Positions 1 to 64,000 of a stretch of DNA of 64,000 bases are shown here, in pieces (positions within the stretch are counted from its first letter, which is position 1; each line of letters begins with the position of its first letter). Under the pieces are notes generated by a model that made no database searches, was not told where the DNA came from, and was given only the letters and a program-made list of their open reading frames with translations. The stretch spans positions 3,100,001-3,164,000 of the forward strand of contig NZ_FNTG01000001.1 in the NCBI RefSeq assembly GCF_900104795.1. The letters are read 5' to 3'. Origin of the DNA: Burkholderia sp. WP9. GTDB taxonomy: Bacteria; Pseudomonadota; Gammaproteobacteria; Burkholderiales; Burkholderiaceae. The position numbers were made by a program, and so were the translations under genes.

Positions 1-412
1 GGCGCGCGATCCACAATTGCGGCGCGCCGTCTGCGTATTCTACGACGCCGTTCAGATGCACCGCGTAGGTCATCGTGCCGAAGAAGCGCGACGCCGCCCG
101 TTCGATATACGCGAGCGGCGGCGCGTCGAACGCGTTGCGGATCGCGTAGGTCTCGTTGCGCCAGCCTGGAATGCGGCCTTCGGCGGCGAGCGCGCCGATC
201 ACGGAACCGAGCGCGGCGCTGCGCAAATCCACCGTATTGAATGCGGGCGCGAGCGTCACACGGTTAGTGTCGAGGTCGAACACATCGGGCCAGCGCGCGA
301 GCGACGGCACATCGCTCGTGCGGATCCAGCCAACCTGTTCGGCGCCGATCCAGAACGGCACATGCGCATGCACGTCAAAGCGGCGCGCGGCGGTGATGCA
401 AGGCAAAGTCAT
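1..412 (-). CDS. DUF4743/NUDIX hydrolase, N-terminal part (runs off window)
   Basis: Only the first 137 residues are in the window; the gene continues past base 1. The ATG at 410-412 is preceded by GGAG at normal spacing. The start MTLPCITAARRFDVHAHVPF, the motif QVGWIR and the later segment FFGTMTYAVHLNG match the N-terminal DUF4743 domain that precedes a NUDIX hydrolase domain in proteins loosely annotated as thiamine pyrophosphokinase-related. The NUDIX box itself lies outside the window, so catalytic competence cannot be judged. It is co-oriented with the LysE-type gene upstream. Confidence 0.7.
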   Translation of the reverse strand, partial: MTLPCITAARRFDVHAHVPFWIGAEQVGWIRTSDVPSLARWPDVFDLDTNRVTLAPAFNTVDLRSAALGSVIGALAAEGRIPGWRNETYAIRNAFDAPPLAYIERAASRFFGTMTYAVHLNGVVEYADGAPQLWIAR

Positions 413-472
413 GTAAAGCTCCAAACTGTTTCCGGTGTTTGACGGTGAGCGCTGGGCACCGCGCCGCTCACC

Positions 473-1087
473 TCAATCGCGCAACGCGACCCGAATGCCG
501 ATGGCAATGAACGTCGCACCTGCCAGGCGATCAAGCCACACGCCCACCCGTGGGCGACGCTTCAGATAACCGCCCACGATCCCCGCGCACACGCCGAACA
601 GCGAAAACACCACCACTGTCTGCAACATGAACAGCGCGCCGAGCTCGAACATCTGCAGCGTGACGCTTTGCGAGCCGTTCGGCTGCACGAACTGCGGCAG
701 AAACACGATGAAAAACAGCGTCACCTTCGGATTCAGCAGATTGCCGAGCACGCTTTGGCGAAACACCGCCATCAGCGGCTGCGGCGCGCGCTCGTGCGCG
801 GTGGCGAGACCCTGGCTACGCAGGGCCTTGATGCCGATCCAGATCAGATAAGCCGCGCCGGCCAGCTTGATCGCTGTAAAGGCCATCGGCGACGAGCGCA
901 GCAACGCGGCCACGCCGAGCGCGGCCAGCGTGGTGTGAAACGTGATGCCCGCCGCGAAGCCGAGCGCCGCGACGAAACCGGCCGCGCGGCCCTGCGAGAT
1001 CCCGCGCGCGAGCACTTGCAGATTGTCCGGGCCGGGCGCCACGGTAATCGCGATCGAGGTGGCGAGAAACAGCAGGAAGTTAGGCAT
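473..1087 (-). CDS. LysE/RhtB family amino-acid exporter
   Basis: This 204-residue inner-membrane protein fits the LysE/RhtB efflux family, which exports amino acids or homoserine-like metabolites. The N-terminus contains the family signature TVAPGPDN around residues 17-24, and several hydrophobic stretches fit about six membrane spans. The open frame extends 21 codons upstream, but the ATG at 1087 has an AGAAGGA ribosome site and starts directly with the first membrane span, so it is preferred. It lies 59 bases downstream of apt on the same strand and may be co-transcribed. The substrate cannot be told from sequence. Confidence 0.88.
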   Translation of the reverse strand: MPNFLLFLATSIAITVAPGPDNLQVLARGISQGRAAGFVAALGFAAGITFHTTLAALGVAALLRSSPMAFTAIKLAGAAYLIWIGIKALRSQGLATAHERAPQPLMAVFRQSVLGNLLNPKVTLFFIVFLPQFVQPNGSQSVTLQMFELGALFMLQTVVVFSLFGVCAGIVGGYLKRRPRVGVWLDRLAGATFIAIGIRVALRD

Positions 1088-1146
1088 TGTTGTGTCCTTC
1101 TCTGTGAGCAGGAAGAAGCTTCTCGCAGCGCGTTTGCCGCCAATAA

Positions 1147-1713
1147 TCAATGACCGTCGAATCCAGTCACCGTATACAGCGCGAGACCGCTTTCGCGCAG
1201 CAGCTTCGAGCCGCCGAGCTCAGGCAGATCGATAATCGCCGCGCCTTCCACCACGACCGCGCCGAGCCGCTCGAGCAGGATCTTGCCGGCCATCATCGTG
1301 CCGCCCGTGGCGATCAGGTCGTCGATGATCACAACGCGATCACCCGGCTTGCAGGCGTCTTCGTGAATCTCGACGGTGGCGGAGCCGTATTCGAGGTCAT
1401 AGGATTGCGCGACCCGCTTGTAGGGCAGCTTGCCCGCCTTGCGAATCGGAATGAAGCCGAGGTTCAGCTCATACGCGAGAATCGGCCCGATGATAAAACC
1501 TCGCGCATCCAACCCGGCAATGTAATCGAGCTTTGCGTCGATATAGCGCTGCACGAATAGATCGATCAGCACGCGCAGCGACTTCGGCTCCTGCAAAAGC
1601 GGCGTGATATCGCGGAACTGCACGCCCGGCTCCGGCCAGTCGGGCACCGTGCGAATGTGGCTTTTGATGTAATCGGCCGCATCGAGCGGCGCGCTCGAGA
1701 GCGCGTTGGACAT
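1147..1713 (-). CDS. apt: Adenine phosphoribosyltransferase
   Basis: Purine salvage enzyme converting adenine and PRPP to AMP and pyrophosphate in the cytoplasm. The 188-residue length is usual for the family. The PRPP-binding motif [13 protein letters not shown] lies around residues 127-139, and the N-terminal part carries the typical [14 protein letters not shown] segment. The ATG at 1711-1713 is preceded by GGAGA at good spacing. It is followed by the LysE-type exporter on the same strand. Confidence 0.96.
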
Positions 1714-1803
1714 GATGTCTCCGGATGGACCTGCACAGGTCCGATGAAAAGCTAAACCAGGGCGCGCCCGCAGGCACGCGCCTCGCCCTGGGTACAGGCG
1801 GCG

Positions 1804-3807
1804 CTATGCTGCGGTGGCGCCCGCGCGCCGATGCTTCGAGAGCCGTTCCTCGGCCTCCGCCAACTGCTCGGGCAGACCGCGCAGCACCACGATATCGCTC
1901 GAACGCAGCTTGGTGGACGGGTCCGGCTCGACGCCGCGAATGCCGTGCCGGCGAATCGCCGTCACTTCGACGCCCACGTCGAACAGGCCCAATTCCGCGA
2001 GCGTGCGGCCCACGGCGTCCGAGTTTTCGTCGACCGGCACCGATTGTAGCCGCACCTGTTCGTGACCGTCGTCGTCGTCCACGTCGTCGGCGCCGTGGAA
2101 ATAGCCGCGCAGCAGCGCATAGCGCTCGTCGCGCATTTCCTCGACCCGGCGCACCACCCGCCGCATCGGCACGCCCATCACCACGAGCGTATGCGAGGCG
2201 AGCATCAGACTGCCTTCGACGATTTCCGGAATCACTTCGGTCGCGCCCGCGGCCAGCAGCTTTTCCAGATCGGCGTCGTCCACAGTACGGACGATCACCG
2301 GCAGCGTGGGTTCGAGTTCGTGAATGTTGTGCAGCACGCGCAGTGCCGACGGCGTGTTCGCGTAGGTGATCGCAATCGCGGCCGCGCGGTGGATACCGGC
2401 GGCAAGCAGCGACTCGCGCCGCCCGGCGTCGCCGAACACGACCGACTCACCCGCCGCCGCCGCCGCCGCGACCCGGTCGGGATCCAGGTCCAGCGCGACG
2501 TACGACAACCCTTCATGCTCCAGCATACGCGCCAGATTCTGCCCGGCCCGGCCATAACCGCAAATGATCACGTGGCCGCTTTGCTTCAGGCTTTGCGTGG
2601 CGATGCGCGTCATCTGCAACGACTGCATCATCCATTCAGTCGACGAAAGGCGCAGCACGATACGATCCGCGTTCTGGATCATGAACGGTGCGGCCAGCAT
2701 CGACAGCAGCATGGCGGCGAGTATCGCCTGCAGCAACGTGGCGTCGACGAGATGCTTGTCGAGAATCAGATTCAGCAGCACGAAGCCGAACTCGCCCGCT
2801 TGCGCGAGGCCGATACCGGTGCGCATCGCGACGCCCGGCGAGGCGCCGAACAGCCGCGCGAGCCCCGTGATCATCACCGCCTTCAGCAGGATCGGCCCGA
2901 GCACGAAACCGAGCACGATCAGCGGATGCTCCCAGATCACCCGCGGATTGAGCAGCATGCCGGTGGTGACGAAGAAGAGACCGAGCAGCACATCGCGAAA
3001 CGGCTTGATGTCCTCTTCCACCTGATGCCGGTACGGCGTCTCGGCGATCAACATGCCGGCGATGAATGCGCCGAGCGCGAGCGACAGCCCGAATTTGTCC
3101 GTGATGAACGCGGCGCCGAGCGTCACCAGCAACAGATTGAGAATGAACAGTTCCTGCGACCGGCGCCGCGCCACCACGTTGAACCAGCGCGTCATGAACC
3201 GCTGGCCCACGATCAAAAGCAGCGCCAACGCCACCACGATCTTGATCGCCGCCACGCCGAGCGCGCTGACCAGGTCTTCGGAATTGCCGCCCAGCGCCGC
3301 GATGACGATCAGCAGCGGCACCACCGCCAGATCCTGAAACAGCAGCACGCCGAAGATATTGCGCCCATGCTCCGTCTCGATCTCCAGCCGCTCCGCCAGC
3401 ATCTTGCTGACGATCGCCGTCGACGACATGGCGAGCGCGCCGCCCAGCGCCACGCTTGCCTGCCACCTGATATGCACCCAGCGCTCCAGCACGAAACCGA
3501 GCGTGACCGCCACCGCGATCGTGCCGATCACCTGCAACAGGCCGAGGCCGAACACGAGACGGCGCATGGAGCGCAGCTTGGCAAGCGAAAACTCCAGCCC
3601 GATCGAGAACATCAGGAACACAACGCCGAATTCAGCGAGGTTCTGCGCCCCGACCGAGTCCGGAATCAGACCGAATGCATGCGGCCCGACGACGATGCCC
3701 ACCGTCAGATAGCCGAGCATCGGCGGAAGATTCAGAAAGCGAAAGGTCACCACGCCCGCCACCGATGCAAGCAGCAGGAACAGCGTCATTTCGAGGGGGG
3801 AAATCAT
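1804..3807 (-). CDS. Kef-type CPA2 cation:proton antiporter with RCK domains
   Basis: A 667-residue member of the CPA2 antiporter family (KefB/KefC/YbaL-like), exchanging K+ or another monovalent cation for H+ across the inner membrane. Residues about 1-390 form the multi-span Na+/H+-exchanger domain. A TrkA-N Rossmann domain starts near residue 412 with GYGRAGQNLA (GxGxxG). A TrkA-C domain occupies roughly residues 580-660. The frame is open 32 codons further upstream, but the start MISPLEMTLFLLLAS places the first membrane span correctly. It is divergent from kdsD, with about 160 bases between. The regulatory ligand is unknown. Confidence 0.92.
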   Translation of the reverse strand: MISPLEMTLFLLLASVAGVVTFRFLNLPPMLGYLTVGIVVGPHAFGLIPDSVGAQNLAEFGVVFLMFSIGLEFSLAKLRSMRRLVFGLGLLQVIGTIAVAVTLGFVLERWVHIRWQASVALGGALAMSSTAIVSKMLAERLEIETEHGRNIFGVLLFQDLAVVPLLIVIAALGGNSEDLVSALGVAAIKIVVALALLLIVGQRFMTRWFNVVARRRSQELFILNLLLVTLGAAFITDKFGLSLALGAFIAGMLIAETPYRHQVEEDIKPFRDVLLGLFFVTTGMLLNPRVIWEHPLIVLGFVLGPILLKAVMITGLARLFGASPGVAMRTGIGLAQAGEFGFVLLNLILDKHLVDATLLQAILAAMLLSMLAAPFMIQNADRIVLRLSSTEWMMQSLQMTRIATQSLKQSGHVIICGYGRAGQNLARMLEHEGLSYVALDLDPDRVAAAAAAGESVVFGDAGRRESLLAAGIHRAAAIAITYANTPSALRVLHNIHELEPTLPVIVRTVDDADLEKLLAAGATEVIPEIVEGSLMLASHTLVVMGVPMRRVVRRVEEMRDERYALLRGYFHGADDVDDDDGHEQVRLQSVPVDENSDAVGRTLAELGLFDVGVEVTAIRRHGIRGVEPDPSTKLRSSDIVVLRGLPEQLAEAEERLSKHRRAGATAA

Positions 3808-3968
3808 CGGCAGAAACGCATCGGTAAAGCGTCCTCGTTCGTCAGCGGAACCGCGCACGAGAAACGCCGTGCGACAAGGTTGAGGGGCCGTTAAAGGCAG
3901 CAATGGAGACAGCGGCTCGGCACAGCAGGCCCGGCGCGGCGAACAGGCGCCTTTGCTATACTTCGCGA

Positions 3969-4952
3969 ATGATAGCGAAAATCAATGGCGACCGGGCACT
4001 CGCGCTCGCTCGCGACGTGCTCGACATCGAAGCGGACGCCGTGCGCGCGCTTCGCGATCAACTCGACGATGGTTTCGTCGGGGCGGTCGATTTCATCCTC
4101 GGTTGCCGCGGGCGCGTAGTCGTTTCCGGCATCGGCAAATCCGGCCACGTGGCCCGCAAGCTCGCGGCCACGCTTGCCAGCACCGGCACGCCGGCATTCT
4201 TCGTGCACCCAGCGGAAGCCAGTCATGGCGACCTCGGCATGGTCACTGCCGACGACGTGTTCGTGGCGCTGTCCAATTCCGGTGAAACCGAAGAACTCGT
4301 CGCGATCCTGCCGCTCATCAAGCGGCTCGGCGCGAAGCTGATTGCGATGACGGGCCGCCCGTCATCGAGTCTCGCACAACTGGCCGACGTGCACCTGAAT
4401 TCCGGGGTAGCGAAAGAGGCCTGTCCGATGAACCTCGCGCCCACCGCCAGCACCACCGCCGCGCTCGCGCTCGGCGACGCGCTCGCGGTCGCGGTGCTCG
4501 ACGCGCGTGGCTTCGGCCGCGACGACTTCGCCCGCTCGCATCCGGGCGGCGCGCTCGGCCGGCGCCTGCTGACTTATGTACGCGACGTCATGCGCACCGG
4601 CGACGAAGTGCCGAAGGTCACACCCGAGGCTACCGTGCGCGACGCGCTGTTCCAGTTGACCGCCAAGCGCATGGGCATGACCGCGATCGTCGATCACGCG
4701 GACCACGTGGCCGGCATCTTCACCGACGGCGACTTGCGCCGCGTGCTCGAACGCGACGGCGATTTCCGTAATTTGCCGATCGCCTCCGTGATGACCGCCG
4801 GCCCGCGCACCATCGGTCCGGATCAACTCGCGGTGGAAGCCGTGGAACTCATGGAGCGCCACCGCATCAATCAGATGCTGGTCGTCGACGAAGCAGGCAC
4901 GCTGATCGGCGCACTCAACATGCACGACCTGTTCTCGAAGAAGGTGATCTGA
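3969..4952 (+). CDS. kdsD: Arabinose-5-phosphate isomerase
   Basis: Interconverts ribulose 5-phosphate and arabinose 5-phosphate, the first step of Kdo synthesis for lipopolysaccharide. The 327-residue protein has an N-terminal SIS domain (the SGIGKSGHVARK motif near residue 55) and a tandem CBS pair in the last 120 residues, the usual architecture. The frame is open 22 codons upstream, but MIAKINGDRALALARDVL aligns with the family start. It heads a tightly packed kdsD-kdsC-lptC-lptA-lptB operon; its stop overlaps the kdsC start by one base. Confidence 0.95.
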   Translation: MIAKINGDRALALARDVLDIEADAVRALRDQLDDGFVGAVDFILGCRGRVVVSGIGKSGHVARKLAATLASTGTPAFFVHPAEASHGDLGMVTADDVFVALSNSGETEELVAILPLIKRLGAKLIAMTGRPSSSLAQLADVHLNSGVAKEACPMNLAPTASTTAALALGDALAVAVLDARGFGRDDFARSHPGGALGRRLLTYVRDVMRTGDEVPKVTPEATVRDALFQLTAKRMGMTAIVDHADHVAGIFTDGDLRRVLERDGDFRNLPIASVMTAGPRTIGPDQLAVEAVELMERHRINQMLVVDEAGTLIGALNMHDLFSKKVI

Positions 4953-5512
4953 TGGCCCTCGCTCCCGCCACCGCAACCGAACGCGCAAGCCGCGTGAAGC
5001 TGATGATTTTCGACGTCGACGGCGTGCTGACCGACGGCGGCCTGCTGTTCACGGCGGAAGGCGACACGATGAAGGGCTTCAATTCGATGGACGGCCACGG
5101 CATGAAGCTGCTGCGCCAGGCCGGCATCGAAACGGCGATCATCACCGGGCGCAAGTCGGGCATCGTGGCGGCGCGTGCGAAGGAAATGAACATCACGCAC
5201 GTCTACCAGGGCGTGCAGGACAAACCCCAGGCGTTCGCGGACCTGCTGCAGCAAACCGGCATGACGGCGGAACAATGCGGCTACATGGGCGACGACTGGG
5301 TCGATCTCGGCGTGATGCTGAAAGTCGGCTTCGCGGCCGCGCCGGCCAACTCGCACCCTGAAGTGATCGCGCGGGCCCATTGGGTCAGCGAAGCGCGCGG
5401 CGGCCATGGCGCGGCGCGCGAAGTCTGCGATACGTTGCTGCGCGCGCAGCACAAATACGACGCGTTGCTCGCGGCCGCCTGTAGCGGCGAACAGCGAGGC
5501 CTCGTCGGATGA
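4952..5512 (+). CDS. kdsC: 3-deoxy-manno-octulosonate-8-phosphatase
   Basis: HAD-superfamily phosphatase that removes phosphate from Kdo 8-phosphate. The catalytic motif FDVDGVLTDG is at about residues 18-27, with the nucleophile and acid/base aspartates present, and a later MGDDWVDL motif supplies the metal-binding aspartates. At 186 residues it is a capless C0-type HAD of normal length. It overlaps kdsD by one base and lptC by four, so all three are probably translated in a coupled way. Confidence 0.95.
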   Translation: MALAPATATERASRVKLMIFDVDGVLTDGGLLFTAEGDTMKGFNSMDGHGMKLLRQAGIETAIITGRKSGIVAARAKEMNITHVYQGVQDKPQAFADLLQQTGMTAEQCGYMGDDWVDLGVMLKVGFAAAPANSHPEVIARAHWVSEARGGHGAAREVCDTLLRAQHKYDALLAAACSGEQRGLVG

Positions 5513-6117
5513 ACCAGTTTCGCCTGACTTCGCTGATTCCGCTGGTCGCAATGGCTGCGCTCGCCGGTATCACGTGGTGGCTGTTGCAGGCCACCCTGCC
5601 TCGGCAGAACGAAGGCGTGGTGCGTCCCAAGGAACACACGCCGGACTACTTCGCCGACAACTTCTCGATTTCCGAACTCGACCAGTCGGGCTCGACACAA
5701 TACCGGCTGACCGCGCAATCGCTGATCCACTACGAAGACGACGAGCTGAGCGACATGGTCAAACCGGCCATGCGCGCGTTCCAGCCGGGCAAGCCGATCG
5801 TCACCGCAACCGGCGATACCGGTAAGGTGAACGGCGACGCGTCCATCGTCGATCTGTACGACAACGCGCGCATTCTGCGGGCACCCGGCTACGGAGATCC
5901 GCAGATGCAAGCGGATTCGCAGCATTTTAGGGTGCTGGTCAACGACGATGTGATCGAGACTGAAAAGCCGGTTAAACTTCAGCGCGGCATGTCGGTGATG
6001 ACTGCCAGCGGCATGAACTACAACAACGTCACCCGGGTGATGCAGCTGTTCGGCAACGTGAAAGGCTCGATCGCCCCGTCCGAAGCAGGCGGCAGCTCGC
6101 CCAAGCAACCCGGGTAA
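5509..6117 (+). CDS. lptC: LPS export ABC transporter periplasmic protein LptC
   Basis: Bitopic inner-membrane component of the Lpt bridge that hands LPS from LptB2FG to LptA. A single N-terminal membrane anchor (about residues 7-27) is followed by a periplasmic beta-jellyroll LptC domain; the segment PDYFADNFSISELDQSG is typical. It is 202 residues long and overlaps kdsC by four bases (ATGA). Confidence 0.92.
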   Translation: MNQFRLTSLIPLVAMAALAGITWWLLQATLPRQNEGVVRPKEHTPDYFADNFSISELDQSGSTQYRLTAQSLIHYEDDELSDMVKPAMRAFQPGKPIVTATGDTGKVNGDASIVDLYDNARILRAPGYGDPQMQADSQHFRVLVNDDVIETEKPVKLQRGMSVMTASGMNYNNVTRVMQLFGNVKGSIAPSEAGGSSPKQPG

Positions 6118-6137
6118 TCCATTCCAGGCGTGACTGC

Positions 6138-6809
6138 ATGAACGAATCGTTCCCCCGTTTTGATACCGGCCGCTCGCGCTCCCTGTCCGCGTGCCGCGCC
6201 GGACTCGCTGCGCTGATCGTCGCGTTGCCGCTCGCCGGCTTCGCGCCGCTCGCGCACGCGGACCGTGCCGACAAGGACAAGCCGCTGAACGTCGAAGCCG
6301 ACAACATGACTTACGACGACCTCAAACAGGTCAATATCTTTACCGGCCATGTGGTCGCGACCAAAGGCACGATCGTGATCAAGGCCGACCGCGTCGAAGT
6401 GACACAAGACCCGCAAGGCTATCAGTACGCCACCGGCACCTCGAGCGGCGGCAATCTGTCGTATTTCCGCCAGAAGCGCGAAGGTCTCGACGAATACATC
6501 GAAGGCACGGCCATTCGTATCGACTACGACGGCAAGCAGGATCTGACCACGCTCACCACCAACGCGACCGTGAAACGCCTGCAAGGCCTCTCCACGGTCA
6601 TGGACCAGGTGCACGGCAGCGTCATTACGTACGACGGGCAGAGCGACTTCTATACCGCGAAGGCAGGTAAGGACGTAGCCGGCCCGGGTAACCCGACCGG
6701 CCGCGTGCGTGCCATGCTGGCGCCGCGCAACGGCGGCGCCGCGCCGCTGAACGGCGCGTCGGCCACGCTTGCGCCGTCCACGACGATCCAGGGAGCGCCG
6801 AACCAGTGA
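6138..6809 (+). CDS. lptA: Lipopolysaccharide transport periplasmic protein LptA
   Basis: Periplasmic bridge protein carrying LPS from LptC to LptD. It has a signal peptide ending at about residue 41 (LAHADRADK) and an LptA/OstA beta-jellyroll domain starting with [13 protein letters not shown] and containing [11 protein letters not shown]. At 223 residues it has a low-complexity alanine- and proline-rich tail. It follows lptC by 20 bases and overlaps lptB by four. Confidence 0.94.
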
Positions 6810-7591
6810 GCACCTCCGCGTCCCTCCCCAATCGCAAGCCGGCCGGCACCAGTAGTTCGCTGGCGGTGCGCAACCTGAAAAAGCGTTATGGGTCGCGCAC
6901 CGTCGTCAAAGACGTGTCGCTCGACGTCAAAAGCGGCGAAGTGGTCGGTCTGCTCGGCCCCAACGGCGCGGGCAAGACCACCTCGTTCTATATGATCGTC
7001 GGCCTCGTGCCGCTCGACGCGGGTGAAATCGATCTGGACGGCAAGTCGATCAGCCTGCTGCCGATCCACAAGCGAGCTTCGCTTGGGCTGTCGTACCTGC
7101 CGCAGGAAGCTTCGGTGTTCCGCAAGCTCAGCGTCGAACAAAACATTCGTGCCGTGCTCGAATTGCAACACGAAGACAACGGCAAGCGGCTTAGCAAAGA
7201 CACCATTACGAGCCGCACGGAAGCCTTGCTCGACGAATTGCAGATTTCGCACTTGCGCGAAAATCCGGCGCTGTCGCTCTCGGGCGGCGAACGCCGCCGG
7301 GTCGAAATTGCTCGCGCGCTGGCCACCAATCCCAGCTTTATTCTGCTCGACGAACCGTTCGCCGGCGTCGACCCGATCGCCGTGCTCGAAATCCAGAAGA
7401 TCGTCAAATTTCTGAAGCAGCGCAACATCGGCGTGCTGATTACCGACCACAACGTGCGCGAAACGCTCGGCATCTGCGATCACGCCTACATCATCAGCGA
7501 CGGTAGTGTGCTGGCAGCCGGCGCCCCGAGCGACATCATCGAAAACGAAAGCGTGCGGCGCGTCTATCTGGGCGAGCACTTCCGCATGTAA
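6806..7591 (+). CDS. lptB: LPS export ABC transporter ATP-binding protein LptB
   Basis: ATPase that drives LPS extraction with LptFG. It has Walker [10 protein letters not shown], the ABC signature LSGGERRR and Walker [11 protein letters not shown], plus the H-loop ITDHNVRE. It starts with GTG at 6806, overlapping the lptA stop, with GGGAG upstream. It is 261 residues long, with a short N-terminal extension rich in Ser and Pro. It is the last gene of the kds-lpt operon. Confidence 0.96.
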
Positions 7592-7809
7592 GCGCATCAG
7601 GGATTCCCGGCGGTGCGAGCGCGCACCCGCCGGCTCCCCGTGCCGTAACCGCACTCGCGTATTTTCGACCAGGGCCGATTCGCGCCCAGCACCGCCCAAC
7701 ACCGCCCGAAAGAGCGCACGAGAGTGCACGCGAGAGGCGCACGCGTAATTGCGAATGTCGCAAGGTATCGCGGTCGTGGCAAACTCTCTACAATGAATCT
7801 CAACTTGCC

Positions 7810-9327
7810 ATGAAAGCCAGCCTCCAACTCCGCCTATCGCAGCATCTTGCGCTGACGCCGCAACTGCAGCAGTCCATCCGGCTGCTTCAGTTGTCTACGC
7901 TCGAATTGCAGCAGGAAGTCGCAATGGCGATCTCGCAAAATCCACTCCTCGAGAACGAGGACGACTGGATCGCGAGCCCGCTGCGCGTGGCGGCCGACGG
8001 CTCGCTGATCGCCCAGGCGCCCAATTCGTCCGCTCCGCCCGACCAGATGGGCGGCAGCACGTCGTCATCGTCCACCAGCAGCAGCGAGCGCGCCGAGAAC
8101 GGCGAGCCGCAGGGCGTGGACGAATACAACGGCCTAGGCGGCGACAGTAACGGCGACGCATCCCAGTGGAATCTCGACGACTACGGCCGCTCGGGCAACG
8201 CCTCGGACGACGACGACCTGCCGCCGCTGCAAATCCACGAATCGAGCACCTCGCTGCGCGACCACCTGATGGCGCAATTGCGCGTCACCCAGGCGAGCCA
8301 GCGCGACCGGGCGCTGATCACCTTCCTGATCGAATCGCTCGACGACGACGGCTACCTGGCCGCCACGCTCGAGGAAGTGCAGGCCGATCTGCCCGAAGAA
8401 CTCGAAGTCGACCTCGACGAACTGAATGCCGCGCTTGCGCTGCTGCATAGCTTCGACCCGGCCGGCGTCGGCGCCCGTTCCGCGTCGGAATGTCTCAAGC
8501 TGCAATTGCTGCGGCTCGATGCCTCACCCACTCGCACGCTCGCGCTCGATATCGTCGCCCACCATCTGGAATTGCTGGCGGCGCGCGATTTCACGCGTCT
8601 GCGCAAGCACCTGAAGGCCAACGACGACGACTTACGCGATGCCCACGTGCTGATCCGCTCGCTCGAACCGTTCCCCGGCGCCGCTTACGGCAAGGCCGAA
8701 GCGGACTATGTCGTGCCGGACATCATGGTGCGCAAGACGGCACAGGGCTGGCAGGCCGAGCTGAATCCTGAAGTCGTGCCGAAGCTGCGAATCAACCACC
8801 TTTACGCGAATATTCTGCGCAATAACCGGGGCGATCCGGGCAGCGGTTCGTTGCGCCAGCAACTGCAGGAAGCGCGCTGGCTGATCAAAAATATCCAGCA
8901 GCGTTTCGAGACGATCCTGCGGGTGGCGCAAGCTATTGTCGAGCGTCAGAAGAGCTTTTTTGTGCACGGCGAAATTGCCATGCGCCCCTTGGTTTTGCGG
9001 GAAATTGCTGATACGCTGGGCCTACACGAGTCAACTGTCTCGCGTGTGACAACCGGTAAATACATGCTGACCCCATTCGGGACGCTTGAATTTAAGTACT
9101 TCTTCGGATCACACGTTTCGACTGACACGGGCGGCGCGGCGTCTTCAACGGCGATCCGCGCGCTCATCAAGCAACTGATAGGAGCGGAAAACCCGAAATC
9201 TCCTCTTTCAGACAGTCGCATAGCCGAACTGCTGGCGGAACAGGGCTTCGTGGTCGCACGGCGTACCGTTGCGAAGTACCGTGAAGCGCTCAAGATTCCG
9301 GCAGTCAACCTGCGCAAGTCTCTGTAG
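7810..9327 (+). CDS. rpoN: RNA polymerase sigma-54 factor
   Basis: Alternative sigma factor for -24/-12 promoters, dependent on enhancer-binding ATPases. The Gln/Leu-rich activator-contact region I is at the N-terminus ([17 protein letters not shown]), followed by a long acidic, Ser-rich region II of about 130 residues, the core-binding domain, and the C-terminal helix-turn-helix with the RpoN box [10 protein letters not shown] near residues 481-490. It is 505 residues long. About 218 bases separate it from lptB, enough for its own promoter. The rpoN-hpf-ptsN order is typical of proteobacteria. Confidence 0.97.
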
Positions 9328-9497
9328 CCCGTCGCCTTCCGTGGCGGGCATTTACCGGCCGCTCCGCTGTTGGCGGACAGGCCGGCCGATGCGACCTGCC
9401 AGAAGTCAGTCACCGGGGGACGACTCAGGCAAGTCGACAGATCGACCGGACCTTCCTCATCGTGCGGATCAAGCGGCCACTAGCTTGGAGAAGCACT

Positions 9498-9857
9498 ATG
9501 AATCTGCAGATCAGTGGACACCACCTCGAAGTAACGCCTGCGTTGCGCGAATACGTGATCACCAAACTGGATAGGGTGCTAAGACATTTCGATCAGGTCA
9601 TCGACGGCAGTGTGGTCCTCTCGGTCGACAACAACCACAAGGAAAAGGAAAAGCGTCAAAAGGTTGAAATCAACCTGCATCTCAAGGGCAAGGATCTCTT
9701 TGTCGAGAGCTGTGACAGCGACCTGTACGCTGCGATCGATCTGATGATCGACAAGCTTGACCGGCAAGTCATTCGCCATAAGGATCGCCTGCAAGGCCAT
9801 GCGCATGAGGCGATCAAGTATCAACCGGCGCCGCAACTAGACGTGCCGCCGCAGTAA
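9498..9857 (+). CDS. hpf: Ribosome hibernation-promoting factor (short form)
   Basis: A 119-residue HPF/YfiA-family protein that binds the 30S decoding region and promotes ribosome hibernation in stationary phase. The start [20 protein letters not shown] is typical; TTGGAGAAG lies just upstream of the ATG at 9498, although the frame is open 12 codons further back. It is followed by a strong terminator at 9905-9935. In this neighbourhood it is usually expressed with rpoN. Confidence 0.95.
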
Positions 9858-9904
9858 GGGAACCTGGAGGATTTTTTCATTCGCTCTTCGTTTTCCCTTA
9901 ACCA

Positions 9905-9935
9905 GCAAAACCGCCCGGACCCGGGCGGTTTTTTG
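9905..9935. terminator. Rho-independent terminator after hpf
   Basis: An 8-bp perfect GC stem (CCGCCCGG at 9911-9918, CCGGGCGG at 9921-9928) with a 2-base loop is flanked by AAAA on the left and a run of six T on the right. It closes the rpoN-hpf unit and probably works in both directions. Confidence 0.93.
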
Positions 9936-10209
9936 TTTCTGGACGCCCTTTTCTCGCATGGCCGCGTGGCATATCGACGCTAGAACATAACTCACTGCGC
10001 ATTGATGGCGCGTCGCACCATCCGTGGCTACCCTGTTCTATAATGTTCCGGTTACCATCGGGGTCAAAGTTAGCTCAGGCGGAAAAAACGGTCGGCCGGA
10101 GTCCTGCGCTTTTTGCACCTCCACGCTCGTCGCCGCGAGCATCAAACGAATGGAACGCCACTCAAACGCCCCAGCGAGGAGAACCCAGGCCACGTTTTCG
10201 CCTGTCAAC
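9936..10209 (+). promoter_or_regulatory. Upstream region of ptsN with possible -10 element
   Basis: There is no gene in this 274-base stretch. A TATAAT hexamer at 10039-10044 (context TGTTCTATAATG) is the best visible -10 box for ptsN; no matching TTGACA lies 16-18 bases upstream. The reading frame of ptsN stays open back to 10024, but no family similarity is seen before residue MNRLAKFLPL. Confidence 0.4.
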
Positions 10210-10665
10210 ATGAATCGTTTAGCCAAATTTCTTCCCCTCGAGAACGTCGTCGTCGGTCTATCGGTCACCAGCAAGAAGCGTGTGTTCGAGCAAGCGGGCC
10301 TGATCTTCGAGAACCAGAACGGCATCGCCCGTAGCACGGTCACTGACAATCTGTTCGCGCGTGAGCGCCTCGGATCGACTGGCCTCGGTGAAGGCGTGGC
10401 GATTCCGCATGGCCGGATCAAAGGCTTGAAGCAGCCGCTCGCCGCGTTCGTCCGCCTTGCCGAACCCATCCCCTTCGAATCGCCCGACGGTCAGCCGGTC
10501 TCGCTGCTCATCTTCCTGCTCGTGCCGGAACAGGCCACTCAGCAACACCTCGAGATCCTGTCGGAAATCGCCCAGTTGCTATCCGATCGCGAAGCCCGCG
10601 AGCGCCTGCACACGGAAGAAGACCGCGAAACATTGCATCGCCTGCTCACTCAGTGGCAACCTTGA
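10210..10665 (+). CDS. ptsN: PTS IIA-like nitrogen-regulatory protein
   Basis: EIIA-Ntr, the terminal phosphoacceptor of the nitrogen PTS, which regulates K+ transport and other targets. The phosphorylatable histidine lies in GEGVAIPHGRIKGL, near residue 66. It is 151 residues long, as usual. The chosen ATG gives the conserved N-terminus MNRLAKFLPLENVVV. It is followed by hprK and rapZ on the same strand. Confidence 0.95.
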   Translation: MNRLAKFLPLENVVVGLSVTSKKRVFEQAGLIFENQNGIARSTVTDNLFARERLGSTGLGEGVAIPHGRIKGLKQPLAAFVRLAEPIPFESPDGQPVSLLIFLLVPEQATQQHLEILSEIAQLLSDREARERLHTEEDRETLHRLLTQWQP

Positions 10666-10792
10666 TGTATCGGCGGTTATCCGCACGCCGGTTATCCGCC
10701 CGCACACGGATAGAGCCCGGCAAGGCAAGCGGCCCGCGCTAGCGTGGCCTTCGCTTTGCCCGGCAAGCGGCCCACACTGGAGTCACTGACTC

Positions 10793-11761
10793 ATGGATAC
10801 GTCCAGCATCAACGCCCAGAGCATTTTCGACGATAACGCCGCCACGCTGAAGCTCAGCTGGTTGACGGGGCATGAAGGCTGGGAGCGCGGCTTTTCTTCG
10901 GAATCGGTCGCCAATGCCACGTCGAGCGCCGACCTTGTCGGCCACTTGAACCTGATCCACCCGAACCGGATCCAGGTGCTCGGCGACGCCGAAATCGACT
11001 ACTACAAGCGCCAAACCGATGAAGACCGCTCGCGCCACATGGCCGAGCTGATCGCGTTGGAGCCACCGTTTCTGGTGGTGGCGGGCGGCGTCGCGGCGCC
11101 GCCGGAACTGGTGCTGCGCTGCACGCGCTCGTCCACGCCGCTATTCACCACGCCCATGTCCGCCGCCGCGGTAATCGACAGCCTGCGCCTCTACATGTCG
11201 CGCATTCTGGCGCCGCGCGCCACGCTGCATGGCGTGTTTCTCGACATCCTCGGCATGGGCGTGCTGCTCACCGGCGACTCGGGCCTCGGCAAGAGCGAAC
11301 TCGGGCTGGAACTGATCAGCCGCGGCCACGGACTCGTTGCCGACGATGCGGTGGACTTCGTGCGTCTCGGTCCCGACTTCGTTGAAGGGCGTTGCCCGCC
11401 GCTGCTGCAAAACCTGCTCGAAGTGCGCGGCTTGGGCCTGCTCGACATCAAGACCATTTTCGGCGAAACCGCGGTTCGCCGAAAAATGAAGCTCAAGTTG
11501 ATCGTGCAACTGGTCCGCCGTCCTGATGGCGAATTCCAACGCCTGCCGCTGGAGAGCCAGACCGTGGACGTGCTCGGCCTGCCGATCAGCAAAGTCACGA
11601 TTCAGGTGGCAGCCGGCCGAAACCTGGCGGTGCTGGTCGAAGCAGCCGTGCGCAATACGATCCTGCAACTGCGCGGCATCGACACGCTGCGCGACTTCAT
11701 GGATCGCCAGCGCCTGGCGATGCAAGACCCCGACAGCCAGTTTCCCGGCAAACTGATCTGA
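10793..11761 (+). CDS. hprK: HPr kinase/phosphorylase
   Basis: Bifunctional serine kinase/phosphorylase of HPr-like proteins. A P-loop [14 protein letters not shown] lies near residues 158-171, followed by the HprK signature region [15 protein letters not shown]. It is 322 residues long, typical of the HprK found with ptsN in beta- and alphaproteobacteria. It is the second gene of ptsN-hprK-rapZ, about 130 bases after ptsN and 94 bases before rapZ. Confidence 0.95.
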
Positions 11762-11855
11762 GTCCACGAGACCATGCCTTACCGCAGCCAGCGGCAGGTC
11801 GGGTACGCGCATGGGGACCAGATGCTATGATGAAATGTACGGTTTCGACGACTCC

Positions 11856-12749
11856 ATGCGCATAATCCTGATCACCGGTATATCCGGCTCCGGCAAGTCA
11901 GTTGCCCTGAACGCGCTTGAAGACGCAGGCTATTACTGCGTCGACAACCTGCCGCCGCGTTTCCTGCCGCAACTGGCTTCCTATCTCGCCGAGGACGGGC
12001 AAGATCGCCTTGCCGTCGCAATCGACGCGCGTTCTAGCGCCTCGCTCGACGAAATGCCCGCCATGATCCGCGACCTGTCGCGTGCCCACGACGTGCGGGT
12101 GCTGTTCCTGAACGCAAGCACACAATCGCTGATTCAACGCTTCTCTGAAACGCGCCGCCGCCATCCGCTGTCCGGTTCGACCGCGCGCGACGCGGACGTC
12201 GGCCTGCTCACCTCACTCGCCGAAGCGATCGAGCGCGAACGCGAACTCGTGGCGGGCCTGGCCGAGTTCGGCCATCAGATCGACACCAGCAATCTGCGCG
12301 CAAACGTGTTGCGCGCGTGGGTCAAACGCTTTATCGAGCAGAAAGATTCGGGCCTCGTGTTGATGTTCGAGTCGTTCGGCTTCAAGCGCGGCGTGCCGCT
12401 CGACGCGGATTTCGTCTTCGACGTGCGCACCTTGCCGAACCCGTATTACGATCATGAATTGCGGCCGCTCACGGGCCTCGACAAACCCGTAATCGACTTT
12501 CTCGATGCGCTGCCGGTCGTGCATGAAATGATCGACGACATCGAGAAATTCCTCGCCAAATGGCTTCCGCATTTCCGCGACGATAACCGCAGTTATCTGA
12601 CCGTCGCGATCGGTTGCACGGGTGGCCAGCATCGCTCTGTTTTCATTGCCGAGACGCTCGCCGCGCGTCTCGCAGCTTCGGCGAATGTCATTGTGCGGCA
12701 CCGCGATGCGCCGGTCGAAGCCGGCGAATCATCGAAGTTAGTGGCTTAA
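11856..12749 (+). CDS. rapZ: RNase adapter / nucleotide-binding protein RapZ
   Basis: A 297-residue P-loop protein; the E. coli homologue presents the GlmZ small RNA to RNase E and so controls GlmS synthesis. Walker A GISGSGKS is at residues 8-15, and the C-terminal segment [14 protein letters not shown] is the most conserved part of the family. The frame is open 15 codons upstream, but [15 protein letters not shown] is the family start. It sits directly after hprK. Confidence 0.95.
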
Positions 12750-12788
12750 CCGGCCGCATCGCGCGGCCTCAACTCGAAGCGTTGCGCC

Positions 12789-13424
12789 ATGTCTTCTACT
12801 TCTACTGTGCTTGCCGATGTGCCGCTGTTTCCGCTGCATACGGTGCTGTTTCCCGACGGACTACTGCCGCTGAAGATTTTCGAAGCGCGCTACCTCGACA
12901 TGGCGCGCGACTGTCTGCGGGAAAAAACGCCATTCGGCGTGTGTCTGCTGAAGAGCGGCGCGGAAGTCGCGCGCGAGGAAGAGCCTTCGGTGCCCGAAGC
13001 AATCGGCTGTCTCGCCGAAATCGAGGAATGCGACGTCGAAGCCTTCGGCATGCTGCTGATTCGCGCGCGCGGCACACGGCGTTTTCGCCTGCTGTCGCAT
13101 CGCGTGGAGACAAGCGGCCTGCTGGTCGGCATGGCGGAACCGCTCGGCGAGGACACGCCGCTCGAAGGCAATGAGCAGCTGGCCAAATTCGGCGCATGCG
13201 CTGAGGTGCTCGAACGGATCATCGCGACCATCCGCGAGCGGGATCCGGAAAGCCTGCCGTTTGCGCAGCCATTCAGGCTCGACGATCCGTCATGGGTGTC
13301 GAACCGTCTGGCCGAAGTGCTGCCGATCGCGCTGCGTGCTCGCCAGAAACTGATGGAATTGCAGGATGCCGGAGCGCGCATCGACGTGGTTCATCACTAC
13401 ATGCAGCAACATCAATTGCTCTGA
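12789..13424 (+). CDS. LON peptidase substrate-binding domain protein
   Basis: A 211-residue stand-alone LON N-terminal (LAN) domain without ATPase or protease parts. The start VPLFPLHTVLFPDGLLPLKI and the segment FEARYLDMARDCL are typical. Such single-domain proteins are common in proteobacteria; their role is not established. It lies 39 bases after rapZ and is convergent with mutY. Confidence 0.9.
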   Translation: MSSTSTVLADVPLFPLHTVLFPDGLLPLKIFEARYLDMARDCLREKTPFGVCLLKSGAEVAREEEPSVPEAIGCLAEIEECDVEAFGMLLIRARGTRRFRLLSHRVETSGLLVGMAEPLGEDTPLEGNEQLAKFGACAEVLERIIATIRERDPESLPFAQPFRLDDPSWVSNRLAEVLPIALRARQKLMELQDAGARIDVVHHYMQQHQLL

Positions 13425-13453
13425 AAGCGGCCGCCGTGCTCCTGCCGGCTTGA

Positions 13454-14581
13454 TCAGATCAGCGAGCCCTGCAAGCTGTCCAGCAGTTTGCGCACCGGCG
13501 CGGGCACACCGAACGAATCGAGATCGCTGAGCGCGACCCACGCGGTGTCCGCATCGCCCAACGCAGCCAAGGCGCCCACGCCACGATCCAGTTCCGCGAG
13601 CCGCGGTTCGATATCCAGTTTGAAATGCGTGAACACATGCGTGAGCGGCGCCAGCGGCGAAACCGCACCGTCTCCGCCAAAGGCACGCGCTCGCTCGACG
13701 AGCGAGGTTTCGTCGGCGGCTTCGGGCAGGCTCCACAAGCCGCCCCAGATACCCGAAGGCGGCCGCTTCTCCAGCATCACGGCATTGCCGTCGCGCAGCA
13801 CCAGCATCCATGTGCGGCGCGTCGGCACCGCCTTCTTCGGACGCGCCGTCGGCAATAGGCGCTGACGCCCCGTCACGTTCGCCACACAGTCGGCGGCGAA
13901 CGGGCAACGCAGGCAGTCGGGCTTGCCACGCACACACAAGGTCGCGCCGAGATCCATCAAGCCTTGCGTGTACGCACTGACTTCGGCGTCCGATGCATTC
14001 GACGGCAGCAGCGACTCCGCCAGCGTCCACATCGCGTTCTCGACTTTCTTCTCGCCCGGGAAACCTTCGACGCCGAACACGCGCGCGAGCACGCGCTTGA
14101 CGTTGCCGTCGAGAATCGTCGCACGCGCGCCGAATGCGAACGACGCGATCGCCGCCGCCGTCGAACGGCCAATGCCCGGCAACTCCGCCAGCGCCTCGAC
14201 CGATGCCGGGAACGCGCCGCCATGCTGCTCGACCACGACCTGCGCGCAGCGATGCAGATTGCGGGCACGCGTGTAATAGCCAAGGCCGGCCCACAACGCC
14301 ATGACGTCGTCGGACGGCGCCGCGGCGAGCGCAGCGACAGTTGGGAAACGCGCGAGGAACTTCGCGTAATACGGAATCACCGTCGACACCTGCGTCTGCT
14401 GCAGCATGATTTCCGACAGCCAGATGCGATACGGATCTCGCGTGTTCTGCCACGGCAGATCATGCCGGCCATGCTGACGCTGCCACGCAATCAGGCGCGT
14501 GGAAAAATCGGACATGGCCGGAAAAGCGGGCGCCGCAGGCGCATCGGATGGCGTTGAACGCGGAGTTAAGCGAGAAGGCAT
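13454..14581 (-). CDS. mutY: A/G-specific adenine glycosylase
   Basis: Removes adenine mispaired with 8-oxoguanine. The helix-hairpin-helix region contains ELPGIGRSTAAAI. The [4Fe-4S] cluster cysteines show the exact C-x6-C-x2-C-x5-C spacing in CVRGKPDCLRCPFAADC, and a C-terminal NUDIX-like domain follows. The catalytic WLSEIMLQQTQVSTV region is near the N-terminus. The start is uncertain: ATG at 14581 gives 375 residues with a Pro/Ala-rich leader, while ATG at 14515 begins at MSDFSTRLIAW. It follows mutM by 8 bases, coupling two parts of the oxidised-guanine repair system. Confidence 0.94.
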   Translation of the reverse strand: MPSRLTPRSTPSDAPAAPAFPAMSDFSTRLIAWQRQHGRHDLPWQNTRDPYRIWLSEIMLQQTQVSTVIPYYAKFLARFPTVAALAAAPSDDVMALWAGLGYYTRARNLHRCAQVVVEQHGGAFPASVEALAELPGIGRSTAAAIASFAFGARATILDGNVKRVLARVFGVEGFPGEKKVENAMWTLAESLLPSNASDAEVSAYTQGLMDLGATLCVRGKPDCLRCPFAADCVANVTGRQRLLPTARPKKAVPTRRTWMLVLRDGNAVMLEKRPPSGIWGGLWSLPEAADETSLVERARAFGGDGAVSPLAPLTHVFTHFKLDIEPRLAELDRGVGALAALGDADTAWVALSDLDSFGVPAPVRKLLDSLQGSLI

Positions 14582-14588
14582 TGAAGAG

Positions 14589-15419
14589 TTAGCGCTGGCA
14601 GGTGGGGCAGAAATACGTTGAACGCTGCCCCTGTACGATCTGTTTGATCGGCGTTCTACACACGCGGCATGGCAGTCCCGCCCGATCATAGACGAAATAG
14701 TCGAGCTGAAAGTAACCGCTTTCGCCATTGCTGCCGACGAAATCACGCAGCGTGCTGCCGCCCTTCTCGATCGCGGCGGCGAGCGTCACGCGCACGGCGT
14801 CCGCAAGCAGTTCGTATCGTACGAGCGAGACGCGCCCCGCCGCCGTGGTCGGCCTGATGCCGGCGCGAAACAGGCTCTCCGACGCATAGATATTGCCCAC
14901 GCCCACGACGATTTCCCCGGCCAGCAGCGCCTGTTTCACCGAAACCTTGCGCCCACGCGTGAGCCGGTGCATCAGCGCGCCGGAGAAGGCGGGCGAGAAC
15001 GGCTCGACGCCGAGGCTCGCGAGCAGCGGATGTTCGAGCACGTCGCCGGCTTCGCGCGGATGCCACAGCACCGCGCCGAAGCGCCGCGGATCGCGATAGC
15101 GCAAAATGAACTCGTCGAAGATCCAGTCGATGTGATCGTGTTTCGCCGCGGCCGGCGGATGCGGTACATGGCGCAGCACCCGCAGTGTCCCAGTCATGCC
15201 AAGATGCACAATGAACCAGCCCGCGTCGATCTCGAACAACAGGTACTTGCCGCGCCGCTCGACCTTGCGCACCACGTGGCCGCGCAACGTTTTCGCAAGA
15301 TCGGCCGGAATCGGCCAGCGCAGCGCGGGCGTACGCACATCGACGCGTTCAACCTTGCGCCCGGACACATACGGTTCGATTCCCCGTCGGGTAACCTCAA
15401 CTTCTGGCAACTCTGGCAT
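14589..15419 (-). CDS. mutM: Formamidopyrimidine-DNA glycosylase
   Basis: Bifunctional glycosylase/AP lyase removing 8-oxoguanine. It starts MPELPEVEV, giving the catalytic N-terminal proline after Met removal and the adjacent glutamate. The conserved lysine is in [11 protein letters not shown], and a C-terminal zinc finger has four cysteines (CRVCRTP ... FCPTCQR). It is 276 residues long. The frame is open for hundreds of codons upstream, antisense to the TPR gene; the Fpg signature fixes the start at 15419. It is divergent from the TPR-lolB operon. Confidence 0.96.
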
Positions 15420-15506
15420 GTCTAACTGGTCTGCAACTTGCGTGAGTGGTTGTGCGCGTATTGTAGCGAGCGCGTTACAATCGTCCGAAACATTGAACGG
15501 ATTTCC

Positions 15507-17336
15507 ATGAACTTGTCCTTCGTGAAGCTGTTTTTGAAGCGCCCGGCTAGCGCACTCCGCGTACCGCACGCCGTGTCCGCTCGCCGGATGCTCGGCGCGG
15601 CGGCGCTCGCCGTCTGGGCGCTGGCTGCCGTGCCCGCGCACGCGCAGGACTCGGATGACACCTCGGTCACCCTGCCGGACCCGCTTGGCCCGGCATCGGC
15701 GGAAGACCAGAAGTCCCTGCCTGGTGTGCCATTGACGAGCCAGATCGTATTCCAGGTGCTCGCCGCCGAAGTCGCGCTGCAGCGCGACCAGCCGGCGCCC
15801 GCCTATCAGACCTACCTCGCGCTCGCGCGCGACACGCACGATCCGCGCATGGCGCAACGCGCCACCGAAATCGCGCTGGCCGCGCAAAGCCCGTCGGATG
15901 CTTTGGCCGCCGCGCAATTGTGGCAGCAGTATGCGCCGAACTCGGAACGCGCAGCGCAACTGGACGCGTCGCTGCTCGTGCTGTCCGGCAAGCCTGACGA
16001 CGCGGAGCAGATCCTCGCACGCGAACTCGCCAGGGTGCCCGCCGCCAATCGCGGCAGCGCAATTCTGGCGCTGCAACTGCTGCTCTCGCGCGGCCCGAAC
16101 CGGATCGGCGGCCTGCACGTGCTGCAGGATCTGCTCAAGAACGACATGAACCGGCCGGAAGCGCAACTGGCCATCGCCCGCCAGCAGCTCGTTTCGGACG
16201 ACGCGCCGGGCGCGCGCAAGTCGCTCGAACAGGCGCTTACGCTCAAGCCCGACTATTTGCCGGCCGCGCTGATGCTGTCGCAAATGGGCCCGGAAGAGCG
16301 CAAGGAAGGCATCGCCTCGCTCGAAAAGTACGTGCAGCAAAATCCGAAATCGCATGACGCGCGTCTCGCGCTCGCCCAGATGTATCTGGCAAGTGACCGT
16401 CTGGACGACGCGCAGAAGCAGTTCGAGATCATGCACAAGAACAACGCGAACGACCTCACGCCGCTTATGGCGCTCGCGCTGATCAAGATCCAGCAAAAGA
16501 ATTTCAACGAGGCGCAAACGTACCTCACCCAGTACGCACAGCAAGCCGAGAAAACGCCGGGCGCCGATCCGGGCCAGGCGTACATCTATCTTGCGCAACT
16601 GTCGCTCGAGCAGAAGAACGATGCGGCAGCGGGCGACTGGCTGAACAAGATTTCGCCGTCGAGCCAGCAATTCGTGCCGGCGCAGATCACGCGCGCGCAA
16701 TTGCTCGCCAAGCAGGGCAAGACCGACGACGCGCGCAAGTTGCTAGCCAACCTGCAGGCGCCCGATCCGCGCGACCAGGCACTGATCTTACGCACGGACG
16801 CGGCGATCCTGTTCGACGCAAAGCGCTATCCGGAGGCGGAAACACGCCTGCAGCAAGCCACGGCGCAGTTTCCCGACGACCCTGATCTGACCTACGACTA
16901 CGCGATGTCCGCCGAAAAGACCGGACATTACGACATCATGGAAGCGCAGTTGCGCAAGCTGATCCAGACGCAGCCGGACAATCCGCAAGCGTATAACGCG
17001 CTCGGGTACTCGCTGGCTGATCGCAATCAGCGCCTCGCCGAAGCGGACAAACTGGTCGAGAAGGCATCCTCGCTGGCGCCGAACGACGCGTTCATCATGG
17101 ACAGCGTCGGCTGGGTCAAATACCGGATGGGCGATACGTCGGACGCGATCAAGCTGCTGCGCAAAGCGTACGACATGCAGCCGAACGCCGAAATCGGCGC
17201 GCACCTCGGCGAAGTGTTGTGGAAAACCGGCAATCAGGATCAGGCACGCGCCGCTTTCCGCGACGCGCGCAAGCTCGAACCGGACAACGACACGCTGGTC
17301 AAAACGCTCCAACGTCTTCAGGTGAACGATCTTTGA
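15507..17336 (+). CDS. Secreted tetratricopeptide-repeat protein
   Basis: A 609-residue protein with an N-terminal signal peptide ending near AVPAHAQDS (about residue 46) and many TPR-like helix pairs through the rest, for example [20 protein letters not shown]. It is likely periplasmic or outer-membrane attached. The ATG at 15507 is chosen because it begins the signal peptide. Its stop overlaps the lolB start by one base, suggesting a role linked to envelope assembly; genes of this type commonly precede lolB in Burkholderiales. The exact function is not known. Confidence 0.88.
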
Positions 17337-17968
17337 TGCGTCTTTCCCGTCTGATTTCCCTTCCCCGGGCGCCGCGTGGCGCGGCGCTCGGACTCGCGGC
17401 GGCAGCGGTTGTCGCATTGTCCGGCTGTGCCTCGGTGAAACCGCAAGGGCCGTCCACGTCGAATGCGGCGACCTCTGTGACCGCGCAGACGAGCCGTGCT
17501 TACCAGGGCCGCTTCGCGGTCCAGTACGACGATCAGAACGGCCAGCAGCGCAATGCCTATGGCAATTTCAGCTGGCAGGAAACCGGCGACACAGTGACCC
17601 TCGAATTGCGCAATCCACTCGGCCAGACGCTGGCAGTGGTGACGTCGTCGCCGGCTTCGGCCACGCTGGAGTTGCCCAATCGCCAGCCGCTCACAGCGGA
17701 TAACGTCTCCACGCTGATGCAGAATGCGCTCGGCTTCGTGTTGCCGGTCGAAGGGCTGCGCTATTGGCTGCAACCGTCGCCCGCGCCCACTTCGCGCGCC
17801 AGGACCGAGAAGGACCCTGATCAACCTTCGCGGCTCAAAGAGATTACTCAGGACGGCTGGACGATCGACTACCTGGCGTACGCCGAAGCACCGGCCACCG
17901 GTGTGAAGCGCGTCAACCTGAGCCGCTCGCAGCCGCCTCTCGACATCAAACTCGTTCTGGATCAGTAA
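17336..17968 (+). CDS. lolB: Outer-membrane lipoprotein LolB
   Basis: Receives lipoproteins from LolA and inserts them in the outer membrane; itself a lipoprotein. It has a signal peptide with lipobox LSGC (cysteine at about residue 30) and a LolB domain with AYQGRFAVQYDD and NFSWQETGDTVTLELRNPLGQT pieces. It is 210 residues long. It overlaps the stop of the TPR gene and precedes ispE by 78 bases. Confidence 0.92.
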   Translation: MRLSRLISLPRAPRGAALGLAAAAVVALSGCASVKPQGPSTSNAATSVTAQTSRAYQGRFAVQYDDQNGQQRNAYGNFSWQETGDTVTLELRNPLGQTLAVVTSSPASATLELPNRQPLTADNVSTLMQNALGFVLPVEGLRYWLQPSPAPTSRARTEKDPDQPSRLKEITQDGWTIDYLAYAEAPATGVKRVNLSRSQPPLDIKLVLDQ

Positions 17969-18046
17969 CCCGCGCCGCTTCACGCACCGTTGCGCGCGCG
18001 ACCTTGCCGCTTCTTCTGCGTCATCCGGCGCATGTAGCCTCAACTC

Positions 18047-18928
18047 ATGATTGAAACGACCGATTCGCTGCGCGATTGCCTCGCGCCAGCGAAACTCAAC
18101 CTCTTCCTGCACATCACCGGCCGCCGGCCGGATGGCTATCACACGCTGCAAACGGTCTTCCAGTTGCTCGACTGGGGCGACACCCTGCACTTCAAGCGAC
18201 GCGACGACGGACTCATCACACGCAGCACCGAGATCGCCGAGGTGCCGCCGGAGCACGACCTGACCGTGCGCGCCGCTACGCTGCTCAAAACGCATACGGG
18301 TTCGCCTGAAGGCGTCGATATCGAAATCGAGAAGCGCCTGCCAATGGGCGCCGGCCTCGGCGGCGGTAGCTCCGACGCGGCGACGACGTTGCTCGCGCTG
18401 AACCGTCTGTGGAAGCTCAACCTGCCGCGTCTCGAATTGCAGGCGCTGGCGTTGAAACTCGGCGCCGATGTGCCATTTTTTGTTTTTGGAAAAAATGCGT
18501 TCGCACAGGGTGTCGGAGAAGCATTGGACGTTGTACAATTGCCGCCGCGCCATTTCCTAGTAGTGACGCCGAGGGTTCATGTTCCGACTGCAGCGATTTT
18601 TTCTGAAAAAGCGTTGACAAGAGATTCAAAACCCCTCACAATTACGGACTTTCCTGCAGAACTTAGCTGCAACACTGAATGGCCAGAAAGCTTTGGCCGG
18701 AATGACATGCAGCAGGTTGTCGTAGGGAAGTACGCGGAAGTAGCGCAAGTGCTGCGATGGTTTGAAAACGTCGCGCCAGCGCGGATGTCTGGATCAGGTG
18801 CAAGTGTCTTTGCAGCGTTCCGTAGTAAAGCTGAAGCAGAAGCGGTGCAAACCAAACTGCCAGGCGAATGGAACAGCGCAGTGGCGGCAAGTCTCGATCA
18901 GCATCCACTCTTTACTTTCGCGTCATAA
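18047..18928 (+). CDS. ispE: 4-diphosphocytidyl-2-C-methyl-D-erythritol kinase
   Basis: GHMP kinase of the MEP isoprenoid pathway. The ATP-binding motif [16 protein letters not shown] is near residues 98-113, the N-terminal motif [20 protein letters not shown] near 12-31, and the C-terminal motif [10 protein letters not shown] is also present. It is 293 residues long. Between about 18470 and 18900 the DNA is visibly less GC-rich than the rest of the gene, but the frame is intact. The order lolB-ispE-tRNA-Gln-prs is typical for Burkholderia. Confidence 0.95.
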
Positions 18929-18980
18929 GTTTTGCATCGTCGAACGAAACTCCACGTTCGGCGGAGCTCAGAGTTAGTGT

Positions 18981-19057
18981 AGGGGAGTCGCCAAGCTGGT
19001 TAAGGCACCGGATTTTGATTCCGGCATGCAAAGGTTCGAATCCTTTCTCCCCTGCCA
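18981..19057 (+). tRNA. tRNA-Gln (anticodon TTG)
   Basis: A 77-nt cloverleaf with acceptor stem AGGGGAG/CTCCCCT and encoded GCCA end. The anticodon stem CCGGA/TCCGG encloses loop TTTTGAT with anticodon TTG (Gln, CAA codons). The T-loop GGTTCGAATCC is standard. It lies between ispE and prs, probably co-transcribed with one of them. Confidence 0.96.
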
Positions 19058-19103
19058 AAATTTCTCGCATTTCCCCTCGCCCCCAGCCTGAAGTAGGTGC
19101 ACG

Positions 19104-20060
19104 ATGAGCAGCCATGACGGCCTGATGGTTTTTACTGGCAACGCAAATCCCGCGCTTGCACAGGAAGTCGTCAAAATTCTCGGTATTCCCCTCGGCAAAG
19201 CAATGGTTAGCCGTTTCTCGGACGGTGAAATCCAGGTCGAGATTCAGGAAAACGTGCGTGGCAAGGATGTCTTTGTCCTGCAGTCCACGTGCGCACCGGC
19301 GAACGACAATCTGATGGAACTGATGATCATGGTCGATGCGCTCAAGCGCGCATCCGCAGGCCGGATTACCGCAGCCATCCCCTACTTCGGTTATGCCCGT
19401 CAAGATCGCCGCCCGCGTTCCGCGCGCGTTGCCATCTCGGCGAAGATCGTGGCGAACATGCTGGAAATCGCCGGCGTCGAGCGGATCATTACGATGGATC
19501 TGCACGCTGACCAGATCCAAGGCTTCTTCGACATTCCGGTCGACAACATCTACGCTACGCCCGTGCTGCTCGGCGATCTGCGCAAGCAGAACTACGAGAA
19601 CCTGCTGGTCGTTTCGCCGGACGTCGGCGGCGTGGTGCGTGCCCGGGCATTGGCCAAGCAACTGAATTGCGATCTCGCGATCATCGACAAACGCCGCCCG
19701 AAGGCGAACGTTGCCGAAGTGATGAACATTATCGGTGAAGTCGAAGGCCGCACCTGCGTGATCATGGACGACATGGTCGATACCGCCGGCACGCTCTGCA
19801 AGGCAGCTCAGGTTCTGAAGGAGCGCGGCGCAAAACAGGTGTTCGCTTACGCGACTCACCCGGTTCTGTCAGGCGGCGCAGGCGAGCGCATCGCTGCTTC
19901 CGCACTCGACGAACTCGTTGTCACGGATACGATCCCGCTCGGCGAAGAAGCCCGTTCGTGCGCCAAGATCCGTTCGTTGACCAGCGCCGGCCTGCTGGCC
20001 GAAACGTTCTCGCGGATTCGCCGCGGCGATTCGGTCATGTCGCTGTTCGCTGAAAGTTAA
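19104..20060 (+). CDS. prs: Ribose-phosphate pyrophosphokinase
   Basis: Makes PRPP from ribose 5-phosphate and ATP, feeding purine, pyrimidine, histidine and tryptophan synthesis. It shows the PRPP-binding motif [13 protein letters not shown], the flexible-loop/ATP segment [14 protein letters not shown], and the metal-binding stretch [14 protein letters not shown]. It is 318 residues long. It is preceded by tRNA-Gln and followed by a terminator-like hairpin and rplY. Confidence 0.97.
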
Positions 20061-20151
20061 GTATTTGCGAAGGCGCAGCGCGTCGCTCATGGCGGCACAC
20101 TGCGCTTTCGCGCAATCGGCATGAACGAACGAAGGTTCGTGCCGCAGTTCT

Positions 20152-20188
20152 GGGGCCTCAGCCGTAATGGCTTGCAGGCCCCGTTTTT
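20152..20188 (+). terminator. Terminator-like hairpin between prs and rplY
   Basis: A stem of GGGGCCT (20152-20158) with AGGCCCC (20176-20182) has an inner CAGCC/GGCTTG pairing and is followed by GTTTTT. It probably ends prs transcripts, or acts as a partial terminator before rplY 37 bases downstream. Confidence 0.7.
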
Positions 20189-20224
20189 ACTGCCTGGTCG
20201 CGGGCAGTGCATTGGAGATTCAAC

Positions 20225-20848
20225 ATGAAAGTAGTCGCTTTCGAGCGTTCTTTGCAAGGTACGGGTGCGAGCCGCCGCCTGCGTATCTCGGGCAAGACCC
20301 CGGGCATCGTATATGGCGCTGGTGCTGAAACGCAATTGGTCGAACTGGACCACAACGCGCTGTGGCACGCGCTGAAGAAAGAAGTTTTCCACTCGTCGAT
20401 CCTCGATCTGGAAGTGGCAGGCAAGTCGCAACAGGTTCTGCTGCGCGACGTGCAATACCACCCGTTCCGTCAGCTCGTGCTGCACGTGGACTTCCAACGT
20501 GTCGACGCGAAGAAGAAGCTGCACACCAAGGTGCCGCTGCACTTCATGAACCAGGAATCGAACCCGGCAGTGAAGCTGTCGAGCGCGGTGATCTCGCACG
20601 TCATCAACGAAATCGAAATCGAGTGCCTGCCGTCGGCACTGCCGGAATTCCTCGAAGTTGATCTGGCGACGATCGAAGCAGGTCACTCGGTTCACGCCAA
20701 GGACATCAAGCTGCCGGCAGGTGTGTCGCTGGTTGCTCACGTCGAAGCAGAAAACCCGGTGGTCGCAGCTGCAACGATCCCGGCTGGCGCAATCGCTGAA
20801 GGCGATGCCGCTGCTGCTGAAGGTGAAGGCGAAACGCCGGCTGCTTAA
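20225..20848 (+). CDS. rplY: 50S ribosomal protein L25 (Ctc form)
   Basis: 5S rRNA-binding ribosomal protein with the C-terminal CTC/TL5 extension, 207 residues. The N-terminal [20 protein letters not shown] and [12 protein letters not shown] are typical, and an Ala/Glu-rich tail closes the protein. The ATG at 20225 is chosen over an upstream in-frame ATG at 20207, which precedes the conserved start. It is followed by a strong terminator. Confidence 0.95.
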
Positions 20849-20909
20849 GGGCCACGAGGCACTGAGCAAGTAATCCTCTCGATCCGTTTCAATGAAACGG
20901 TCGATGTGA

Positions 20910-20941
20910 CCCGCCGAGGTTCGCCCCGGCGGGTTTTTTTT
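20910..20941 (+). terminator. Rho-independent terminator after rplY
   Basis: A 7-bp GC stem (CCCGCCG at 20910-20916, CGGCGGG at 20927-20933) is followed by eight T. A second small hairpin, CCGTTTC-AAT-GAAACGG, sits just before it at about 20884-20900. Confidence 0.92.
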
Positions 20942-20997
20942 CGGTTTTTTTCGGCTCGGCTGCGTTCGCCTTCCGAGCCAGATGGACCTACGCAATC

Positions 20998-21600
20998 ATG
21001 ATCAAGCTGATCGTCGGCCTCGGCAATCCGGGCGCCGAATACACTGCGACGCGCCACAACGCCGGCTTCTGGCTGGTCGATCAACTGGCGCGCGAAGCAG
21101 GCACGACGCTGCGCGACGAGCGGCGTTTTCACGGTTTCTACGCCAAGGCACGGCTTCACGGCGAGGAAGTGCATCTGCTGGAACCGCAGACGTATATGAA
21201 CCGCTCGGGACAATCGGTCGTGGCGGTTGCTCAGTTCTTCAAGATTCTCCCGGACGAGATTCTGGTCGCGCACGACGAACTCGACATGCCGCCCGGCAGC
21301 GTCAAGCTGAAGCTCGGCGGCGGCAGCGGCGGCCACAACGGGCTCAAGGACATCACCGCGCATCTGTCGTCGCAGCAATACTGGCGGCTGCGGATTGGCA
21401 TTGGCCATCCGCGGGATCTTATCCCGGAAAGCGCGCGCGCCGGCGCCAAGCCGGATGTCGCCAACTACGTGTTGAAGCCGCCGCGGCGGGAAGAGCAGGA
21501 TGTGATCGATGCATCGATCGAGCGTGCGCTGGCCGTGATGCCGCAAATCATCAAGGGCGAGCTTGAACGCGCGATGATGCAGCTGCATCGCAACCCATAG
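20998..21600 (+). CDS. pth: Peptidyl-tRNA hydrolase
   Basis: Releases tRNA from prematurely dropped peptidyl-tRNA. The start [20 protein letters not shown] contains the catalytic histidine and asparagine. [19 protein letters not shown] and GGHNGLKDI follow. It is 200 residues long. The rplY-pth pairing is standard. Confidence 0.96.
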
Positions 21601-21717
21601 ACTCCGCTGCTGGAACCTGGATCGCCGTATCGTCGTCGACCGCAACTATCCTGCGCAGGACCCGAGCCGGTGCTTTGCGCCAACGCCGGTCGGCCGCTTT
21701 GTATGAGGGAGAATCGC

Positions 21718-22797
21718 TTGAGCCGCTATTGGAGTGACATCGTTCATCATCTGACGCCGTACGTGCCCGGCGAGCAGCCCGTGGTTGCGCATCCGGTGAA
21801 GCTGAATACCAACGAAAATCCCTATCCGCCGTCGCCCCGCGTACTCGAGGCCATCCGGCAGGAACTCGGCGACTCGGCAGAATCGTTGCGCCGTTATCCC
21901 GATCCAACGGCGCGAAAACTCCGCGAAACGGTCGCCGCATACCACGGCATCCGCGCCGAACAGGTCTTTGCAGGCAACGGCTCGGACGAAGTGCTCGCCC
22001 TCACCTTCCAGGCACTGCTCAAGCACGACAAACCTTTGCTGTTTCCGGACATCACTTATAGCTTCTATCCGACCTACGCGCGGCTTTTCGAAGTCGACTA
22101 CCAGACCATCCCGCTCGACGATAGCTTCGCAATCAACGTCGACGATTACGCCTCGCCGAATGGCGGCATTCTGTTCCCTAACCCGAACGCGCCGACCGGC
22201 CGGCCGCTGCCGCTCGCTGATATCGAGCGGCTCGTCGCGGGCAATCCGGATTCCGTGGTGGTGATCGACGAGGCCTATGTGGATTTCGGTGCCCAATCGG
22301 CCGTCGGCCTGATCGATCGCTATCCGAATCTGCTGGTCGTTCAGACCGTGTCGAAGTCGCGCTCGCTGGCCGGCATGCGCGTTGGCTTTGCGTTCGGCAG
22401 CCCGGAATTGATCGACGCGCTGAATCGCGTGAAGGATAGTTTCAACTCCTATCCGTTAGACCGCCTCGCACAGGTCGCCGCCACTGCCGCGTACGAAGAC
22501 GACGCCTGGTTTCGCGACACATGCGCCAAGGTCATCGCGAGCCGTGAACGGCTGGCCGCAGGGTTGGCGGCGCTGGGCTTCGAGGTGGTGCCGTCGGCGG
22601 CGAATCTTCTGTTCGCGCGCCACGAAGGCTACGATGCTGCGACGCTCGCGTCACAGTTGAGGGAAAAGGAGATTTTCGTGCGCCATTTCAAAGCGCCGCG
22701 AATCGATCAACACTTGCGGATCTCAGTCGGCACCGACGCCGAATGTGACATTCTGCTGGGCGCGTTGCGCGACATCTTCGGTACATACGTCGGATAG
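21718..22797 (+). CDS. hisC: Histidinol-phosphate aminotransferase
   Basis: PLP enzyme converting imidazole-acetol phosphate and glutamate to histidinol phosphate. [13 protein letters not shown] starts the fold, and the PLP lysine is in [15 protein letters not shown]. The frame is open back to 21670, but TTG at 21718 is preferred: GAGGGAGA lies 5-6 bases upstream and the protein then begins (M)[14 protein letters not shown], giving 359 residues. An alternative ATG at 21703 would add five residues. It is convergent with the ferredoxin gene. Confidence 0.93.
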
Positions 22798-22845
22798 CGC
22801 GTCGGATAGCGCGGCGTACAGCTTAAAAAGCGCGGTATAAAAAAA

Positions 22846-22877
22846 CGGCGAGCCCAAAAGGTCTCGCCGCTTTTTTT
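22846..22877. terminator. Bidirectional terminator between hisC and ferredoxin gene
   Basis: A CGGCGAG/CTCGCCG stem (22846-22852 and 22863-22869) has an A-run on its left and a T-run on its right. This suits termination of both convergent genes. Confidence 0.88.
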
Positions 22878-22889
22878 AAACTCCGCACC

Positions 22890-23180
<291 letters not shown>

Positions 23181-23250
23181 TTATAGCTTTTTTCAGCCTA
23201 TCGACGGTCGTGCATGATTGCCCAAAATCACGTTTGCGTGTTGCGGCTGA

Positions 23251-23269
23251 GTTGCATAGGTGTTGCAAA
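23251..23269 (+). repeat. 19-bp integrase arm-type repeat, left
   Basis: GTTGCATAGGTGTTGCAAA occurs here and again, identical and in the same orientation, at 42329-42347. This copy is 100 bases inside the left attachment repeat and is followed by an inverted GTGCAAC half-site. The position suits an arm-binding site for the island integrase. Confidence 0.75.
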
Positions 23270-23329
23270 TTGTGCAACGCGCAAAGTCCAGATAGCATGC
23301 CGAGCCATGACCAGCAAGACGTTTAGACA

Positions 23330-23403
23330 CAATTGCGACGTATGCGAGCCGGAGTGCCCGAACGACGCGATTTCGATGGGCCTGGAAATCGACGTGTTCG
23401 ACC
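23330..23403 (+). pseudogene. Inverted ferredoxin-gene fragment
   Basis: The first 53 bases are identical to ferredoxin codons from residue 11 on ([17 protein letters not shown]), in opposite orientation to the intact gene. After that similarity decays (GLEIDVFDL against GPEIYVIDP) and a TAG stop follows at about 23418. The fragment starts with the CAATTG that ends the attachment core, so it looks like a leftover from an earlier insertion, excision or inversion event at the same target gene. It has no second cluster and no convincing start. Confidence 0.85.
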
Positions 23404-23736
23404 TCAACTTTGATGCCTAGGCCAGCATGATATAACCCCATTTATGCTGGGCAATGTTGAGACGACCCCGCAACATAGCGAATTGTCAGTTGACCCGACA
23501 TGTCGTTGTCTTAAAAATACCGAACTCGAGCATCGGCTCGCTCGAATAGCTGAAACTGCGTCACATCTGCCCATCGACTCAAAGCGAGTCTCAAGACAGC
23601 GAGCTTCCGAAAACAAACAACCCCTGTATCATTCGTCTTGGGTTGCGTAGGCATTGCTGTCGGACCTTCCCCGCCCTCAGCTTGACCGATACCGTGCCGA
23701 GACTTTCGCTGAAGATGGATACCCGCCACCGTTGAA
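23404..23736. other. Non-coding left-end island region
   Basis: No credible gene is seen between the ferredoxin fragment and the sce7726-family gene. The stretch is of mixed composition and should hold the promoter of the rightward gene, but I cannot point to clear boxes. Confidence 0.5.
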
Positions 23737-24315
23737 ATGATGAACCTCGACGACAAGACAATCCGCAAGTTTTTGATCGCCAGACTTGCATCGTTATCAA
23801 ACAAACCAAAAGCCGTTATTGAAGAATTGCGTGTGCACAACGGCAATGCAATCGCAGATGTCGTGGCGATTCACAAATACGCCCACTGCTATGAAATAAA
23901 AGGAGACACGGATGCAGTGCGTCGAATCCTCGTCCAGCGCCAATACTACGATCTGGCTTTCCGCCGAATCACGCTAGTGACGACAGATCGCCATCTCGAC
24001 AACGCGTTAAGTCTGGCACCCGCACATTGGGGCATTATGGTCGCGTCTGAATCAAGAGGGAGTGTAGCGATTAGATATGTGCGGAGCGCAACTCGGAATC
24101 CACTGTATGACACGCGCGTCGCATTATTGACTTTGTGGAAATCCGAGCTACTCGAAGTTGCCCTGCCTATCTCGTCCAAAAAACTAGACAAACTCAGCCG
24201 TGCTCAATTGACGGATTTCATTGCTCTCAATGTCGGTCAAGAAATGCTGTGTGAAAAAATCGGCGATCGACTTGTGGGTCGGCGCAGCTACGCCGAAAAG
24301 CTGCTGAACATATAA
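23737..24315 (+). CDS. sce7726 family protein (putative PD-(D/E)xK nuclease-like)
   Basis: This 192-residue protein resembles the sce7726 family. A short helical N-terminus is followed by a core with ADVVAIHKYAHCYEIKGDTDAV, where D and E-x-K (residues about 41-54) have the spacing of a PD-(D/E)xK nuclease active site, then LVQRQYYDLAFRRITLVTTDRHL. The nuclease reading is inference; the family has no established function. It may start at the first or second of two adjacent ATGs (23737/23740), neither with a clear ribosome site. It converges on and overlaps by 28 bases the beta-family gene, its usual genomic companion as I recall. Confidence 0.78.
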   Translation: MMNLDDKTIRKFLIARLASLSNKPKAVIEELRVHNGNAIADVVAIHKYAHCYEIKGDTDAVRRILVQRQYYDLAFRRITLVTTDRHLDNALSLAPAHWGIMVASESRGSVAIRYVRSATRNPLYDTRVALLTLWKSELLEVALPISSKKLDKLSRAQLTDFIALNVGQEMLCEKIGDRLVGRRSYAEKLLNI

Positions 24316-25358
24316 CTCATATGCGCGTTTATCATTGGCTTTAGCACACTAGCTGGTGTCACCATCACCCCTGTCGAAACGGTCCTGTCCCAGATAAATT
24401 TGTCACCGAACGAAAACATCGGCTTCCTATAAAATTTTTTGGTGACAATTTGTGCAAAGATATCGTTGTACTGCAAGTTACCCCGTGGATGGGTTTTTAA
24501 TGCCCCACCACGCGCGACGTAATGTATATCGCCGTGTGAGTAAACTACTTTCGCGGTCATGACGTTATACATAACCTCAGGCGCAAGCTTAACTTCTGAA
24601 TATAGCGGACTAACAATTGTATAGTCACCGCAGAAGAGTTTTGATCCATCCACTTGCTTTCGCAAAGCACGATAAATAGCTATCTCTATGCGAGAATGAT
24701 CGTGCTCAGTCAGCACTCCAGTAACATCGCCAATCGACGGTGGCATTGACGACCCCGTCACAATAATTGCGGAAAATTTTGCCGCAGCAGAGGAATCGTG
24801 AATGAATTTCGCCAATATGCTCGCCCTCTGTAATGGGGCAACATCAGCGCAAAAGCGGTTGTCAAGGACGAGAACCCAGTCCGAGAACAATCCTTTCCCT
24901 CGTTTCAATAATTGATCAATCTCGTCTGCAACCAGCGAGAAATTTTCAAAATCCTCCGATTGTAAACGAAGAGCAATTGTGTTTGTAGCCAATTGCCCCG
25001 TTTCCTTGGCTTTAAATACGGCCTCGTTTCTTCCCGGCGCGCGGTCAAGGCCTACTACGGGCGAAAAATTAATTTTCCCGAATGATTTTATGGCGTAATT
25101 ATAATTGTGTTCGCCATCCACCTTTAGCGAATCATCGATATCGAAGTTGTCGAGAAAAAACATCGGAAACTGCTTGAGATGATTCGCTATGCTCTTCGCA
25201 CCCTTATCGACCAAAGTCTTGAACGCTTCCGGCGTCATTCCATCTTTCTTTGGTAAATCGATAAACGGCACGATAGAAGACTTGATTTTTCCGTCCAAGG
25301 TCGAGAGGGCGCCGATCTCGCCCGTTTTTAGTTTGAGAAACGGAACGTAGTTATTCAT
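24288..25358 (-). CDS. Beta family protein (sce7725/T4-beta-like)
   Basis: A 356-residue protein whose start MNNYVPFLKLKTGEIGALST and following IVPFIDLP segment match the beta-protein family (Pfam Beta_protein), often paired with sce7726 proteins. Biochemical function is unknown; no catalytic motif is obvious. The start ATG at 25358 overlaps the end of the ImmA/IrrE gene by 8 bases (ATGAATAA), with AAGGATCC upstream, indicating coupled translation. Its 3' end overlaps the convergent sce7726 gene by 28 bases. DNA here is clearly more AT-rich than the chromosome. Confidence 0.8.
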   Translation of the reverse strand: MNNYVPFLKLKTGEIGALSTLDGKIKSSIVPFIDLPKKDGMTPEAFKTLVDKGAKSIANHLKQFPMFFLDNFDIDDSLKVDGEHNYNYAIKSFGKINFSPVVGLDRAPGRNEAVFKAKETGQLATNTIALRLQSEDFENFSLVADEIDQLLKRGKGLFSDWVLVLDNRFCADVAPLQRASILAKFIHDSSAAAKFSAIIVTGSSMPPSIGDVTGVLTEHDHSRIEIAIYRALRKQVDGSKLFCGDYTIVSPLYSEVKLAPEVMYNVMTAKVVYSHGDIHYVARGGALKTHPRGNLQYNDIFAQIVTKKFYRKPMFSFGDKFIWDRTVSTGVMVTPASVLKPMINAHMSYMFSSFSA

Positions 25359-26205
25359 GACCGAAAAGGATCCTTCGCACATTCACTTCATTGAGTATTT
25401 TCGCAAACATGTTCTTTTTCGCAGACTCGCGTTGCAAGCGGCCGGCGACAATGGCGGGGTGAACACCCACGCGGCGCGCAAAGTCAAACAAATTCTCTTC
25501 TGTTGGCGAATACTTTACGTTTGCGCTACGCCAAGCGCTGCGACTAATTAGTGAGTCTCCAGCCAGTCGGTCGGCTTGCTCCTCAACTAATCCCTCCGGT
25601 GCGGCATCCAAGTCTTCCAGGATAGGCTCAGTCAGTAACTCCCGGTGGAGCACGATGTGAGCCAACTCATGCATCAATGTAAACCAAAAGATGTCCAATC
25701 GCGGATATCGGAGACTGAGCCCAATAACAGGATGCCCGTCATCCAAACAAAAAACTGCGCCATCGAGCTTCATGCTTGGAATCGACGGTTCGTAGATGAC
25801 GACGATGCCCTTATCCAACAAAAGCTGCTGCAACGAGCTAAGTTTCTCGGGGTCTGCGCTGAGCCGAGCAAAATCGGCTAGGTCATCTACGGACAGGCCG
25901 TCAAACGGCGCGAGTTCTGTCGATGCCGAAAGCAGCTGTGCCTGCTGGCGAATTCTCGAAAGCCAAAGACGACCTAGAGCCTCGTTTGCGTCAAGCCTTC
26001 TACGATATAACGCGCCTTGAGCTGTCCGTGCTGTGTGCACCTCACGAAACAGGTCGTACTCAGCGACACCTGGATTGTTTCCCAAGTATTTTCTCGGCAC
26101 TTGGGCTAGCAGAATCTCAAATTCCAAATAAGATTGGTAGAGATCCTTTGCATCAGCGTTGCCTACCGAGCTGACCGGGAAGTCGTCGAATTGATCTAGC
26201 TTCAC
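25351..26205 (-). CDS. ImmA/IrrE family metallo-endopeptidase
   Basis: A 284-residue protein with the zinc-protease motif HELAH in WFTLMHELAHIVLH (about residues 177-190) and a downstream glutamate region EEQADRLAGD, the hallmarks of ImmA/IrrE (COG2856). Characterised members cleave phage-type repressors (ImmA of ICEBs1) or the DdrO repressor (IrrE). Here the N-terminal 110 residues are helical and show no evident Xre helix-turn-helix, unlike HigA-ImmA fusions, and no partner repressor is seen nearby. It starts with GTG at 26205, overlapping the GNAT stop by four bases, and overlaps the next gene by eight. Confidence 0.88.
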   Translation of the reverse strand: MKLDQFDDFPVSSVGNADAKDLYQSYLEFEILLAQVPRKYLGNNPGVAEYDLFREVHTARTAQGALYRRRLDANEALGRLWLSRIRQQAQLLSASTELAPFDGLSVDDLADFARLSADPEKLSSLQQLLLDKGIVVIYEPSIPSMKLDGAVFCLDDGHPVIGLSLRYPRLDIFWFTLMHELAHIVLHRELLTEPILEDLDAAPEGLVEEQADRLAGDSLISRSAWRSANVKYSPTEENLFDFARRVGVHPAIVAGRLQRESAKKNMFAKILNEVNVRRILFGHE

Positions 26206-26885
26206 CGGCTGGCCTCAAACTCATTTGCTGTCGCCTGCGGCATTTCAAAATACCTCAGGGTTTCCTTGTCCAAAGCGGCAAACGGCTTCATGCCGATCTG
26301 CTCGTAAAACGGTACGGCGCGCGGCAGGGCGTGCAACGAGAAGCCCTGCCGAAGCTTCAGTTCATCGGTGGCGTATGCCATAGCAGCCTTGATTAAAAGA
26401 CTTCCAATCCCGCTGAAACGACGCGACGACATGGGATTCTTACGATTCCAAGGTGCGGAAGCGATGTATTCGATATAGAAGATGTCTCCGGCCGCGAGTT
26501 CACTCTTCTTCGGGTGGTAGATCAGACACGCGCCTTGAGGGACATCGTCCGCCATTAAAAATAGCCAGTCGTACTCGGCCGTTCGGTAAGCTATGGCTTT
26601 TTTCAGCCATTCCCAGTGGCTATCATCGATTTGAATCGACTCCAGTATTTCGGTCCGATCTTCGTCGGAATAGTCCTTTTCCTTAATGAACTTCAAAAGA
26701 TTGAGATTGAAGATACCCCAGTTCTTATCGCACCAGTGTGCCTTGCCCAGATCCCACCCGGCCTGAATCTCGAAAGGGACAAAGGTGCCATCGTTACGCT
26801 GTACCTCGCCTGCTTTCACAACAGTGCATTTGTCGAAAAGCGGGCTTTTGCAGTCCAGAAATGCCTTGATGTCTTCGAGTGTCAT
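26202..26885 (-). CDS. GNAT family N-acetyltransferase
   Basis: A 227-residue protein with a GNAT-like C-terminal half: a FYIEYIASAPWN beta-strand, an acetyl-CoA-binding loop around RRFSGIGSLLIKAAM (variant of R-x-x-G-x-G/A) and the late VPFYEQIGMKPF motif. The N-terminal 90 residues are unique. The target is unknown. It is the first gene of the three-gene leftward operon with ImmA/IrrE and beta proteins (GTGA overlap with the next gene), so it may modify a substrate of the same system. Confidence 0.8.
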   Translation of the reverse strand: MTLEDIKAFLDCKSPLFDKCTVVKAGEVQRNDGTFVPFEIQAGWDLGKAHWCDKNWGIFNLNLLKFIKEKDYSDEDRTEILESIQIDDSHWEWLKKAIAYRTAEYDWLFLMADDVPQGACLIYHPKKSELAAGDIFYIEYIASAPWNRKNPMSSRRFSGIGSLLIKAAMAYATDELKLRQGFSLHALPRAVPFYEQIGMKPFAALDKETLRYFEMPQATANEFEASR

Positions 26886-27463
26886 TGGCTGCGTGCTGTC
26901 TTAATTTAACTGAAGATATACACACTCGCGGAAGATTTGTCCAGCTTGCGACTGGTAGTTGTAAAAAATACCGCCTTATTGGTTCTGGAGCACCTTTCGG
27001 TGCGTGAGAATGGTCGAACGATCCGCCTTGGAGTTGAGGCCTACGTAAAACCGACAAATGCCTGTCGCGTAAAATGCGCGCAGGCTCGCCAGAAGAACCG
27101 CCAAGCGCTCAGCGGCACAGTTTCATAGCAGAGCAAGTTCAAAGCTGGAGAACTTGCCAAAACGCCATTCCGACAAGTTGCGGTTCGAGCGACCGCACCG
27201 AGGCACGGACCTACCCCATCGCAGCAAAACCACGCCCGTGCGCTGCTATTTTGCCCGCAACCGTCGGTGTGACCAACAATTTGCCCTACCCGTTGTCAGA
27301 TGAGCCACCAAGCTTCTGGCGCCATAGCAGCGTTGTGTATAGTGCGTTCAAGCCCTCAATTCTGCAGGCGTAACGAGGGTCACTGGCCTTCTTTTCGTTT
27401 GGACGGCACGGATACCGAGGTGAACGTGCCCACACTTAACAAGGGTATGGGCACGCGGTAATA
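26886..27463. other. Non-coding island region
   Basis: No convincing gene. It holds the promoter area of the leftward GNAT operon at its left edge and one copy of a diverged 140-bp module (27044-27183). Confidence 0.55.
27044..27183 (+). repeat. Diverged 140-bp non-coding module, copy A
   Basis: Collinear with 30236-30372: CGTAAAAT at 27068, CCAAGCGC at about 27100 and the exact TGCCAAAACGCCAT at 27155-27168 recur at the same spacing in the other copy. By eye about 70 percent of the first 65 columns match, less in the middle. The two copies flank the leftward AAA+ operon. Confidence 0.65.
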
Positions 27464-27769
27464 TCAGCAGAACACAAGACGGAAATGCATCGCGTCGGTT
27501 TCATCGACTATCGCGAGCGAAATTTCATAATACGCGTCAATACTGTTCGCTTGATACGTACCATTTCGGCGCGGAACCAAAGTTTGCCTTATCTTTGTGC
27601 AAGGCAGCATCAGACTATCCGTCTGACTGACGCAGTTCGTTGAAAGCCATAGTTTCGCATCACTATAAGCCAGCCATATGTCGATGTAGTCTATTGACCT
27701 GCGCTCAAACTGGAACGCATCATCTTTCAACCCCACGCTTTGCCAATTTAGATTTTTCGGATCGCTCAT
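27464..27769 (-). CDS. Hypothetical protein, last gene of the AAA+ operon
   Basis: A 101-residue protein with no recognised motif; it is mixed alpha/beta in appearance and rich in aromatic residues. It begins 9 bases after the stop of the AAA+ ATPase gene on the same strand, so it is almost certainly co-transcribed. It carries two cysteines and a C-terminal hydrophobic strand (FRLVFC). Function unknown. Confidence 0.6.
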   Translation of the reverse strand: MSDPKNLNWQSVGLKDDAFQFERRSIDYIDIWLAYSDAKLWLSTNCVSQTDSLMLPCTKIRQTLVPRRNGTYQANSIDAYYEISLAIVDETDAMHFRLVFC

Positions 27770-27778
27770 CTGGATTTC

Positions 27779-28411
27779 CTACCGAAGCGAACATTGGGCG
27801 AAAACCTGGCGAATCGAAGCAGCGTTCCCAACGTAGTTTTTCACAATGTCAAGATCGCTTATTGATTGATGACTCACACCGTTTTCTTCAAGCCAAGTGC
27901 GTACAATCGGAACAAACACTGACGGCCCGGAAGTTTCAAAGTTAATGCAATGGCTCCGATTTTTTACCGATGTGTTTACCTTCGAAATATCGTTTGTTGT
28001 CGTAATAAAAACCGCATGCTCGCGCACGATGTCCATTGTGCCTCGCAAGTTGTCCTGAGCAAGGGCTGTCAAGCTTGAGACTTCATCCAAAATAAAATAA
28101 TGCAGACCTCCAAATGATGCTAAAAAAGCAGCGTTACGAACTTGATTTGGAATCGCCCACTGATTGCTTGACGGACTGCAATTATGCACGTGAATAGTGG
28201 GTTTGGCCTTCGAGCGCTTTTCCTCCATCTCCTGAGGCAGAAAAGCGGCACATGTTGACTTTCCTGTCCCAACGTCGCTGTAAAGTATAATTCCGTTGAC
28301 CGTATCAACAGGAAAGCGATCATCCGCATTTATAAGGCTGTAAATTTGTTCCTTTGCTTTCTGGCTGGGGAAAGCGAAGTTCGACAGCGCTTGTGGTTGA
28401 TTGATATTCAT
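27779..28411 (-). CDS. Small AAA+ ATPase (clamp-loader/RuvB-like)
   Basis: A 210-residue AAA+ protein with Walker A SDVGTGKST (residues 45-53), Walker B HYFILDEV (104-111), sensor 1 TTTND (137-141) and a following NRS segment that could give the arginine finger. The order and spacing recall DNA polymerase clamp loaders or RuvB rather than DnaC, but the lid domain is short. ATG 28411 is chosen; the frame is open 34 codons upstream but runs through two inverted repeats. The CGAGAT ribosome-site candidate lies within the palindrome at 28420-28434. It probably loads or remodels a DNA-bound partner; the gene before it is a candidate. Confidence 0.78.
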   Translation of the reverse strand: MNINQPQALSNFAFPSQKAKEQIYSLINADDRFPVDTVNGIILYSDVGTGKSTCAAFLPQEMEEKRSKAKPTIHVHNCSPSSNQWAIPNQVRNAAFLASFGGLHYFILDEVSSLTALAQDNLRGTMDIVREHAVFITTTNDISKVNTSVKNRSHCINFETSGPSVFVPIVRTWLEENGVSHQSISDLDIVKNYVGNAASIRQVFAQCSLR

Positions 28412-28419
28412 TGTGTGAT

Positions 28420-28461
28420 CTCGATTAAATCGAGGTCGTGGAGGGGTATGTCTCCACGACC
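28420..28461. repeat. Palindrome and hairpin in front of the AAA+ gene
   Basis: Two adjacent elements lie between co-oriented genes. CTCGATTAAATCGAG (28420-28434) is a near-perfect palindrome that includes the purine-rich stretch just before the ATPase start. GGTCGTGGAG/CTCCACGACC (28434-28443 and 28452-28461) is a 10-bp perfect stem with an 8-base loop. No T-run follows on the transcribed strand, so it is not a simple terminator. Confidence 0.8.
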
Positions 28462-28466
28462 CTATG

Positions 28467-29234
28467 TTAGTTGGAGGACTTTTCGGGGGCGACGTGAGCG
28501 GCATACGCAGCATCCAGCACGCTTTCGTCTTTCACAAACGCACGAACCTTGAAGCTACCATCCTGGCTAAGGGTGATGATAGCGACAGCAGGTGTATCTT
28601 TCTCGATGCTCGGGTCAACGTATTCCGGCTGAGACTCAACGAAGCCGAGCAGAACATCTTGAAGCTTTTTGCGACCCAGCTTTGCGTTCTGTTTGATATT
28701 CGCAGATGCTGCTTTGCGATTTTCGCGGTTTGTGGCCGTTTCGCACGATTCGAGCGCCTTCACAACGCCTCCTTTTCCGCTGAGCCAGGTTGCGAAATTT
28801 TCCGGCTTGATTTTTTCCCCCGACGCTTTTTCCAAGAGGCGTGCTCGCTGCGACAGTGTCGCAGTCAGCAACTTGCCAAAGGTCAAACCCACGATCATGT
28901 GCTGAGGCTTCGTTTTACCAGTGGTAATCGTCAAATCCGCTTCGATGCACAACGGCTCGAGAATTTTACGGAATTCGACTTCTCGATTAAGGTTACTGAT
29001 ATAAACGTGAAACAGCGCGTATGCATTCGATAGCGACGTATTCAAAACATTGCGATAACCGATCGCCGATTTCTTTACGCCGCTAAGAGCTTTATTGAAT
29101 GATTGCAACACGTGGTCAGCGCGATTTTTGTCGCACTGCCGAGCAACACTCTGATTTTTCTGAAAATCGGGTTTAAAGACTTCCGGCTTGTTGCTGCTCG
29201 TTTCGGAGGTACCGGGAATTACGATTGCGTTCAT
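28467..29234 (-). CDS. Hypothetical protein, AAA+ operon
   Basis: A 255-residue protein, not recognised. It is Lys/Arg- and Ala-rich with a hydrophilic N-terminal 40 residues, a largely helical middle, and an acidic C-terminus. The ATG at 29234 has AAGGG upstream at good spacing; an in-frame ATG 14 codons earlier is less likely. A length near 255 and high basic content would suit a nucleic-acid-binding partner of the downstream ATPase, but this is inference only. Confidence 0.7.
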   Translation of the reverse strand: MNAIVIPGTSETSSNKPEVFKPDFQKNQSVARQCDKNRADHVLQSFNKALSGVKKSAIGYRNVLNTSLSNAYALFHVYISNLNREVEFRKILEPLCIEADLTITTGKTKPQHMIVGLTFGKLLTATLSQRARLLEKASGEKIKPENFATWLSGKGGVVKALESCETATNRENRKAASANIKQNAKLGRKKLQDVLLGFVESQPEYVDPSIEKDTPAVAIITLSQDGSFKVRAFVKDESVLDAAYAAHVAPEKSSN

Positions 29235-29321
29235 ATTGATGCCCTTTGATTTAGAGTTTGTTTGAATGTCGTTCACTGAATCGACAACGAAACTTTAAAT
29301 TCGAGGAGCGCTTGGAGATAG

Positions 29322-29377
29322 ACCGGGTGCTGGCACCCGGTTAACCAAGTACTTGCACTCGGTTAACCGAGTGCAAG
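29322..29377. repeat. Tandem perfect hairpins with repeated GGTTAACC core
   Basis: The first element is ACCGGGTGC (29322-29330), TG, GCACCCGGT (29333-29341). The second, 29352-29377, is a 26-base perfect palindrome centred on GGTTAACC. The half-site GCAC(C/T)CGGTTAACC occurs in both. It lies between two co-oriented genes. No T-run follows on either side, so an operator, a replication/iteron-like site or an mRNA-processing site are all possible. Confidence 0.85.
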
Positions 29378-29384
29378 CAAACAG

Positions 29385-30029
29385 TCATTTTTTGGTGGTT
29401 TTCGACGGTATGAATGTCATTCCGTCCAGCCACTCGGCGATCCTACGCCACGCAGTCTGCTTACCAAAGGTGATGCCGAGCCGCACGGCTTCGGCAATAA
29501 TCTCTTTTTCTAGGGACTGGGCAGCGTTCGTCTTGCTCGGATAGCCGCGCTCACTTGCTAACTCTCTCGCTTTTCGTTTGAGCGGTTCCAACTTAGCAAG
29601 GCGTGCTTGTCCACCGGATGCGCTGCGCGCCGAAATGATCCCGGCAACCGCTGGCTCCAGAACTACGACGCCCTCAACAAAGCCAAGCAGATACTGTGCG
29701 GTACTTATACGGGACCATGCTTCAGCGCTGTTCCCTTCCTCTTCCGCTTTGGTAGCAGCAACGGCATGGGCACAGCTTTGAAATATGCGATCAAACAGCA
29801 GTTTGAATGTTTGGTCGTGATGAGCGCGGGAGGTCGTAACTTCGAGCTTCGCGGGTTGATCTACCGAAGATAGCAGGAGCGGCCCGAGCATCTTTTCGAT
29901 AAAGTCCTCAGCTGCGTTCTGGGGTTGCAACAGAACGTAGATTTTCGCGAGTGCGTTCACGATCTCGTCGAACATCGATTCAATCGAGTTGCAGCCGGTA
30001 ATAGGTTCACCGATCTTTTTTCCTTTCAT
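29385..30029 (-). CDS. Hypothetical protein, first gene of AAA+ operon
   Basis: A 214-residue protein, not recognised. It is strongly helical. The C-terminal 75 residues contain GYPSKTNAAQSLEKEIIAEA and FGKQTAWRRIAEWLDGM, which look like a DNA-binding helix-turn-helix end. GGAAGGAAT immediately precedes the ATG at 30029, a strong ribosome site; the frame stays open 39 codons upstream through a hairpin (30052-30080). A regulator or initiator-like role for the operon is a guess based on position. Confidence 0.72.
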   Translation of the reverse strand: MKGKKIGEPITGCNSIESMFDEIVNALAKIYVLLQPQNAAEDFIEKMLGPLLLSSVDQPAKLEVTTSRAHHDQTFKLLFDRIFQSCAHAVAATKAEEEGNSAEAWSRISTAQYLLGFVEGVVVLEPAVAGIISARSASGGQARLAKLEPLKRKARELASERGYPSKTNAAQSLEKEIIAEAVRLGITFGKQTAWRRIAEWLDGMTFIPSKTTKK

Positions 30030-30526
30030 ATTCCTTCCGAGTTGTCCTTGATCGCTGGTGCGCGCCTCTGTGACCAGCGACGGTATAACGGCGCGCATAT
30101 GGACGATCTGTACAGGATCAGTACATGCCGGGAATGATTTAGCCACGGTTCATCATCTCGCACTAGCCAAGAAACTGCTGAAAGTCCCAGCGCAAACACA
30201 AGCCGAGGACAGCATCCGCGCCAACGCAGCACGTGGGTTAAACGACAACTGCCCCTGACGTAAAATCCCCACAAGCTGGCTAGCAGAGCCACCAAGCGCA
30301 TCGCAAAGCGGATATGAAGTTGGGCATGTCCCAGGCGGCCAACGTGCCAAAACGCCATCCCACAAGCTGCGCGTACTTGAGCGCAAGCGCTTGCCCACAA
30401 GTTAGCCAGTCGCCGTCGACAAATTGTCTTGGGAAGACTACCCGGACGGACTCACTTCGGTCTTTTCTTGATGATCCAGCAACCCCTCGCTACCCTCCTT
30501 ATATCAACAGCATGGCTCGGGGTTAA
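30030..30526. other. Divergent intergenic region
   Basis: Lies between the leftward AAA+ operon and a rightward small gene. It contains a TCGCTGGT/ACCAGCGA inverted repeat (30052-30059 and 30073-30080) about 25 bases upstream of the leftward start, and copy B of the 140-bp module. No gene is seen. Confidence 0.6.
30236..30372 (+). repeat. Diverged 140-bp non-coding module, copy B
   Basis: Partner of 27044-27183. It shares GACAA-C/A-TGCC, CGTAAAAT, CCAAGCGC and TGCCAAAACGCCAT (30345-30358) at nearly identical spacing. Confidence 0.65.
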
Positions 30527-30961
30527 ATGTTCGCGATCACACGCTTTCACAATTTCATGTCGCTTTATCAAGGGCGGTACGCAACCGCTCTTGCAAAATC
30601 GCTCAATACCTCGGTGTTCGCCGCGAAGGCGCTGGACATCGGACTTTCCACTGGCGAAATCTCTCTCGACAAGTTACACCTGCTGCTCGGCTGCAGTCGC
30701 GGTCAGGCAATCGGTGCCGCGTTCGACTTGCAGGAACACGGTCTTGCCGAGGACATCGAGTCTAGGAAGAACCAGCGCGGCGAGTACCTTCTCGTTCCCA
30801 TCGACACGCAATGCGAAGCCGCTCGGCTATATCGAGCAAAATTGGAGCAACGCAGCCGGGATATGGGCCTATACGACATCCTTGAGAAGACATTGCCACC
30901 CTTGCAGGCAATTTTCATGGAAGCGCTTTCTGCAATGGAAGCAAAGCAGATCAAGCGTTGA
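30527..30961 (+). CDS. Hypothetical protein (possible winged-helix)
   Basis: A 144-residue protein with no clear family match. The middle part LDKLHLLLGCSRGQAIGAAFDLQEHGLAEDI followed by a basic loop (SRKNQRGEYLLVPID) is arranged like a winged helix-turn-helix with its wing, so a DNA-binding role is plausible. CGGGG precedes the ATG at 30527; an in-frame ATG at 30557 lacks a ribosome site. It is divergent from the AAA+ operon and could be its regulator. Confidence 0.6.
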   Translation: MFAITRFHNFMSLYQGRYATALAKSLNTSVFAAKALDIGLSTGEISLDKLHLLLGCSRGQAIGAAFDLQEHGLAEDIESRKNQRGEYLLVPIDTQCEAARLYRAKLEQRSRDMGLYDILEKTLPPLQAIFMEALSAMEAKQIKR

Positions 30962-31062
30962 AGGATGCGCCCCTTACTCGGACGCATGTTCTGTCCTGCT
31001 CTCGACCGGTACCGAGAATCCGTCGCGACTAAACTTCCCCTTACCATCCAAGCCCTTCCACG

Positions 31063-31092
31063 GCAGCCGCCGTTCCTCGTAACGGCGGCTGC
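31063..31092. repeat. Perfect 12-bp inverted repeat
   Basis: GCAGCCGCCGTT (31063-31074) and AACGGCGGCTGC (31081-31092) enclose a 6-base loop, in the gap after the 30527-30961 gene. No T-run follows; it could be a structured 3' end or a binding site. Confidence 0.7.
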
Positions 31093-31226
31093 GCGCCACG
31101 CCAACGTCGAAAAAATTTGCGCCTCCCCTAAAGTTCGTTCTGCCGGCGCCGACATCCAAGTGTCAGCTTCACGATGTACGCCGAGCCTTGCGTGCTTTTG
31201 TCCAAACCGATATAGTTTTTATAACG

Positions 31227-31787
31227 ATGAACCTGAGAGAAAACATAAAAACGGAACGCGTCGTACGGACCGATCGGTTAGACATGCCTCTGCAACCGGT
31301 CGGTCGGGTTCCTAGTCTATGGCTCGCGTACTATCCGGTCTTTCAAGATGCACTCCAACACGGCGAGACAACGTTCCGGATGCTGCCCCAACAAGCCAAG
31401 CTTGCAGTAGTGAGCCGAACAACCACCGATGCTGCAGAGCAAATTATTGCGTCAGGAATTTTGGATGGGGTTCGCGGATCTTTTATCGAACTTAGTACGC
31501 AGTGCGTCGTAGAAGCGGCGGAGGCTTTCCTTTCTACACGGGTGACGAACTCAAAATTAGATACGGCCCGCAACCCCATATTGCTTAGCAACCTCGCAAT
31601 ATCGATTTCATCTGCGAGCTATCCCCTGATTGCAAGGCCACCTTGCGTGCTTCGTCCCGGAGTCGGGATTTTTCTCAATGGCTGGAGCCGCTTCTTCGGC
31701 TATTTGACACGTGGCGACGGGACCATTCCGCTTCTTGCAATTGACTGGGCCGATTTCTACGAACGCCTCGTAACCACAGATTGTTGA
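31227..31787 (+). CDS. Hypothetical island protein
   Basis: A 186-residue protein, not recognised. It has mixed hydrophobic segments, including LLSNLAISISSASYPLIA, but no clear membrane span or signal peptide. The frame opens at 31188 (GTG-type region) but MNLRENIKTERVV at 31227 is the first ATG. The ribosome site is weak. Composition is island-like. Function unknown. Confidence 0.55.
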   Translation: MNLRENIKTERVVRTDRLDMPLQPVGRVPSLWLAYYPVFQDALQHGETTFRMLPQQAKLAVVSRTTTDAAEQIIASGILDGVRGSFIELSTQCVVEAAEAFLSTRVTNSKLDTARNPILLSNLAISISSASYPLIARPPCVLRPGVGIFLNGWSRFFGYLTRGDGTIPLLAIDWADFYERLVTTDC

Positions 31788-31866
31788 TCACGAGTTTTTC
31801 ACTCTGCTATGTCGCTAACGCCAACCGTCACTTTATACGGACGGCTACTCATTAGATTGAGGCTAA

Positions 31867-32331
31867 ATGAAACGCAAATCTTTTTTCACTACGGCGATCT
31901 GCATGAGTATCGCTTTGGCTGGATGTAATAGAGCCACATCCAACGCCGCGCAAGCAAGCCAAACCGATACTGCACCACAACAACTCTCGATAGTTGACGT
32001 CGCAGAGGATGCGGCAGAGCACTATTGTGGGTATAGCATCGCTAATCGAGTCAGCGACAACGATATACGTGAGCCCATGCGAAAGACGGCAGAGGAGAAG
32101 TTGAGAGCAGTTCGGAGCACCATTGCGGCGAATGGCTACTCCTCAAAAGTGGCTTCAGTGACTACTATGATCGGAGACGACGCGACCCGAGCGGTGTTCG
32201 ACAATGAGGCAAATCTGGCGACTGCTCCCAGCAAACCACCGAACGAAAGAGCCAAGTTCCTTGTCGAGCTTTGTTCAAGACAGATTCGATCCAACAATAA
32301 GTACGTGAACCTTATTAACACGAATCTTTAA
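31867..32331 (+). CDS. Putative lipoprotein
   Basis: A 154-residue protein with a lipoprotein signal peptide: basic MKRKS, a hydrophobic core, and lipobox LAGC with cysteine at residue 20. The rest is hydrophilic, with two more cysteines (HYCGYS and ELCSRQ) that may form a disulphide. It is followed 141 bases later by another exported protein, so the two may act together in the envelope. Family not recognised. Confidence 0.72.
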   Translation: MKRKSFFTTAICMSIALAGCNRATSNAAQASQTDTAPQQLSIVDVAEDAAEHYCGYSIANRVSDNDIREPMRKTAEEKLRAVRSTIAANGYSSKVASVTTMIGDDATRAVFDNEANLATAPSKPPNERAKFLVELCSRQIRSNNKYVNLINTNL

Positions 32332-32472
32332 TTGATCTCGATCCTACTCAAGCAACACCAGGCCATGCGAAAACATCTAGAAATAACAACGGGATATCCG
32401 CATAGGCCGATTGCATAACAGCTCGGGCAAACGGTCTCATCAAAAATTTAAACGACATAAAGGCGGATAACT

Positions 32473-33501
32473 GTGATAAAAAAAGCAGCACTTGTAGTAG
32501 CTATGCTGGCCTCGGCGACCTCTGTCAATACGTACGCTGCGGTTGAAAATGAAGTACCCGTGCGGTATGACGTCTTAGTGACCGCGCGCCTATCATGTCA
32601 GAAGAGTGTTCTTGACGCCTCTCCGGGCAAGAAAGACGAAGTGACTGATCTACTCGTTGGAACCTCGCAAGCAAGTCTCGCCAAACGCATTGGTCAACAA
32701 GCAGCGTCTTACGCCGTGCGACTTGGAAGCTCGAAAAGGGATCTTGTGCTGCGGGATCAAACTGTGATGCATCCTCAACCCGGCAAGGACTTTAGCGATG
32801 ACGTTGTCGCGCCGGTTTGCTCTCGATATATTTCTAGCGATGCCGATTTCAACAAGCGTTACCCAGATGTATCCTCCGCGACGCAGCCTGCCGGACAGAC
32901 AGCGACGAAAATCTCTGGGGGAACCGTCGGTCCGTGCGCTACGAACGTAGAATGCGTCAAGACTATGCTTGTGTCCGCAAAAGCAGAGGACATGACAAGC
33001 GTGCTAGAAGCTGCGAAGACGATTGACGGTTTCCCAAGACCGACGCGAGGTAATCGGCCAACTGCGCGTAAGCTCAACGAAGAAGGTCTGAATGCTCTAG
33101 ATGCGTCCAAGCCTGACGAGGCCATACGACTGTTCTCGCAGGCAACCCAAGCCGACCCGAGCGATCAGGAGATCATCAGCAATCTGGCATATGCTTACGC
33201 GCAATCCGGGCAACTCGCAAAGTCGGAAGACACTGCTGTTTTGGCACTTTCACTGAATCCCCGTCGCACAAGCGTTTGGGCACCGTTAGCGACTACGCTT
33301 GCCAAGGAGCATCGCTACGACCAGGCACTGGAAGCTATGTGGCTTGCATATCAGTTTTCGGGCGACAAGGCGAAGACGCTGATTTTCATCGACTCGAAAC
33401 TTGCATCCGAGAGCAATCCGGACGCAATAAAGCTGTATACCGCAAGCAAGACATGGTTTGAGAAAAACGAAAAACCTGCGTTACTGCAGTGGCCGAAATA
33501 G
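32473..33501 (+). CDS. Exported tetratricopeptide-repeat protein
   Basis: A 342-residue protein with a signal peptide (MIKKAALVVAMLASATSV, cleavage near TYAAVENE) and at least two TPR units in the C-terminal half (ARKLNEEGLNALDASKPDEA; IISNLAYAYAQSGQLAKSED). The start is GTG at 32473 with AAAGGCGG upstream. It is probably periplasmic, adjacent to the lipoprotein gene. The N-terminal domain is not recognised. A double hairpin terminator follows. Confidence 0.75.
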   Translation: MIKKAALVVAMLASATSVNTYAAVENEVPVRYDVLVTARLSCQKSVLDASPGKKDEVTDLLVGTSQASLAKRIGQQAASYAVRLGSSKRDLVLRDQTVMHPQPGKDFSDDVVAPVCSRYISSDADFNKRYPDVSSATQPAGQTATKISGGTVGPCATNVECVKTMLVSAKAEDMTSVLEAAKTIDGFPRPTRGNRPTARKLNEEGLNALDASKPDEAIRLFSQATQADPSDQEIISNLAYAYAQSGQLAKSEDTAVLALSLNPRRTSVWAPLATTLAKEHRYDQALEAMWLAYQFSGDKAKTLIFIDSKLASESNPDAIKLYTASKTWFEKNEKPALLQWPK

Positions 33502-33510
33502 GTTTGCGAA

Positions 33511-33570
33511 CGTCGGGTGATCAGAGAGAAAGTTGAATCACCCGACGAGGGCGAGCGATCGCTCGCTTTT
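33511..33570. terminator. Double-hairpin terminator
   Basis: The stem CGTCGGGTGAT (33511-33521)/ATCACCCGACG (33537-33547) is followed by the palindrome GCGAGCGATCGCTCGC (33551-33566) and TTTT. It ends the TPR gene; a convergent membrane-protein gene lies beyond. Confidence 0.8.
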
Positions 33571-33643
33571 CCACACTGTAAAGCTGTAAAGCTCAATGCT
33601 CTGCGATTGTTCACGTGCCAATAGTGCCTAACGGAAATTCTCC

Positions 33644-34198
33644 TCAGGCGTCGGCACGCCGCTTTGTCGGCAACAAAGCCAAAGCTCCCTTCATCGCATA
33701 CAGGATGATCAATGCGCCGGCCAAATCGCCTACGAACATTGCGAAAAACCGGTTCACGATATTCTGAGTATCGCCCTGCAAGAAGAACCAGATATGATGC
33801 AACACAGGATTCGCAATCGAATACGCAAGCGCTAGGACGAGAAGTCGCTTCGCGGTGAGATTAGTTAAAGACGCACGTAACTTGTAGCGCTCCAGCGCCA
33901 ACCTGTACACCGCGTATGGCGCAACGGTCGCGATAATCCCACCGGCAAACGAGCGAATCGGATCGTGGGGAAAGAAGTAGAAGAAGTCAACGAGCCAACT
34001 GGCAACAAGTAGACCGATTGCACCGTCCCCACCTAACAGCAACGTACTAAGAAGACGGATACCCGAAGGCAGGTAAATCCAGTTCACGCCGCGCACGAAT
34101 TCGGTATGCGTGAATACTTCCTGATTGATCCACAACGACACGATGAAAACGACTGCGGTGCCGATCACCGACAGGAAATGCAAACGTAAGCTAGACAT
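33644..34198 (-). CDS. Multispan membrane protein (MASE1-like)
   Basis: A 184-residue integral membrane protein with about five or six hydrophobic segments. The stretch GVNWIYLPSGIRLLSTLLLGGDGAIGL resembles membrane sensor domains of the MASE1 type, without any attached signalling output domain. Function unknown. It is divergent from the MarR-like gene at 34290, with 91 bases between, and the two may be a regulated pair. Confidence 0.65.
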   Translation of the reverse strand: MSSLRLHFLSVIGTAVVFIVSLWINQEVFTHTEFVRGVNWIYLPSGIRLLSTLLLGGDGAIGLLVASWLVDFFYFFPHDPIRSFAGGIIATVAPYAVYRLALERYKLRASLTNLTAKRLLVLALAYSIANPVLHHIWFFLQGDTQNIVNRFFAMFVGDLAGALIILYAMKGALALLPTKRRADA

Positions 34199-34289
34199 CG
34201 CGGTAAAATTTCTGTATGTGCCGTGAGGTGAGCAACATGATAGCTCATCGAAATGTTCGATCCGGTTCCCCGCATATGGAGCACGAGGA

Positions 34290-34637
34290 ATGACTCGCCC
34301 TGCCGATATCTATCTCCGGTTTCTTCAACTGACCGAAGCAATACGCGGCCTGCCTTCACTGCCCGCGCTCGATCCGCTCGAGGAGCGGATTCTTGCATTT
34401 GTTGCCCGCATGGCACAGAAGAATGAGCGACTCTCTGTCCGGGACATGATGGCCCAAAGCGAACTAGGCTCACCCGCCACCCTTCATGCTCGCATCACGT
34501 CCATGCGGGAAAAGGGCTGGCTGCTGCTCAACGACACAGAGGACGCGCGACGCAAACAGATTGAGCTTACGCCCGCGGCCCTCCGGCACTTCGACAAGCT
34601 TGCCGAAGCCTTCGCGAAGGCGGCGAAGGGAACCTAA
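34290..34637 (+). CDS. MarR-like winged-helix regulator
   Basis: A 115-residue protein arranged like a MarR winged helix: helices LDPLEERILAFVARMAQKNE, recognition region SELGSPATLHARITSMREKG, and wing WLLLNDTEDARRKQIELTPA. It likely binds DNA as a dimer; the nearest candidate target is the shared promoter with the membrane-protein gene. A compact inverted repeat (TGTCGGTT-C-AACCGACA, 34649-34665) lies just after its stop. Confidence 0.7.
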   Translation: MTRPADIYLRFLQLTEAIRGLPSLPALDPLEERILAFVARMAQKNERLSVRDMMAQSELGSPATLHARITSMREKGWLLLNDTEDARRKQIELTPAALRHFDKLAEAFAKAAKGT

Positions 34638-34725
34638 CAATTTCCGGCTGTCGGTTCAACCGACACTATAATGTTAGAAGGGGCTGCGCATACCTATCGC
34701 ACCCAAGATGCTATCAGCGTCGTGA

Positions 34726-34956
34726 TTACAACCGCGCACGCCCGTCGGTATATTCGATGGTTTGCGGGAGCTGAAGCGCAGTAATAGTGGCGATTTCGGT
34801 TTTGCTGAACCAGATGATGAACAGCCTAGGATCTGCGAGGCTGCGTTGCACCTTGACCTTCTTCCCCGCCTTATGCGTTCGACCGACGTTGAAGCCAATG
34901 TACTTGCTCTCAATCGCGACAAGCAGCTTAGCAGCGCGGGGGAGTTCATAGCTCAT
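34726..34956 (-). CDS. Small hypothetical protein
   Basis: A 76-residue basic protein (AGKKVKVQRSLADPRLFIIWF) with no recognised family. ATG at 34956 is chosen; there is no strong ribosome site. Codon use looks chromosomal rather than random, and similar small genes occur beside regulators in Burkholderia islands (recollection, not checked). Confidence 0.45.
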   Translation of the reverse strand: MSYELPRAAKLLVAIESKYIGFNVGRTHKAGKKVKVQRSLADPRLFIIWFSKTEIATITALQLPQTIEYTDGRARL

Positions 34957-35185
34957 GGGAGTTTTCTCGCTTGCTGCTGCGCGCACACCTCTCGCACGCA
35001 AGGACAGCGCATCGGATTAGGTAGCTGCATATTATTATAATTTTTATAACATTCCAGCCAGGCAAGTCAATTCGTTAGCTGTATCTCCCCTGTTTATCAG
35101 CGGCCACGCATTGCTTTGGCGCAACTCGTGTTTCTGGTGCACTCACAGCATGGTCAAATCGAACTATTGGCCTATCTGAGGATTT

Positions 35186-35752
35186 TCATACGAGATCCAC
35201 AGCGGCGCGCTGCATTTCGTCGTTGACGTCGATGTAAGCCTGTGTCGTCGCGATATTCCGATGACCCGCAAGCGACATCAGCACGCGGACACCAACGCCT
35301 TTGTTCGCGAGATTCGTAATGAACGTACGTCTGCCTGAATGGCTGCTCGCGCCATCAATGCCGACTTGCTTGTACAGCCAGTGGAAGTACTGGCACAACG
35401 TGTTCGCTGTGAACCCGGCCCGCTTCTGTGTATAAAACAGCGGCTTCTCTGCTGACGGACGCTTGAGGGTTGCGACGTACGAAGCCAGTTCTTTGCGAAG
35501 CCGTTGGCCGATAAACACTGTTCGCGCATGACGCCCCTTGGTCTGTTCCGCCAGCAAGCGGATCTCCGATTTAATCGAGCCGTCCGCGTTCACCACGTCG
35601 CCGATACGCAAAGCTGCGACCTCGCCCACACGCATGCCAGCCCAATGCGTCGTCAGCAGCATGGTCCGGTTGCGCGCTGCGTGACGATGCAGTGACACGT
35701 AGGTCAGCACCTGCCTGAGCTCTTTTTCGGTCAACGTCTTTGCCTGCGCCAT
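35186..35752 (-). CDS. Small tyrosine recombinase (catalytic domain only)
   Basis: A 188-residue phage-integrase-family protein with all catalytic residues visible: Arg in GMRVGEVAALR, His-x-x-Arg in SSHSGRRTF, His in LAGHRN and the Tyr nucleophile in TTQAYIDV. It lacks the usual N-terminal SAM-like core-binding domain. GGGAG precedes ATG 35752. It is oriented like the terminal integrase but 6 kb inside the island, so it may belong to a nested element or act in DNA inversion; no matching repeats were found by eye. Confidence 0.85.
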   Translation of the reverse strand: MAQAKTLTEKELRQVLTYVSLHRHAARNRTMLLTTHWAGMRVGEVAALRIGDVVNADGSIKSEIRLLAEQTKGRHARTVFIGQRLRKELASYVATLKRPSAEKPLFYTQKRAGFTANTLCQYFHWLYKQVGIDGASSHSGRRTFITNLANKGVGVRVLMSLAGHRNIATTQAYIDVNDEMQRAAVDLV

Positions 35753-36292
35753 GTGCCCAACTCCCGTAACCAATGAATTTCATACATCGGAGGATGTGTT
35801 CTTTGGTTATGGAAATCAACAATTACGTGACTTGCCTGCGCAGTCATAAAAAACAAGCACTTGCGCGAGAAGCAAAGCTTTTTGCTATTTGCTTTGATTT
35901 TCAGGGGAGCGGCTACTTGAAAGAGGAAATGCGTTGAGAAATGAACCGACGCATGCAGTTGCAACGGACATTTGCTCTCCATGCTGGCGGTCCGGTTGCA
36001 CCGCAGTGAGCAGCGGCCGTCCAGCAGACGTTGAACTAAGTCAACTGCCCTTGTCGGAAAAACTTGGAGCACGCAACGGAACGCGCGGATCGGGGATGCA
36101 GCGTCCGGTTCGGCAGAAATCGGGCCAGCTTCAGTCATTGGACATTCGCAGATGAATCGTTGACAATCCTCGGCTATCCGGATGCGTTCGACGCAGCCCA
36201 ACGAATCACGGTGCGATTGATTTATCAAATTTTTAACACCTATCGTGGGTTAATTTCGATGTTTTGAGACGTAAATTATTTACGGCGTATTA
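35753..36292. other. Non-coding island region
   Basis: No supported gene. Open frames here lack ribosome sites and protein-like composition. The last 60 bases are AT-rich and should carry the potassium-channel promoter. Confidence 0.5.
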
Positions 36293-36877
36293 ATGGTCTT
36301 CAATGCATTCAAGAACGTCATAGCTTGGCTCGCACGCCTGACTCCAAACTCGTTCGTGCCCAGGCTAGGCGAGAAACTGACGGGCGGAAGAATAACCGTA
36401 CCGGACTGGGCTGAGTTTTACCTGCTTGGTCGGTTCTTGTTCGCGCTCGCGTTAGTAATAACGCTGCCTAAATCAAGATTACTTGTTGCCATCATTTTAA
36501 TCATTCAATGCAGTTCGATCATCTATTTGCTAAAAATAGTATTTCCCGTGGGTGCGCGCGGGCTGAAAGATGCAAGTCGATCACTTTTCTTCGCATTTGG
36601 TCACTACCTTGAAATAGGTTTTTCGATGGGTTACGTTTATTGGTATCTGAACGCGTTTACCCAAACGCCGGCTTCTCAAGCACCTATCTCTCTGCCAAAA
36701 AGCGTGTATTTCAGTTTTATAACCATGACAACGATCGGATTCGGCGACATTACACCGAATACAGACCTGGCGAGGTTTGTCGTCACAGTGCACGCTATCG
36801 TTGCATTGTTCATGCTCGCGACGGTTATAGGCCTCTTCTTATCCTTATCTACAGCGGGAGACGGTCGTTCCGAGTAA
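36293..36877 (+). CDS. Potassium channel family protein
   Basis: A 194-residue membrane protein. Two or three hydrophobic segments in residues 40-90 are followed by a pore module: a TM near 100-122, pore helix PKSVYFSFITMTTIGFGDI with the K+ selectivity filter TIGFGD, and a last TM (ARFVVTVHAIVALFMLATVI). There is no C-terminal RCK domain. A stand-alone channel inside an island is unusual; it may affect membrane potential. Start ATG 36293 is the first in frame. Confidence 0.85.
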   Translation: MVFNAFKNVIAWLARLTPNSFVPRLGEKLTGGRITVPDWAEFYLLGRFLFALALVITLPKSRLLVAIILIIQCSSIIYLLKIVFPVGARGLKDASRSLFFAFGHYLEIGFSMGYVYWYLNAFTQTPASQAPISLPKSVYFSFITMTTIGFGDITPNTDLARFVVTVHAIVALFMLATVIGLFLSLSTAGDGRSE

Positions 36878-37482
36878 CACGCCATATTATCGAAGAACGA
36901 TCTCAAACATCGATTGAATATTCTGTCCGAACACGACCGCTGCATTAGATGGTATCGGCGCACACGGCTTCAGTTTGGATGCGTGGGATGCAGCATCCAT
37001 CACTGTCGATGTTTTCTTTTCCTCGTTGATTTCTGGCAGAGCCAAAGCGTTCAAATACGTAATCTGGAAGCAGCATTTCGAGAGCGAGAAGCACAGAAGC
37101 TGGTTCATTTGAAAAGCTGCTATCGGGCGATTCGAAGGTCCCTTGGGGGCGCGCGCAGTCGACCTCGCGGATGAGATTCGAGGAGATCCCGCGATTTGCA
37201 TAAGGCAGTGACCAGCCACGAAGAGACGCTCGACCCAACCGTCAATATCGTCGACAATGGGCGTCCTTTGTCGATTGATATCCTGACTCGTCTAGGCGCT
37301 TGATCCTTCTGTGAAAGAAAATCATCACACGGCGTGCGCGTGCGGGCTGATATGCATTCGGTCTGGTTCTGCACCGCGAGTTGCGGTCGAGTGGTCCGCA
37401 ATTGGCTCATGAGAAGGCCGTGAGTCCTGGGAGACGGTTTGCGACAGTCCGAGATCAAATAATTGCGGTGTGCGAACTGCCA
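36878..37482. other. Non-coding island region
   Basis: No supported gene. Frames on both strands are short and lack family resemblance. It holds the upstream region of the gene at 37483. Confidence 0.5.
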
Positions 37483-38370
37483 ATGAACAAACTCAAATCC
37501 GAACGACACCATTGGTGGCCACGATGTGTCTCTCGACACTGGGCTGCATCAGATGGAACCGCAGGTTGGATTAAACCCGACGGCTCTGAGAAGCGCATTC
37601 CACCGGATAAGCTCGGCATGATTGGTAATGGACACCACATAAAGCTTGGTCGGACGGCTCAAGAATCGACGCGATTCGACGAAAGCTTCGAGGATGAATT
37701 TGATGCCGCCGACAGCGTTTTCCCTGCCGTGATCACGTGGCTTGAAGGTCTTGAGCGAAGATCAATTGCTGGGGGTGACCTCAGGCCAAGGTTTGTCCCG
37801 CAACAGTCATCGGATGATCAGCTTCGCTCGCTTACGGAATGCGTCGTTTCGTTGGCAGTCCGTGGTCCGATGAACCGTGAGGCATCTGTCGCGCTGGCGG
37901 AACGCTTCCGAGGTCCGCTTCAAAATCCTGAGCGGAATACGATCATCGGTTTAAATATGCGGCAGTCGCAGAGGTTGATCGCTGACAGCATCGGATGTCG
38001 GGCAAAATTTGCGGTGTTATTTTCCGCTGATAAGGAGTTCATCTACGGAGATGGCTTTTTTCATAACGTGAAGGCAGTCGTGAACGCTCCCTATGCACCA
38101 AAAATCTTGGCTCCGATAACCCCAACAATCACTGTGGCCATAAGTCGACCAACAATGTTCAGCGTCGAACCACGCCTCGTGACGCTCGTGCTAACAGGGG
38201 ACGATGTCGATCGATGCAACCATGCTGTGCAGGTATATTCACGGGAGGCGTTGTTTTATAGAAACGACAGGCCGATACTTGATCCGGCGTTCCAAAGCGG
38301 CATTCACCTTGAATATTCGAGCCCCAACAACCCAATTGAGGCGCTGTTTAGCGCATTGCTAGCCATATAA
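37483..38370 (+). CDS. DUF4238-like hypothetical protein
   Basis: A 295-residue protein. The start MNKLKSERHHWWPRCVSRHW resembles the H-H-x-x-P opening of DUF4238 proteins, and the later segment FAVLFSADKEFIYGDGFF ... ILAPITPTITVAISRP is similar to their second conserved block; the match is distant. Such proteins are found in accessory regions, with proposed HNH/RNase-like roles that are unproven. The ribosome site is poor, and the frame is open 34 codons upstream, so the start is uncertain. Confidence 0.6.
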   Translation: MNKLKSERHHWWPRCVSRHWAASDGTAGWIKPDGSEKRIPPDKLGMIGNGHHIKLGRTAQESTRFDESFEDEFDAADSVFPAVITWLEGLERRSIAGGDLRPRFVPQQSSDDQLRSLTECVVSLAVRGPMNREASVALAERFRGPLQNPERNTIIGLNMRQSQRLIADSIGCRAKFAVLFSADKEFIYGDGFFHNVKAVVNAPYAPKILAPITPTITVAISRPTMFSVEPRLVTLVLTGDDVDRCNHAVQVYSREALFYRNDRPILDPAFQSGIHLEYSSPNNPIEALFSALLAI

Positions 38371-39277
38371 TCGCGCAGGCAGGGCAGTTTCGAAAGGTTC
38401 GGCAAGCCAATAGCAGGCCCCGAACGGCTGCTAGCTGGAGAGTTCACAAACCGCTTCGGGTCGAATGCCGAAGTTTGCGAGTTGGGTCTGATGCGCCGAG
38501 CATCGACCGCCCTGTACTTCTGGGTTCGGCCAGAAGCGACGCTCGTTCAACGAAGACGTGCGGCTGAAACTCGACGCGTTTCGGACATTCGATCCACTTG
38601 TCGTCGGCTAGCCGCCAATGCGCCTGTCGGCGCTATCGCCGGCCGATTGCCTCATGATCTTCGAGATTATTACGACGCTTGCGCTGACATCGCTAGTACT
38701 TACCGTGTGAGCTATGTAAGTGACGGGATCTGAGCCTGCTGCAAGATTCAACGGACGACAGAAATGGCTCAGGATATAGCATTCGAAAATTGCTGGAACA
38801 ACACCTGATCGCGTTGTTCCAGCCCGACACCAAATTCGTCTGCCTACTTTCTGACCCAGAGGCTGGGGGTAAGACAACGGCCGCAATCGGATCTTCCGGC
38901 TAGTAGTTTTCACACGCTCAGAATCCCTTGCGCATCCCGGTTTGCTTGCGTTCGTCAGCCAACAGCTGTTCCGCGCTCCACCAATCAACCACCGACAGTT
39001 CAACCAGCGGCATTGCCCCGCATGAACGAAAGGCAGCTGGACAGTTGGAAGCGGACGTTGCGGCCCAAAGGATAATTGACGGCACCGGGTCGTTGTGGGA
39101 CGTCCAACTTCGCGTAAGCCGTCCTTTCTCAACGCCAGCAGTCTCGATTTAATCGACATTCACGACGTGGAACTGACTCTGCAGATACACGATACCAGCC
39201 ACCGCCCAATAAATCCCTTTTCCATTCTGGGGGAAATATCGGATGTGGTTGTTTTTCCCCGGACGTAAGTCAGATAA

Positions 39278-39343
39278 GATTCGTGTATCTTATTGTATTT
39301 CATACATCCAGATTAAGACAGAATACAAGAAGATACACGATTC
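39278..39343. repeat. 22-bp imperfect inverted repeat
   Basis: Arms 39278-39299 and 39322-39343 (GATTCGTGTATCTT... and ...AAGATACACGATTC) match at about 21 of 22 positions across a 22-base AT-rich spacer. It lies in the gap before the right-end gene group. Confidence 0.8.
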
Positions 39344-39478
39344 CGTGATGGGGGCTCCGGACATGCAGACTGCCGATTATAAATAGAATTTAAGAGCAAT
39401 GCATGACGCAACCGGCAATGTTCCCCGACAAGCTAAATTTAAATATTCGCAGCGATTCTCTGCGAACATGTGAAGGCG

Positions 39479-39512
39479 AGGCGGATTAAGTGGTTGCGCA
39501 CTTAATCCGCCT
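39479..39512 (+). repeat. Perfect 14-bp stem-loop upstream of 39535 gene
   Basis: AGGCGGATTAAGTG (39479-39492) and CACTTAATCCGCCT (39499-39512) enclose a 6-base loop, followed by TTCGTCTTTCT. It ends 22 bases before the next ATG, so it may be a terminator for upstream transcription or a regulatory leader hairpin. Confidence 0.85.
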
Positions 39513-39534
39513 TTCGTCTTTCTGGTAATTAATT

Positions 39535-40374
39535 ATGGAAATTCGTGCACTACCCGGCAAGAATAAGATTACGTTTTTTGAAGTGCAGTACTTCGTGAAC
39601 GAAGGCAAGCAAGGAACTGCAAAGAACGTGCTTCTTGTGACGTACTCAACAGAGCCCAGTCGACTCAAGGCAAAGACGCACAAAGCTGTCCAGCATCGCG
39701 TCCGCTTCGATTTGTCCACAGATCGTGAAATTTACCGCAAAGCAAAACGGCACCTCGGTGAAGCGGACGGCGAAGCTGTCAAGCAGCAAATCAAGCGCCT
39801 GAAGAAAGAGGAAAATATCGTTACGTGGTTCGGTATCCGGCAAGCACACTATGTTAAACGACATAAGTATGCAGCTGGCAAGTCGTTTCACAAGCGTCAA
39901 CTAGATCCGAACAATCAGGTCTGGGTTTTCATTAAGCCTGACGGGACGTTTAACGCGGCATTTAATTGGGAAGGCGAAACCATCAGCGTGATAGTGAAGC
40001 CGCATGAAGGTGACCTGTCTGAAAACCAGTCGGTTGGAGTCGGTTACTATACCTCTGCAAGCGCAGATGCAGAACTTCTAGAACGCATGTCTGCATTGAA
40101 AAAGCCGAGACAAGCTGCATCTGAGGACGCAATCGTCACAAGCGAGGTGGAGACTGCTCGAACGGAAAAAGAGCCCGCGAGTCACGAAGACATGAGCGTT
40201 TTCACGGAAACCAAATTGGCTGAACAGCCCATGGCTACGCAAGACCAGAGAACTCGACCGATCGAAGCCAAGCGCGACACAACAACGCCGCGACAACATG
40301 TTGGCTTAGCTGGCGAACGGCTTCGAGGAAGGTCCCAGACGCACTGTATTCCCATCTTCGACAGGACCTTATAA
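39535..40374 (+). CDS. Hypothetical protein, right-end gene group
   Basis: A 279-residue protein, not recognised. Residues 1-165 look folded, with many beta-type segments (ITFFEVQYFVNEG; NVLLVTYSTEPSRL; FIKPDGTFNAAFNWEG) and basic helices (KQQIKRLKKEE). The last 100 residues are low-complexity, Glu/Thr/Arg-rich and probably disordered. The ribosome site is poor and a strong hairpin sits just upstream. The same orientation and spacing as the following small genes suggest one regulated group. Confidence 0.65.
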   Translation: MEIRALPGKNKITFFEVQYFVNEGKQGTAKNVLLVTYSTEPSRLKAKTHKAVQHRVRFDLSTDREIYRKAKRHLGEADGEAVKQQIKRLKKEENIVTWFGIRQAHYVKRHKYAAGKSFHKRQLDPNNQVWVFIKPDGTFNAAFNWEGETISVIVKPHEGDLSENQSVGVGYYTSASADAELLERMSALKKPRQAASEDAIVTSEVETARTEKEPASHEDMSVFTETKLAEQPMATQDQRTRPIEAKRDTTTPRQHVGLAGERLRGRSQTHCIPIFDRTL

Positions 40375-40490
40375 CAAGAGAGTTGGAACCCCAACTACGC
40401 TAACCACATGGCTCGCTGGATAATGATCGTCTAAGATTTAGTTTGGATTCCAATAAAAAATCATTTGATCTCTGCGTGAATGGAATACAT

Positions 40491-40519
40491 CCTCTCCTGC
40501 ACATACACCACAGGAGAGG
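40491..40519 (+). promoter_or_regulatory. Hairpin sequestering the ribosome site of the DUF6641-like gene
   Basis: CCTCTCCTG (40491-40499) pairs perfectly with CAGGAGAGG (40511-40519) across an 11-base loop. The 3' arm is the Shine-Dalgarno of the gene starting at 40523. Pairing would block initiation. Confidence 0.85.
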
Positions 40520-40522
40520 TAC

Positions 40523-40966
40523 ATGAGCACTCTGAACAATCTGAAGCTGGTCACAGCGAAACGTCCCGGTGCTTTGCCGCAAATCGTGCAGCGCCGTAAT
40601 CGTTTGATCGCGAAAATCTGGGAGCAGACGGAACTCGCGAAAGCACAGCAGGAAGGAAAAACGTTTCAACCGACCCGTTTCCGCTCGGTCAAGGATGCAG
40701 AAACCGGCGAACGCCGTAACATGGAGGTACAGAAGCGCGTTCGTGCATGGTGGTTCACCGCTGAAAACGGCAAGCTCTGCCTGCAAGTCCGCTATGGTGC
40801 GAAGGTACTGGAACTGGCGAAGGGAAAAACTGGTATTGAAGTCGGTGCAACCGACAATTTGATTCCGACGCTCGACGCATTGAAGGCTGCCGTTGCCGCA
40901 GGTGAATTGGACGCAGTGCTTGAGGCCGTTAGCGCAACGATGCGATCGGGTTTCGCAGCAAACTGA
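40523..40966 (+). CDS. DUF6641 family protein
   Basis: A 147-residue protein similar, from memory, to the DUF6641 family of Burkholderiales elements: start MSTLNNLKLVTAKRPG, then VQRRNRLIAKIWEQTELAK, TGERRNMEVQKRVRAWWF and VRYGAKVLELAKGK. Function unknown. The ribosome site CAGGAGAGG is strong but lies in a perfect stem-loop. It is followed by a 55-residue gene with the same kind of hairpin. Confidence 0.75.
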   Translation: MSTLNNLKLVTAKRPGALPQIVQRRNRLIAKIWEQTELAKAQQEGKTFQPTRFRSVKDAETGERRNMEVQKRVRAWWFTAENGKLCLQVRYGAKVLELAKGKTGIEVGATDNLIPTLDALKAAVAAGELDAVLEAVSATMRSGFAAN

Positions 40967-40974
40967 CCAGACAC

Positions 40975-41015
40975 GCTACCTCCTCGCGTTGATAAATATC
41001 CGCAAAGGAGGTAGC
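40975..41015 (+). promoter_or_regulatory. Hairpin sequestering the ribosome site of the 55-residue gene
   Basis: GCTACCTCCT (40975-40984) pairs perfectly with AGGAGGTAGC (41006-41015) across a 21-base loop. The 3' arm holds the consensus AGGAGG for the ATG at 41020. The 5' arm begins 9 bases after the preceding stop, so ribosomes finishing that gene could melt or leave the stem. Confidence 0.85.
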
Positions 41016-41019
41016 AATC

Positions 41020-41187
41020 ATGCGATACATCGAAATCATTGGCGAAGTTGATCTGCAGACACAGCAGGTCGATGCGCAAAAGAAAGCCGCTAAGCGTGCA
41101 ACCCGAGCAGCAAAGTCGGCAGCCCTGCGTCTGAAACTCCAGAAGACGCAGCAGCAACTGGCGAAAATCAACTCTAAGCCAATCTAA
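41020..41187 (+). CDS. Small basic protein, 55 residues
   Basis: A short gene with start MRYIEIIGEVDLQTQQVDAQ followed by a Lys/Arg/Ala/Gln-rich helix (residues 20-50) and TAA stop. A perfect AGGAGG lies 8 bases before the ATG. Its charge pattern suggests an amphipathic nucleic-acid-binding or coiled-coil peptide. It follows the DUF6641-like gene by 53 bases and probably shares its transcript. Confidence 0.75.
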   Translation: MRYIEIIGEVDLQTQQVDAQKKAAKRATRAAKSAALRLKLQKTQQQLAKINSKPI

Positions 41188-41197
41188 TGCAATCGGG

Positions 41198-41231
41198 CCC
41201 CTGTCATCCTTTGGTTCGTCAACGACAGGGG
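41198..41231. repeat. 8-bp inverted repeat after the 55-residue gene
   Basis: CCCCTGTC (41198-41205) and GACAGGGG (41224-41231) have an 18-base spacer. It is the last of a run of hairpins between the right-end genes; a T-run is found only about 25 bases later, so terminator function is uncertain. Confidence 0.6.
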
Positions 41232-41327
41232 TGACGCGTACACTGACAACAACTTTTTCGCCTCGTTTCCCTGTTTACTCTGTACACAACCTCGCAGAAC
41301 GAACAGCAGGGGGACGCCCTTCCATTC

Positions 41328-42314
41328 TCAGCCGAGCTTTTGAGCTAGCTCCCTTGCAGACACATGGTAATAGCGCTTTAACATTTGCACATTGGAATGC
41401 CCGGTTACGGATGCGAGTTCGATAACGTTCGGCAGCCTCTTCGCTAGGTTCGTTGTTGCCATATGCCGCAGATCGTGGAAATGAAAGTCTTCGATACCGG
41501 CGCGTCTGCAGGCTCGCGGCCATGCACACAAAACGACGTTCTGACTGATGGGGATAACACGCTCCTCAACACGCTCAAGGCGGTCCAAAATTGCGATCGC
41601 AGCAGTACTCAACGGCACGTGCCGGTCCTTTCCGTTCTTTGTCATAGGCAGATATGCAATTCGGTCCTCAAGGTCAACGTGCTTCCACAGCAGAGACAAC
41701 AATTCCCCCTGACGCATCGCGGTTTCGAGCGCGAGTTTAATTAGTGGTACCAACCATTTGCTGCGCAAATCGTGCCGTTCAGCATTTAGTTCATGCATCA
41801 GGCGATCGATCTCAGTTGGTTTCAATATGCGGCTTCTACCGGGCGGCAATCGCGGTCTTTTCACAAGCTTTGCCGGATTGGTCATACTGAGGCCCCATTC
41901 ACGTTGCGCGTGCGTGATAACAGCGCTAATCGTTGCAAGCTCTCGACATACGCTCGAATTCGATGCGCCCTTTAGACGCTGATCTCGATAGTCAGCAAGC
42001 ACGCTGGTCGTGAGGTTGCGCATACTGTACTCAGCGATTTTCTGCCGCATCATTTTGCCGATACGATATTCCTCGCTGCGGCGACTGTGCTTTGACGGCG
42101 TAACCGACTCTCTATATCGCTCTAACAGTTTGCCGAACGTTATGTCGGTTGTGCTGGCCGGATCGACCCACGTTCCGTCATCCATTGCAGTTTCGACAGA
42201 ACGTGCCCAAACTTGCCCTTCCGCTTTCGTTGCAAACGATTTGTACTGGGTAGGAAATCCCTTACGGACTACCTTCACTTGCCAACGGCCATTGCGTTGA
42301 CTGAATGTGGCCAT
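41328..42314 (-). CDS. Island tyrosine integrase
   Basis: A 328-residue phage-type integrase. The N-terminal part MATFSQRNGRWQVKVVRKGF resembles an arm-binding domain, followed by a SAM-like core-binding domain and a catalytic domain with Arg in ETAMRQGELLSL, His-x-x-Arg in HDLRHMATT, His in VTGHSN and Tyr in KRYYHVS. CGGGAG precedes ATG 42314. It is adjacent to the right attachment repeat; a 19-bp arm-like repeat lies 15 bases upstream of the start and may also tie expression to integrase binding. It most likely catalyses island integration into the ferredoxin gene. Confidence 0.94.
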   Translation of the reverse strand: MATFSQRNGRWQVKVVRKGFPTQYKSFATKAEGQVWARSVETAMDDGTWVDPASTTDITFGKLLERYRESVTPSKHSRRSEEYRIGKMMRQKIAEYSMRNLTTSVLADYRDQRLKGASNSSVCRELATISAVITHAQREWGLSMTNPAKLVKRPRLPPGRSRILKPTEIDRLMHELNAERHDLRSKWLVPLIKLALETAMRQGELLSLLWKHVDLEDRIAYLPMTKNGKDRHVPLSTAAIAILDRLERVEERVIPISQNVVLCAWPRACRRAGIEDFHFHDLRHMATTNLAKRLPNVIELASVTGHSNVQMLKRYYHVSARELAQKLG

Positions 42315-42328
42315 GTTTTGCTCCCGAT

Positions 42329-42347
42329 GTTGCATAGGTGTTGCAAA
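42329..42347 (+). repeat. 19-bp integrase arm-type repeat, right
   Basis: Identical to 23251-23269 (GTTGCATAGGTGTTGCAAA). It lies 73 bases inside the right attachment repeat, immediately upstream of the integrase gene. Confidence 0.75.
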
Positions 42348-42420
42348 ACATGATTTCGGCGCAATCGAAAATGCTGGCAAGCCTTGAGCTACGGTCAATT
42401 GATAATATGACCCTAATTTT

Positions 42421-42458
42421 CAATTGATGCACTCGTCGGTAATCATCAAGGCCATACT
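42421..42458 (+). repeat. Island attachment repeat, right end (38 bp)
   Basis: Exact copy of 23113-23150. The DNA to its right (GAGAGAAG on the minus strand just before a would-be ATG) is the original leader of the ferredoxin gene, now cut off from it. Confidence 0.95.
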
Positions 42459-42518
42459 TCTCTCACTTCACGCTGGCCGCAGCCAGCTTTGATCCGTCAA
42501 ACCGACAGTTTACGCCGG

Positions 42519-43034
42519 TTACGGTTGCCCCGCCGAAGCGCCGTTGGCCGGGTCCAGCGCGGCGACCTTTTCCTTCAGCCATTGCTCGACCGACGGGAAC
42601 ACGAATTTGCTGACATCGCCGCCCAGTTGGGCAATTTCGCGCACGATCGTGCCCGAAATGAACTGGTATTGATCGGACGGCGTCATGAACATGGTTTCGA
42701 CATCAGGCAGCAAATAGCGATTCATGCCGGCCATCTGGAACTCATATTCGAAGTCCGACACGGCCCGCAAGCCACGCACGATCACCCGCGCGTTATTGCT
42801 GCGCACGAAATCCTTCAATAGCCCCTTGAAACTCATTACCTGAACGTTCGGGTAGTGCCCGAGCACTTCGTGAGCAATGTCGAGGCGCTCTTCGAGCGTA
42901 AAAAATGGCTTTTTGTTACGGCTGTCGGCGACGCCGACCACCAGCGTGTCGAAAATGCTCGACGCGCGCCGAACGAGGTCTTCGTGACCGCGCGTCAGCG
43001 GATCGAACGTGCCCGGGTACACGGCGACTACCAT
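42519..43034 (-). CDS. coaD: Phosphopantetheine adenylyltransferase
   Basis: Fourth step of coenzyme A synthesis. The nucleotidyl-transferase motif [14 protein letters not shown] starts at residue 4, and the conserved [12 protein letters not shown] and SGTIVREIA follow. It is 171 residues long. The frame is open upstream, but ATG 43034 gives the family start. It is followed on the same strand by the displaced ferredoxin leader and the island. Confidence 0.96.
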
Positions 43035-43145
43035 GAGACTTCTCCTCTCTTCAGACAAAGGGCACGTCAAAGCGTCCACGCGACGCATTTGGCAGCGACC
43101 GCGCACGTGACGGCAGACCGCCCGGCGCTTGTTTTGGAACGCGCA

Positions 43146-43760
43146 TTATTCCTTATTTTCGCGCTGCAGCAAATGAAAGTGGACAGCGCCCGCTTTCCCT
43201 TGCCGCACGATTTCCCACCCGGCGAGCGTCTCGTTTCCCTCTACTTCGAGCGCCTCGCCGGCTTCCACGTAAAGAAATCCGTCTGCACTGACGAGCGGCA
43301 CCGCGAGTGCGAGCGCCTTGCCGAGCAGATCTTCGCCGAACGGCGGGTCGAGAAACACCACGTCGAATGAACCGGGCGCGAGACTCGCGGCAAGACGCAA
43401 ACCGTCGGCTTCAGCAATTTCGATCGTGCGCGCCGACAGGCGTTCCTGATTAGCGCGCAACTGGCTGGCGGCCCGCGCATTGCGCTCCACCATCAACACC
43501 CGGGCGGCGCCGCGCGACGCGGCCTCGAAGCCCAGCGCGCCGCTGCCAGCGAACAGATCGAGGCAGCGCTGGCCGTCCAGATTCTGGCCCAGCCAGTTGA
43601 ACAGCGTCTCGCGCACGCGGTCGGGCGTGGGGCGCAGGCCGTCGAGATCGAGCACGGGCAAAGGCGTGCGCTTCCAGTCACCGCCGATGATACGGATGGC
43701 GTGCGGCTTGCCGCCTTTGGACGAAGCGCCATGGGCGCGTGAAGGTGCAGAACGGGGCAT
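43146..43760 (-). CDS. rsmD: 16S rRNA (guanine966-N2)-methyltransferase
   Basis: A 204-residue Rossmann methyltransferase. SAM motif LDLFAGSGALGFEAASR and catalytic motif VVFLDPPF are present, preceded by the family start IRIIGGDWKRTPLPV and RPTPDRVRETLFNWL. It lies upstream of coaD on the same strand and divergent from ftsY. Confidence 0.95.
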   Translation of the reverse strand: MPRSAPSRAHGASSKGGKPHAIRIIGGDWKRTPLPVLDLDGLRPTPDRVRETLFNWLGQNLDGQRCLDLFAGSGALGFEAASRGAARVLMVERNARAASQLRANQERLSARTIEIAEADGLRLAASLAPGSFDVVFLDPPFGEDLLGKALALAVPLVSADGFLYVEAGEALEVEGNETLAGWEIVRQGKAGAVHFHLLQRENKE

Positions 43761-44001
43761 GCAGTTTCGATTACGTTTTGAAAGCGCCCGCAACGTCGAT
43801 ACGTGAGGGCCGGAGCGCCAACGTTACCACAGCGACGCTGCGCGTCCAGCCTGGCCGTTCGGCCGATACGACGGGCAGCGGCGCGCCTGATAAAATATGC
43901 GGCTTCCAGCGCCTTGCATCCCGCATCGCAACGCTGCCTGCCGCTCCCGCCGGTCTCATGCCGGCTGCGCGCATCGGCGCGCGCTCTCACCACGCCAGAT
44001 C

Positions 44002-45168
44002 ATGTTCAGCTTTTTCAAACGATTCAAGGGTTCGAAAGAGTCCGATAACGCGCCAGAAGAGTCGCAATCCGCGCCAGAAGCCCCGGCGCCCGAAGCCGCC
44101 GTGCAGGCGCCTGCGCCGGTCGCGCCGGCCACCCCGCGTCCGGCGGCGGCTCCGGCTCGCGTCGAGGCGCCTGCTGCGGCCGCTCCGGCGGCAATCGAGC
44201 CCGAGCCGGAAGATTCCGCGCCCGAAACCGTCGAAATCGTTCCGCCTCCGCTGCAGGACGCAGGCGCGAAGCGCTCATGGCTGACACGCCTGAAGACTGG
44301 TTTGTCGAAAACGAGTTCGAGCCTGACCGGCATCTTTGTCGGCACGAAGATCGACGAGGATCTGTACGAAGAGCTCGAAACCGCGCTGCTGATGTCGGAC
44401 GCGGGCGTCGACGCCACCGAATTCCTGCTCGAAGCGCTGCGCGAAAAAGTGCGCGCCGAGCGCCTCACCGAACCGCAGCAGGTCAAGGCGGCGCTGCGCA
44501 CACTGCTGGTCGACCTGCTCAAGCCGCTTGAAAAATCGCTTATGCTCGGCCGCGCGCAGCCGCTCGTCATGATGATCGCGGGCGTCAACGGCGCGGGCAA
44601 AACCACCAGCATCGGCAAGCTCGCCAAACATCTGCAAAGCTTCGATCAGTCGGTGCTGCTGGCTGCGGGCGACACGTTCCGCGCCGCCGCGCGCGAGCAA
44701 CTGGCCATCTGGGGCCAGCGCAACAACGTGACCGTGGTGTCGCAGGAGAGCGGCGATCCGGCCGCCGTGATCTTCGACGCGGTCGGCGCCGCGCGTGCGC
44801 GCAAGATCGACGTGATGATGGCGGACACGGCCGGTCGGCTGCCGACCCAGTTGCATCTCATGGAAGAATTGCGCAAGGTGAAACGCGTGATCGGCAAGGC
44901 ACAAGACGGCGCGCCGCACGAGGTACTGCTGGTGATCGACGCCAACACCGGCCAGAACGCACTCACGCAAGTGAAAGCTTTCGACGATGCGCTCGGCCTC
45001 ACCGGCCTGATCGTCACCAAGCTCGACGGCACGGCGAAAGGCGGCATTCTGGCCGCGATCGCCCGGCAGCGTCCGATTCCGGTGTACTTCATCGGCGTTG
45101 GCGAAAAGGTCGAGGACTTGCAGCCGTTCAGCGCGGAAGAGTTTTCCGACGCGTTGCTGGGTGGCTAA
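44002..45168 (+). CDS. ftsY: Signal recognition particle receptor FtsY
   Basis: SRP receptor GTPase that docks ribosomes at SecYEG. An acidic Ala/Pro/Glu-rich A domain (about residues 10-95) is followed by the NG domain with P-loop [20 protein letters not shown] and TKLDGTAKGG motifs. It is 388 residues long. ATG 44002 begins MFSFFKRFKGSKES, a typical basic membrane-binding start; the upstream open frame is not conserved. Confidence 0.96.
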   Translation: MFSFFKRFKGSKESDNAPEESQSAPEAPAPEAAVQAPAPVAPATPRPAAAPARVEAPAAAAPAAIEPEPEDSAPETVEIVPPPLQDAGAKRSWLTRLKTGLSKTSSSLTGIFVGTKIDEDLYEELETALLMSDAGVDATEFLLEALREKVRAERLTEPQQVKAALRTLLVDLLKPLEKSLMLGRAQPLVMMIAGVNGAGKTTSIGKLAKHLQSFDQSVLLAAGDTFRAAAREQLAIWGQRNNVTVVSQESGDPAAVIFDAVGAARARKIDVMMADTAGRLPTQLHLMEELRKVKRVIGKAQDGAPHEVLLVIDANTGQNALTQVKAFDDALGLTGLIVTKLDGTAKGGILAAIARQRPIPVYFIGVGEKVEDLQPFSAEEFSDALLGG

Positions 45169-45220
45169 CGCTACAGCGCTTAGAGCGACTGCGACTGCAG
45201 CGACGGCCGAAACAGCAAAG

Positions 45221-45247
45221 AAGGGCACTCCGCGGAGTGCCCTTTTT
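45221..45247. terminator. Terminator after ftsY
   Basis: The perfect 24-base palindrome 45221-45244 (AAGGGCACTCCG centre CGGAGTGCCCTT) runs into six T. It lies between ftsY and the convergent maiA gene. Confidence 0.92.
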
Positions 45248-45293
45248 TACCCCGCCGCCCCGATCAGACCGGAGCAAGCCGGATCGTGCAGGC

Positions 45294-45938
45294 TTACTCG
45301 GTGTCGGGCTGCACGCCTGGCGCCGCGCGGGCAAACGCATCAAGTTGCATTGCGTAGTCGTAGATGCGCTGGATCGTCGGAAACTTCGCGGTGTCGACCT
45401 TGAAGCGTTGCGCGTTGAACACCTGCGGAATCAGGCAGGTATCGGCGATCGTGGGCGTATCGCCAAAACACAGCTTGCCGGTACGCGAGTCGCCCGCGAC
45501 GTGTGCTTCGAACGTCGCGAAACCTGCTTCCACCCAATGCCGGTACCACGCGTCCTTGGCATCGTCGTCGACACACAAGGTGTGCTTCAGATACTTCAGC
45601 ACGCGCAGATTGTTCAGCGGATGAATCTCGCACGCCACCTGCAGTGCCAGCGCACGCACATACGCGCGATCGGCCGGCGCCACGGGCAGCAGAGGCGGCT
45701 CAGGGTGCGTCTCTTCCAGATACTCGATGATCGCGAGCGACTGCGGCATCACGTCGTTGCCGTCGACGAAGGTCGGCACGATGCCGTCCACATTCACTTT
45801 CCGGTATTCGGGCTTCAACTGCTCGCCGCCGTCGCGCACGAGGTGGACCGGCACGTAGTCATACGGCAGATTCTTCACGTTCAGCGCAATACGCACGCGA
45901 TAGGACGCCGAACTACGGAAATAGCTGTAGAGCTTCAT
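45294..45938 (-). CDS. maiA: Maleylacetoacetate isomerase
   Basis: Zeta-class glutathione transferase isomerising maleylacetoacetate to fumarylacetoacetate in tyrosine/homogentisate breakdown. The N-terminal thioredoxin-like motif YSYFRSSASYRVRIALN contains the SSxSxRVR active-site signature. It is 214 residues long. It lies 25 bases downstream of a fumarylacetoacetase-family gene on the same strand, matching consecutive steps or a related ring-cleavage pathway. Confidence 0.93.
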   Translation of the reverse strand: MKLYSYFRSSASYRVRIALNVKNLPYDYVPVHLVRDGGEQLKPEYRKVNVDGIVPTFVDGNDVMPQSLAIIEYLEETHPEPPLLPVAPADRAYVRALALQVACEIHPLNNLRVLKYLKHTLCVDDDAKDAWYRHWVEAGFATFEAHVAGDSRTGKLCFGDTPTIADTCLIPQVFNAQRFKVDTAKFPTIQRIYDYAMQLDAFARAAPGVQPDTE

Positions 45939-45963
45939 GTTGTCTGTCTCCCCCAACCGGCCG

Positions 45964-46662
45964 TCAGACGACGCGCACGCTGAGCTCGCCGAGCCCGTCC
46001 ACGCCGCCCTTCATCAGATCGCCCGGCACCACCGCGCCGACGCCTTCCGGCGTGCCGGTGAAAATCAGATCACCGGGTTGCAATTCGAACAGCGTCGACA
46101 GATAAGCGACCGTCTCGGCCACCGACCAGATCAGTTGCGACACGTCCGAGCTTTGCTTTTCCTCGCCGTTGACCGACAACCAGATCGCGCCCTTGCCGAC
46201 ATGGCCGACCGTGGCCGCCGGATGGATCGGGCCGAGCGGCGCCGAGTGATCGAAGCCCTTCGCGGTGTCCCACGGACGGCCGAGCTTTTTCGCTTCCGCC
46301 TGCAGATCGCGACGCGTCATGTCCAGACCGAGCGCGTAGCCGTAGACGTGGTCGAGCGCGGTTTCGGCCGGAATGTTCTTGCCGCCCTTGCCGATCGCCG
46401 CCACCATTTCCATTTCGAAATGGACGTTTTTCGACTGCGACGGATAAGGAAACTCCCCGGTGGCGCCAGGCGCGACGTACAGCACGGCGTCAGCCGGCTT
46501 GGTGAAGAAGAACGGCGGTTCGCGATCAGGATCGTGTCCCATCTCCCGCGCATGTGCCTCGTAATTGCGGCCCACGCAGTAGATGCGACGCACCGCGAAT
46601 TGCTCGCTGGATCCCACCACCGGCACCGCGACCACCGGTGCGGGTGCAAACACGTAACTCAT
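45964..46662 (-). CDS. Fumarylacetoacetate hydrolase family protein
   Basis: A 232-residue FAH-fold hydrolase. The family blocks [52 protein letters not shown] and [11 protein letters not shown] supply the metal ligands (E-x-E and D). It could be fumarylpyruvate or acylpyruvate hydrolase rather than the large eukaryote-like fumarylacetoacetase. Pairing with maiA supports a gentisate or homogentisate type pathway. The start at 46662 matches the domain; the longer upstream open frame is antisense to ybiB. Confidence 0.92.
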
Positions 46663-46842
46663 CCCGTTCTCCGTTCGTTGATGTATGCCGCCAGCGCGGC
46701 AATAAAACATCGAGTGTAACGCGCGGCAAAGCGCCGCGCGCAGCAGTTCGGCGTGAACCGGCAAGGCCCGAACCGCGGACGCGCTGCCTCGCCGGATCGC
46801 CATAGATGCGATACTCACACTGAATAGCGTCTCTTGAATACC

Positions 46843-47862
46843 ATGGCCGACCGCTCCGAGGCGGCACGCCAATACGTCCCACTGCGCCCGATGACCGACT
46901 CCGCCGACACCGCCAATCCCTTCCCCTGCGCCCGCTTCATCAAGGAAATCGGCCGGGGCCCCAACGGCGCCCGCGCGCTGACTGCCGACGATACGCGCGC
47001 CCTCTACACCGCCATGCTCGACGGCCGCGTGGCCGATCTCGAACTCGGCGCGGTGTTGCTCGCGTATCGCGTGAAGGGCGAAACCGCCGACGAACTCGCC
47101 GCGATGCTGGCCGGCGCGCATGCGTCGTTCGAGCCGGTTCATCTGCCGCACGGCGCGTTTCGGCCCGTGTCGATACCCACCTACAACGGCGCGCGCAAGC
47201 AGCCGAATCTGGTGCCGCTGCTCGCCCTGCTGCTGGCTCGCGAAGGCGTGCCGGTGCTGGTGCATGGCGTAACCGAAGATCCGGGCCGCGTGACGAGCGC
47301 GGAAATCTTCACGCATCTGCAGATTCCGCACGCGCGCTCGCTCGCCGACATCGAAGACGGTCTCGCCGAGCGCCGCCTTGCGTTCGCGCCGATCGACATG
47401 CTCGCGCCGAAACTCGCGCGCCTGCTCGCGCTGCGCCGGCGCATGGGCGTGCGTAATTCGACGCACACGCTGGTAAAGATTCTGCAACCGTTCGCGCCCG
47501 CGGGATTGCGCCTCGTGAACTACACGCACCCGCCCTATCGCGACAGTCTCACTCAACTGTTCAACACACACCCGGACGCGGCAGCCGGCGGCGCCCTGCT
47601 CGCGCGCGGTACGGAAGGCGAAGCGGTGGCGGATACGCGCCGTCAGGTGCAGGTCGACTGGCTGCACGACGGGATCTGCGAAACACGCGTGCCGCATGAA
47701 CGCTCGTCGCCCGATGCGCCGGAAGTCGACTTGCCCGAGGCCAAAGACGCGCCGACGACAGCCGCCTGGATCAGCGCCGTCCTGCGTGGCGAGGCGCCGG
47801 TGCCGAGCGCGATCGAACGGCAGGTCGAACTGATCGTGGACGTCGCCAGAATGCCGGTGTGA
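46843..47862 (+). CDS. ybiB: DNA-binding protein YbiB (TrpD2-like)
   Basis: Protein with the anthranilate phosphoribosyltransferase fold but a nucleic-acid-binding rather than biosynthetic role in E. coli YbiB/TrpD2. [19 protein letters not shown], the TrpD-like PVLVHGV and [16 protein letters not shown] blocks are visible, while a typical PRPP-binding GTGGD motif is missing. The start is uncertain: ATG 46843 (339 residues), TTG 46834 or ATG 46891 (323 residues) are possible; none has a strong ribosome site. Confidence 0.88.
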
Positions 47863-47919
47863 CGGCCTCGCAGTAAGCGCGACGACTCGCTCGCCGTCGC
47901 CCGGCGCGAGCGCGGCGGG

Positions 47920-47949
47920 TTGACACGCTGTCGCGCGCCGTCATACATT
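47920..47949 (+). promoter_or_regulatory. Sigma-70 promoter of the leu leader
   Basis: TTGACA (47920-47925), an 18-base spacer, and TACATT (47944-47949). A start site 7 bases after the -10 box would fall on the A of the leader-peptide ATG at 47956. Confidence 0.72.
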
Positions 47950-47955
47950 AGACCC

Positions 47956-48030
47956 ATGCGTTCCCTTCCGAACACCCTCCGAATTACCTCCGGCCGCCTA
48001 GCGCGGCCCCTATCGCTACGCCTAGCGTAA
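47956..48030 (+). CDS. Leucine-rich leader peptide (24 residues)
   Basis: A 25-codon frame ATG-TAA with six leucines. Four of them are rare CTA codons packed into codons 15-23 (L-A-R-P-L-S-L-R-L). Codons 20-23 form the left arm of a perfect 10-bp hairpin. These are the marks of a transcription- or translation-attenuation leader responding to charged tRNA-Leu, fitting the downstream 2-isopropylmalate synthase gene. There is no Shine-Dalgarno; the transcript is probably leaderless. Confidence 0.78.
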   Translation: MRSLPNTLRITSGRLARPLSLRLA

Positions 48031-48043
48031 GTCAGGCGTAGCG
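48014..48043 (+). promoter_or_regulatory. Attenuator hairpin overlapping the leader peptide
   Basis: CGCTACGCCT (48014-48023) pairs with AGGCGTAGCG (48034-48043). The left arm includes two CTA Leu codons, so ribosome stalling there would prevent the stem from forming. A second small hairpin, GGCAAC/GTTGCC, follows at 48054-48068. No T-run terminator is seen before leuA, so the exact mechanism is open. Confidence 0.7.
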
Positions 48044-48352
48044 TCGGCGCGTCGGCAACCGCGTTGCCTTCGTCCGGTCCTCCCAGCTGTTCCCGTTTCA
48101 TCCCAAAGCGTAGTTCTTCACCACCCGTAGTCGTTTGCATTCGTCCGTTTACCGCGCGGACGAAGCACGAGGATCAAATGCACGTCGCATGGGCCATCTC
48201 CACGTCCGTTTTCGCCATCTCGATGACGCTGTTCGTTCGCGCCCGTTCGTTACTGCCGCTAACCACCGGTTGGCGGACGGTGCACCCGTGGCAGTCCGCC
48301 AACCGCTCGACGCCACACCCTTTTGCAGACGACACCACGAACGAGGCTCACC

Positions 48353-49462
48353 ATGTTGCGCAATCCCGCTGAAAAATACCGCCCCTTCCCCGCTGTACGA
48401 CTGACCGGCCGCAAATGGCCGAGCCGCACGATCAACCAGGCGCCGGTCTGGATGAGCACCGATTTGCGCGACGGCAACCAGGCGCTCATCGAGCCGATGA
48501 ACGCCGCACAAAAACTCGAATTCTTCGAGATGCTGGTCGCAATCGGTTTCAAGGAGATCGAGGTGGGCTATCCGTCGGCATCGCAAACGGATTTCGATTT
48601 CGTCCGCAAGCTGATCGAGGAAAACCGCATTCCCGACGACGTGACGATCGAGGTGTTCATGCCATCGCGAGCGGAACTGATCGCGCGCACATTCGAAGCG
48701 CTGGAAGGCGTGCCGCGCGCGATCGTGCATTTGTACAACGCAATCTGCCCGACGTTTCGCCGGATCGTTTTCAACCAGTCGAAGGCTGAAATCAAGGCGC
48801 TGGCCGTGGAGGGCACGCAAATCATCAAGGCCCATGCGCAGGCGCGGCCCGGCACGCACTGGACCTTCCAGTACTCGCCCGAAACGTTCAATACCGCCGA
48901 GCTGCCGTTTTCGCGCGAGGTATGCGACGCGGTGGCGCAGACATGGCGGCCCACGCGCGATCACAAAATGATCGTCAACCTTCCCGCGAGCGTGGAGGCG
49001 GCGACGCCGAACGTATTCGCCGACCAGATCGAATGGATGGATCGCAATCTCGCCTATCGCGACAGCATCGTGCTGTCCGTGCATCCGCATAACGATCGCG
49101 GCACCGCCGTGGCCGCCGCGGAACTGGCGCTGCTGGCGGGTGCGGACCGCGTCGAAGGCTGTCTGTTCGGCAACGGCGAGCGCACCGGCAATGTCGATCT
49201 CGTCGCGCTCGCGATGAATCTGGCTACGCAAGGCATCGACACGGGGCTCGATTTCTCGGATATGGCGGCGATCCGGCGCGTGGTGGAGCGGTGCAACCAG
49301 TTGCCGGTGGATCCGCGGCACCCGTATGCGGGCGATACGGTGATTCAGGCGAAGCATGGGGCGCGTCAAGGCGTCGCGGCGGAAAAGACTGTCATGGTCG
49401 AGGCCGAAACGATGGGTAGTCGCGAGTGGAGCGGTGTGGATCAGGAGAGCGTCGCGGCCTGA
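48353..49462 (+). CDS. leuA: 2-isopropylmalate synthase, C-terminally truncated
   Basis: Condenses acetyl-CoA with 2-oxoisovalerate in leucine synthesis. The catalytic TIM barrel is complete, with LRDGNQ, metal-binding HPHNDRG and [12 protein letters not shown]. This belongs to the long LeuA type (about 560 residues). Similarity stops at HPYAGD (about residue 328), and the last 41 residues are unrelated, so the linker subdomains and regulatory domain for leucine feedback are missing. No remnants are seen downstream. It may be a pseudogene, a feedback-insensitive enzyme or a repurposed barrel. The start ATG 48353 follows GAGG. Confidence 0.85.
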
Positions 49463-49478
49463 CAATCTGGCTCCGGGA

Positions 49479-49498
49479 GAGGCCTTGGGTAAGGCCTC
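49479..49498 (+). repeat. Small hairpin after leuA
   Basis: GAGGCCTT (49479-49486), loop GGGT, AAGGCCTC (49491-49498) is a perfect stem 16 bases after the stop without a T-run. It may be a weak terminator or mRNA-stabilising stem. Confidence 0.5.
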
Positions 49499-49654
49499 GA
49501 ATCAGGCCGCAAGTGAGGCCGCGATCAGCCCCACGCCGAAGCCAAAGCGGCACATGCGCGGGACACACGCAAACCACAAGCGAGCTACCCGCTCGCTCGT
49601 GGCAACCGGACGCTCAAAAGGCGCAACCGGCCCGATAGAGTGAGCTCAAAAGGT

Positions 49655-50038
49655 TCACTCGATTGCGCAACGCGTCGCTTGCCAGGCGATCAGGCGCCAT
49701 TGCCCGTCTTCCTGCGTATGGATCGCCGTGTAGGCAATCGGAAACAGCAGCGCGCCGTTGTTCGCTTCCATTTCGATCAAAGCCCGGCCGGTGACCACGC
49801 AGGTTTCCCGCCCGACCGGCAGCAGATCTTGCGACTGCACCTCGATCTGCCGATAGCGGCGGCGCCCCGCGACAATCCCGTCGATGAACTGCCGCTTCGT
49901 TTCCCGCTTGCCGTTCGTGTGAACGTAGCTCACGTTATCCGCGAGCAGCGAGTCGAGCGACTGGCCGTCGCCGTCGACCATTGCACGAAAACGCTCTCGC
50001 TCGACCGCGCGAATCGCTTCGAATATCTTTGCCACCAT
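49655..50038 (-). CDS. Nuclear transport factor 2 family protein (DUF4440-like)
   Basis: A 127-residue cone-shaped NTF2-like fold protein. The pattern IRAVERERFRAMVDGDGQ, LLADNVSYVHTNGKRETKRQ and ALLFPIAYTAIHTQEDGQWR is typical of DUF4440/SnoaL-like proteins. Members are small-molecule enzymes or binding proteins of varied role; the function here is unknown. It lies downstream of pagL on the same strand. Confidence 0.85.
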   Translation of the reverse strand: MVAKIFEAIRAVERERFRAMVDGDGQSLDSLLADNVSYVHTNGKRETKRQFIDGIVAGRRRYRQIEVQSQDLLPVGRETCVVTGRALIEMEANNGALLFPIAYTAIHTQEDGQWRLIAWQATRCAIE

Positions 50039-50081
50039 CGCTCAGCCCCTCGCACCGATGAGCCGAACGTGGCCACGGTCG

Positions 50082-50645
50082 TCAGAAGTTATATTGCAGA
50101 TATAGCTGGTGGAAATTTATACCAGGATTCGGCTCTTTGATACCGCCGTTGGAAATATGCTGGAAGCGATATCCCGCCTGATACTGCTGGCGGTTGCCGA
50201 ACTGCATGCCCACACCGGCCATGTCGGCGAACTGGAACGCCGTGCCCAGCGTGAAGGTCGAAGATAGCCGAGGGCTCGAAAGCAAGCGGATGCCCGCGCC
50301 CACCTCGGCATACGGGCGGATCGGGCCCGATTCCTTGATGAAGCGGATGATCGGCGTCACGCCAACCTCGGCGATATTGTCGTGCACGTTGCCTTCGTTG
50401 GTGTGCCACCATGCCACATGCGCTTCGCCGATCAGCGAGAAATGCCAGTCGCCGATCTGCCACCAGGTCAGATCCGGATCCCAGACGATTCCCAGATCGA
50501 GTTTCTTGACGTGACGATCGCCGAGTCCACCGGCCACCTGTACGCCGAACTGGTCCGCCGAAGCCAATGCCGACATTCCCACCAGTACCGCCCCTGTCGC
50601 AATTTTTAGAGCCAGACCACGCAAAACATTCTTTTTGTTGTTCAT
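50082..50645 (-). CDS. pagL: Lipid A 3-O-deacylase
   Basis: Outer-membrane beta-barrel enzyme removing the 3-O acyl chain of lipid A. It has a signal peptide ending near SALASADQF (about residue 30), eight-strand barrel-type alternation, and the C-terminal catalytic motif FQHISNGGIKEPNPGINF with the His-Ser pair and conserved Asn. It is 187 residues long and ends with an aromatic-rich strand and terminal F, as for BAM substrates. It is divergent from rpoH. Confidence 0.93.
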   Translation of the reverse strand: MNNKKNVLRGLALKIATGAVLVGMSALASADQFGVQVAGGLGDRHVKKLDLGIVWDPDLTWWQIGDWHFSLIGEAHVAWWHTNEGNVHDNIAEVGVTPIIRFIKESGPIRPYAEVGAGIRLLSSPRLSSTFTLGTAFQFADMAGVGMQFGNRQQYQAGYRFQHISNGGIKEPNPGINFHQLYLQYNF

Positions 50646-51008
50646 CTAACACCCGCTCTCCGCCGAACGTTGAACAATTCGTAACAGTTCTGCGTATTCT
50701 AAGGTCAATCTCGATTAAGTGGATCGTATGAAGGAATCCAATTTTTCGCAATTAGTCACTTCAAATTCAGCAAATATCGGTCACTTATCGTCTCAAATGC
50801 GCTTTGACAGGTAACTTCTACGCTCCAAACAGAGGTGCTGAAGAAGGCGTACCATGGCTATTGGATCGTGAATTTCAATAGCGATTTGCGGAACCTAGAA
50901 GGCCCTACGCCCTCTAAGTATTAGCACTCGGTAAATCAGAGTGCTAACATCCAACGCTGGAGTCGTTACCTGAACAAGCTTTTGTCTGATTCCAAAGGAG
51001 TTTCCTAC
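50646..51008. promoter_or_regulatory. pagL-rpoH intergenic control region
   Basis: A 363-base AT-rich region between divergent genes. It contains TTGACA at 50804-50809 without a convincing -10 partner, and the CIRCE operator at 50921-50947. No gene is seen. Confidence 0.6.
50921..50947. promoter_or_regulatory. CIRCE operator (HrcA binding site) upstream of rpoH
   Basis: TTAGCACTC-N9-GAGTGCTAA matches the CIRCE consensus in all 18 arm positions. It lies 62 bases before the rpoH start. HrcA binding here would repress the heat-shock sigma factor gene and so link the HrcA and sigma-32 responses. Confidence 0.95.
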
Positions 51009-51944
51009 GTGAGCCATGCAATGACCCTTCCGAGTACTCTGAGCCCGTCGTCGGCTAAGGCCGCTTCGGCAGGTGCGCTGGCGCTCTCGCATTCCTCGCT
51101 GCTGCCCGGTCAACTGGGCAATATCGACGCCTACATCCAGGCCGTAAATCGGATTCCGATGCTGACGCCGGCGGAAGAACGCCAGTTCGCCACCGAATTT
51201 CGCGAGCAGGACAACCTCGAGTCCGCGCGCCGTCTCGTCCTGTCGCACCTGCGGCTGGTCGTATCGATCGCGCGCAACTATCTGGGTTATGGACTGCCGC
51301 ACGCCGACCTGATCCAGGAAGGCAATATCGGCCTGATGAAGGCCGTGAAGCGCTTCGATCCGGAGCAGAACGTGCGCCTCGTGTCGTACGCCATGCACTG
51401 GATCAAGGCCGAGATCCACGAATACATTCTGCGCAACTGGCGGATGGTGAAAGTCGCCACGACCAAGGCGCAGCGCAAGCTGTTTTTCAATCTGCGCAGC
51501 CACAAGCAAGGGCTGGGCGCGTTCACGCCGGACCAGATCGACGATCTGGCCAAAGAGTTGAACGTGAAGCGCGAAGAAGTTTCCGAAATGGAAACGCGTC
51601 TGTCCGGCGGCGACATCGCGCTGGAAGGCCAGGTTGAAGACGGCGAAGAGTCGTACGCACCGATCGCCTATCTGGCCGACTCGCATAGCGAACCGACCGC
51701 CGTGCTGGCTTCGCGTCAGCGCGACAAGCTGCAAAGCGACGGTATCGCAAGCGCGCTGGACGCACTGGACGCCCGCAGCCGCCGCATCATCGAGGCTCGC
51801 TGGCTGAAGGTGGAAGACGACGGCTCGGGTGGCTCGACGCTGCACGAACTCGCCGACGAGTTTGGCGTATCGGCCGAGCGGATTCGCCAGATCGAGGCGA
51901 GCGCAATGAAGAAGATGCGCGGTGCACTCACCGAATATGCGTAA
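51009..51944 (+). CDS. rpoH: RNA polymerase heat-shock sigma factor RpoH
   Basis: Sigma-32. Region 2 shows LVLSHLRLVVSIARNYLGYG, LPHADLIQEGNIGLMKAVKRFDP and the RpoH box area QRKLFFNLRSHKQ. Region 4 ends with ADEFGVSAERIRQIEASAM. GTG at 51009 is preferred: AAAGGAG lies 8 bases upstream, giving 311 residues. ATG 51021 is the alternative. A CIRCE site precedes it and a terminator follows. Confidence 0.96.
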   Translation: MSHAMTLPSTLSPSSAKAASAGALALSHSSLLPGQLGNIDAYIQAVNRIPMLTPAEERQFATEFREQDNLESARRLVLSHLRLVVSIARNYLGYGLPHADLIQEGNIGLMKAVKRFDPEQNVRLVSYAMHWIKAEIHEYILRNWRMVKVATTKAQRKLFFNLRSHKQGLGAFTPDQIDDLAKELNVKREEVSEMETRLSGGDIALEGQVEDGEESYAPIAYLADSHSEPTAVLASRQRDKLQSDGIASALDALDARSRRIIEARWLKVEDDGSGGSTLHELADEFGVSAERIRQIEASAMKKMRGALTEYA

Positions 51945-51998
51945 AGCCTGAAGCGTTTCAGCATGCCGGTTCGCCCGGCGCGCGGTAGCCAACCGCTA

Positions 51999-52033
51999 AA
52001 GCCCCGCCCTCGCAAGACGGCGGGGCTTTTTTT
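51999..52033 (+). terminator. Terminator after rpoH
   Basis: The 9-bp stem AGCCCCGCC (52000-52008)/GGCGGGGCT (52019-52027) is followed by a run of T. The rest of the 347-base gap up to cydP holds no gene that I can support. Confidence 0.93.
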
Positions 52034-52291
52034 CGCCCGCGCCGCCGCATGCCCCCCCAGGCGCCCGCATGCGTGCAACCCAATGCAAGGTCAACGCGTT
52101 TCTTGACGTAACACAAACCCGATAGCAATACTGGTCAAACGACGCAAGTCTCGCGACCCAATGCCGCAGCACGGAACCGTTGCGCGCGAGGTTCTGCTCC
52201 TAGAATCGGGATGCATTCGCCAGACCGTTGATGCGTTCAAGCGGCTTGGCGCCAGCCGGATTCACCGGTGTGAAGTTGCCTTCTACCGATC

Positions 52292-52552
52292 ATGACCATA
52301 GCCCTCAATCGCAATACCGTCCGCCGCCCGAGCCTGCGCAAGAGGTTCCACGGCTGGGTGCGCGGTCCGACGTTGGCGCGGGACATCGCCATCGTCCTCG
52401 CCATCAAATTCGCACTGCTGATGGCGCTCAAATACGCGTTCTTCAACCATCCACAGGCAGAGCACATGTCGCTCCCGCCTGAGCAAGTCGCGCAGGCGCT
52501 GCTGTCCGCGCCTGCCTCGCATCCGTCCCAAGGTGATCAACATGCCCGTTAG
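52292..52552 (+). CDS. cydP: Cytochrome oxidase putative small subunit CydP
   Basis: An 86-residue single-span protein. A basic N-terminus (NRNTVRRPSLRKRF) and ARDIAIVLAIKFALLMALKYAFF as the membrane helix match the CydP family found in front of cydAB in beta/gammaproteobacteria. Likely role: accessory subunit or assembly partner of cytochrome bd. Its 3' end overlaps the start of cydA by 11 bases, supporting translational coupling. Confidence 0.8.
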   Translation: MTIALNRNTVRRPSLRKRFHGWVRGPTLARDIAIVLAIKFALLMALKYAFFNHPQAEHMSLPPEQVAQALLSAPASHPSQGDQHAR

Positions 52553-54146
52553 CGAAGTCGTAGAACTGTCGCGCCTCCAGTTCGCCATCACGGCGCTCTA
52601 TCACTTCCTGTTCGTGCCGCTCACGCTCGGCCTGTCCTGGCTGCTCGTCATCATGGAATCCGTCTACGTGATGACCGGCAAGCAGATCTACAAGGACATG
52701 ACCCAGTTCTGGGGCAAGCTGTTCGGCATCAACTTTGCCATGGGCGTCACCACCGGCCTCACGCTCGAATTCCAGTTCGGCACCAACTGGTCGTACTACT
52801 CGCATTACGTGGGCGATATTTTCGGCGTGCCGCTCGCCGTCGAAGGCCTGATGGCGTTCTTCCTCGAGTCCACCTTCGTCGGCCTGTTCTTCTTTGGCTG
52901 GAAGCGTCTCTCGAAGGTCCAGCACGTGGGTGTCACGTTCCTCGTCGCGCTCGGCTCGAACCTCTCGGCGCTGTGGATTCTGGTGGCCAACGGCTGGATG
53001 AACAATCCGGTCGGCGCCACCTTCAACTATCAGACCATGCGCATGGAGCTCGACAGCATCTTCTCCGTGCTGTTCAATCCGGTCGCGCAGGTCAAGTTCG
53101 TGCACACTGTCTCGGCGGGCTATGTGACGGCCTCGATGTTCGTGCTCGGCGTGTCGTCGTGGTATCTGCTCAAGCGCCGCGACACCGAATTCGCGCTGCG
53201 CTCGTTCGCGATCGCCGCCGGGTTCGGCCTCGCCTCCACGCTGTGCGTGATCGTGCTCGGCGACGAATCCGGCTACCGCACCGGCGAAGTCCAGCAGGTC
53301 AAACTGGCCGCGATCGAATCCGAATGGGAAACCGCGCCTGCGCCGGCACCGTTTACGATCATCGGGATACCGAACCAGAAGGAAGAACGTACCGACTACG
53401 CGATCCGGGTTCCCTACGCGCTCGGCCTGATCGCCACGCGCTCACTCGACGAACCCGTGGTCGGCCTGAAGGACCTGATGGTGCGCAACGAGGCGCGCAT
53501 CAGGAACGGCATGCTCGCCTACGCCGCGCTGCAGAAGCTGAAACAGGGCGACGTCACCGACGAAGCCAAAGCCGCCTTCGACGCGCACAAGCAGGACCTC
53601 GGCTACGGCCTGATGCTCAAGCAGTTCACCGCGAACGTCACCGACGCCACGCCCGACCAGATCACCCAGGCCGCAAAGAAAACGATCCCGCCGGTGGCGC
53701 CCGTGTTCTTCTCGTTCCGCCTGATGGTGGGCCTCGGCATCCTGTTCCTCGCGACCTTCGTGCTGGCGTTCTGGTTCTGCGCGCAGCGCTCGCTGCTGCT
53801 GGAGAAGCGCCGCTGGTTCCTGCGCTGGGCCGTGTGGGCGATTCCGCTGCCGTGGCTCGCGGCGGAATTCGGCTGGATTGTCGCGGAAGTGGGCCGCCAG
53901 CCGTGGACCATCGCGGGCATTCTGCCCACCAGCCTGTCGGCCTCGAGCCTGACGGCAGGCGACCTGTATCTGAGTATCGGGGGCTTCGTGGTGTTCTACA
54001 CGGTGCTGTTCATCATCGAGATCATGCTGATGTTCAAGTATGCGCGGCTCGGTCCCTCGTCGCTGCATACGGGCCGTTACCACCATGAACAACAGCCGCC
54101 GAATCAGCCGCTGAACCAGCCGTTGCCGACCAACACGGCCGCCTGA
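52542..54146 (+). CDS. cydA: Cytochrome bd ubiquinol oxidase subunit I
   Basis: Carries the three haems and oxidises ubiquinol, reducing oxygen at the membrane. [19 protein letters not shown] contains the haem-ligand histidine. [20 protein letters not shown] begins the Q-loop, which is of the long type. WEGNQ-type motifs are in the partner subunit. It is 534 residues long with a Pro/Asn-rich tail. ATG 52542 with AAGGTGA upstream is preferred over an in-frame GTG at 52533. Confidence 0.96.
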
Positions 54147-54181
54147 TTCGCCGCCACCGAGTTTCAAGGGAAAAGATCATC

Positions 54182-55318
54182 ATGGATTATGCAAGCCTCA
54201 AACTCATCTGGTGGGTGCTGATCGGCGTGTTGCTGATCGGCTTTGCGCTCACCGACGGCTTCGACATGGGCGCGGCGATCCTGCTGCCCTTCATCGGCAG
54301 GACCGACGCCGAGCGGCGCATTGTCGTCAATACGGTGGGCGCGACCTGGGAAGGCAATCAGGTGTGGCTCATCACCGCCGGCGGCGCGATGTTCGCCGCG
54401 TGGCCGCTGGTGTACGCGGCCTCGTTCTCCGGGTTCTACTTCGCGATGCTGCTGGTGCTGTTCTCGCTGTTCTTCCGGCCGGTCGGCTTCGACTACCGCA
54501 GCAAGCGTGAAGACCCGCGCTGGCGCAGTGCGTGGGACTGGGCGCTGTTCGTCGGCGGCTTCGTGCCGGCGCTGGTGTTCGGCGTCGCGTTCGGCAACCT
54601 GCTGCAAGGCGTGCCGTTCTCGTTCGACACCGACTTGCGCGTCACCTATCACGGCGGCTTCTTCGCGCTGCTCAATCCGTTCGCGGTGCTGTGCGGGCTC
54701 GTCAGCGTGTCGATGCTGGCCGCGCACGGCGCCGCCTTCGTGAAGATGAAAGCGGACGATATTGTGGCCGAACGCGCGTCGCTCGCGCTGCGCATCGCTT
54801 CGTTCGCGGCCGTGGTGCTGTTCCTGATTGCCGGCGCGCTGATCGCCACGATGATCGGCGGCTACCAGCTGGTCGATGCGGCGCCGCTCGATACGGTTGC
54901 CAATCCGCTGCTGAAGAGCGTGATCGGCGCACCGGGCTTGTGGCTCACCAACTACGCCACCTATCCGTGGATGGTGGCCGCTCCCGTAGCCGGCCTGGTG
55001 GGCGGCGTGCTGGCCGCGTTGCTCGCGCGGTCGCGCTTTGAAAAGAGCGCGTTCCTGTCGACCTCGCTGATGATCATCGGCGTGATCCTCACGGCGGGCT
55101 TCTCGATGTTTCCGTTCATCATGCCCTCCTCGCTCGACGGCCGCAGCAGCCTCACCGTGTGGGATTCGACCTCGAGCCGCATGACGTTGCAGATCATGCT
55201 GATTGCCGTGATCGTGTTCCTGCCGATCATCCTGATCTATACGAGCTGGGTGTATCGCGTGATGCGCGGCAAGGTGACTGCGGCAGCGCTCGAAGAAAAT
55301 CACCATTCGATGTATTGA
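54182..55318 (+). CDS. cydB: Cytochrome bd ubiquinol oxidase subunit II
   Basis: Second large subunit of cytochrome bd. The signature [21 protein letters not shown] at residues 24-44 and [22 protein letters not shown] are typical. Multi-span protein of 378 residues. It lies 35 bases after cydA and is followed by cydX. Confidence 0.96.
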
Positions 55319-55346
55319 TCGCCAATACGCTTAACAGGAGTTTGTG

Positions 55347-55463
55347 ATGTGGTATTTCAGTTGGATTCTCGGAATCGGCGTGGCGTTAGCGTTCGGCATG
55401 ATCAACGTGATGTGGCTGGAATCGCGTCGGCCGGTGGAAGCAGGCAAGCATAAGACGCATTGA
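55347..55463 (+). CDS. cydX: Cytochrome bd-I small subunit CydX
   Basis: A 38-residue single-helix protein starting MWYFSWILGIGVALAFGMIN, matching the CydX/YbgT family that stabilises the haem site of cytochrome bd. AACAGGAG precedes the ATG at good spacing. It lies 28 bases after cydB; a terminator follows at 55513. Confidence 0.93.
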   Translation: MWYFSWILGIGVALAFGMINVMWLESRRPVEAGKHKTH

Positions 55464-55512
55464 TGCATGCTCAACCGGCCGCGCGCCGGTCGAATAGCCA
55501 CGCAAAAAAGAA

Positions 55513-55545
55513 ACGGCACCTCGAGGTTCAAGGTGCCGTTTTTTG
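55513..55545. terminator. Bidirectional terminator after cydX
   Basis: ACGGCACCT (55513-55521)/AGGTGCCGT (55531-55539) has an A-run to its left and TTTTT to its right. It serves cydX and probably the convergent DUF1996 gene. Confidence 0.92.
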
Positions 55546-55591
55546 CGTGGCTAGATGAGAAGCGGTCACGCCCGCTCTCACGTTGCCCACA

Positions 55592-56914
55592 TTACTTCAT
55601 GAACAGCGCAGGTGTTCGTGTCCCGTCGCGTGAAGAGATCTGAATCGTGCGGCCAGTTGCGTTGCGAATGCACACGCCGATTTGCGACGCCCCCGCTGCG
55701 ACTTGCGATGCAACGTATCGCGTGATGTCGTTGATGCGCGGCTGCAATGCACTATCCAGGTAGATGCCGCCGATTCGCTGGTTCGTGTTGCAGGCGGCCG
55801 CCGTCGGCAGGTTGGCGACATCGTCCCAGTTCGTGGAAGCAGCGTAGATATCCAGCGTCACCGCACTCGTGTCCGTGACGTTCTGCGCAAGTGTCTGCAG
55901 ATACGAGTTGGTGTACGGATAATCCTTCAGATTGTTGGGCGTCGGGACTTTGATCAGCACGACACTTCCTGCGTCCGAGGTCATCGTGCTATCGCTCGCA
56001 TGCGTGACGCCGCGGCCATCCACCCACACATCGGCGCTGGCTTTCGAGTAGTACGTCGGGATGCTGTTGCTGCACGCAATGTTCGCATTCGAGCAGTTGT
56101 CCACGGCGTACTGCAGCGAATCGGTCTTCCACGCGTTGATGAAGTCCGCATGCGCGGTATACAGGCTTCCCCATTGCGGCACCCACGTGCCATTCACGAA
56201 AATCGGATCCATCGACAATTGCGCGGTGGAGAGGTCAGGATCCTGCCCCAAGTCGTACGCAACATTGAGTTGCAGTTCCGGAATCTTGACGGGATAGGCG
56301 GCCGGACATTTTCCGTCCGCCTGCCGGTAGGCCATGTTCATGATGTGGCTGGCCATGTTCGGCACAAGAGTGCGGCCGTCCCAGCAATCCGGAAAATGGA
56401 CCGAGATATCGAGCTGCGCGTAAGTGCCGCTGCTGTCCGTTACGACCGGGCAGTTGGTCGGCGCGATCTGGGTGTAGGAGCCGCCGCGGCACAGATAGTT
56501 GATCTGCGGTTTGGGCACGGATGAACGGTGATCGCCAGCCAGCATTTCCAGGCCATCGGGAATCGTGTGCAGCGGCACCACCGGCTGATCGTTCTTGTAG
56601 TAGGTCTTCTGATAGCCCGGCACGACAATCCCCGACGCGCGTTTCAATTGCGGAACCCAGTACGAGGAAGGGTCCGCCGCGACATTACAGGTGGTGACCT
56701 TGTTGTCGTTCAGGGAGTAGTAGGTACTGTATGCATCGGCGCCCGTGTTGCCAAAAAAGTCGTGCACCATGGCCCTGCCAGGCTGCCCCGGAAAGACGAT
56801 CGCATCGTCCGGCAGCGTGTGCGAATACGCGCATTGAACATTGAACTGGCCACCGGCGTACGCAGCGCCGGCTGGCAGGAAGAACAAGAGGCAGATTGCC
56901 GCTCGCATTGACAT
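55592..56914 (-). CDS. Secreted DUF1996 domain protein
   Basis: A 440-residue exported protein. The signal peptide (ICLLFFLPAGAAYAGG, residues about 6-22) is followed by the DUF1996 opening QCAYSHTLPDDAIVFPG and VHDFFGNTGADAYS, and a block with DCWDGRTLVPN. DUF1996 proteins are secreted, cysteine-containing and found in fungi and some bacteria, with no settled function. The C-terminal 150 residues are a separate region with repeated Asp/Asn. AGGAG precedes ATG 56914. Confidence 0.87.
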   Translation of the reverse strand: MSMRAAICLLFFLPAGAAYAGGQFNVQCAYSHTLPDDAIVFPGQPGRAMVHDFFGNTGADAYSTYYSLNDNKVTTCNVAADPSSYWVPQLKRASGIVVPGYQKTYYKNDQPVVPLHTIPDGLEMLAGDHRSSVPKPQINYLCRGGSYTQIAPTNCPVVTDSSGTYAQLDISVHFPDCWDGRTLVPNMASHIMNMAYRQADGKCPAAYPVKIPELQLNVAYDLGQDPDLSTAQLSMDPIFVNGTWVPQWGSLYTAHADFINAWKTDSLQYAVDNCSNANIACSNSIPTYYSKASADVWVDGRGVTHASDSTMTSDAGSVVLIKVPTPNNLKDYPYTNSYLQTLAQNVTDTSAVTLDIYAASTNWDDVANLPTAAACNTNQRIGGIYLDSALQPRINDITRYVASQVAAGASQIGVCIRNATGRTIQISSRDGTRTPALFMK

Positions 56915-57018
56915 GGGTAACTCCTGAGCTTGAACGAAAACGCCTTGCCGGTATGACAAGGCGCTCGAATGTCATTAGTTAGCTTACCCAATTATTTTCA
57001 GAATAAACCGTCTCTGCG

Positions 57019-58962
57019 CTACTGCGCCGCACCGCTGTATATCGGTAACTGCCGTGCATAAAAAAAGCCTCCGGGGTTAACGGAGGCTTTCCGAACATCG
57101 TGGCTTGCGAACCGAACCGCCCGATAGACCGAAGTCAGCGCGGTTCGAAGCGTCGATAAAATTACGCGGGCAGCGGCGCCGCACCGGCGCCCGTACCCGG
57201 CGCCCGTACCCGGCGACAGACGCGTCGCCAGCTTTTCTGCGTAGCGCTGCGCGGCATCGCCGACGACGATATGGAACGTGTCCGCCGCGACCCATGCTGT
57301 GTCGAGCGTCGCCAGGCGTTGACGATCGACCGCCGACGGGTCACGCACGACGATACGCAGACGAGTTGCCGCCACTGCATCCAGCGACACTACGTTGCCC
57401 GCGCCGCCAAACACGGCGAGCCAGCGCAACGAATCCGGATCGAGCGGGCCGCCTTGCGCGCCCGATGCCATAGCCGGCGTAACCGGCGCAGCCGCCATAG
57501 TAGGAGCCGGAGCAGCAGCCACCTGCTTCACCGCATCGCCGCCGCCTTGCGCGATCACCGTGCGGATTTCGTCCGCGATGATGTCCGCTTCCGGTCCGAT
57601 GATCACCTGCACATTGGTCGACCCGCGCTTGAGCACGCCGCGTGCGCCAATCGTTTTCAGTTCGTTTTCGGAGACCTTGTTCGAATCGACTACCGACAGA
57701 CGAAGACGCGTCGTGCACGCATCCACCACCGACAGATTCGCTGCACCGCCGAGCGCGGCGATATAACGCTGCGCGCGCGGCACGGCCGCACCGGCGACCG
57801 GCGAAACGAAACCGCCAGCGGCAAACGAGTCGGCCTGTTCGTCGGCTGCGGCCGGCTCGCGGCCCGGCGTCGCCATGTTGAACTTACGGATGAAGAAGCG
57901 GAACAGTCCGTAGTACACCACCATATACACGAGGCCGATCGGAATCGCCCACCAGCCTCTCGTCGACAGGCCGTAGTTCAGTACGTAGTCGATTGCGCCC
58001 GCGGAGAAGGTGAAGCCGAGGTGAATACCGAGCGCCGAACAGATGGCGAGCGAGAGACCCGTCAGCAGCGCGTGGATCACGTACAGCCCCGGCGCGAGGA
58101 ACATGAAGCTGAATTCGATCGGCTCGGTCACGCCCGTGAGGAACGACGTGAGCGCCATCGAGAACAGCAGGCCGCCGACCACCGCGCGGCGCTCCTTCGG
58201 CGCTTCATGGAACATCGCAAGACAGGCAGCCGGCAGGCCGAACATCATGATCGGGAAGAAGCCCGTCATGAAGGTGCCCGCAGTCGGGTCGCCCGCGAAG
58301 AAGCGATGCAGGTCGCCCGTCACCGCCGCGCCGCCCGGCGGCGTGAAGGTGCCGAACACGAACCACGTGAGCGAATTGAGGATGTGATGCAAACCCGTGA
58401 CGAGCAGCAAACGGTTCAGCACGCCGAACACGAACGCGCCGAGCGCGCCCGCGGTGGTCAGCCAGTGGCCGGCCGTATCGATCACGGCTTGCACCGGTTG
58501 CCACACGTAGCCGAACGCTATGCCGAGCACGAGGCACACCACCCCCGTGACAATCGGCACGAAGCGCTTCCCTCCGAAGAAGGCGAGGTAATCGGGCAGC
58601 TTGATGTCTTTGTACCTGTTGTACAGCAACCCCGCGACGATACCCGCCACGATCCCGGACAACACGCCCATGTTGAGCTTGTCGTTGATGTCCTTCATCA
58701 CGGCGACTTCGATCAGATAACCGATCGCACCGGCCAGACCCGCCACGCCGTTGTTGTCTTTCGCGAAGCCGACCGCCACGCCGATCGCGAACAGCAGCGG
58801 CAGGTTGTCGAAGATCGCGCCGCCGGCGTCGGCGATCATCTTGATGTTGAACACATCGGGCTGGCCGAGTCGCAGCAGCAGGCCGGCAACCGGCAGCACC
58901 GCGATCGGCAGCATCAGCGCGCGTCCCAGCCGCTGAATTTTCAGAAACGGATTCCCATCCAT
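57019..58962 (-). CDS. nagE: N-acetylglucosamine PTS transporter EIIC-EIIB-EIIB, frameshifted tail
   Basis: PTS permease taking up and phosphorylating N-acetylglucosamine. The EIIC domain (residues 1-365; GLHHILNSLTW, GFFPIMMFGLPAA) is followed by two EIIB domains; the first has its cysteine in VDACTTRLRLSV, while the second has A instead (LDAVAATRLRIVV) and so lacks the phosphocysteine. No EIIA domain. A 13-bp tandem duplication (57186-57211) shifts the frame near residue 588 and adds a tail ending at 57019. Removing one copy restores a stop at 57162-57164, giving about 595 residues. GGAGG precedes ATG 58962. Confidence 0.93.
   Translation of the reverse strand: MDGNPFLKIQRLGRALMLPIAVLPVAGLLLRLGQPDVFNIKMIADAGGAIFDNLPLLFAIGVAVGFAKDNNGVAGLAGAIGYLIEVAVMKDINDKLNMGVLSGIVAGIVAGLLYNRYKDIKLPDYLAFFGGKRFVPIVTGVVCLVLGIAFGYVWQPVQAVIDTAGHWLTTAGALGAFVFGVLNRLLLVTGLHHILNSLTWFVFGTFTPPGGAAVTGDLHRFFAGDPTAGTFMTGFFPIMMFGLPAACLAMFHEAPKERRAVVGGLLFSMALTSFLTGVTEPIEFSFMFLAPGLYVIHALLTGLSLAICSALGIHLGFTFSAGAIDYVLNYGLSTRGWWAIPIGLVYMVVYYGLFRFFIRKFNMATPGREPAAADEQADSFAAGGFVSPVAGAAVPRAQRYIAALGGAANLSVVDACTTRLRLSVVDSNKVSENELKTIGARGVLKRGSTNVQVIIGPEADIIADEIRTVIAQGGGDAVKQVAAAPAPTMAAAPVTPAMASGAQGGPLDPDSLRWLAVFGGAGNVVSLDAVAATRLRIVVRDPSAVDRQRLATLDTAWVAADTFHIVVGDAAQRYAEKLATRLSPGTGAGYGRRCGAAARVILSTLRTALTSVYRAVRFASHDVRKASVNPGGFFYARQLPIYSGAAQ
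57060..57087 (-). terminator. nagE terminator, inside the frameshifted reading frame
   Basis: On the minus strand the 7-bp stem GCCTCCG/CGGAGGC (57081-57087 and 57067-57073) is followed by seven T (57066-57060). The present nagE stop codon lies about 40 bases beyond the T-run. Confidence 0.88.
57186..57211 (-). repeat. 13-bp tandem duplication in nagE
   Basis: GGCGCCCGTACCC (plus strand) is present twice in direct contact, 57186-57198 and 57199-57211. One 13-base unit is not a multiple of three and explains the frame change. Confidence 0.95.
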
Positions 58963-59086
58963 TGATACCTCCAATCCTTTGTCTCTTTGTTAAACGTCGT
59001 TGTCGAACGTCGCTATCGCACGTCGTCGTTGAGTCTTGTAGCTCGGGTTAATGACTGAGCGAAGCCGGCTGCGGACCGTGTGGGGT

Positions 59087-61651
59087 TCAGTCCAAAGGCC
59101 AGGTTTCGCGACTTGCTGCCCTTACCGCCTGCGCCGATTCGAGCGCGAGAGCATCCTGCGCGCGTTGACGGCACAGCTGATAATCGAGGTTGCGCACGCG
59201 CGCCTTGATGCCCGGCACCGACACCGGGTCCACCGAAAGCTCGGTCACGCCAAGGCCGATAAGCAGCGGCATGGCGAGCGGATCGCCCGCAAGCGCGCCG
59301 CACACACCGACCCATTTGCCGTGCTTGTCGGCACCTTGCACGGTGGCTGCGATCAACCGCAGCACAGCCGGATGCAAGCCGTCCGCCTGGGCGGCGAGGT
59401 CGGCCTGGCAACGATCCATGGCGAGCGTGTATTGCGTCAGATCGTTGGTGCCGATCGAGAGGAAATCCGCGTGTTGCGCGAGTTGATCGGCAAGCAGCGC
59501 CGCCGACGGCACTTCGATCATCACGCCGACTTCGATTGGCTCCGTGCGGCCCGATTCGCGAGCGAATTCGTCGATGCGTTTGCGGATCCGGATCAATTCG
59601 CCGACATCGGTCACCATCGGCAGCAGGATGCGCACGGCGCCGAGAGGCTGCACCGCGAGCAGACCACGCAACTGGTCGTCGAGCAGGTCCGGGCGCACTT
59701 GCGCGAGGCGGATGCCGCGCAAGCCGAGCGCGGGATTCGGCTCGGGCGGCAGCGTCAGATAGTCGACTTCCTTATCCGCGCCGACATCCAGCGTGCGGAT
59801 GATCGCGGTGCGACCGCTCAACGCGTCGACGATTGCCTGGTAGCTCTGACGATGTTCGTCCGTGGTCGGCGCAGCGGCGCGGTGAATGAACAGCAGTTCG
59901 GTGCGCAACAGGCCGACGGAATCGGCGCCGTTTTCGACGGCGGTCTTCGCGTCGTCGAGCGTGGCGATGTTCGCGGCCACTTCGATCGCGCGGCCATCGG
60001 ACGTGACGGCGGCTTGCTGCGAGGTGCGGCGATTGGCTTCGCGCACACCGGCGAGACGGGTGCGTTCCAGACGTGCGCGTTCAACGTCGAGCCCGGTCGG
60101 CGCGAATTCGAGGCGGCCGGTCGTGGCGTTCACCACCACTTGCGTGCCTTCGGGAATCGCATGCAATGCGTCGCCGACTGCCACCAGTGCGGGAATGCCC
60201 GCCTGACGCGCGAGAATCGCCGCGTGCGAAGTCGCGCCGCCGCGCGCCATCACCAGCGCGGTAACGCGCGAGCGATCCAGCGTCGAGAGATCGGAAGGCG
60301 TGAACTCTTCCGCCGCGAGCACGGCTTCTTCCGGCAACGTGCGCGCCGCGGCGTTCGTATAACCGAGCGCGCGCAGCACGCGCTTCTCGATGTCGCGCAG
60401 GTCGGCAGCACGCTCCGCGAGCAACGCGTCTTCGATTTTCGAAAGGATGGCGATCTGCGCACGGATCGCTTCGCGCCATGCAAAGCCGGCGCTCTTGCCG
60501 AGGCTGATCAGATCGCGCGCCGCGTCGAGCAGCGTGGGATCTTCGAGCAGCACGCGGTGTACCGCGAAAATGCCCGCTTCGCCGACCGCGCCGCGCTGCG
60601 ATGCGTCACGCACGGTCGTGCCGAGGTCCGCATCGACGGTGGCAATCGCCTTGTCGAGCAGGCGGCTCTCCGCAGCGGACGTACCTGTCGCCTTCTCCGG
60701 CGGATCGATGTCCGCGTCGTCCCAGCGCACCAGTTTGCCGACCGCGATGCCCGGTGCGGCGCACACGCCGGCGAGCGTATTCGGAGCGAGCGCTTCGCCC
60801 GCCGGACGCACCACGGCTTGCGGCGCCGGCGAACTTTGGCGTGCCGGTTTATCTTCGACTTCGCCATGCGCTTCGCGCGTCAGTTCGTGAGCAATGGCTT
60901 CGATCGCGGCTCTCGCTTGCGGGCCGACGCCGAGCAACTCGACGGTCGCGCCTTCACCCGCGCCGAGTCCGAGCAAACCCACCACGCTTTCGATCGCCGC
61001 CTTGCGCCCTTCGTAACGCACTTCGACGCGTGCGTCGAAACCGCGCGCCGCTTCACGGGCCCGCGCCGCCGGACGTGCATGCAGACCGCCTGCGTGGACC
61101 AGCGTGACTTGCTGACGGGCTTCTTCCGCCACGTTCGTCACACCAGCCTGGCGTGACGCCTCGGCCGCCGCGCCACTGCGCGCGCGCAGCACCAGCAGCG
61201 GCGTTTCACCGGCTTTCAGCAGGCCGCCTTGCACGCGCTCGACGATCTCGAACGCGTCGGAATTGGCAATCGCCACCACCGACACGAGGCTCGGCGCATT
61301 GAGCGCGACCTGATCCTGATCGAACTCGATCAGCACGTCGCCGGCGCGCACGTGAGCGCCTTGCGCGACCATCGGCGCAAAGCCCTTGCCGTTCAGCGCG
61401 ACCGTGTCGATACCGATGTGCAGCAAAATCTCGACACCTTCGGCAGTGGCCAGCGTCACTGCGTGACCGGTGCGCGCGAGATGCGTCACCGTGCCGTCGC
61501 ACGGCGCGACGAGTCGGCCCTCGAGCGGATCAATACCGATACCGTCGCCGAACATACCGCCCGAAAACACAGGGTCGGGCACGTTCGCGAGCGGCACGAC
61601 CGGACCGGTCATCGGCGCGAGCAAAACAATATGGCCTTCAGAATGGCTCAT
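59087..61651 (-). CDS. PTS multiphosphoryl transfer protein EIIA-HPr-EI
   Basis: An 854-residue fusion supplying phosphate to NagE. The N-terminal EIIA-Glc-type domain (residues 1-150) has its active His in VEILLHIGIDTVALNGKGF. The HPr domain (about 170-255) has His in HAGGLHARPAARA. Enzyme I fills the rest, with the phospho-His motif GGATSHAAILAR and the PEP-binding C-terminal barrel. All three active histidines are kept. AGGAGT precedes ATG 61651; the frame is open further upstream but only as antisense to the SIS gene. With nagE it makes a complete dedicated PTS. Confidence 0.94.
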   Translation of the reverse strand: MSHSEGHIVLLAPMTGPVVPLANVPDPVFSGGMFGDGIGIDPLEGRLVAPCDGTVTHLARTGHAVTLATAEGVEILLHIGIDTVALNGKGFAPMVAQGAHVRAGDVLIEFDQDQVALNAPSLVSVVAIANSDAFEIVERVQGGLLKAGETPLLVLRARSGAAAEASRQAGVTNVAEEARQQVTLVHAGGLHARPAARAREAARGFDARVEVRYEGRKAAIESVVGLLGLGAGEGATVELLGVGPQARAAIEAIAHELTREAHGEVEDKPARQSSPAPQAVVRPAGEALAPNTLAGVCAAPGIAVGKLVRWDDADIDPPEKATGTSAAESRLLDKAIATVDADLGTTVRDASQRGAVGEAGIFAVHRVLLEDPTLLDAARDLISLGKSAGFAWREAIRAQIAILSKIEDALLAERAADLRDIEKRVLRALGYTNAAARTLPEEAVLAAEEFTPSDLSTLDRSRVTALVMARGGATSHAAILARQAGIPALVAVGDALHAIPEGTQVVVNATTGRLEFAPTGLDVERARLERTRLAGVREANRRTSQQAAVTSDGRAIEVAANIATLDDAKTAVENGADSVGLLRTELLFIHRAAAPTTDEHRQSYQAIVDALSGRTAIIRTLDVGADKEVDYLTLPPEPNPALGLRGIRLAQVRPDLLDDQLRGLLAVQPLGAVRILLPMVTDVGELIRIRKRIDEFARESGRTEPIEVGVMIEVPSAALLADQLAQHADFLSIGTNDLTQYTLAMDRCQADLAAQADGLHPAVLRLIAATVQGADKHGKWVGVCGALAGDPLAMPLLIGLGVTELSVDPVSVPGIKARVRNLDYQLCRQRAQDALALESAQAVRAASRETWPLD

Positions 61652-61689
61652 CAAGCGGGACTCCTCGACACGTCGCATCTGATTTGTCG

Positions 61690-62706
61690 TCAGTGAGTTT
61701 CGGTGACTTTGTTGAGATGGCGCGGCGCATCGGGATTGCGCCCGCGCGCGGCGGCAAGGCCGGCGGCCATCACGTAAAAGGACAGGATCGCGGCGATCGG
61801 ATCGAGCGCCGCATGAGCAGTGGTAGCGAGAGGCAGCGTGGCTTCCGGCACGTCGGCCGGCGCCGCGAGCAGGACACGGGCGCCGCGCGCGTTCATGTCG
61901 CGAGCGAGTTGCAGCAAGCCCGCCTGTTCCGGACCGCGCGGTGCGAAGACCAGCAGCGGGTAGTCGCGGTCGATCAGTTCCATCGGACCGTGACGCACTT
62001 CCGCACTCGAAAACGCTTCGGCCTGAATGCCGGAGGTTTCCTTCAGTTTCAGCGCGGCTTCCTGCGCGATGGCCAGACCCAGACCGCGGCCGATCACGAT
62101 CATGCGCTCCACGCCGCGCAATTCCTCCACGGCATTCGACCAGTCGAGCTTGCCCGCGGCTCGCAGGGCTTCGGGGAGTGTCTTCAACGCCGCGAGCAGT
62201 TCGGCGTCTTTCTGCCAATGCGCGACGAGTTGCGCGGAAATCGACAGCATGGCGATGTAGCTCTTGGTGGCCGCAACGCTCAGTTCCGGACCGGCTTCGA
62301 GCGGCAACTCGAATTCGCACGCATCGGCCAAGGGTGAGCCCGACACGTTCACGGCGGCGACGGTCAACGCGCCTGCCTGGCGCAATGCTTCCATCGTGCC
62401 GACCAGATCCGGGCTCTTGCCCGATTGCGAGAACGCCAGCGCGAGCTGATCGCGCACCTGCAGCGGCGCTTGCTGGAGCGTCGCGACCGACATCGGCAGC
62501 GAGGCGACCGGCACGCCGAGTCGGCTCATCGTCAGGCATGCGAAGTAACTCGCCGCATGGTCCGAGCTGCCGCGCGCGACCGTCAGCGCGACATGGCGCG
62601 GCTGCTGTGCAAGCTTTGCCGCGAGGGCCTCGACGCGCGAGGTATCCGTGAGTTGCGCAGCGACCGTTTCAGCAGACGCCAGCGCCTCTTTAAGCATATT
62701 CGACAA
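61690..62706 (-). CDS. nagB-II: Glucosamine-6-phosphate deaminase, SIS type
   Basis: A 338-residue protein with two SIS domains (VARGSSDHAASYFACLTMSRLG; VIGRGLGLAIAQEAALKLKET) and the SSAEVRHGPMELI signature, like GlmS isomerase domains without the glutaminase. In nag clusters such proteins act as NagB-II deaminases. TTG at 62706 has AAGGAG six bases upstream; ATG at 62697 overlaps the nagA stop and is the alternative. Between nagA and the PTS fusion gene. Confidence 0.9.
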   Translation of the reverse strand: MSNMLKEALASAETVAAQLTDTSRVEALAAKLAQQPRHVALTVARGSSDHAASYFACLTMSRLGVPVASLPMSVATLQQAPLQVRDQLALAFSQSGKSPDLVGTMEALRQAGALTVAAVNVSGSPLADACEFELPLEAGPELSVAATKSYIAMLSISAQLVAHWQKDAELLAALKTLPEALRAAGKLDWSNAVEELRGVERMIVIGRGLGLAIAQEAALKLKETSGIQAEAFSSAEVRHGPMELIDRDYPLLVFAPRGPEQAGLLQLARDMNARGARVLLAAPADVPEATLPLATTAHAALDPIAAILSFYVMAAGLAAARGRNPDAPRHLNKVTETH

Positions 62707-63793
62707 TTGCTTCTCCTTCGACGTAAGTCGCGCTCAACGCCAGTTCACGATCGAACACGACCACGTCGGCCCACGCACCGCGCGCGATGCGGCCGCGGTC
62801 CTCGATGCCCAGGTAGTCGGCGGCGTAGCGCGACAAACGGTTCGATACATCGGCGATCGGCAAGCCGATCGACACGAGATTGCGCAGCGCCTGATCCATG
62901 GTCAGGGTGCTGCCGGCGAGCGTGCCGTCGGCGAGACGCACGCCGCCGAGGCACTTCGTCACATGCTGGCTGCCGAGGCGATATTCGCCGTCGGGCATGC
63001 CGGTGGCCGAGGTGCTGTCCGTCACCACATAGAGACGCGGAATCGCGCGCAATGCCGCGCGGATCGCACCAGGATGGACGTGCAGCAGATCGGGAATGAT
63101 TTCGGCGAACTCGGCGTGCGCGAGCGCCGCGCCGACGAGGCCGGGATTGCGATGGTGCAGCGGTGACATCGCGTTGAACAGGTGCGTGAAGCCGCAGGCG
63201 CCGTGCTTGAGCGCGGCGACGGCGTCGTCGTAGGTGCCGAGCGAATGGCCCAACTGCACACGCACGCCGCGCGCCGCCATCTCGGAGATGATCTCCATGT
63301 GGCCGGCAATTTCCGGCGCCAGCGTGACCACGCGAATCGGTGCGATGGACAGATACTTCAGCACTTCGTCCATCACCGCCGAGACCGCCGCGTCCGGTTG
63401 CGCGCCGAGCTTGCCGGGATTGATGTACGGCCCTTCCAGATGCACGCCGAGCACGCGCGCGCCGCCGGGCGTGCGAATCCGCGCGTTGTTGCCCAGACCC
63501 GCGACGACGCTCATCAGTTCATCGCGCGGCGCGGTCATGGTGGTGGCGAGCAGGCTCGTCGTGCCGTAACGCGCATGCGTGCGGGTGATGGTTTCGATCG
63601 CGTTGTCGCCTTCCATCACGTCGGCGCCGCCGCCTCCATGCACGTGCAGATCGATGAAGCCAGGCAGGATGTAGGGCGCGTCGTTGGTCGACGGGTCGAC
63701 ACGTTCGCCGGCGAGCGCCGTGATGCGGCCGTTTTCGAATTCGAGCGTGCCGTGAATCCACCCATCGGTGGTGAGTATGTTTCCGGTCAGCAT
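62690..63793 (-). CDS. nagA: N-acetylglucosamine-6-phosphate deacetylase
   Basis: Deacetylates GlcNAc-6-phosphate to glucosamine-6-phosphate. Amidohydrolase fold with metal-binding PGFIDLHVHGGGG, GVHLEGPYINP, QLGHSLGTYDDAV and FTHLFNAMSPLHHRNPG motifs and the catalytic Asp in VVTDSTSATGMP. It is 367 residues long. It overlaps the SIS deaminase gene and follows the gntR-type gene. Confidence 0.95.
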   Translation of the reverse strand: MLTGNILTTDGWIHGTLEFENGRITALAGERVDPSTNDAPYILPGFIDLHVHGGGGADVMEGDNAIETITRTHARYGTTSLLATTMTAPRDELMSVVAGLGNNARIRTPGGARVLGVHLEGPYINPGKLGAQPDAAVSAVMDEVLKYLSIAPIRVVTLAPEIAGHMEIISEMAARGVRVQLGHSLGTYDDAVAALKHGACGFTHLFNAMSPLHHRNPGLVGAALAHAEFAEIIPDLLHVHPGAIRAALRAIPRLYVVTDSTSATGMPDGEYRLGSQHVTKCLGGVRLADGTLAGSTLTMDQALRNLVSIGLPIADVSNRLSRYAADYLGIEDRGRIARGAWADVVVFDRELALSATYVEGEAIVEYA

Positions 63794-63895
63794 GAGTCTC
63801 TCTGGTAAGGCGTGATACGGGGCGTGACTGAATGAGGCCTGACGGCGGCCGTGCTCCTGGACTCGCGGACTTCGCGCGTGGCTCAGTCGAGCCGC

Positions 63896-64000
63896 TCAGG
63901 TGCGCAATTCAGCGACAAAGTCGTAGTAATCATCGCGGCAATAGGTGTCGGTCAGCTCGATCGCGCGCTGATCGGCGCTATAGCCGATACGGGTAATGAC
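63896..64000 (-). CDS. GntR-family regulator, C-terminal end (runs off window)
   Basis: Only the last 34 residues are present (RIGYSADQRAIELTDTYCRD and YDFVAELRT then TGA). They match the end of a UTRA effector domain in GntR/HutC regulators such as NagR/NagQ. It lies just upstream of nagA on the same strand, so it is the likely regulator of the cluster, responding to an amino-sugar phosphate. Confidence 0.7.
   Translation of the reverse strand, partial: VITRIGYSADQRAIELTDTYCRDDYYDFVAELRT

Follow-up and report, generated by a model that had tools for sequence, protein, structure and literature searches.

A recurrent GNAT-ImmA-beta-sce7726 gene cassette in Burkholderia sp. WP9 as a candidate branch of the PD-lambda-2/gop-beta-cII defence family

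Four tightly packed genes in Burkholderia sp. WP9 raise the question of whether they form a self-contained defence cassette and, if so, to which known systems it is related. Within the window—the whole 64,000-nt stretch of contig NZ_FNTG01000001.1 analysed here—genes for a GNAT-type N-acetyltransferase (227 aa; 26202..26885, minus strand), an ImmA/IrrE (M78) metallopeptidase (284 aa, GTG start; 25351..26205, minus strand) and a beta family protein (24288..25358, minus strand) are followed by a convergent gene for a sce7726 family protein (192 aa; 23737..24315, plus strand). All four open reading frames lie at the positions, on the strands and in the order given by an earlier note on this DNA, and the sequence bore out the overlaps reported there: 4 bases between GNAT and ImmA (26202-26205), 8 between ImmA and beta, and 28 where beta and sce7726 meet at their 3' ends (24288..24315). 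The second value applies given a beta start at the ATG at 25358; from the longest-ORF start at 25382, the overlap is 32 bases. We favour the former because two further cassettes (L028, from Pseudomonas sp. AKS31, and L128) also show an 8-base overlap and because residues 1-8 are of low confidence in the structure model. Promoter and terminator scans returned signals no more than in shuffles.

The mobile location proposed for the cassette was substantiated, as it lies inside the att-like repeats of a 19.3-kb integrative element. An exact 38-bp direct repeat (spacing, 19308) provides an attL-like copy at the start of a ferredoxin gene (23113..23150) and an attR-like copy beside coaD (42421..42458), and the element encodes an integrase (41328..42398, minus strand; phrog_1 integrase, E 4.1e-60). 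The ferredoxin gene and coaD adjoin each other in 20 of 23 same-genus relatives.

The ImmA protein matched Peptidase_M78 (PF06114, E 1.9e-12), with the HELAH metallopeptidase motif predicted earlier found at residues 179-183; H179, E180, H183 and E208 were invariant in an alignment of 9/9 GNAT-type cassettes. No helix-turn-helix (HTH) domain was detected by Pfam at E<=1 in the window protein, nor in any of the four GNAT-type ImmA proteins that were Pfam-scanned out of the nine cassettes (for L028, the scan began at residue 22 of the longest ORF); L128 ImmA scored slightly below the Pfam cut-off. ImmA matches were present in 8 of 98 relatives, the window's own genome included.

The window beta protein matched Beta_protein (PF14350, E 6.5e-44) and its structure was predicted to be a TIM barrel, conforming to the (beta/alpha)8 fold. 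Its convergent neighbour matched sce7726_fam (NF033832, E 7.9e-40) as well as a cII-like PADLOC model. The nuclease-like D...ExK pattern that had been pointed out in this protein corresponds to D41, E53 and K55, which, together with Q67, were invariant in 14 aligned homologues, and structure prediction returned a confident PD-(D/E)XK-like model, so that the fold and the D, E-x-K set both fit a predicted PD-(D/E)XK-like nuclease. These predictions, made singly for beta and sce7726, were among those the earlier note had called for. Neither protein matched a solved structure by sequence at E<=0.1, and a viral scan with the single window beta protein found no relative. Both the peptidase and the nuclease motifs are thus shown to be intact in the cassette.

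The first gene is less easily placed. The window GNAT gave a weak PF13673 match (E 2.4e-5; 24.7 bits vs a Pfam cut-off of 23.6), one weak match among solved structures (1q2y, E 0.065, in a search at E<=0.1) and no relative in a viral scan with the single protein. Across the nine cassettes, pairwise GNAT identity ranged from 26-72%, HWxW and Y194 were invariant in a nine-way alignment, and the xxGxG part of the acetyl-CoA motif (R/QxxGxG/A) was retained in 7/9; it is present in the window protein and degenerate in L027, which had no Pfam match at E<=0.5, and in L204. Two plasmid GNAT loci (L019 and L025; 2 of the 46 GNAT-matching plasmid records) were rejected as window-type loci: beta was in neither and, by eye, they form a separate set with an M78-like protein of another type. 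Both carry, again by eye, a small ribbon-helix-helix-like gene immediately upstream, as in GNAT toxin-antitoxin pairs.

To map the recurrence of the arrangement, relatives were collected by scans with the ImmA alignment and with subtype alignments; the former retained the best 80 of at least 91 relatives, and counts drawn from it are not frequencies. The cassette turned out not to be limited to this strain, a point on which its standing as a system had been made to depend: the co-occurrence search gave nine distinct complete GNAT cassettes with identical gene order, distant bacteria included, four of which came from a search with a sce7726 query and one of which (L027) is a metagenome-assembled genome with possible misbinning. 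In a set of 398 genomes from the phylum, beta occurred in 13 and sce7726 over the cut-off in 14; both were found together in 11, against 0.46 expected, and were adjacent and convergent in 11/11. The conserved order at nine distinct loci and this excess confirm that the four-gene arrangement is more than chance. The four GNAT-type rows formed one clade (100/100) in a 50-row beta tree (built without L015, L021, L046, L076, L137 and L138) and likewise (100/100) in a 31-row sce7726 tree, which drew long-branch warnings, none on a GNAT row; the five later-found cassettes (L201, L203, L204, L205 and L207) are in neither tree.

The locus table underlying the wider comparison counts 56 beta ORFs, of which 5 are fragments and four make up two nearly identical pairs (L012/L015 and L011/L026), and omits L001-L010 and L107-L120 except L111 (shorter duplicate copies, and L003). 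Among the loci listed, the gene preceding ImmA/beta varied (HigB, DUF6932, GNAT, a membrane protein or Gop), with the HigB-type and membrane-type labels assigned by eye. Six HigB-type proteins matched Pfam HigB_toxin, 4/6 over the cut-off, and five of five HigB-type relatives matched PADLOC PD-Lambda-2_A. sce7726 accompanied 31 of 50 full-length betas listed, and the 3' ends overlapped in 30 of 33 listed convergent pairs.

Comparison with known systems did not sustain the proposal that the set as a whole is undescribed, as ImmA and beta matched PD-Lambda-2_B and _C, and beta/sce7726 corresponds to the beta/cII pair of P4 gop-beta-cII. The order A, ImmA (B), beta (C) is that of PD-lambda-2, and the window ImmA matched PD-Lambda-2_B with E 3.8e-52, covering only model positions 197-396 of 402, while beta matched PD-Lambda-2_C with E 1.1e-39 (vs only E 0.0076 for PADLOC's own beta model). 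However, PD-lambda-2 A is HigB-like, whereas the window's 'A' slot holds a GNAT protein without a PADLOC match at E<=1, and B fuses an Xre HTH to the ImmA/IrrE peptidase, of which only the peptidase half was recognised in the window protein. A convergent sce7726 gene accompanied 9/9 complete GNAT cassettes, as opposed to 3/9 HigB-type loci examined. With P4 gop-beta-cII, the cassette shares a PF14350 beta and a convergent cII in the same layout, cII being named a sce7726 protein in the P4 record and in NCBIfam. Yet the cassette has GNAT and ImmA instead of the small membrane-type toxin Gop, its four proteins being of other families, and its convergent genes overlap by 28 bases, where those of P4 are separated by a 27-base gap. 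According to the excerpted accounts, PD-lambda-2 is an abortive infection (Abi) system in which B is toxic alone, A rescues and C is required for defence (PMC9519451), and gop-beta-cII confers resistance to lambda and P1, with Gop toxic when beta is absent (PMC9122126).

A third likeness is to loci with the order DUF6932, HTH/ImmA, beta and sce7726, which share the ImmA-beta core and, in 14/14 full-length loci listed, the convergent overlapping sce7726, but have DUF6932 as first gene (by Pfam on L011 and L013, by its own profile elsewhere) and, in L011, an ImmA protein with an HTH. In L011 and L013, this leading gene matched the PADLOC candidate PDC-M63A (E 7.1e-9 and 2.2e-6); a PDC-M63AB pair, possibly similar to the DUF6932 loci, conferred no protection in a single E. 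coli host (PMC12409345). RosmerTA (RmrT/RmrA) likewise joins an ImmA-domain protein to varied partners, and the available part of a network study describes ImmA as a hub antitoxin in such defence and mentions neither beta nor sce7726 (PMC10440598). RmrA (E 4.1e-8) was nevertheless rejected as the best family for the window ImmA, being far outscored by PD-Lambda-2_B, and no HTH was found.

Several parts of the cassette are hence already known; what looks new is the GNAT in an exchangeable slot. We consider it probable that the beta TIM barrel and the sce7726/cII nuclease are the common core of a defence family uniting PD-lambda-2 and gop-beta-cII, around which five or more toxin modules can be exchanged (Gop, membrane/coiled-coil plus ImmA, HigB plus HTH-ImmA, DUF6932 plus HTH-ImmA, and GNAT plus ImmA), the GNAT module being a new branch whose protease would act without a DNA-binding domain. 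Two separately reported anti-phage systems would thereby become linked through a shared barrel/nuclease pair, and the loci would offer a natural series in which chiefly the effector slot is swapped. This opens the question of whether beta/sce7726 senses phage and the swapped module sets how the cell stops. The data further suggest that a convergent sce7726 gene, easily overlooked because it is on the opposite strand, may belong to many such systems.

As to how the cassette works, we lean towards the four genes being one mobile, toxin-antitoxin-like Abi cassette, the GNAT branch of this family. GNAT and ImmA would constitute a toxin-antitoxin pair, with GNAT the likelier toxin, perhaps acetylating a translation component, and ImmA its neutraliser or protease switch. 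GNAT is a known toxin fold, and other GNAT toxins acetylate a component of translation. A second pair would consist of the beta barrel with the sce7726 nuclease, serving either to sense infection or to license and execute the response; upon phage infection, the pair would be released and growth halted ahead of phage maturation. Two separable pairs fit the finding of GNAT and ImmA without beta/sce7726 in L211, and of beta and sce7726 lacking ImmA in L012 and L015, which are near-identical to each other. Also in favour of the cassette reading, L203, L205 and L207 have phage integrase, repressor and CII-like genes as neighbours. Against this reading stand the weak GNAT Pfam match, the degenerate acetyl-CoA motif in L027 and L204, and the presence of beta without sce7726 in part of the loci; nor do matches in fold reveal function. 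In the literature searched, we found no GNAT-type cassette that had been assayed against phage or for toxicity.

Precedents for the protease activation suggested earlier conflict (ImmA as antitoxin in the excerpt of PMC10440598 vs toxic PD-lambda-2 B in that of PMC9519451), and the toxin and neutraliser could be reversed: the ImmA protease would be toxic and GNAT would neutralise it, for instance by acetylating ImmA, with beta and sce7726 needed for defence. In PD-lambda-2 as excerpted, it is indeed B that is toxic and A that rescues, which speaks against GNAT as toxin (PMC9519451), and the window ImmA best matches this B protein, with HExxH and a downstream E in 9/9 cassettes. We nonetheless regard this reversal as doubtful, given the antitoxin role of ImmA proteins in RosmerTA systems (PMC10440598, in part), the toxin fold of GNAT and the ribbon-helix-helix-like gene upstream at L019 and L025. 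The degenerate acetyl-CoA motif of L027 and L204 would be odd for an acetylating neutraliser, and equally so for a toxin.

Less probable still is that the genes serve the upkeep of their element, as an addiction module or an integration/lysogeny switch in which ImmA acts as an anti-repressor protease like ICEBs1 ImmA. The position within att-like repeats would suit this, as would cleavage of an HTH repressor by ImmA, described in the excerpt of PMC10440598, and a repressor-like gene upstream on GNAT's strand in 4/9 cassettes, also compatible with a regulatory switch. This gene is an XRE gene in L027 and phage repressor-like in L203 (where another gene intervenes), L205 and L207; these phage repressors may be the prophages' own. 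By eye, we saw no such gene ahead of the cassette in the window, in L028 or in L128, and L201 is truncated on that side; the earlier claim of a peptidase without a visible partner repressor thus stands, though only for a by-eye look at ORFs of at least 70 aa between GNAT and 27464. Moreover, PD-lambda-2 and gop-beta-cII, with the same core genes, were both tested as anti-phage systems (PMC9519451 and PMC9122126). That a GNAT or sce7726 gene merely adjoins an ImmA/beta pair, as the breadth of the single families and the weak GNAT match might allow, is scarcely credible, given that nine distinct loci repeat all four genes in an identical order, with pairwise GNAT identities of 26-72%, and that GNAT-type clades appear in both trees.

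Lastly, sce7725 was considered as a distant beta and rejected, its profile match being not significant (probability 3.4%, E 0.013, 32 columns). All three over-cut-off sce7726 genes without beta among the 398 genomes adjoin a sce7725-like gene, called by NCBIfam for L149 and, in the two remaining cases, on the basis of 61-63% identity.

The ORFs of the sequence confirmed the four genes where the earlier note had placed them: a GNAT acetyltransferase gene (26202..26885, minus strand), an ImmA/IrrE (M78) peptidase gene (25351..26205, minus), beta (24288..25358, minus) and sce7726 (23737..24315, plus). The overlaps also held, with 4 bases between GNAT and ImmA, 8 between ImmA and beta (beta starting at 25358) and 28 between the convergent beta and sce7726. 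At its longest, the beta ORF begins at 25382; residues 1–8 of the structure predicted from it are the sole segment with pLDDT <50, and the betas of two related loci, L028 and L128, begin at the equivalent of 25358 with an identical 8-base overlap. Proposed earlier as an undescribed defence system, the GNAT cassette is real and conserved, a variant within a known kind of system: it is a conserved unit of overlapping genes with conserved motifs, a mobile setting and kinship with two tested systems.

This kinship emerged from profile searches. The ImmA protein is an M78 peptidase matching PADLOC PD-Lambda-2_B (E 3.8e-52, limited to the model's C-terminal half), beta matches PF14350 and PD-Lambda-2_C (E 1.1e-39), and sce7726 matches NF033832 (E 7.9e-40) and PADLOC cll (E 1.3e-14). 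GNAT gave a weak Pfam match and none in the PADLOC profile scan. We take ‘cll’ to be cII of gop-beta-cII, because in the P4 record gop, beta and cII are consecutive, with cII convergent and both annotated and scored as sce7726. As read from its sequence, P4 Gop is a small protein that contains two hydrophobic segments and ends in a tail resembling a coiled coil.

Searches for beta and sce7726 over the same 398 genomes of the window's phylum found beta in 13 and sce7726 over cut-off in 14 (5 further matches fell below it). Both occurred together in 11 genomes, adjacent and convergent every time, against 0.46 expected by chance (hypergeometric p 3e-17); leaving out the window's genome gave 10 co-occurrences (expected 0.39, p 8e-16). 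In a larger set of 56 beta ORFs, which is not neighbour-blind, 33 had a convergent and none a same-strand sce7726, the 3’ ends overlapped in 30 of the 33 convergent pairs, and an ImmA gene lay upstream of 45. All three over-cut-off sce7726 genes lacking beta in the 398 genomes had a sce7725-like neighbour, which may be a distant barrel; at L149, L151 and L152, sce7726 is followed by a sce7725-like gene on the same strand. In the literature, sce7726/sce7725 occur as annotated names (PMC12457778), and a proteomic comparison found sce7725 to correlate with resistance to aminoglycosides (PMC8203672). At L024 (2862-7630), which has XRE/ImmA and beta without sce7726, the usual place of sce7726 is taken by a UvrD-helicase/AAA pair encoded on the opposite strand. 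In L136 (4996-8563), two tandem beta genes each follow a small ImmA gene of their own, recognised by profile in one case and by eye in the other.

Nine distinct complete GNAT cassettes, the window's included, were recovered: with the ImmA query from a PVC-group lichen MAG (L027) and Pseudomonas sp. AKS31 (L028), with beta from a genome of the window's phylum (L128), and from viral-collection contigs with sce7726 (L201, which is the same contig as L206; L203; L204; and L205) and GNAT (L207). Two further contigs (L200, L202) end within or beside the pair. A convergent, overlapping sce7726 is present in 9/9, given by the search itself in L201, L203, L204 and L205; the ImmA ORFs span 284-294 codons, and the four proteins scanned with Pfam lacked an HTH. 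Pairwise identities (GNAT 26-72%, ImmA 29-67%, beta 27-67%, sce7726 32-69%) indicate that the set is not recent. Alignment showed ImmA H179, E180, H183 and E208, sce7726 D41, E53, K55 and Q67, and GNAT H90, W91, W93 and Y194 to be invariant in all nine. The GNAT xxGxG motif is present in seven and degenerate in L027 and L204, whose GNATs may therefore have lost acetyl transfer. In L203, genes for a phage integrase, a repressor and a CII-like protein are among the neighbours; L205 has neighbours resembling a repressor and CII, and L207 has a replication gene together with genes for a CI-like repressor and a CII-like protein. Such a neighbourhood is a usual site of genes expressed in lysogeny. 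A repressor-like gene lies upstream on GNAT's strand in these three loci and in L027 (an XRE gene), an arrangement that may reflect either co-expression in lysogeny or a regulatory connection.

Several modules precede beta: HigB-like with HTH-ImmA, DUF6932 with HTH-ImmA, GNAT with an ImmA lacking the HTH, a membrane/coiled-coil protein with a small ImmA (by eye), and Gop alone. In the 50-row beta tree, one branch (100/100) splits off exactly the 4 GNAT rows and another (95/88) the 14 DUF6932 rows, with P4 beta among the membrane-type rows; the sce7726 tree likewise separated the 4 GNAT rows (100/100). Convergent sce7726 accompanied 31/50 betas (GNAT 4/4, DUF6932 14/14, HigB 3/9, membrane 4/7, other 6/16).

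PD-lambda-2 is described as having a HigB-like A, an Xre-peptidase B and, as C, a relative of a P4 antitoxin; B is toxic, A rescues, and C is required for defence (PMC9519451). The gop-beta-cII system is reported to protect against lambda and P1, Gop being toxic without beta (PMC9122126), and PDC-M63AB to show no detected defence in one host (PMC12409345). A literature search, with preprints and most subscription papers outside its scope and hence weak evidence of absence, returned no description of the GNAT set and nothing linking PD-lambda-2 to gop-beta-cII via sce7726; the proposed unification of the two is of greater interest than the GNAT variant itself.

From the kinship with both systems we infer toxin-antitoxin logic and abortive infection. 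GNAT is our preferred candidate toxin because its slot holds known toxin folds, HigB and GNAT. The reverse assignment, with ImmA toxic, seems less likely; the precedents conflict, as PD-lambda-2 B kills (PMC9519451), whereas RosmerTA-type ImmA proteins neutralise, ImmA being described as a hub antitoxin (PMC10440598). The beta/sce7726 pair would be a sensor or licensing part, since beta is constant in the set studied, sce7726 is a frequent partner, and PD-lambda-2 C is needed for defence and not for neutralisation (PMC9519451).

G+C drops from ~0.6 to ~0.5 between ~23 and ~43 kb of the window, where a 38-bp exact direct repeat (23113-23150 and 42421-42458) encloses 19.3 kb; its left copy covers the ferredoxin gene start and its right copy adjoins an integrase gene. 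Aligned ferredoxin and coaD ends lie 67-179 bases apart in 20/23 same-genus relatives (in the other 3, coaD was not found in the stretch fetched), and all 23 retain the site at 35-38/38 positions. The cassette is therefore cargo at the left edge of a 19.3-kb integrative element. A search with the window's beta over 98 genomes, the window's genome among them, recovered the query gene itself plus a single marginal match (E 7.8e-4). Just within the left repeat, a fragment read by eye (~23338-23420, plus) on the opposite strand looks like a piece of the adjacent ferredoxin (13 protein letters, not shown) and ends in a stop, perhaps a remnant of earlier integration. The element also holds a second, shorter phage-integrase-family gene (35186-35773, minus; PF00589 E 1e-26) and a predicted ion-channel protein (36293-36877, plus; PF07885 E 1.4e-12); an AAA protein similar to phage clamp-loader families is encoded at 27779-28513 (minus; phrog_168 E 1.1e-19).

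Profile searches found GNAT relatives in 3/398 genomes at E<=1e-10 and 3/266 at E<=1e-15, own genome included. Beta was absent from the stretch read in the GNAT loci L169, L211 and L212; these, and the hand-picked plasmid loci L019 and L025, have an M78-like gene that adjoins GNAT or lies close to it. That of L211, directly downstream, is of the PD-lambda-2 B kind, with neither beta nor sce7726 within 10.3 kb; those of L019, L025 and L169 are of another kind, with an HTH gene in between (by eye), and the L212 call rests solely on N-terminal similarity. L019, L025, L169 and L212 present a second set, GNAT - HTH - M78-like, which may be another toxin-antitoxin-like system. In L019 and L025 it includes a small gene of ribbon-helix-helix-like type, and lies beside a multiubiquitin/ThiF set in the former and Cas9 in the latter.
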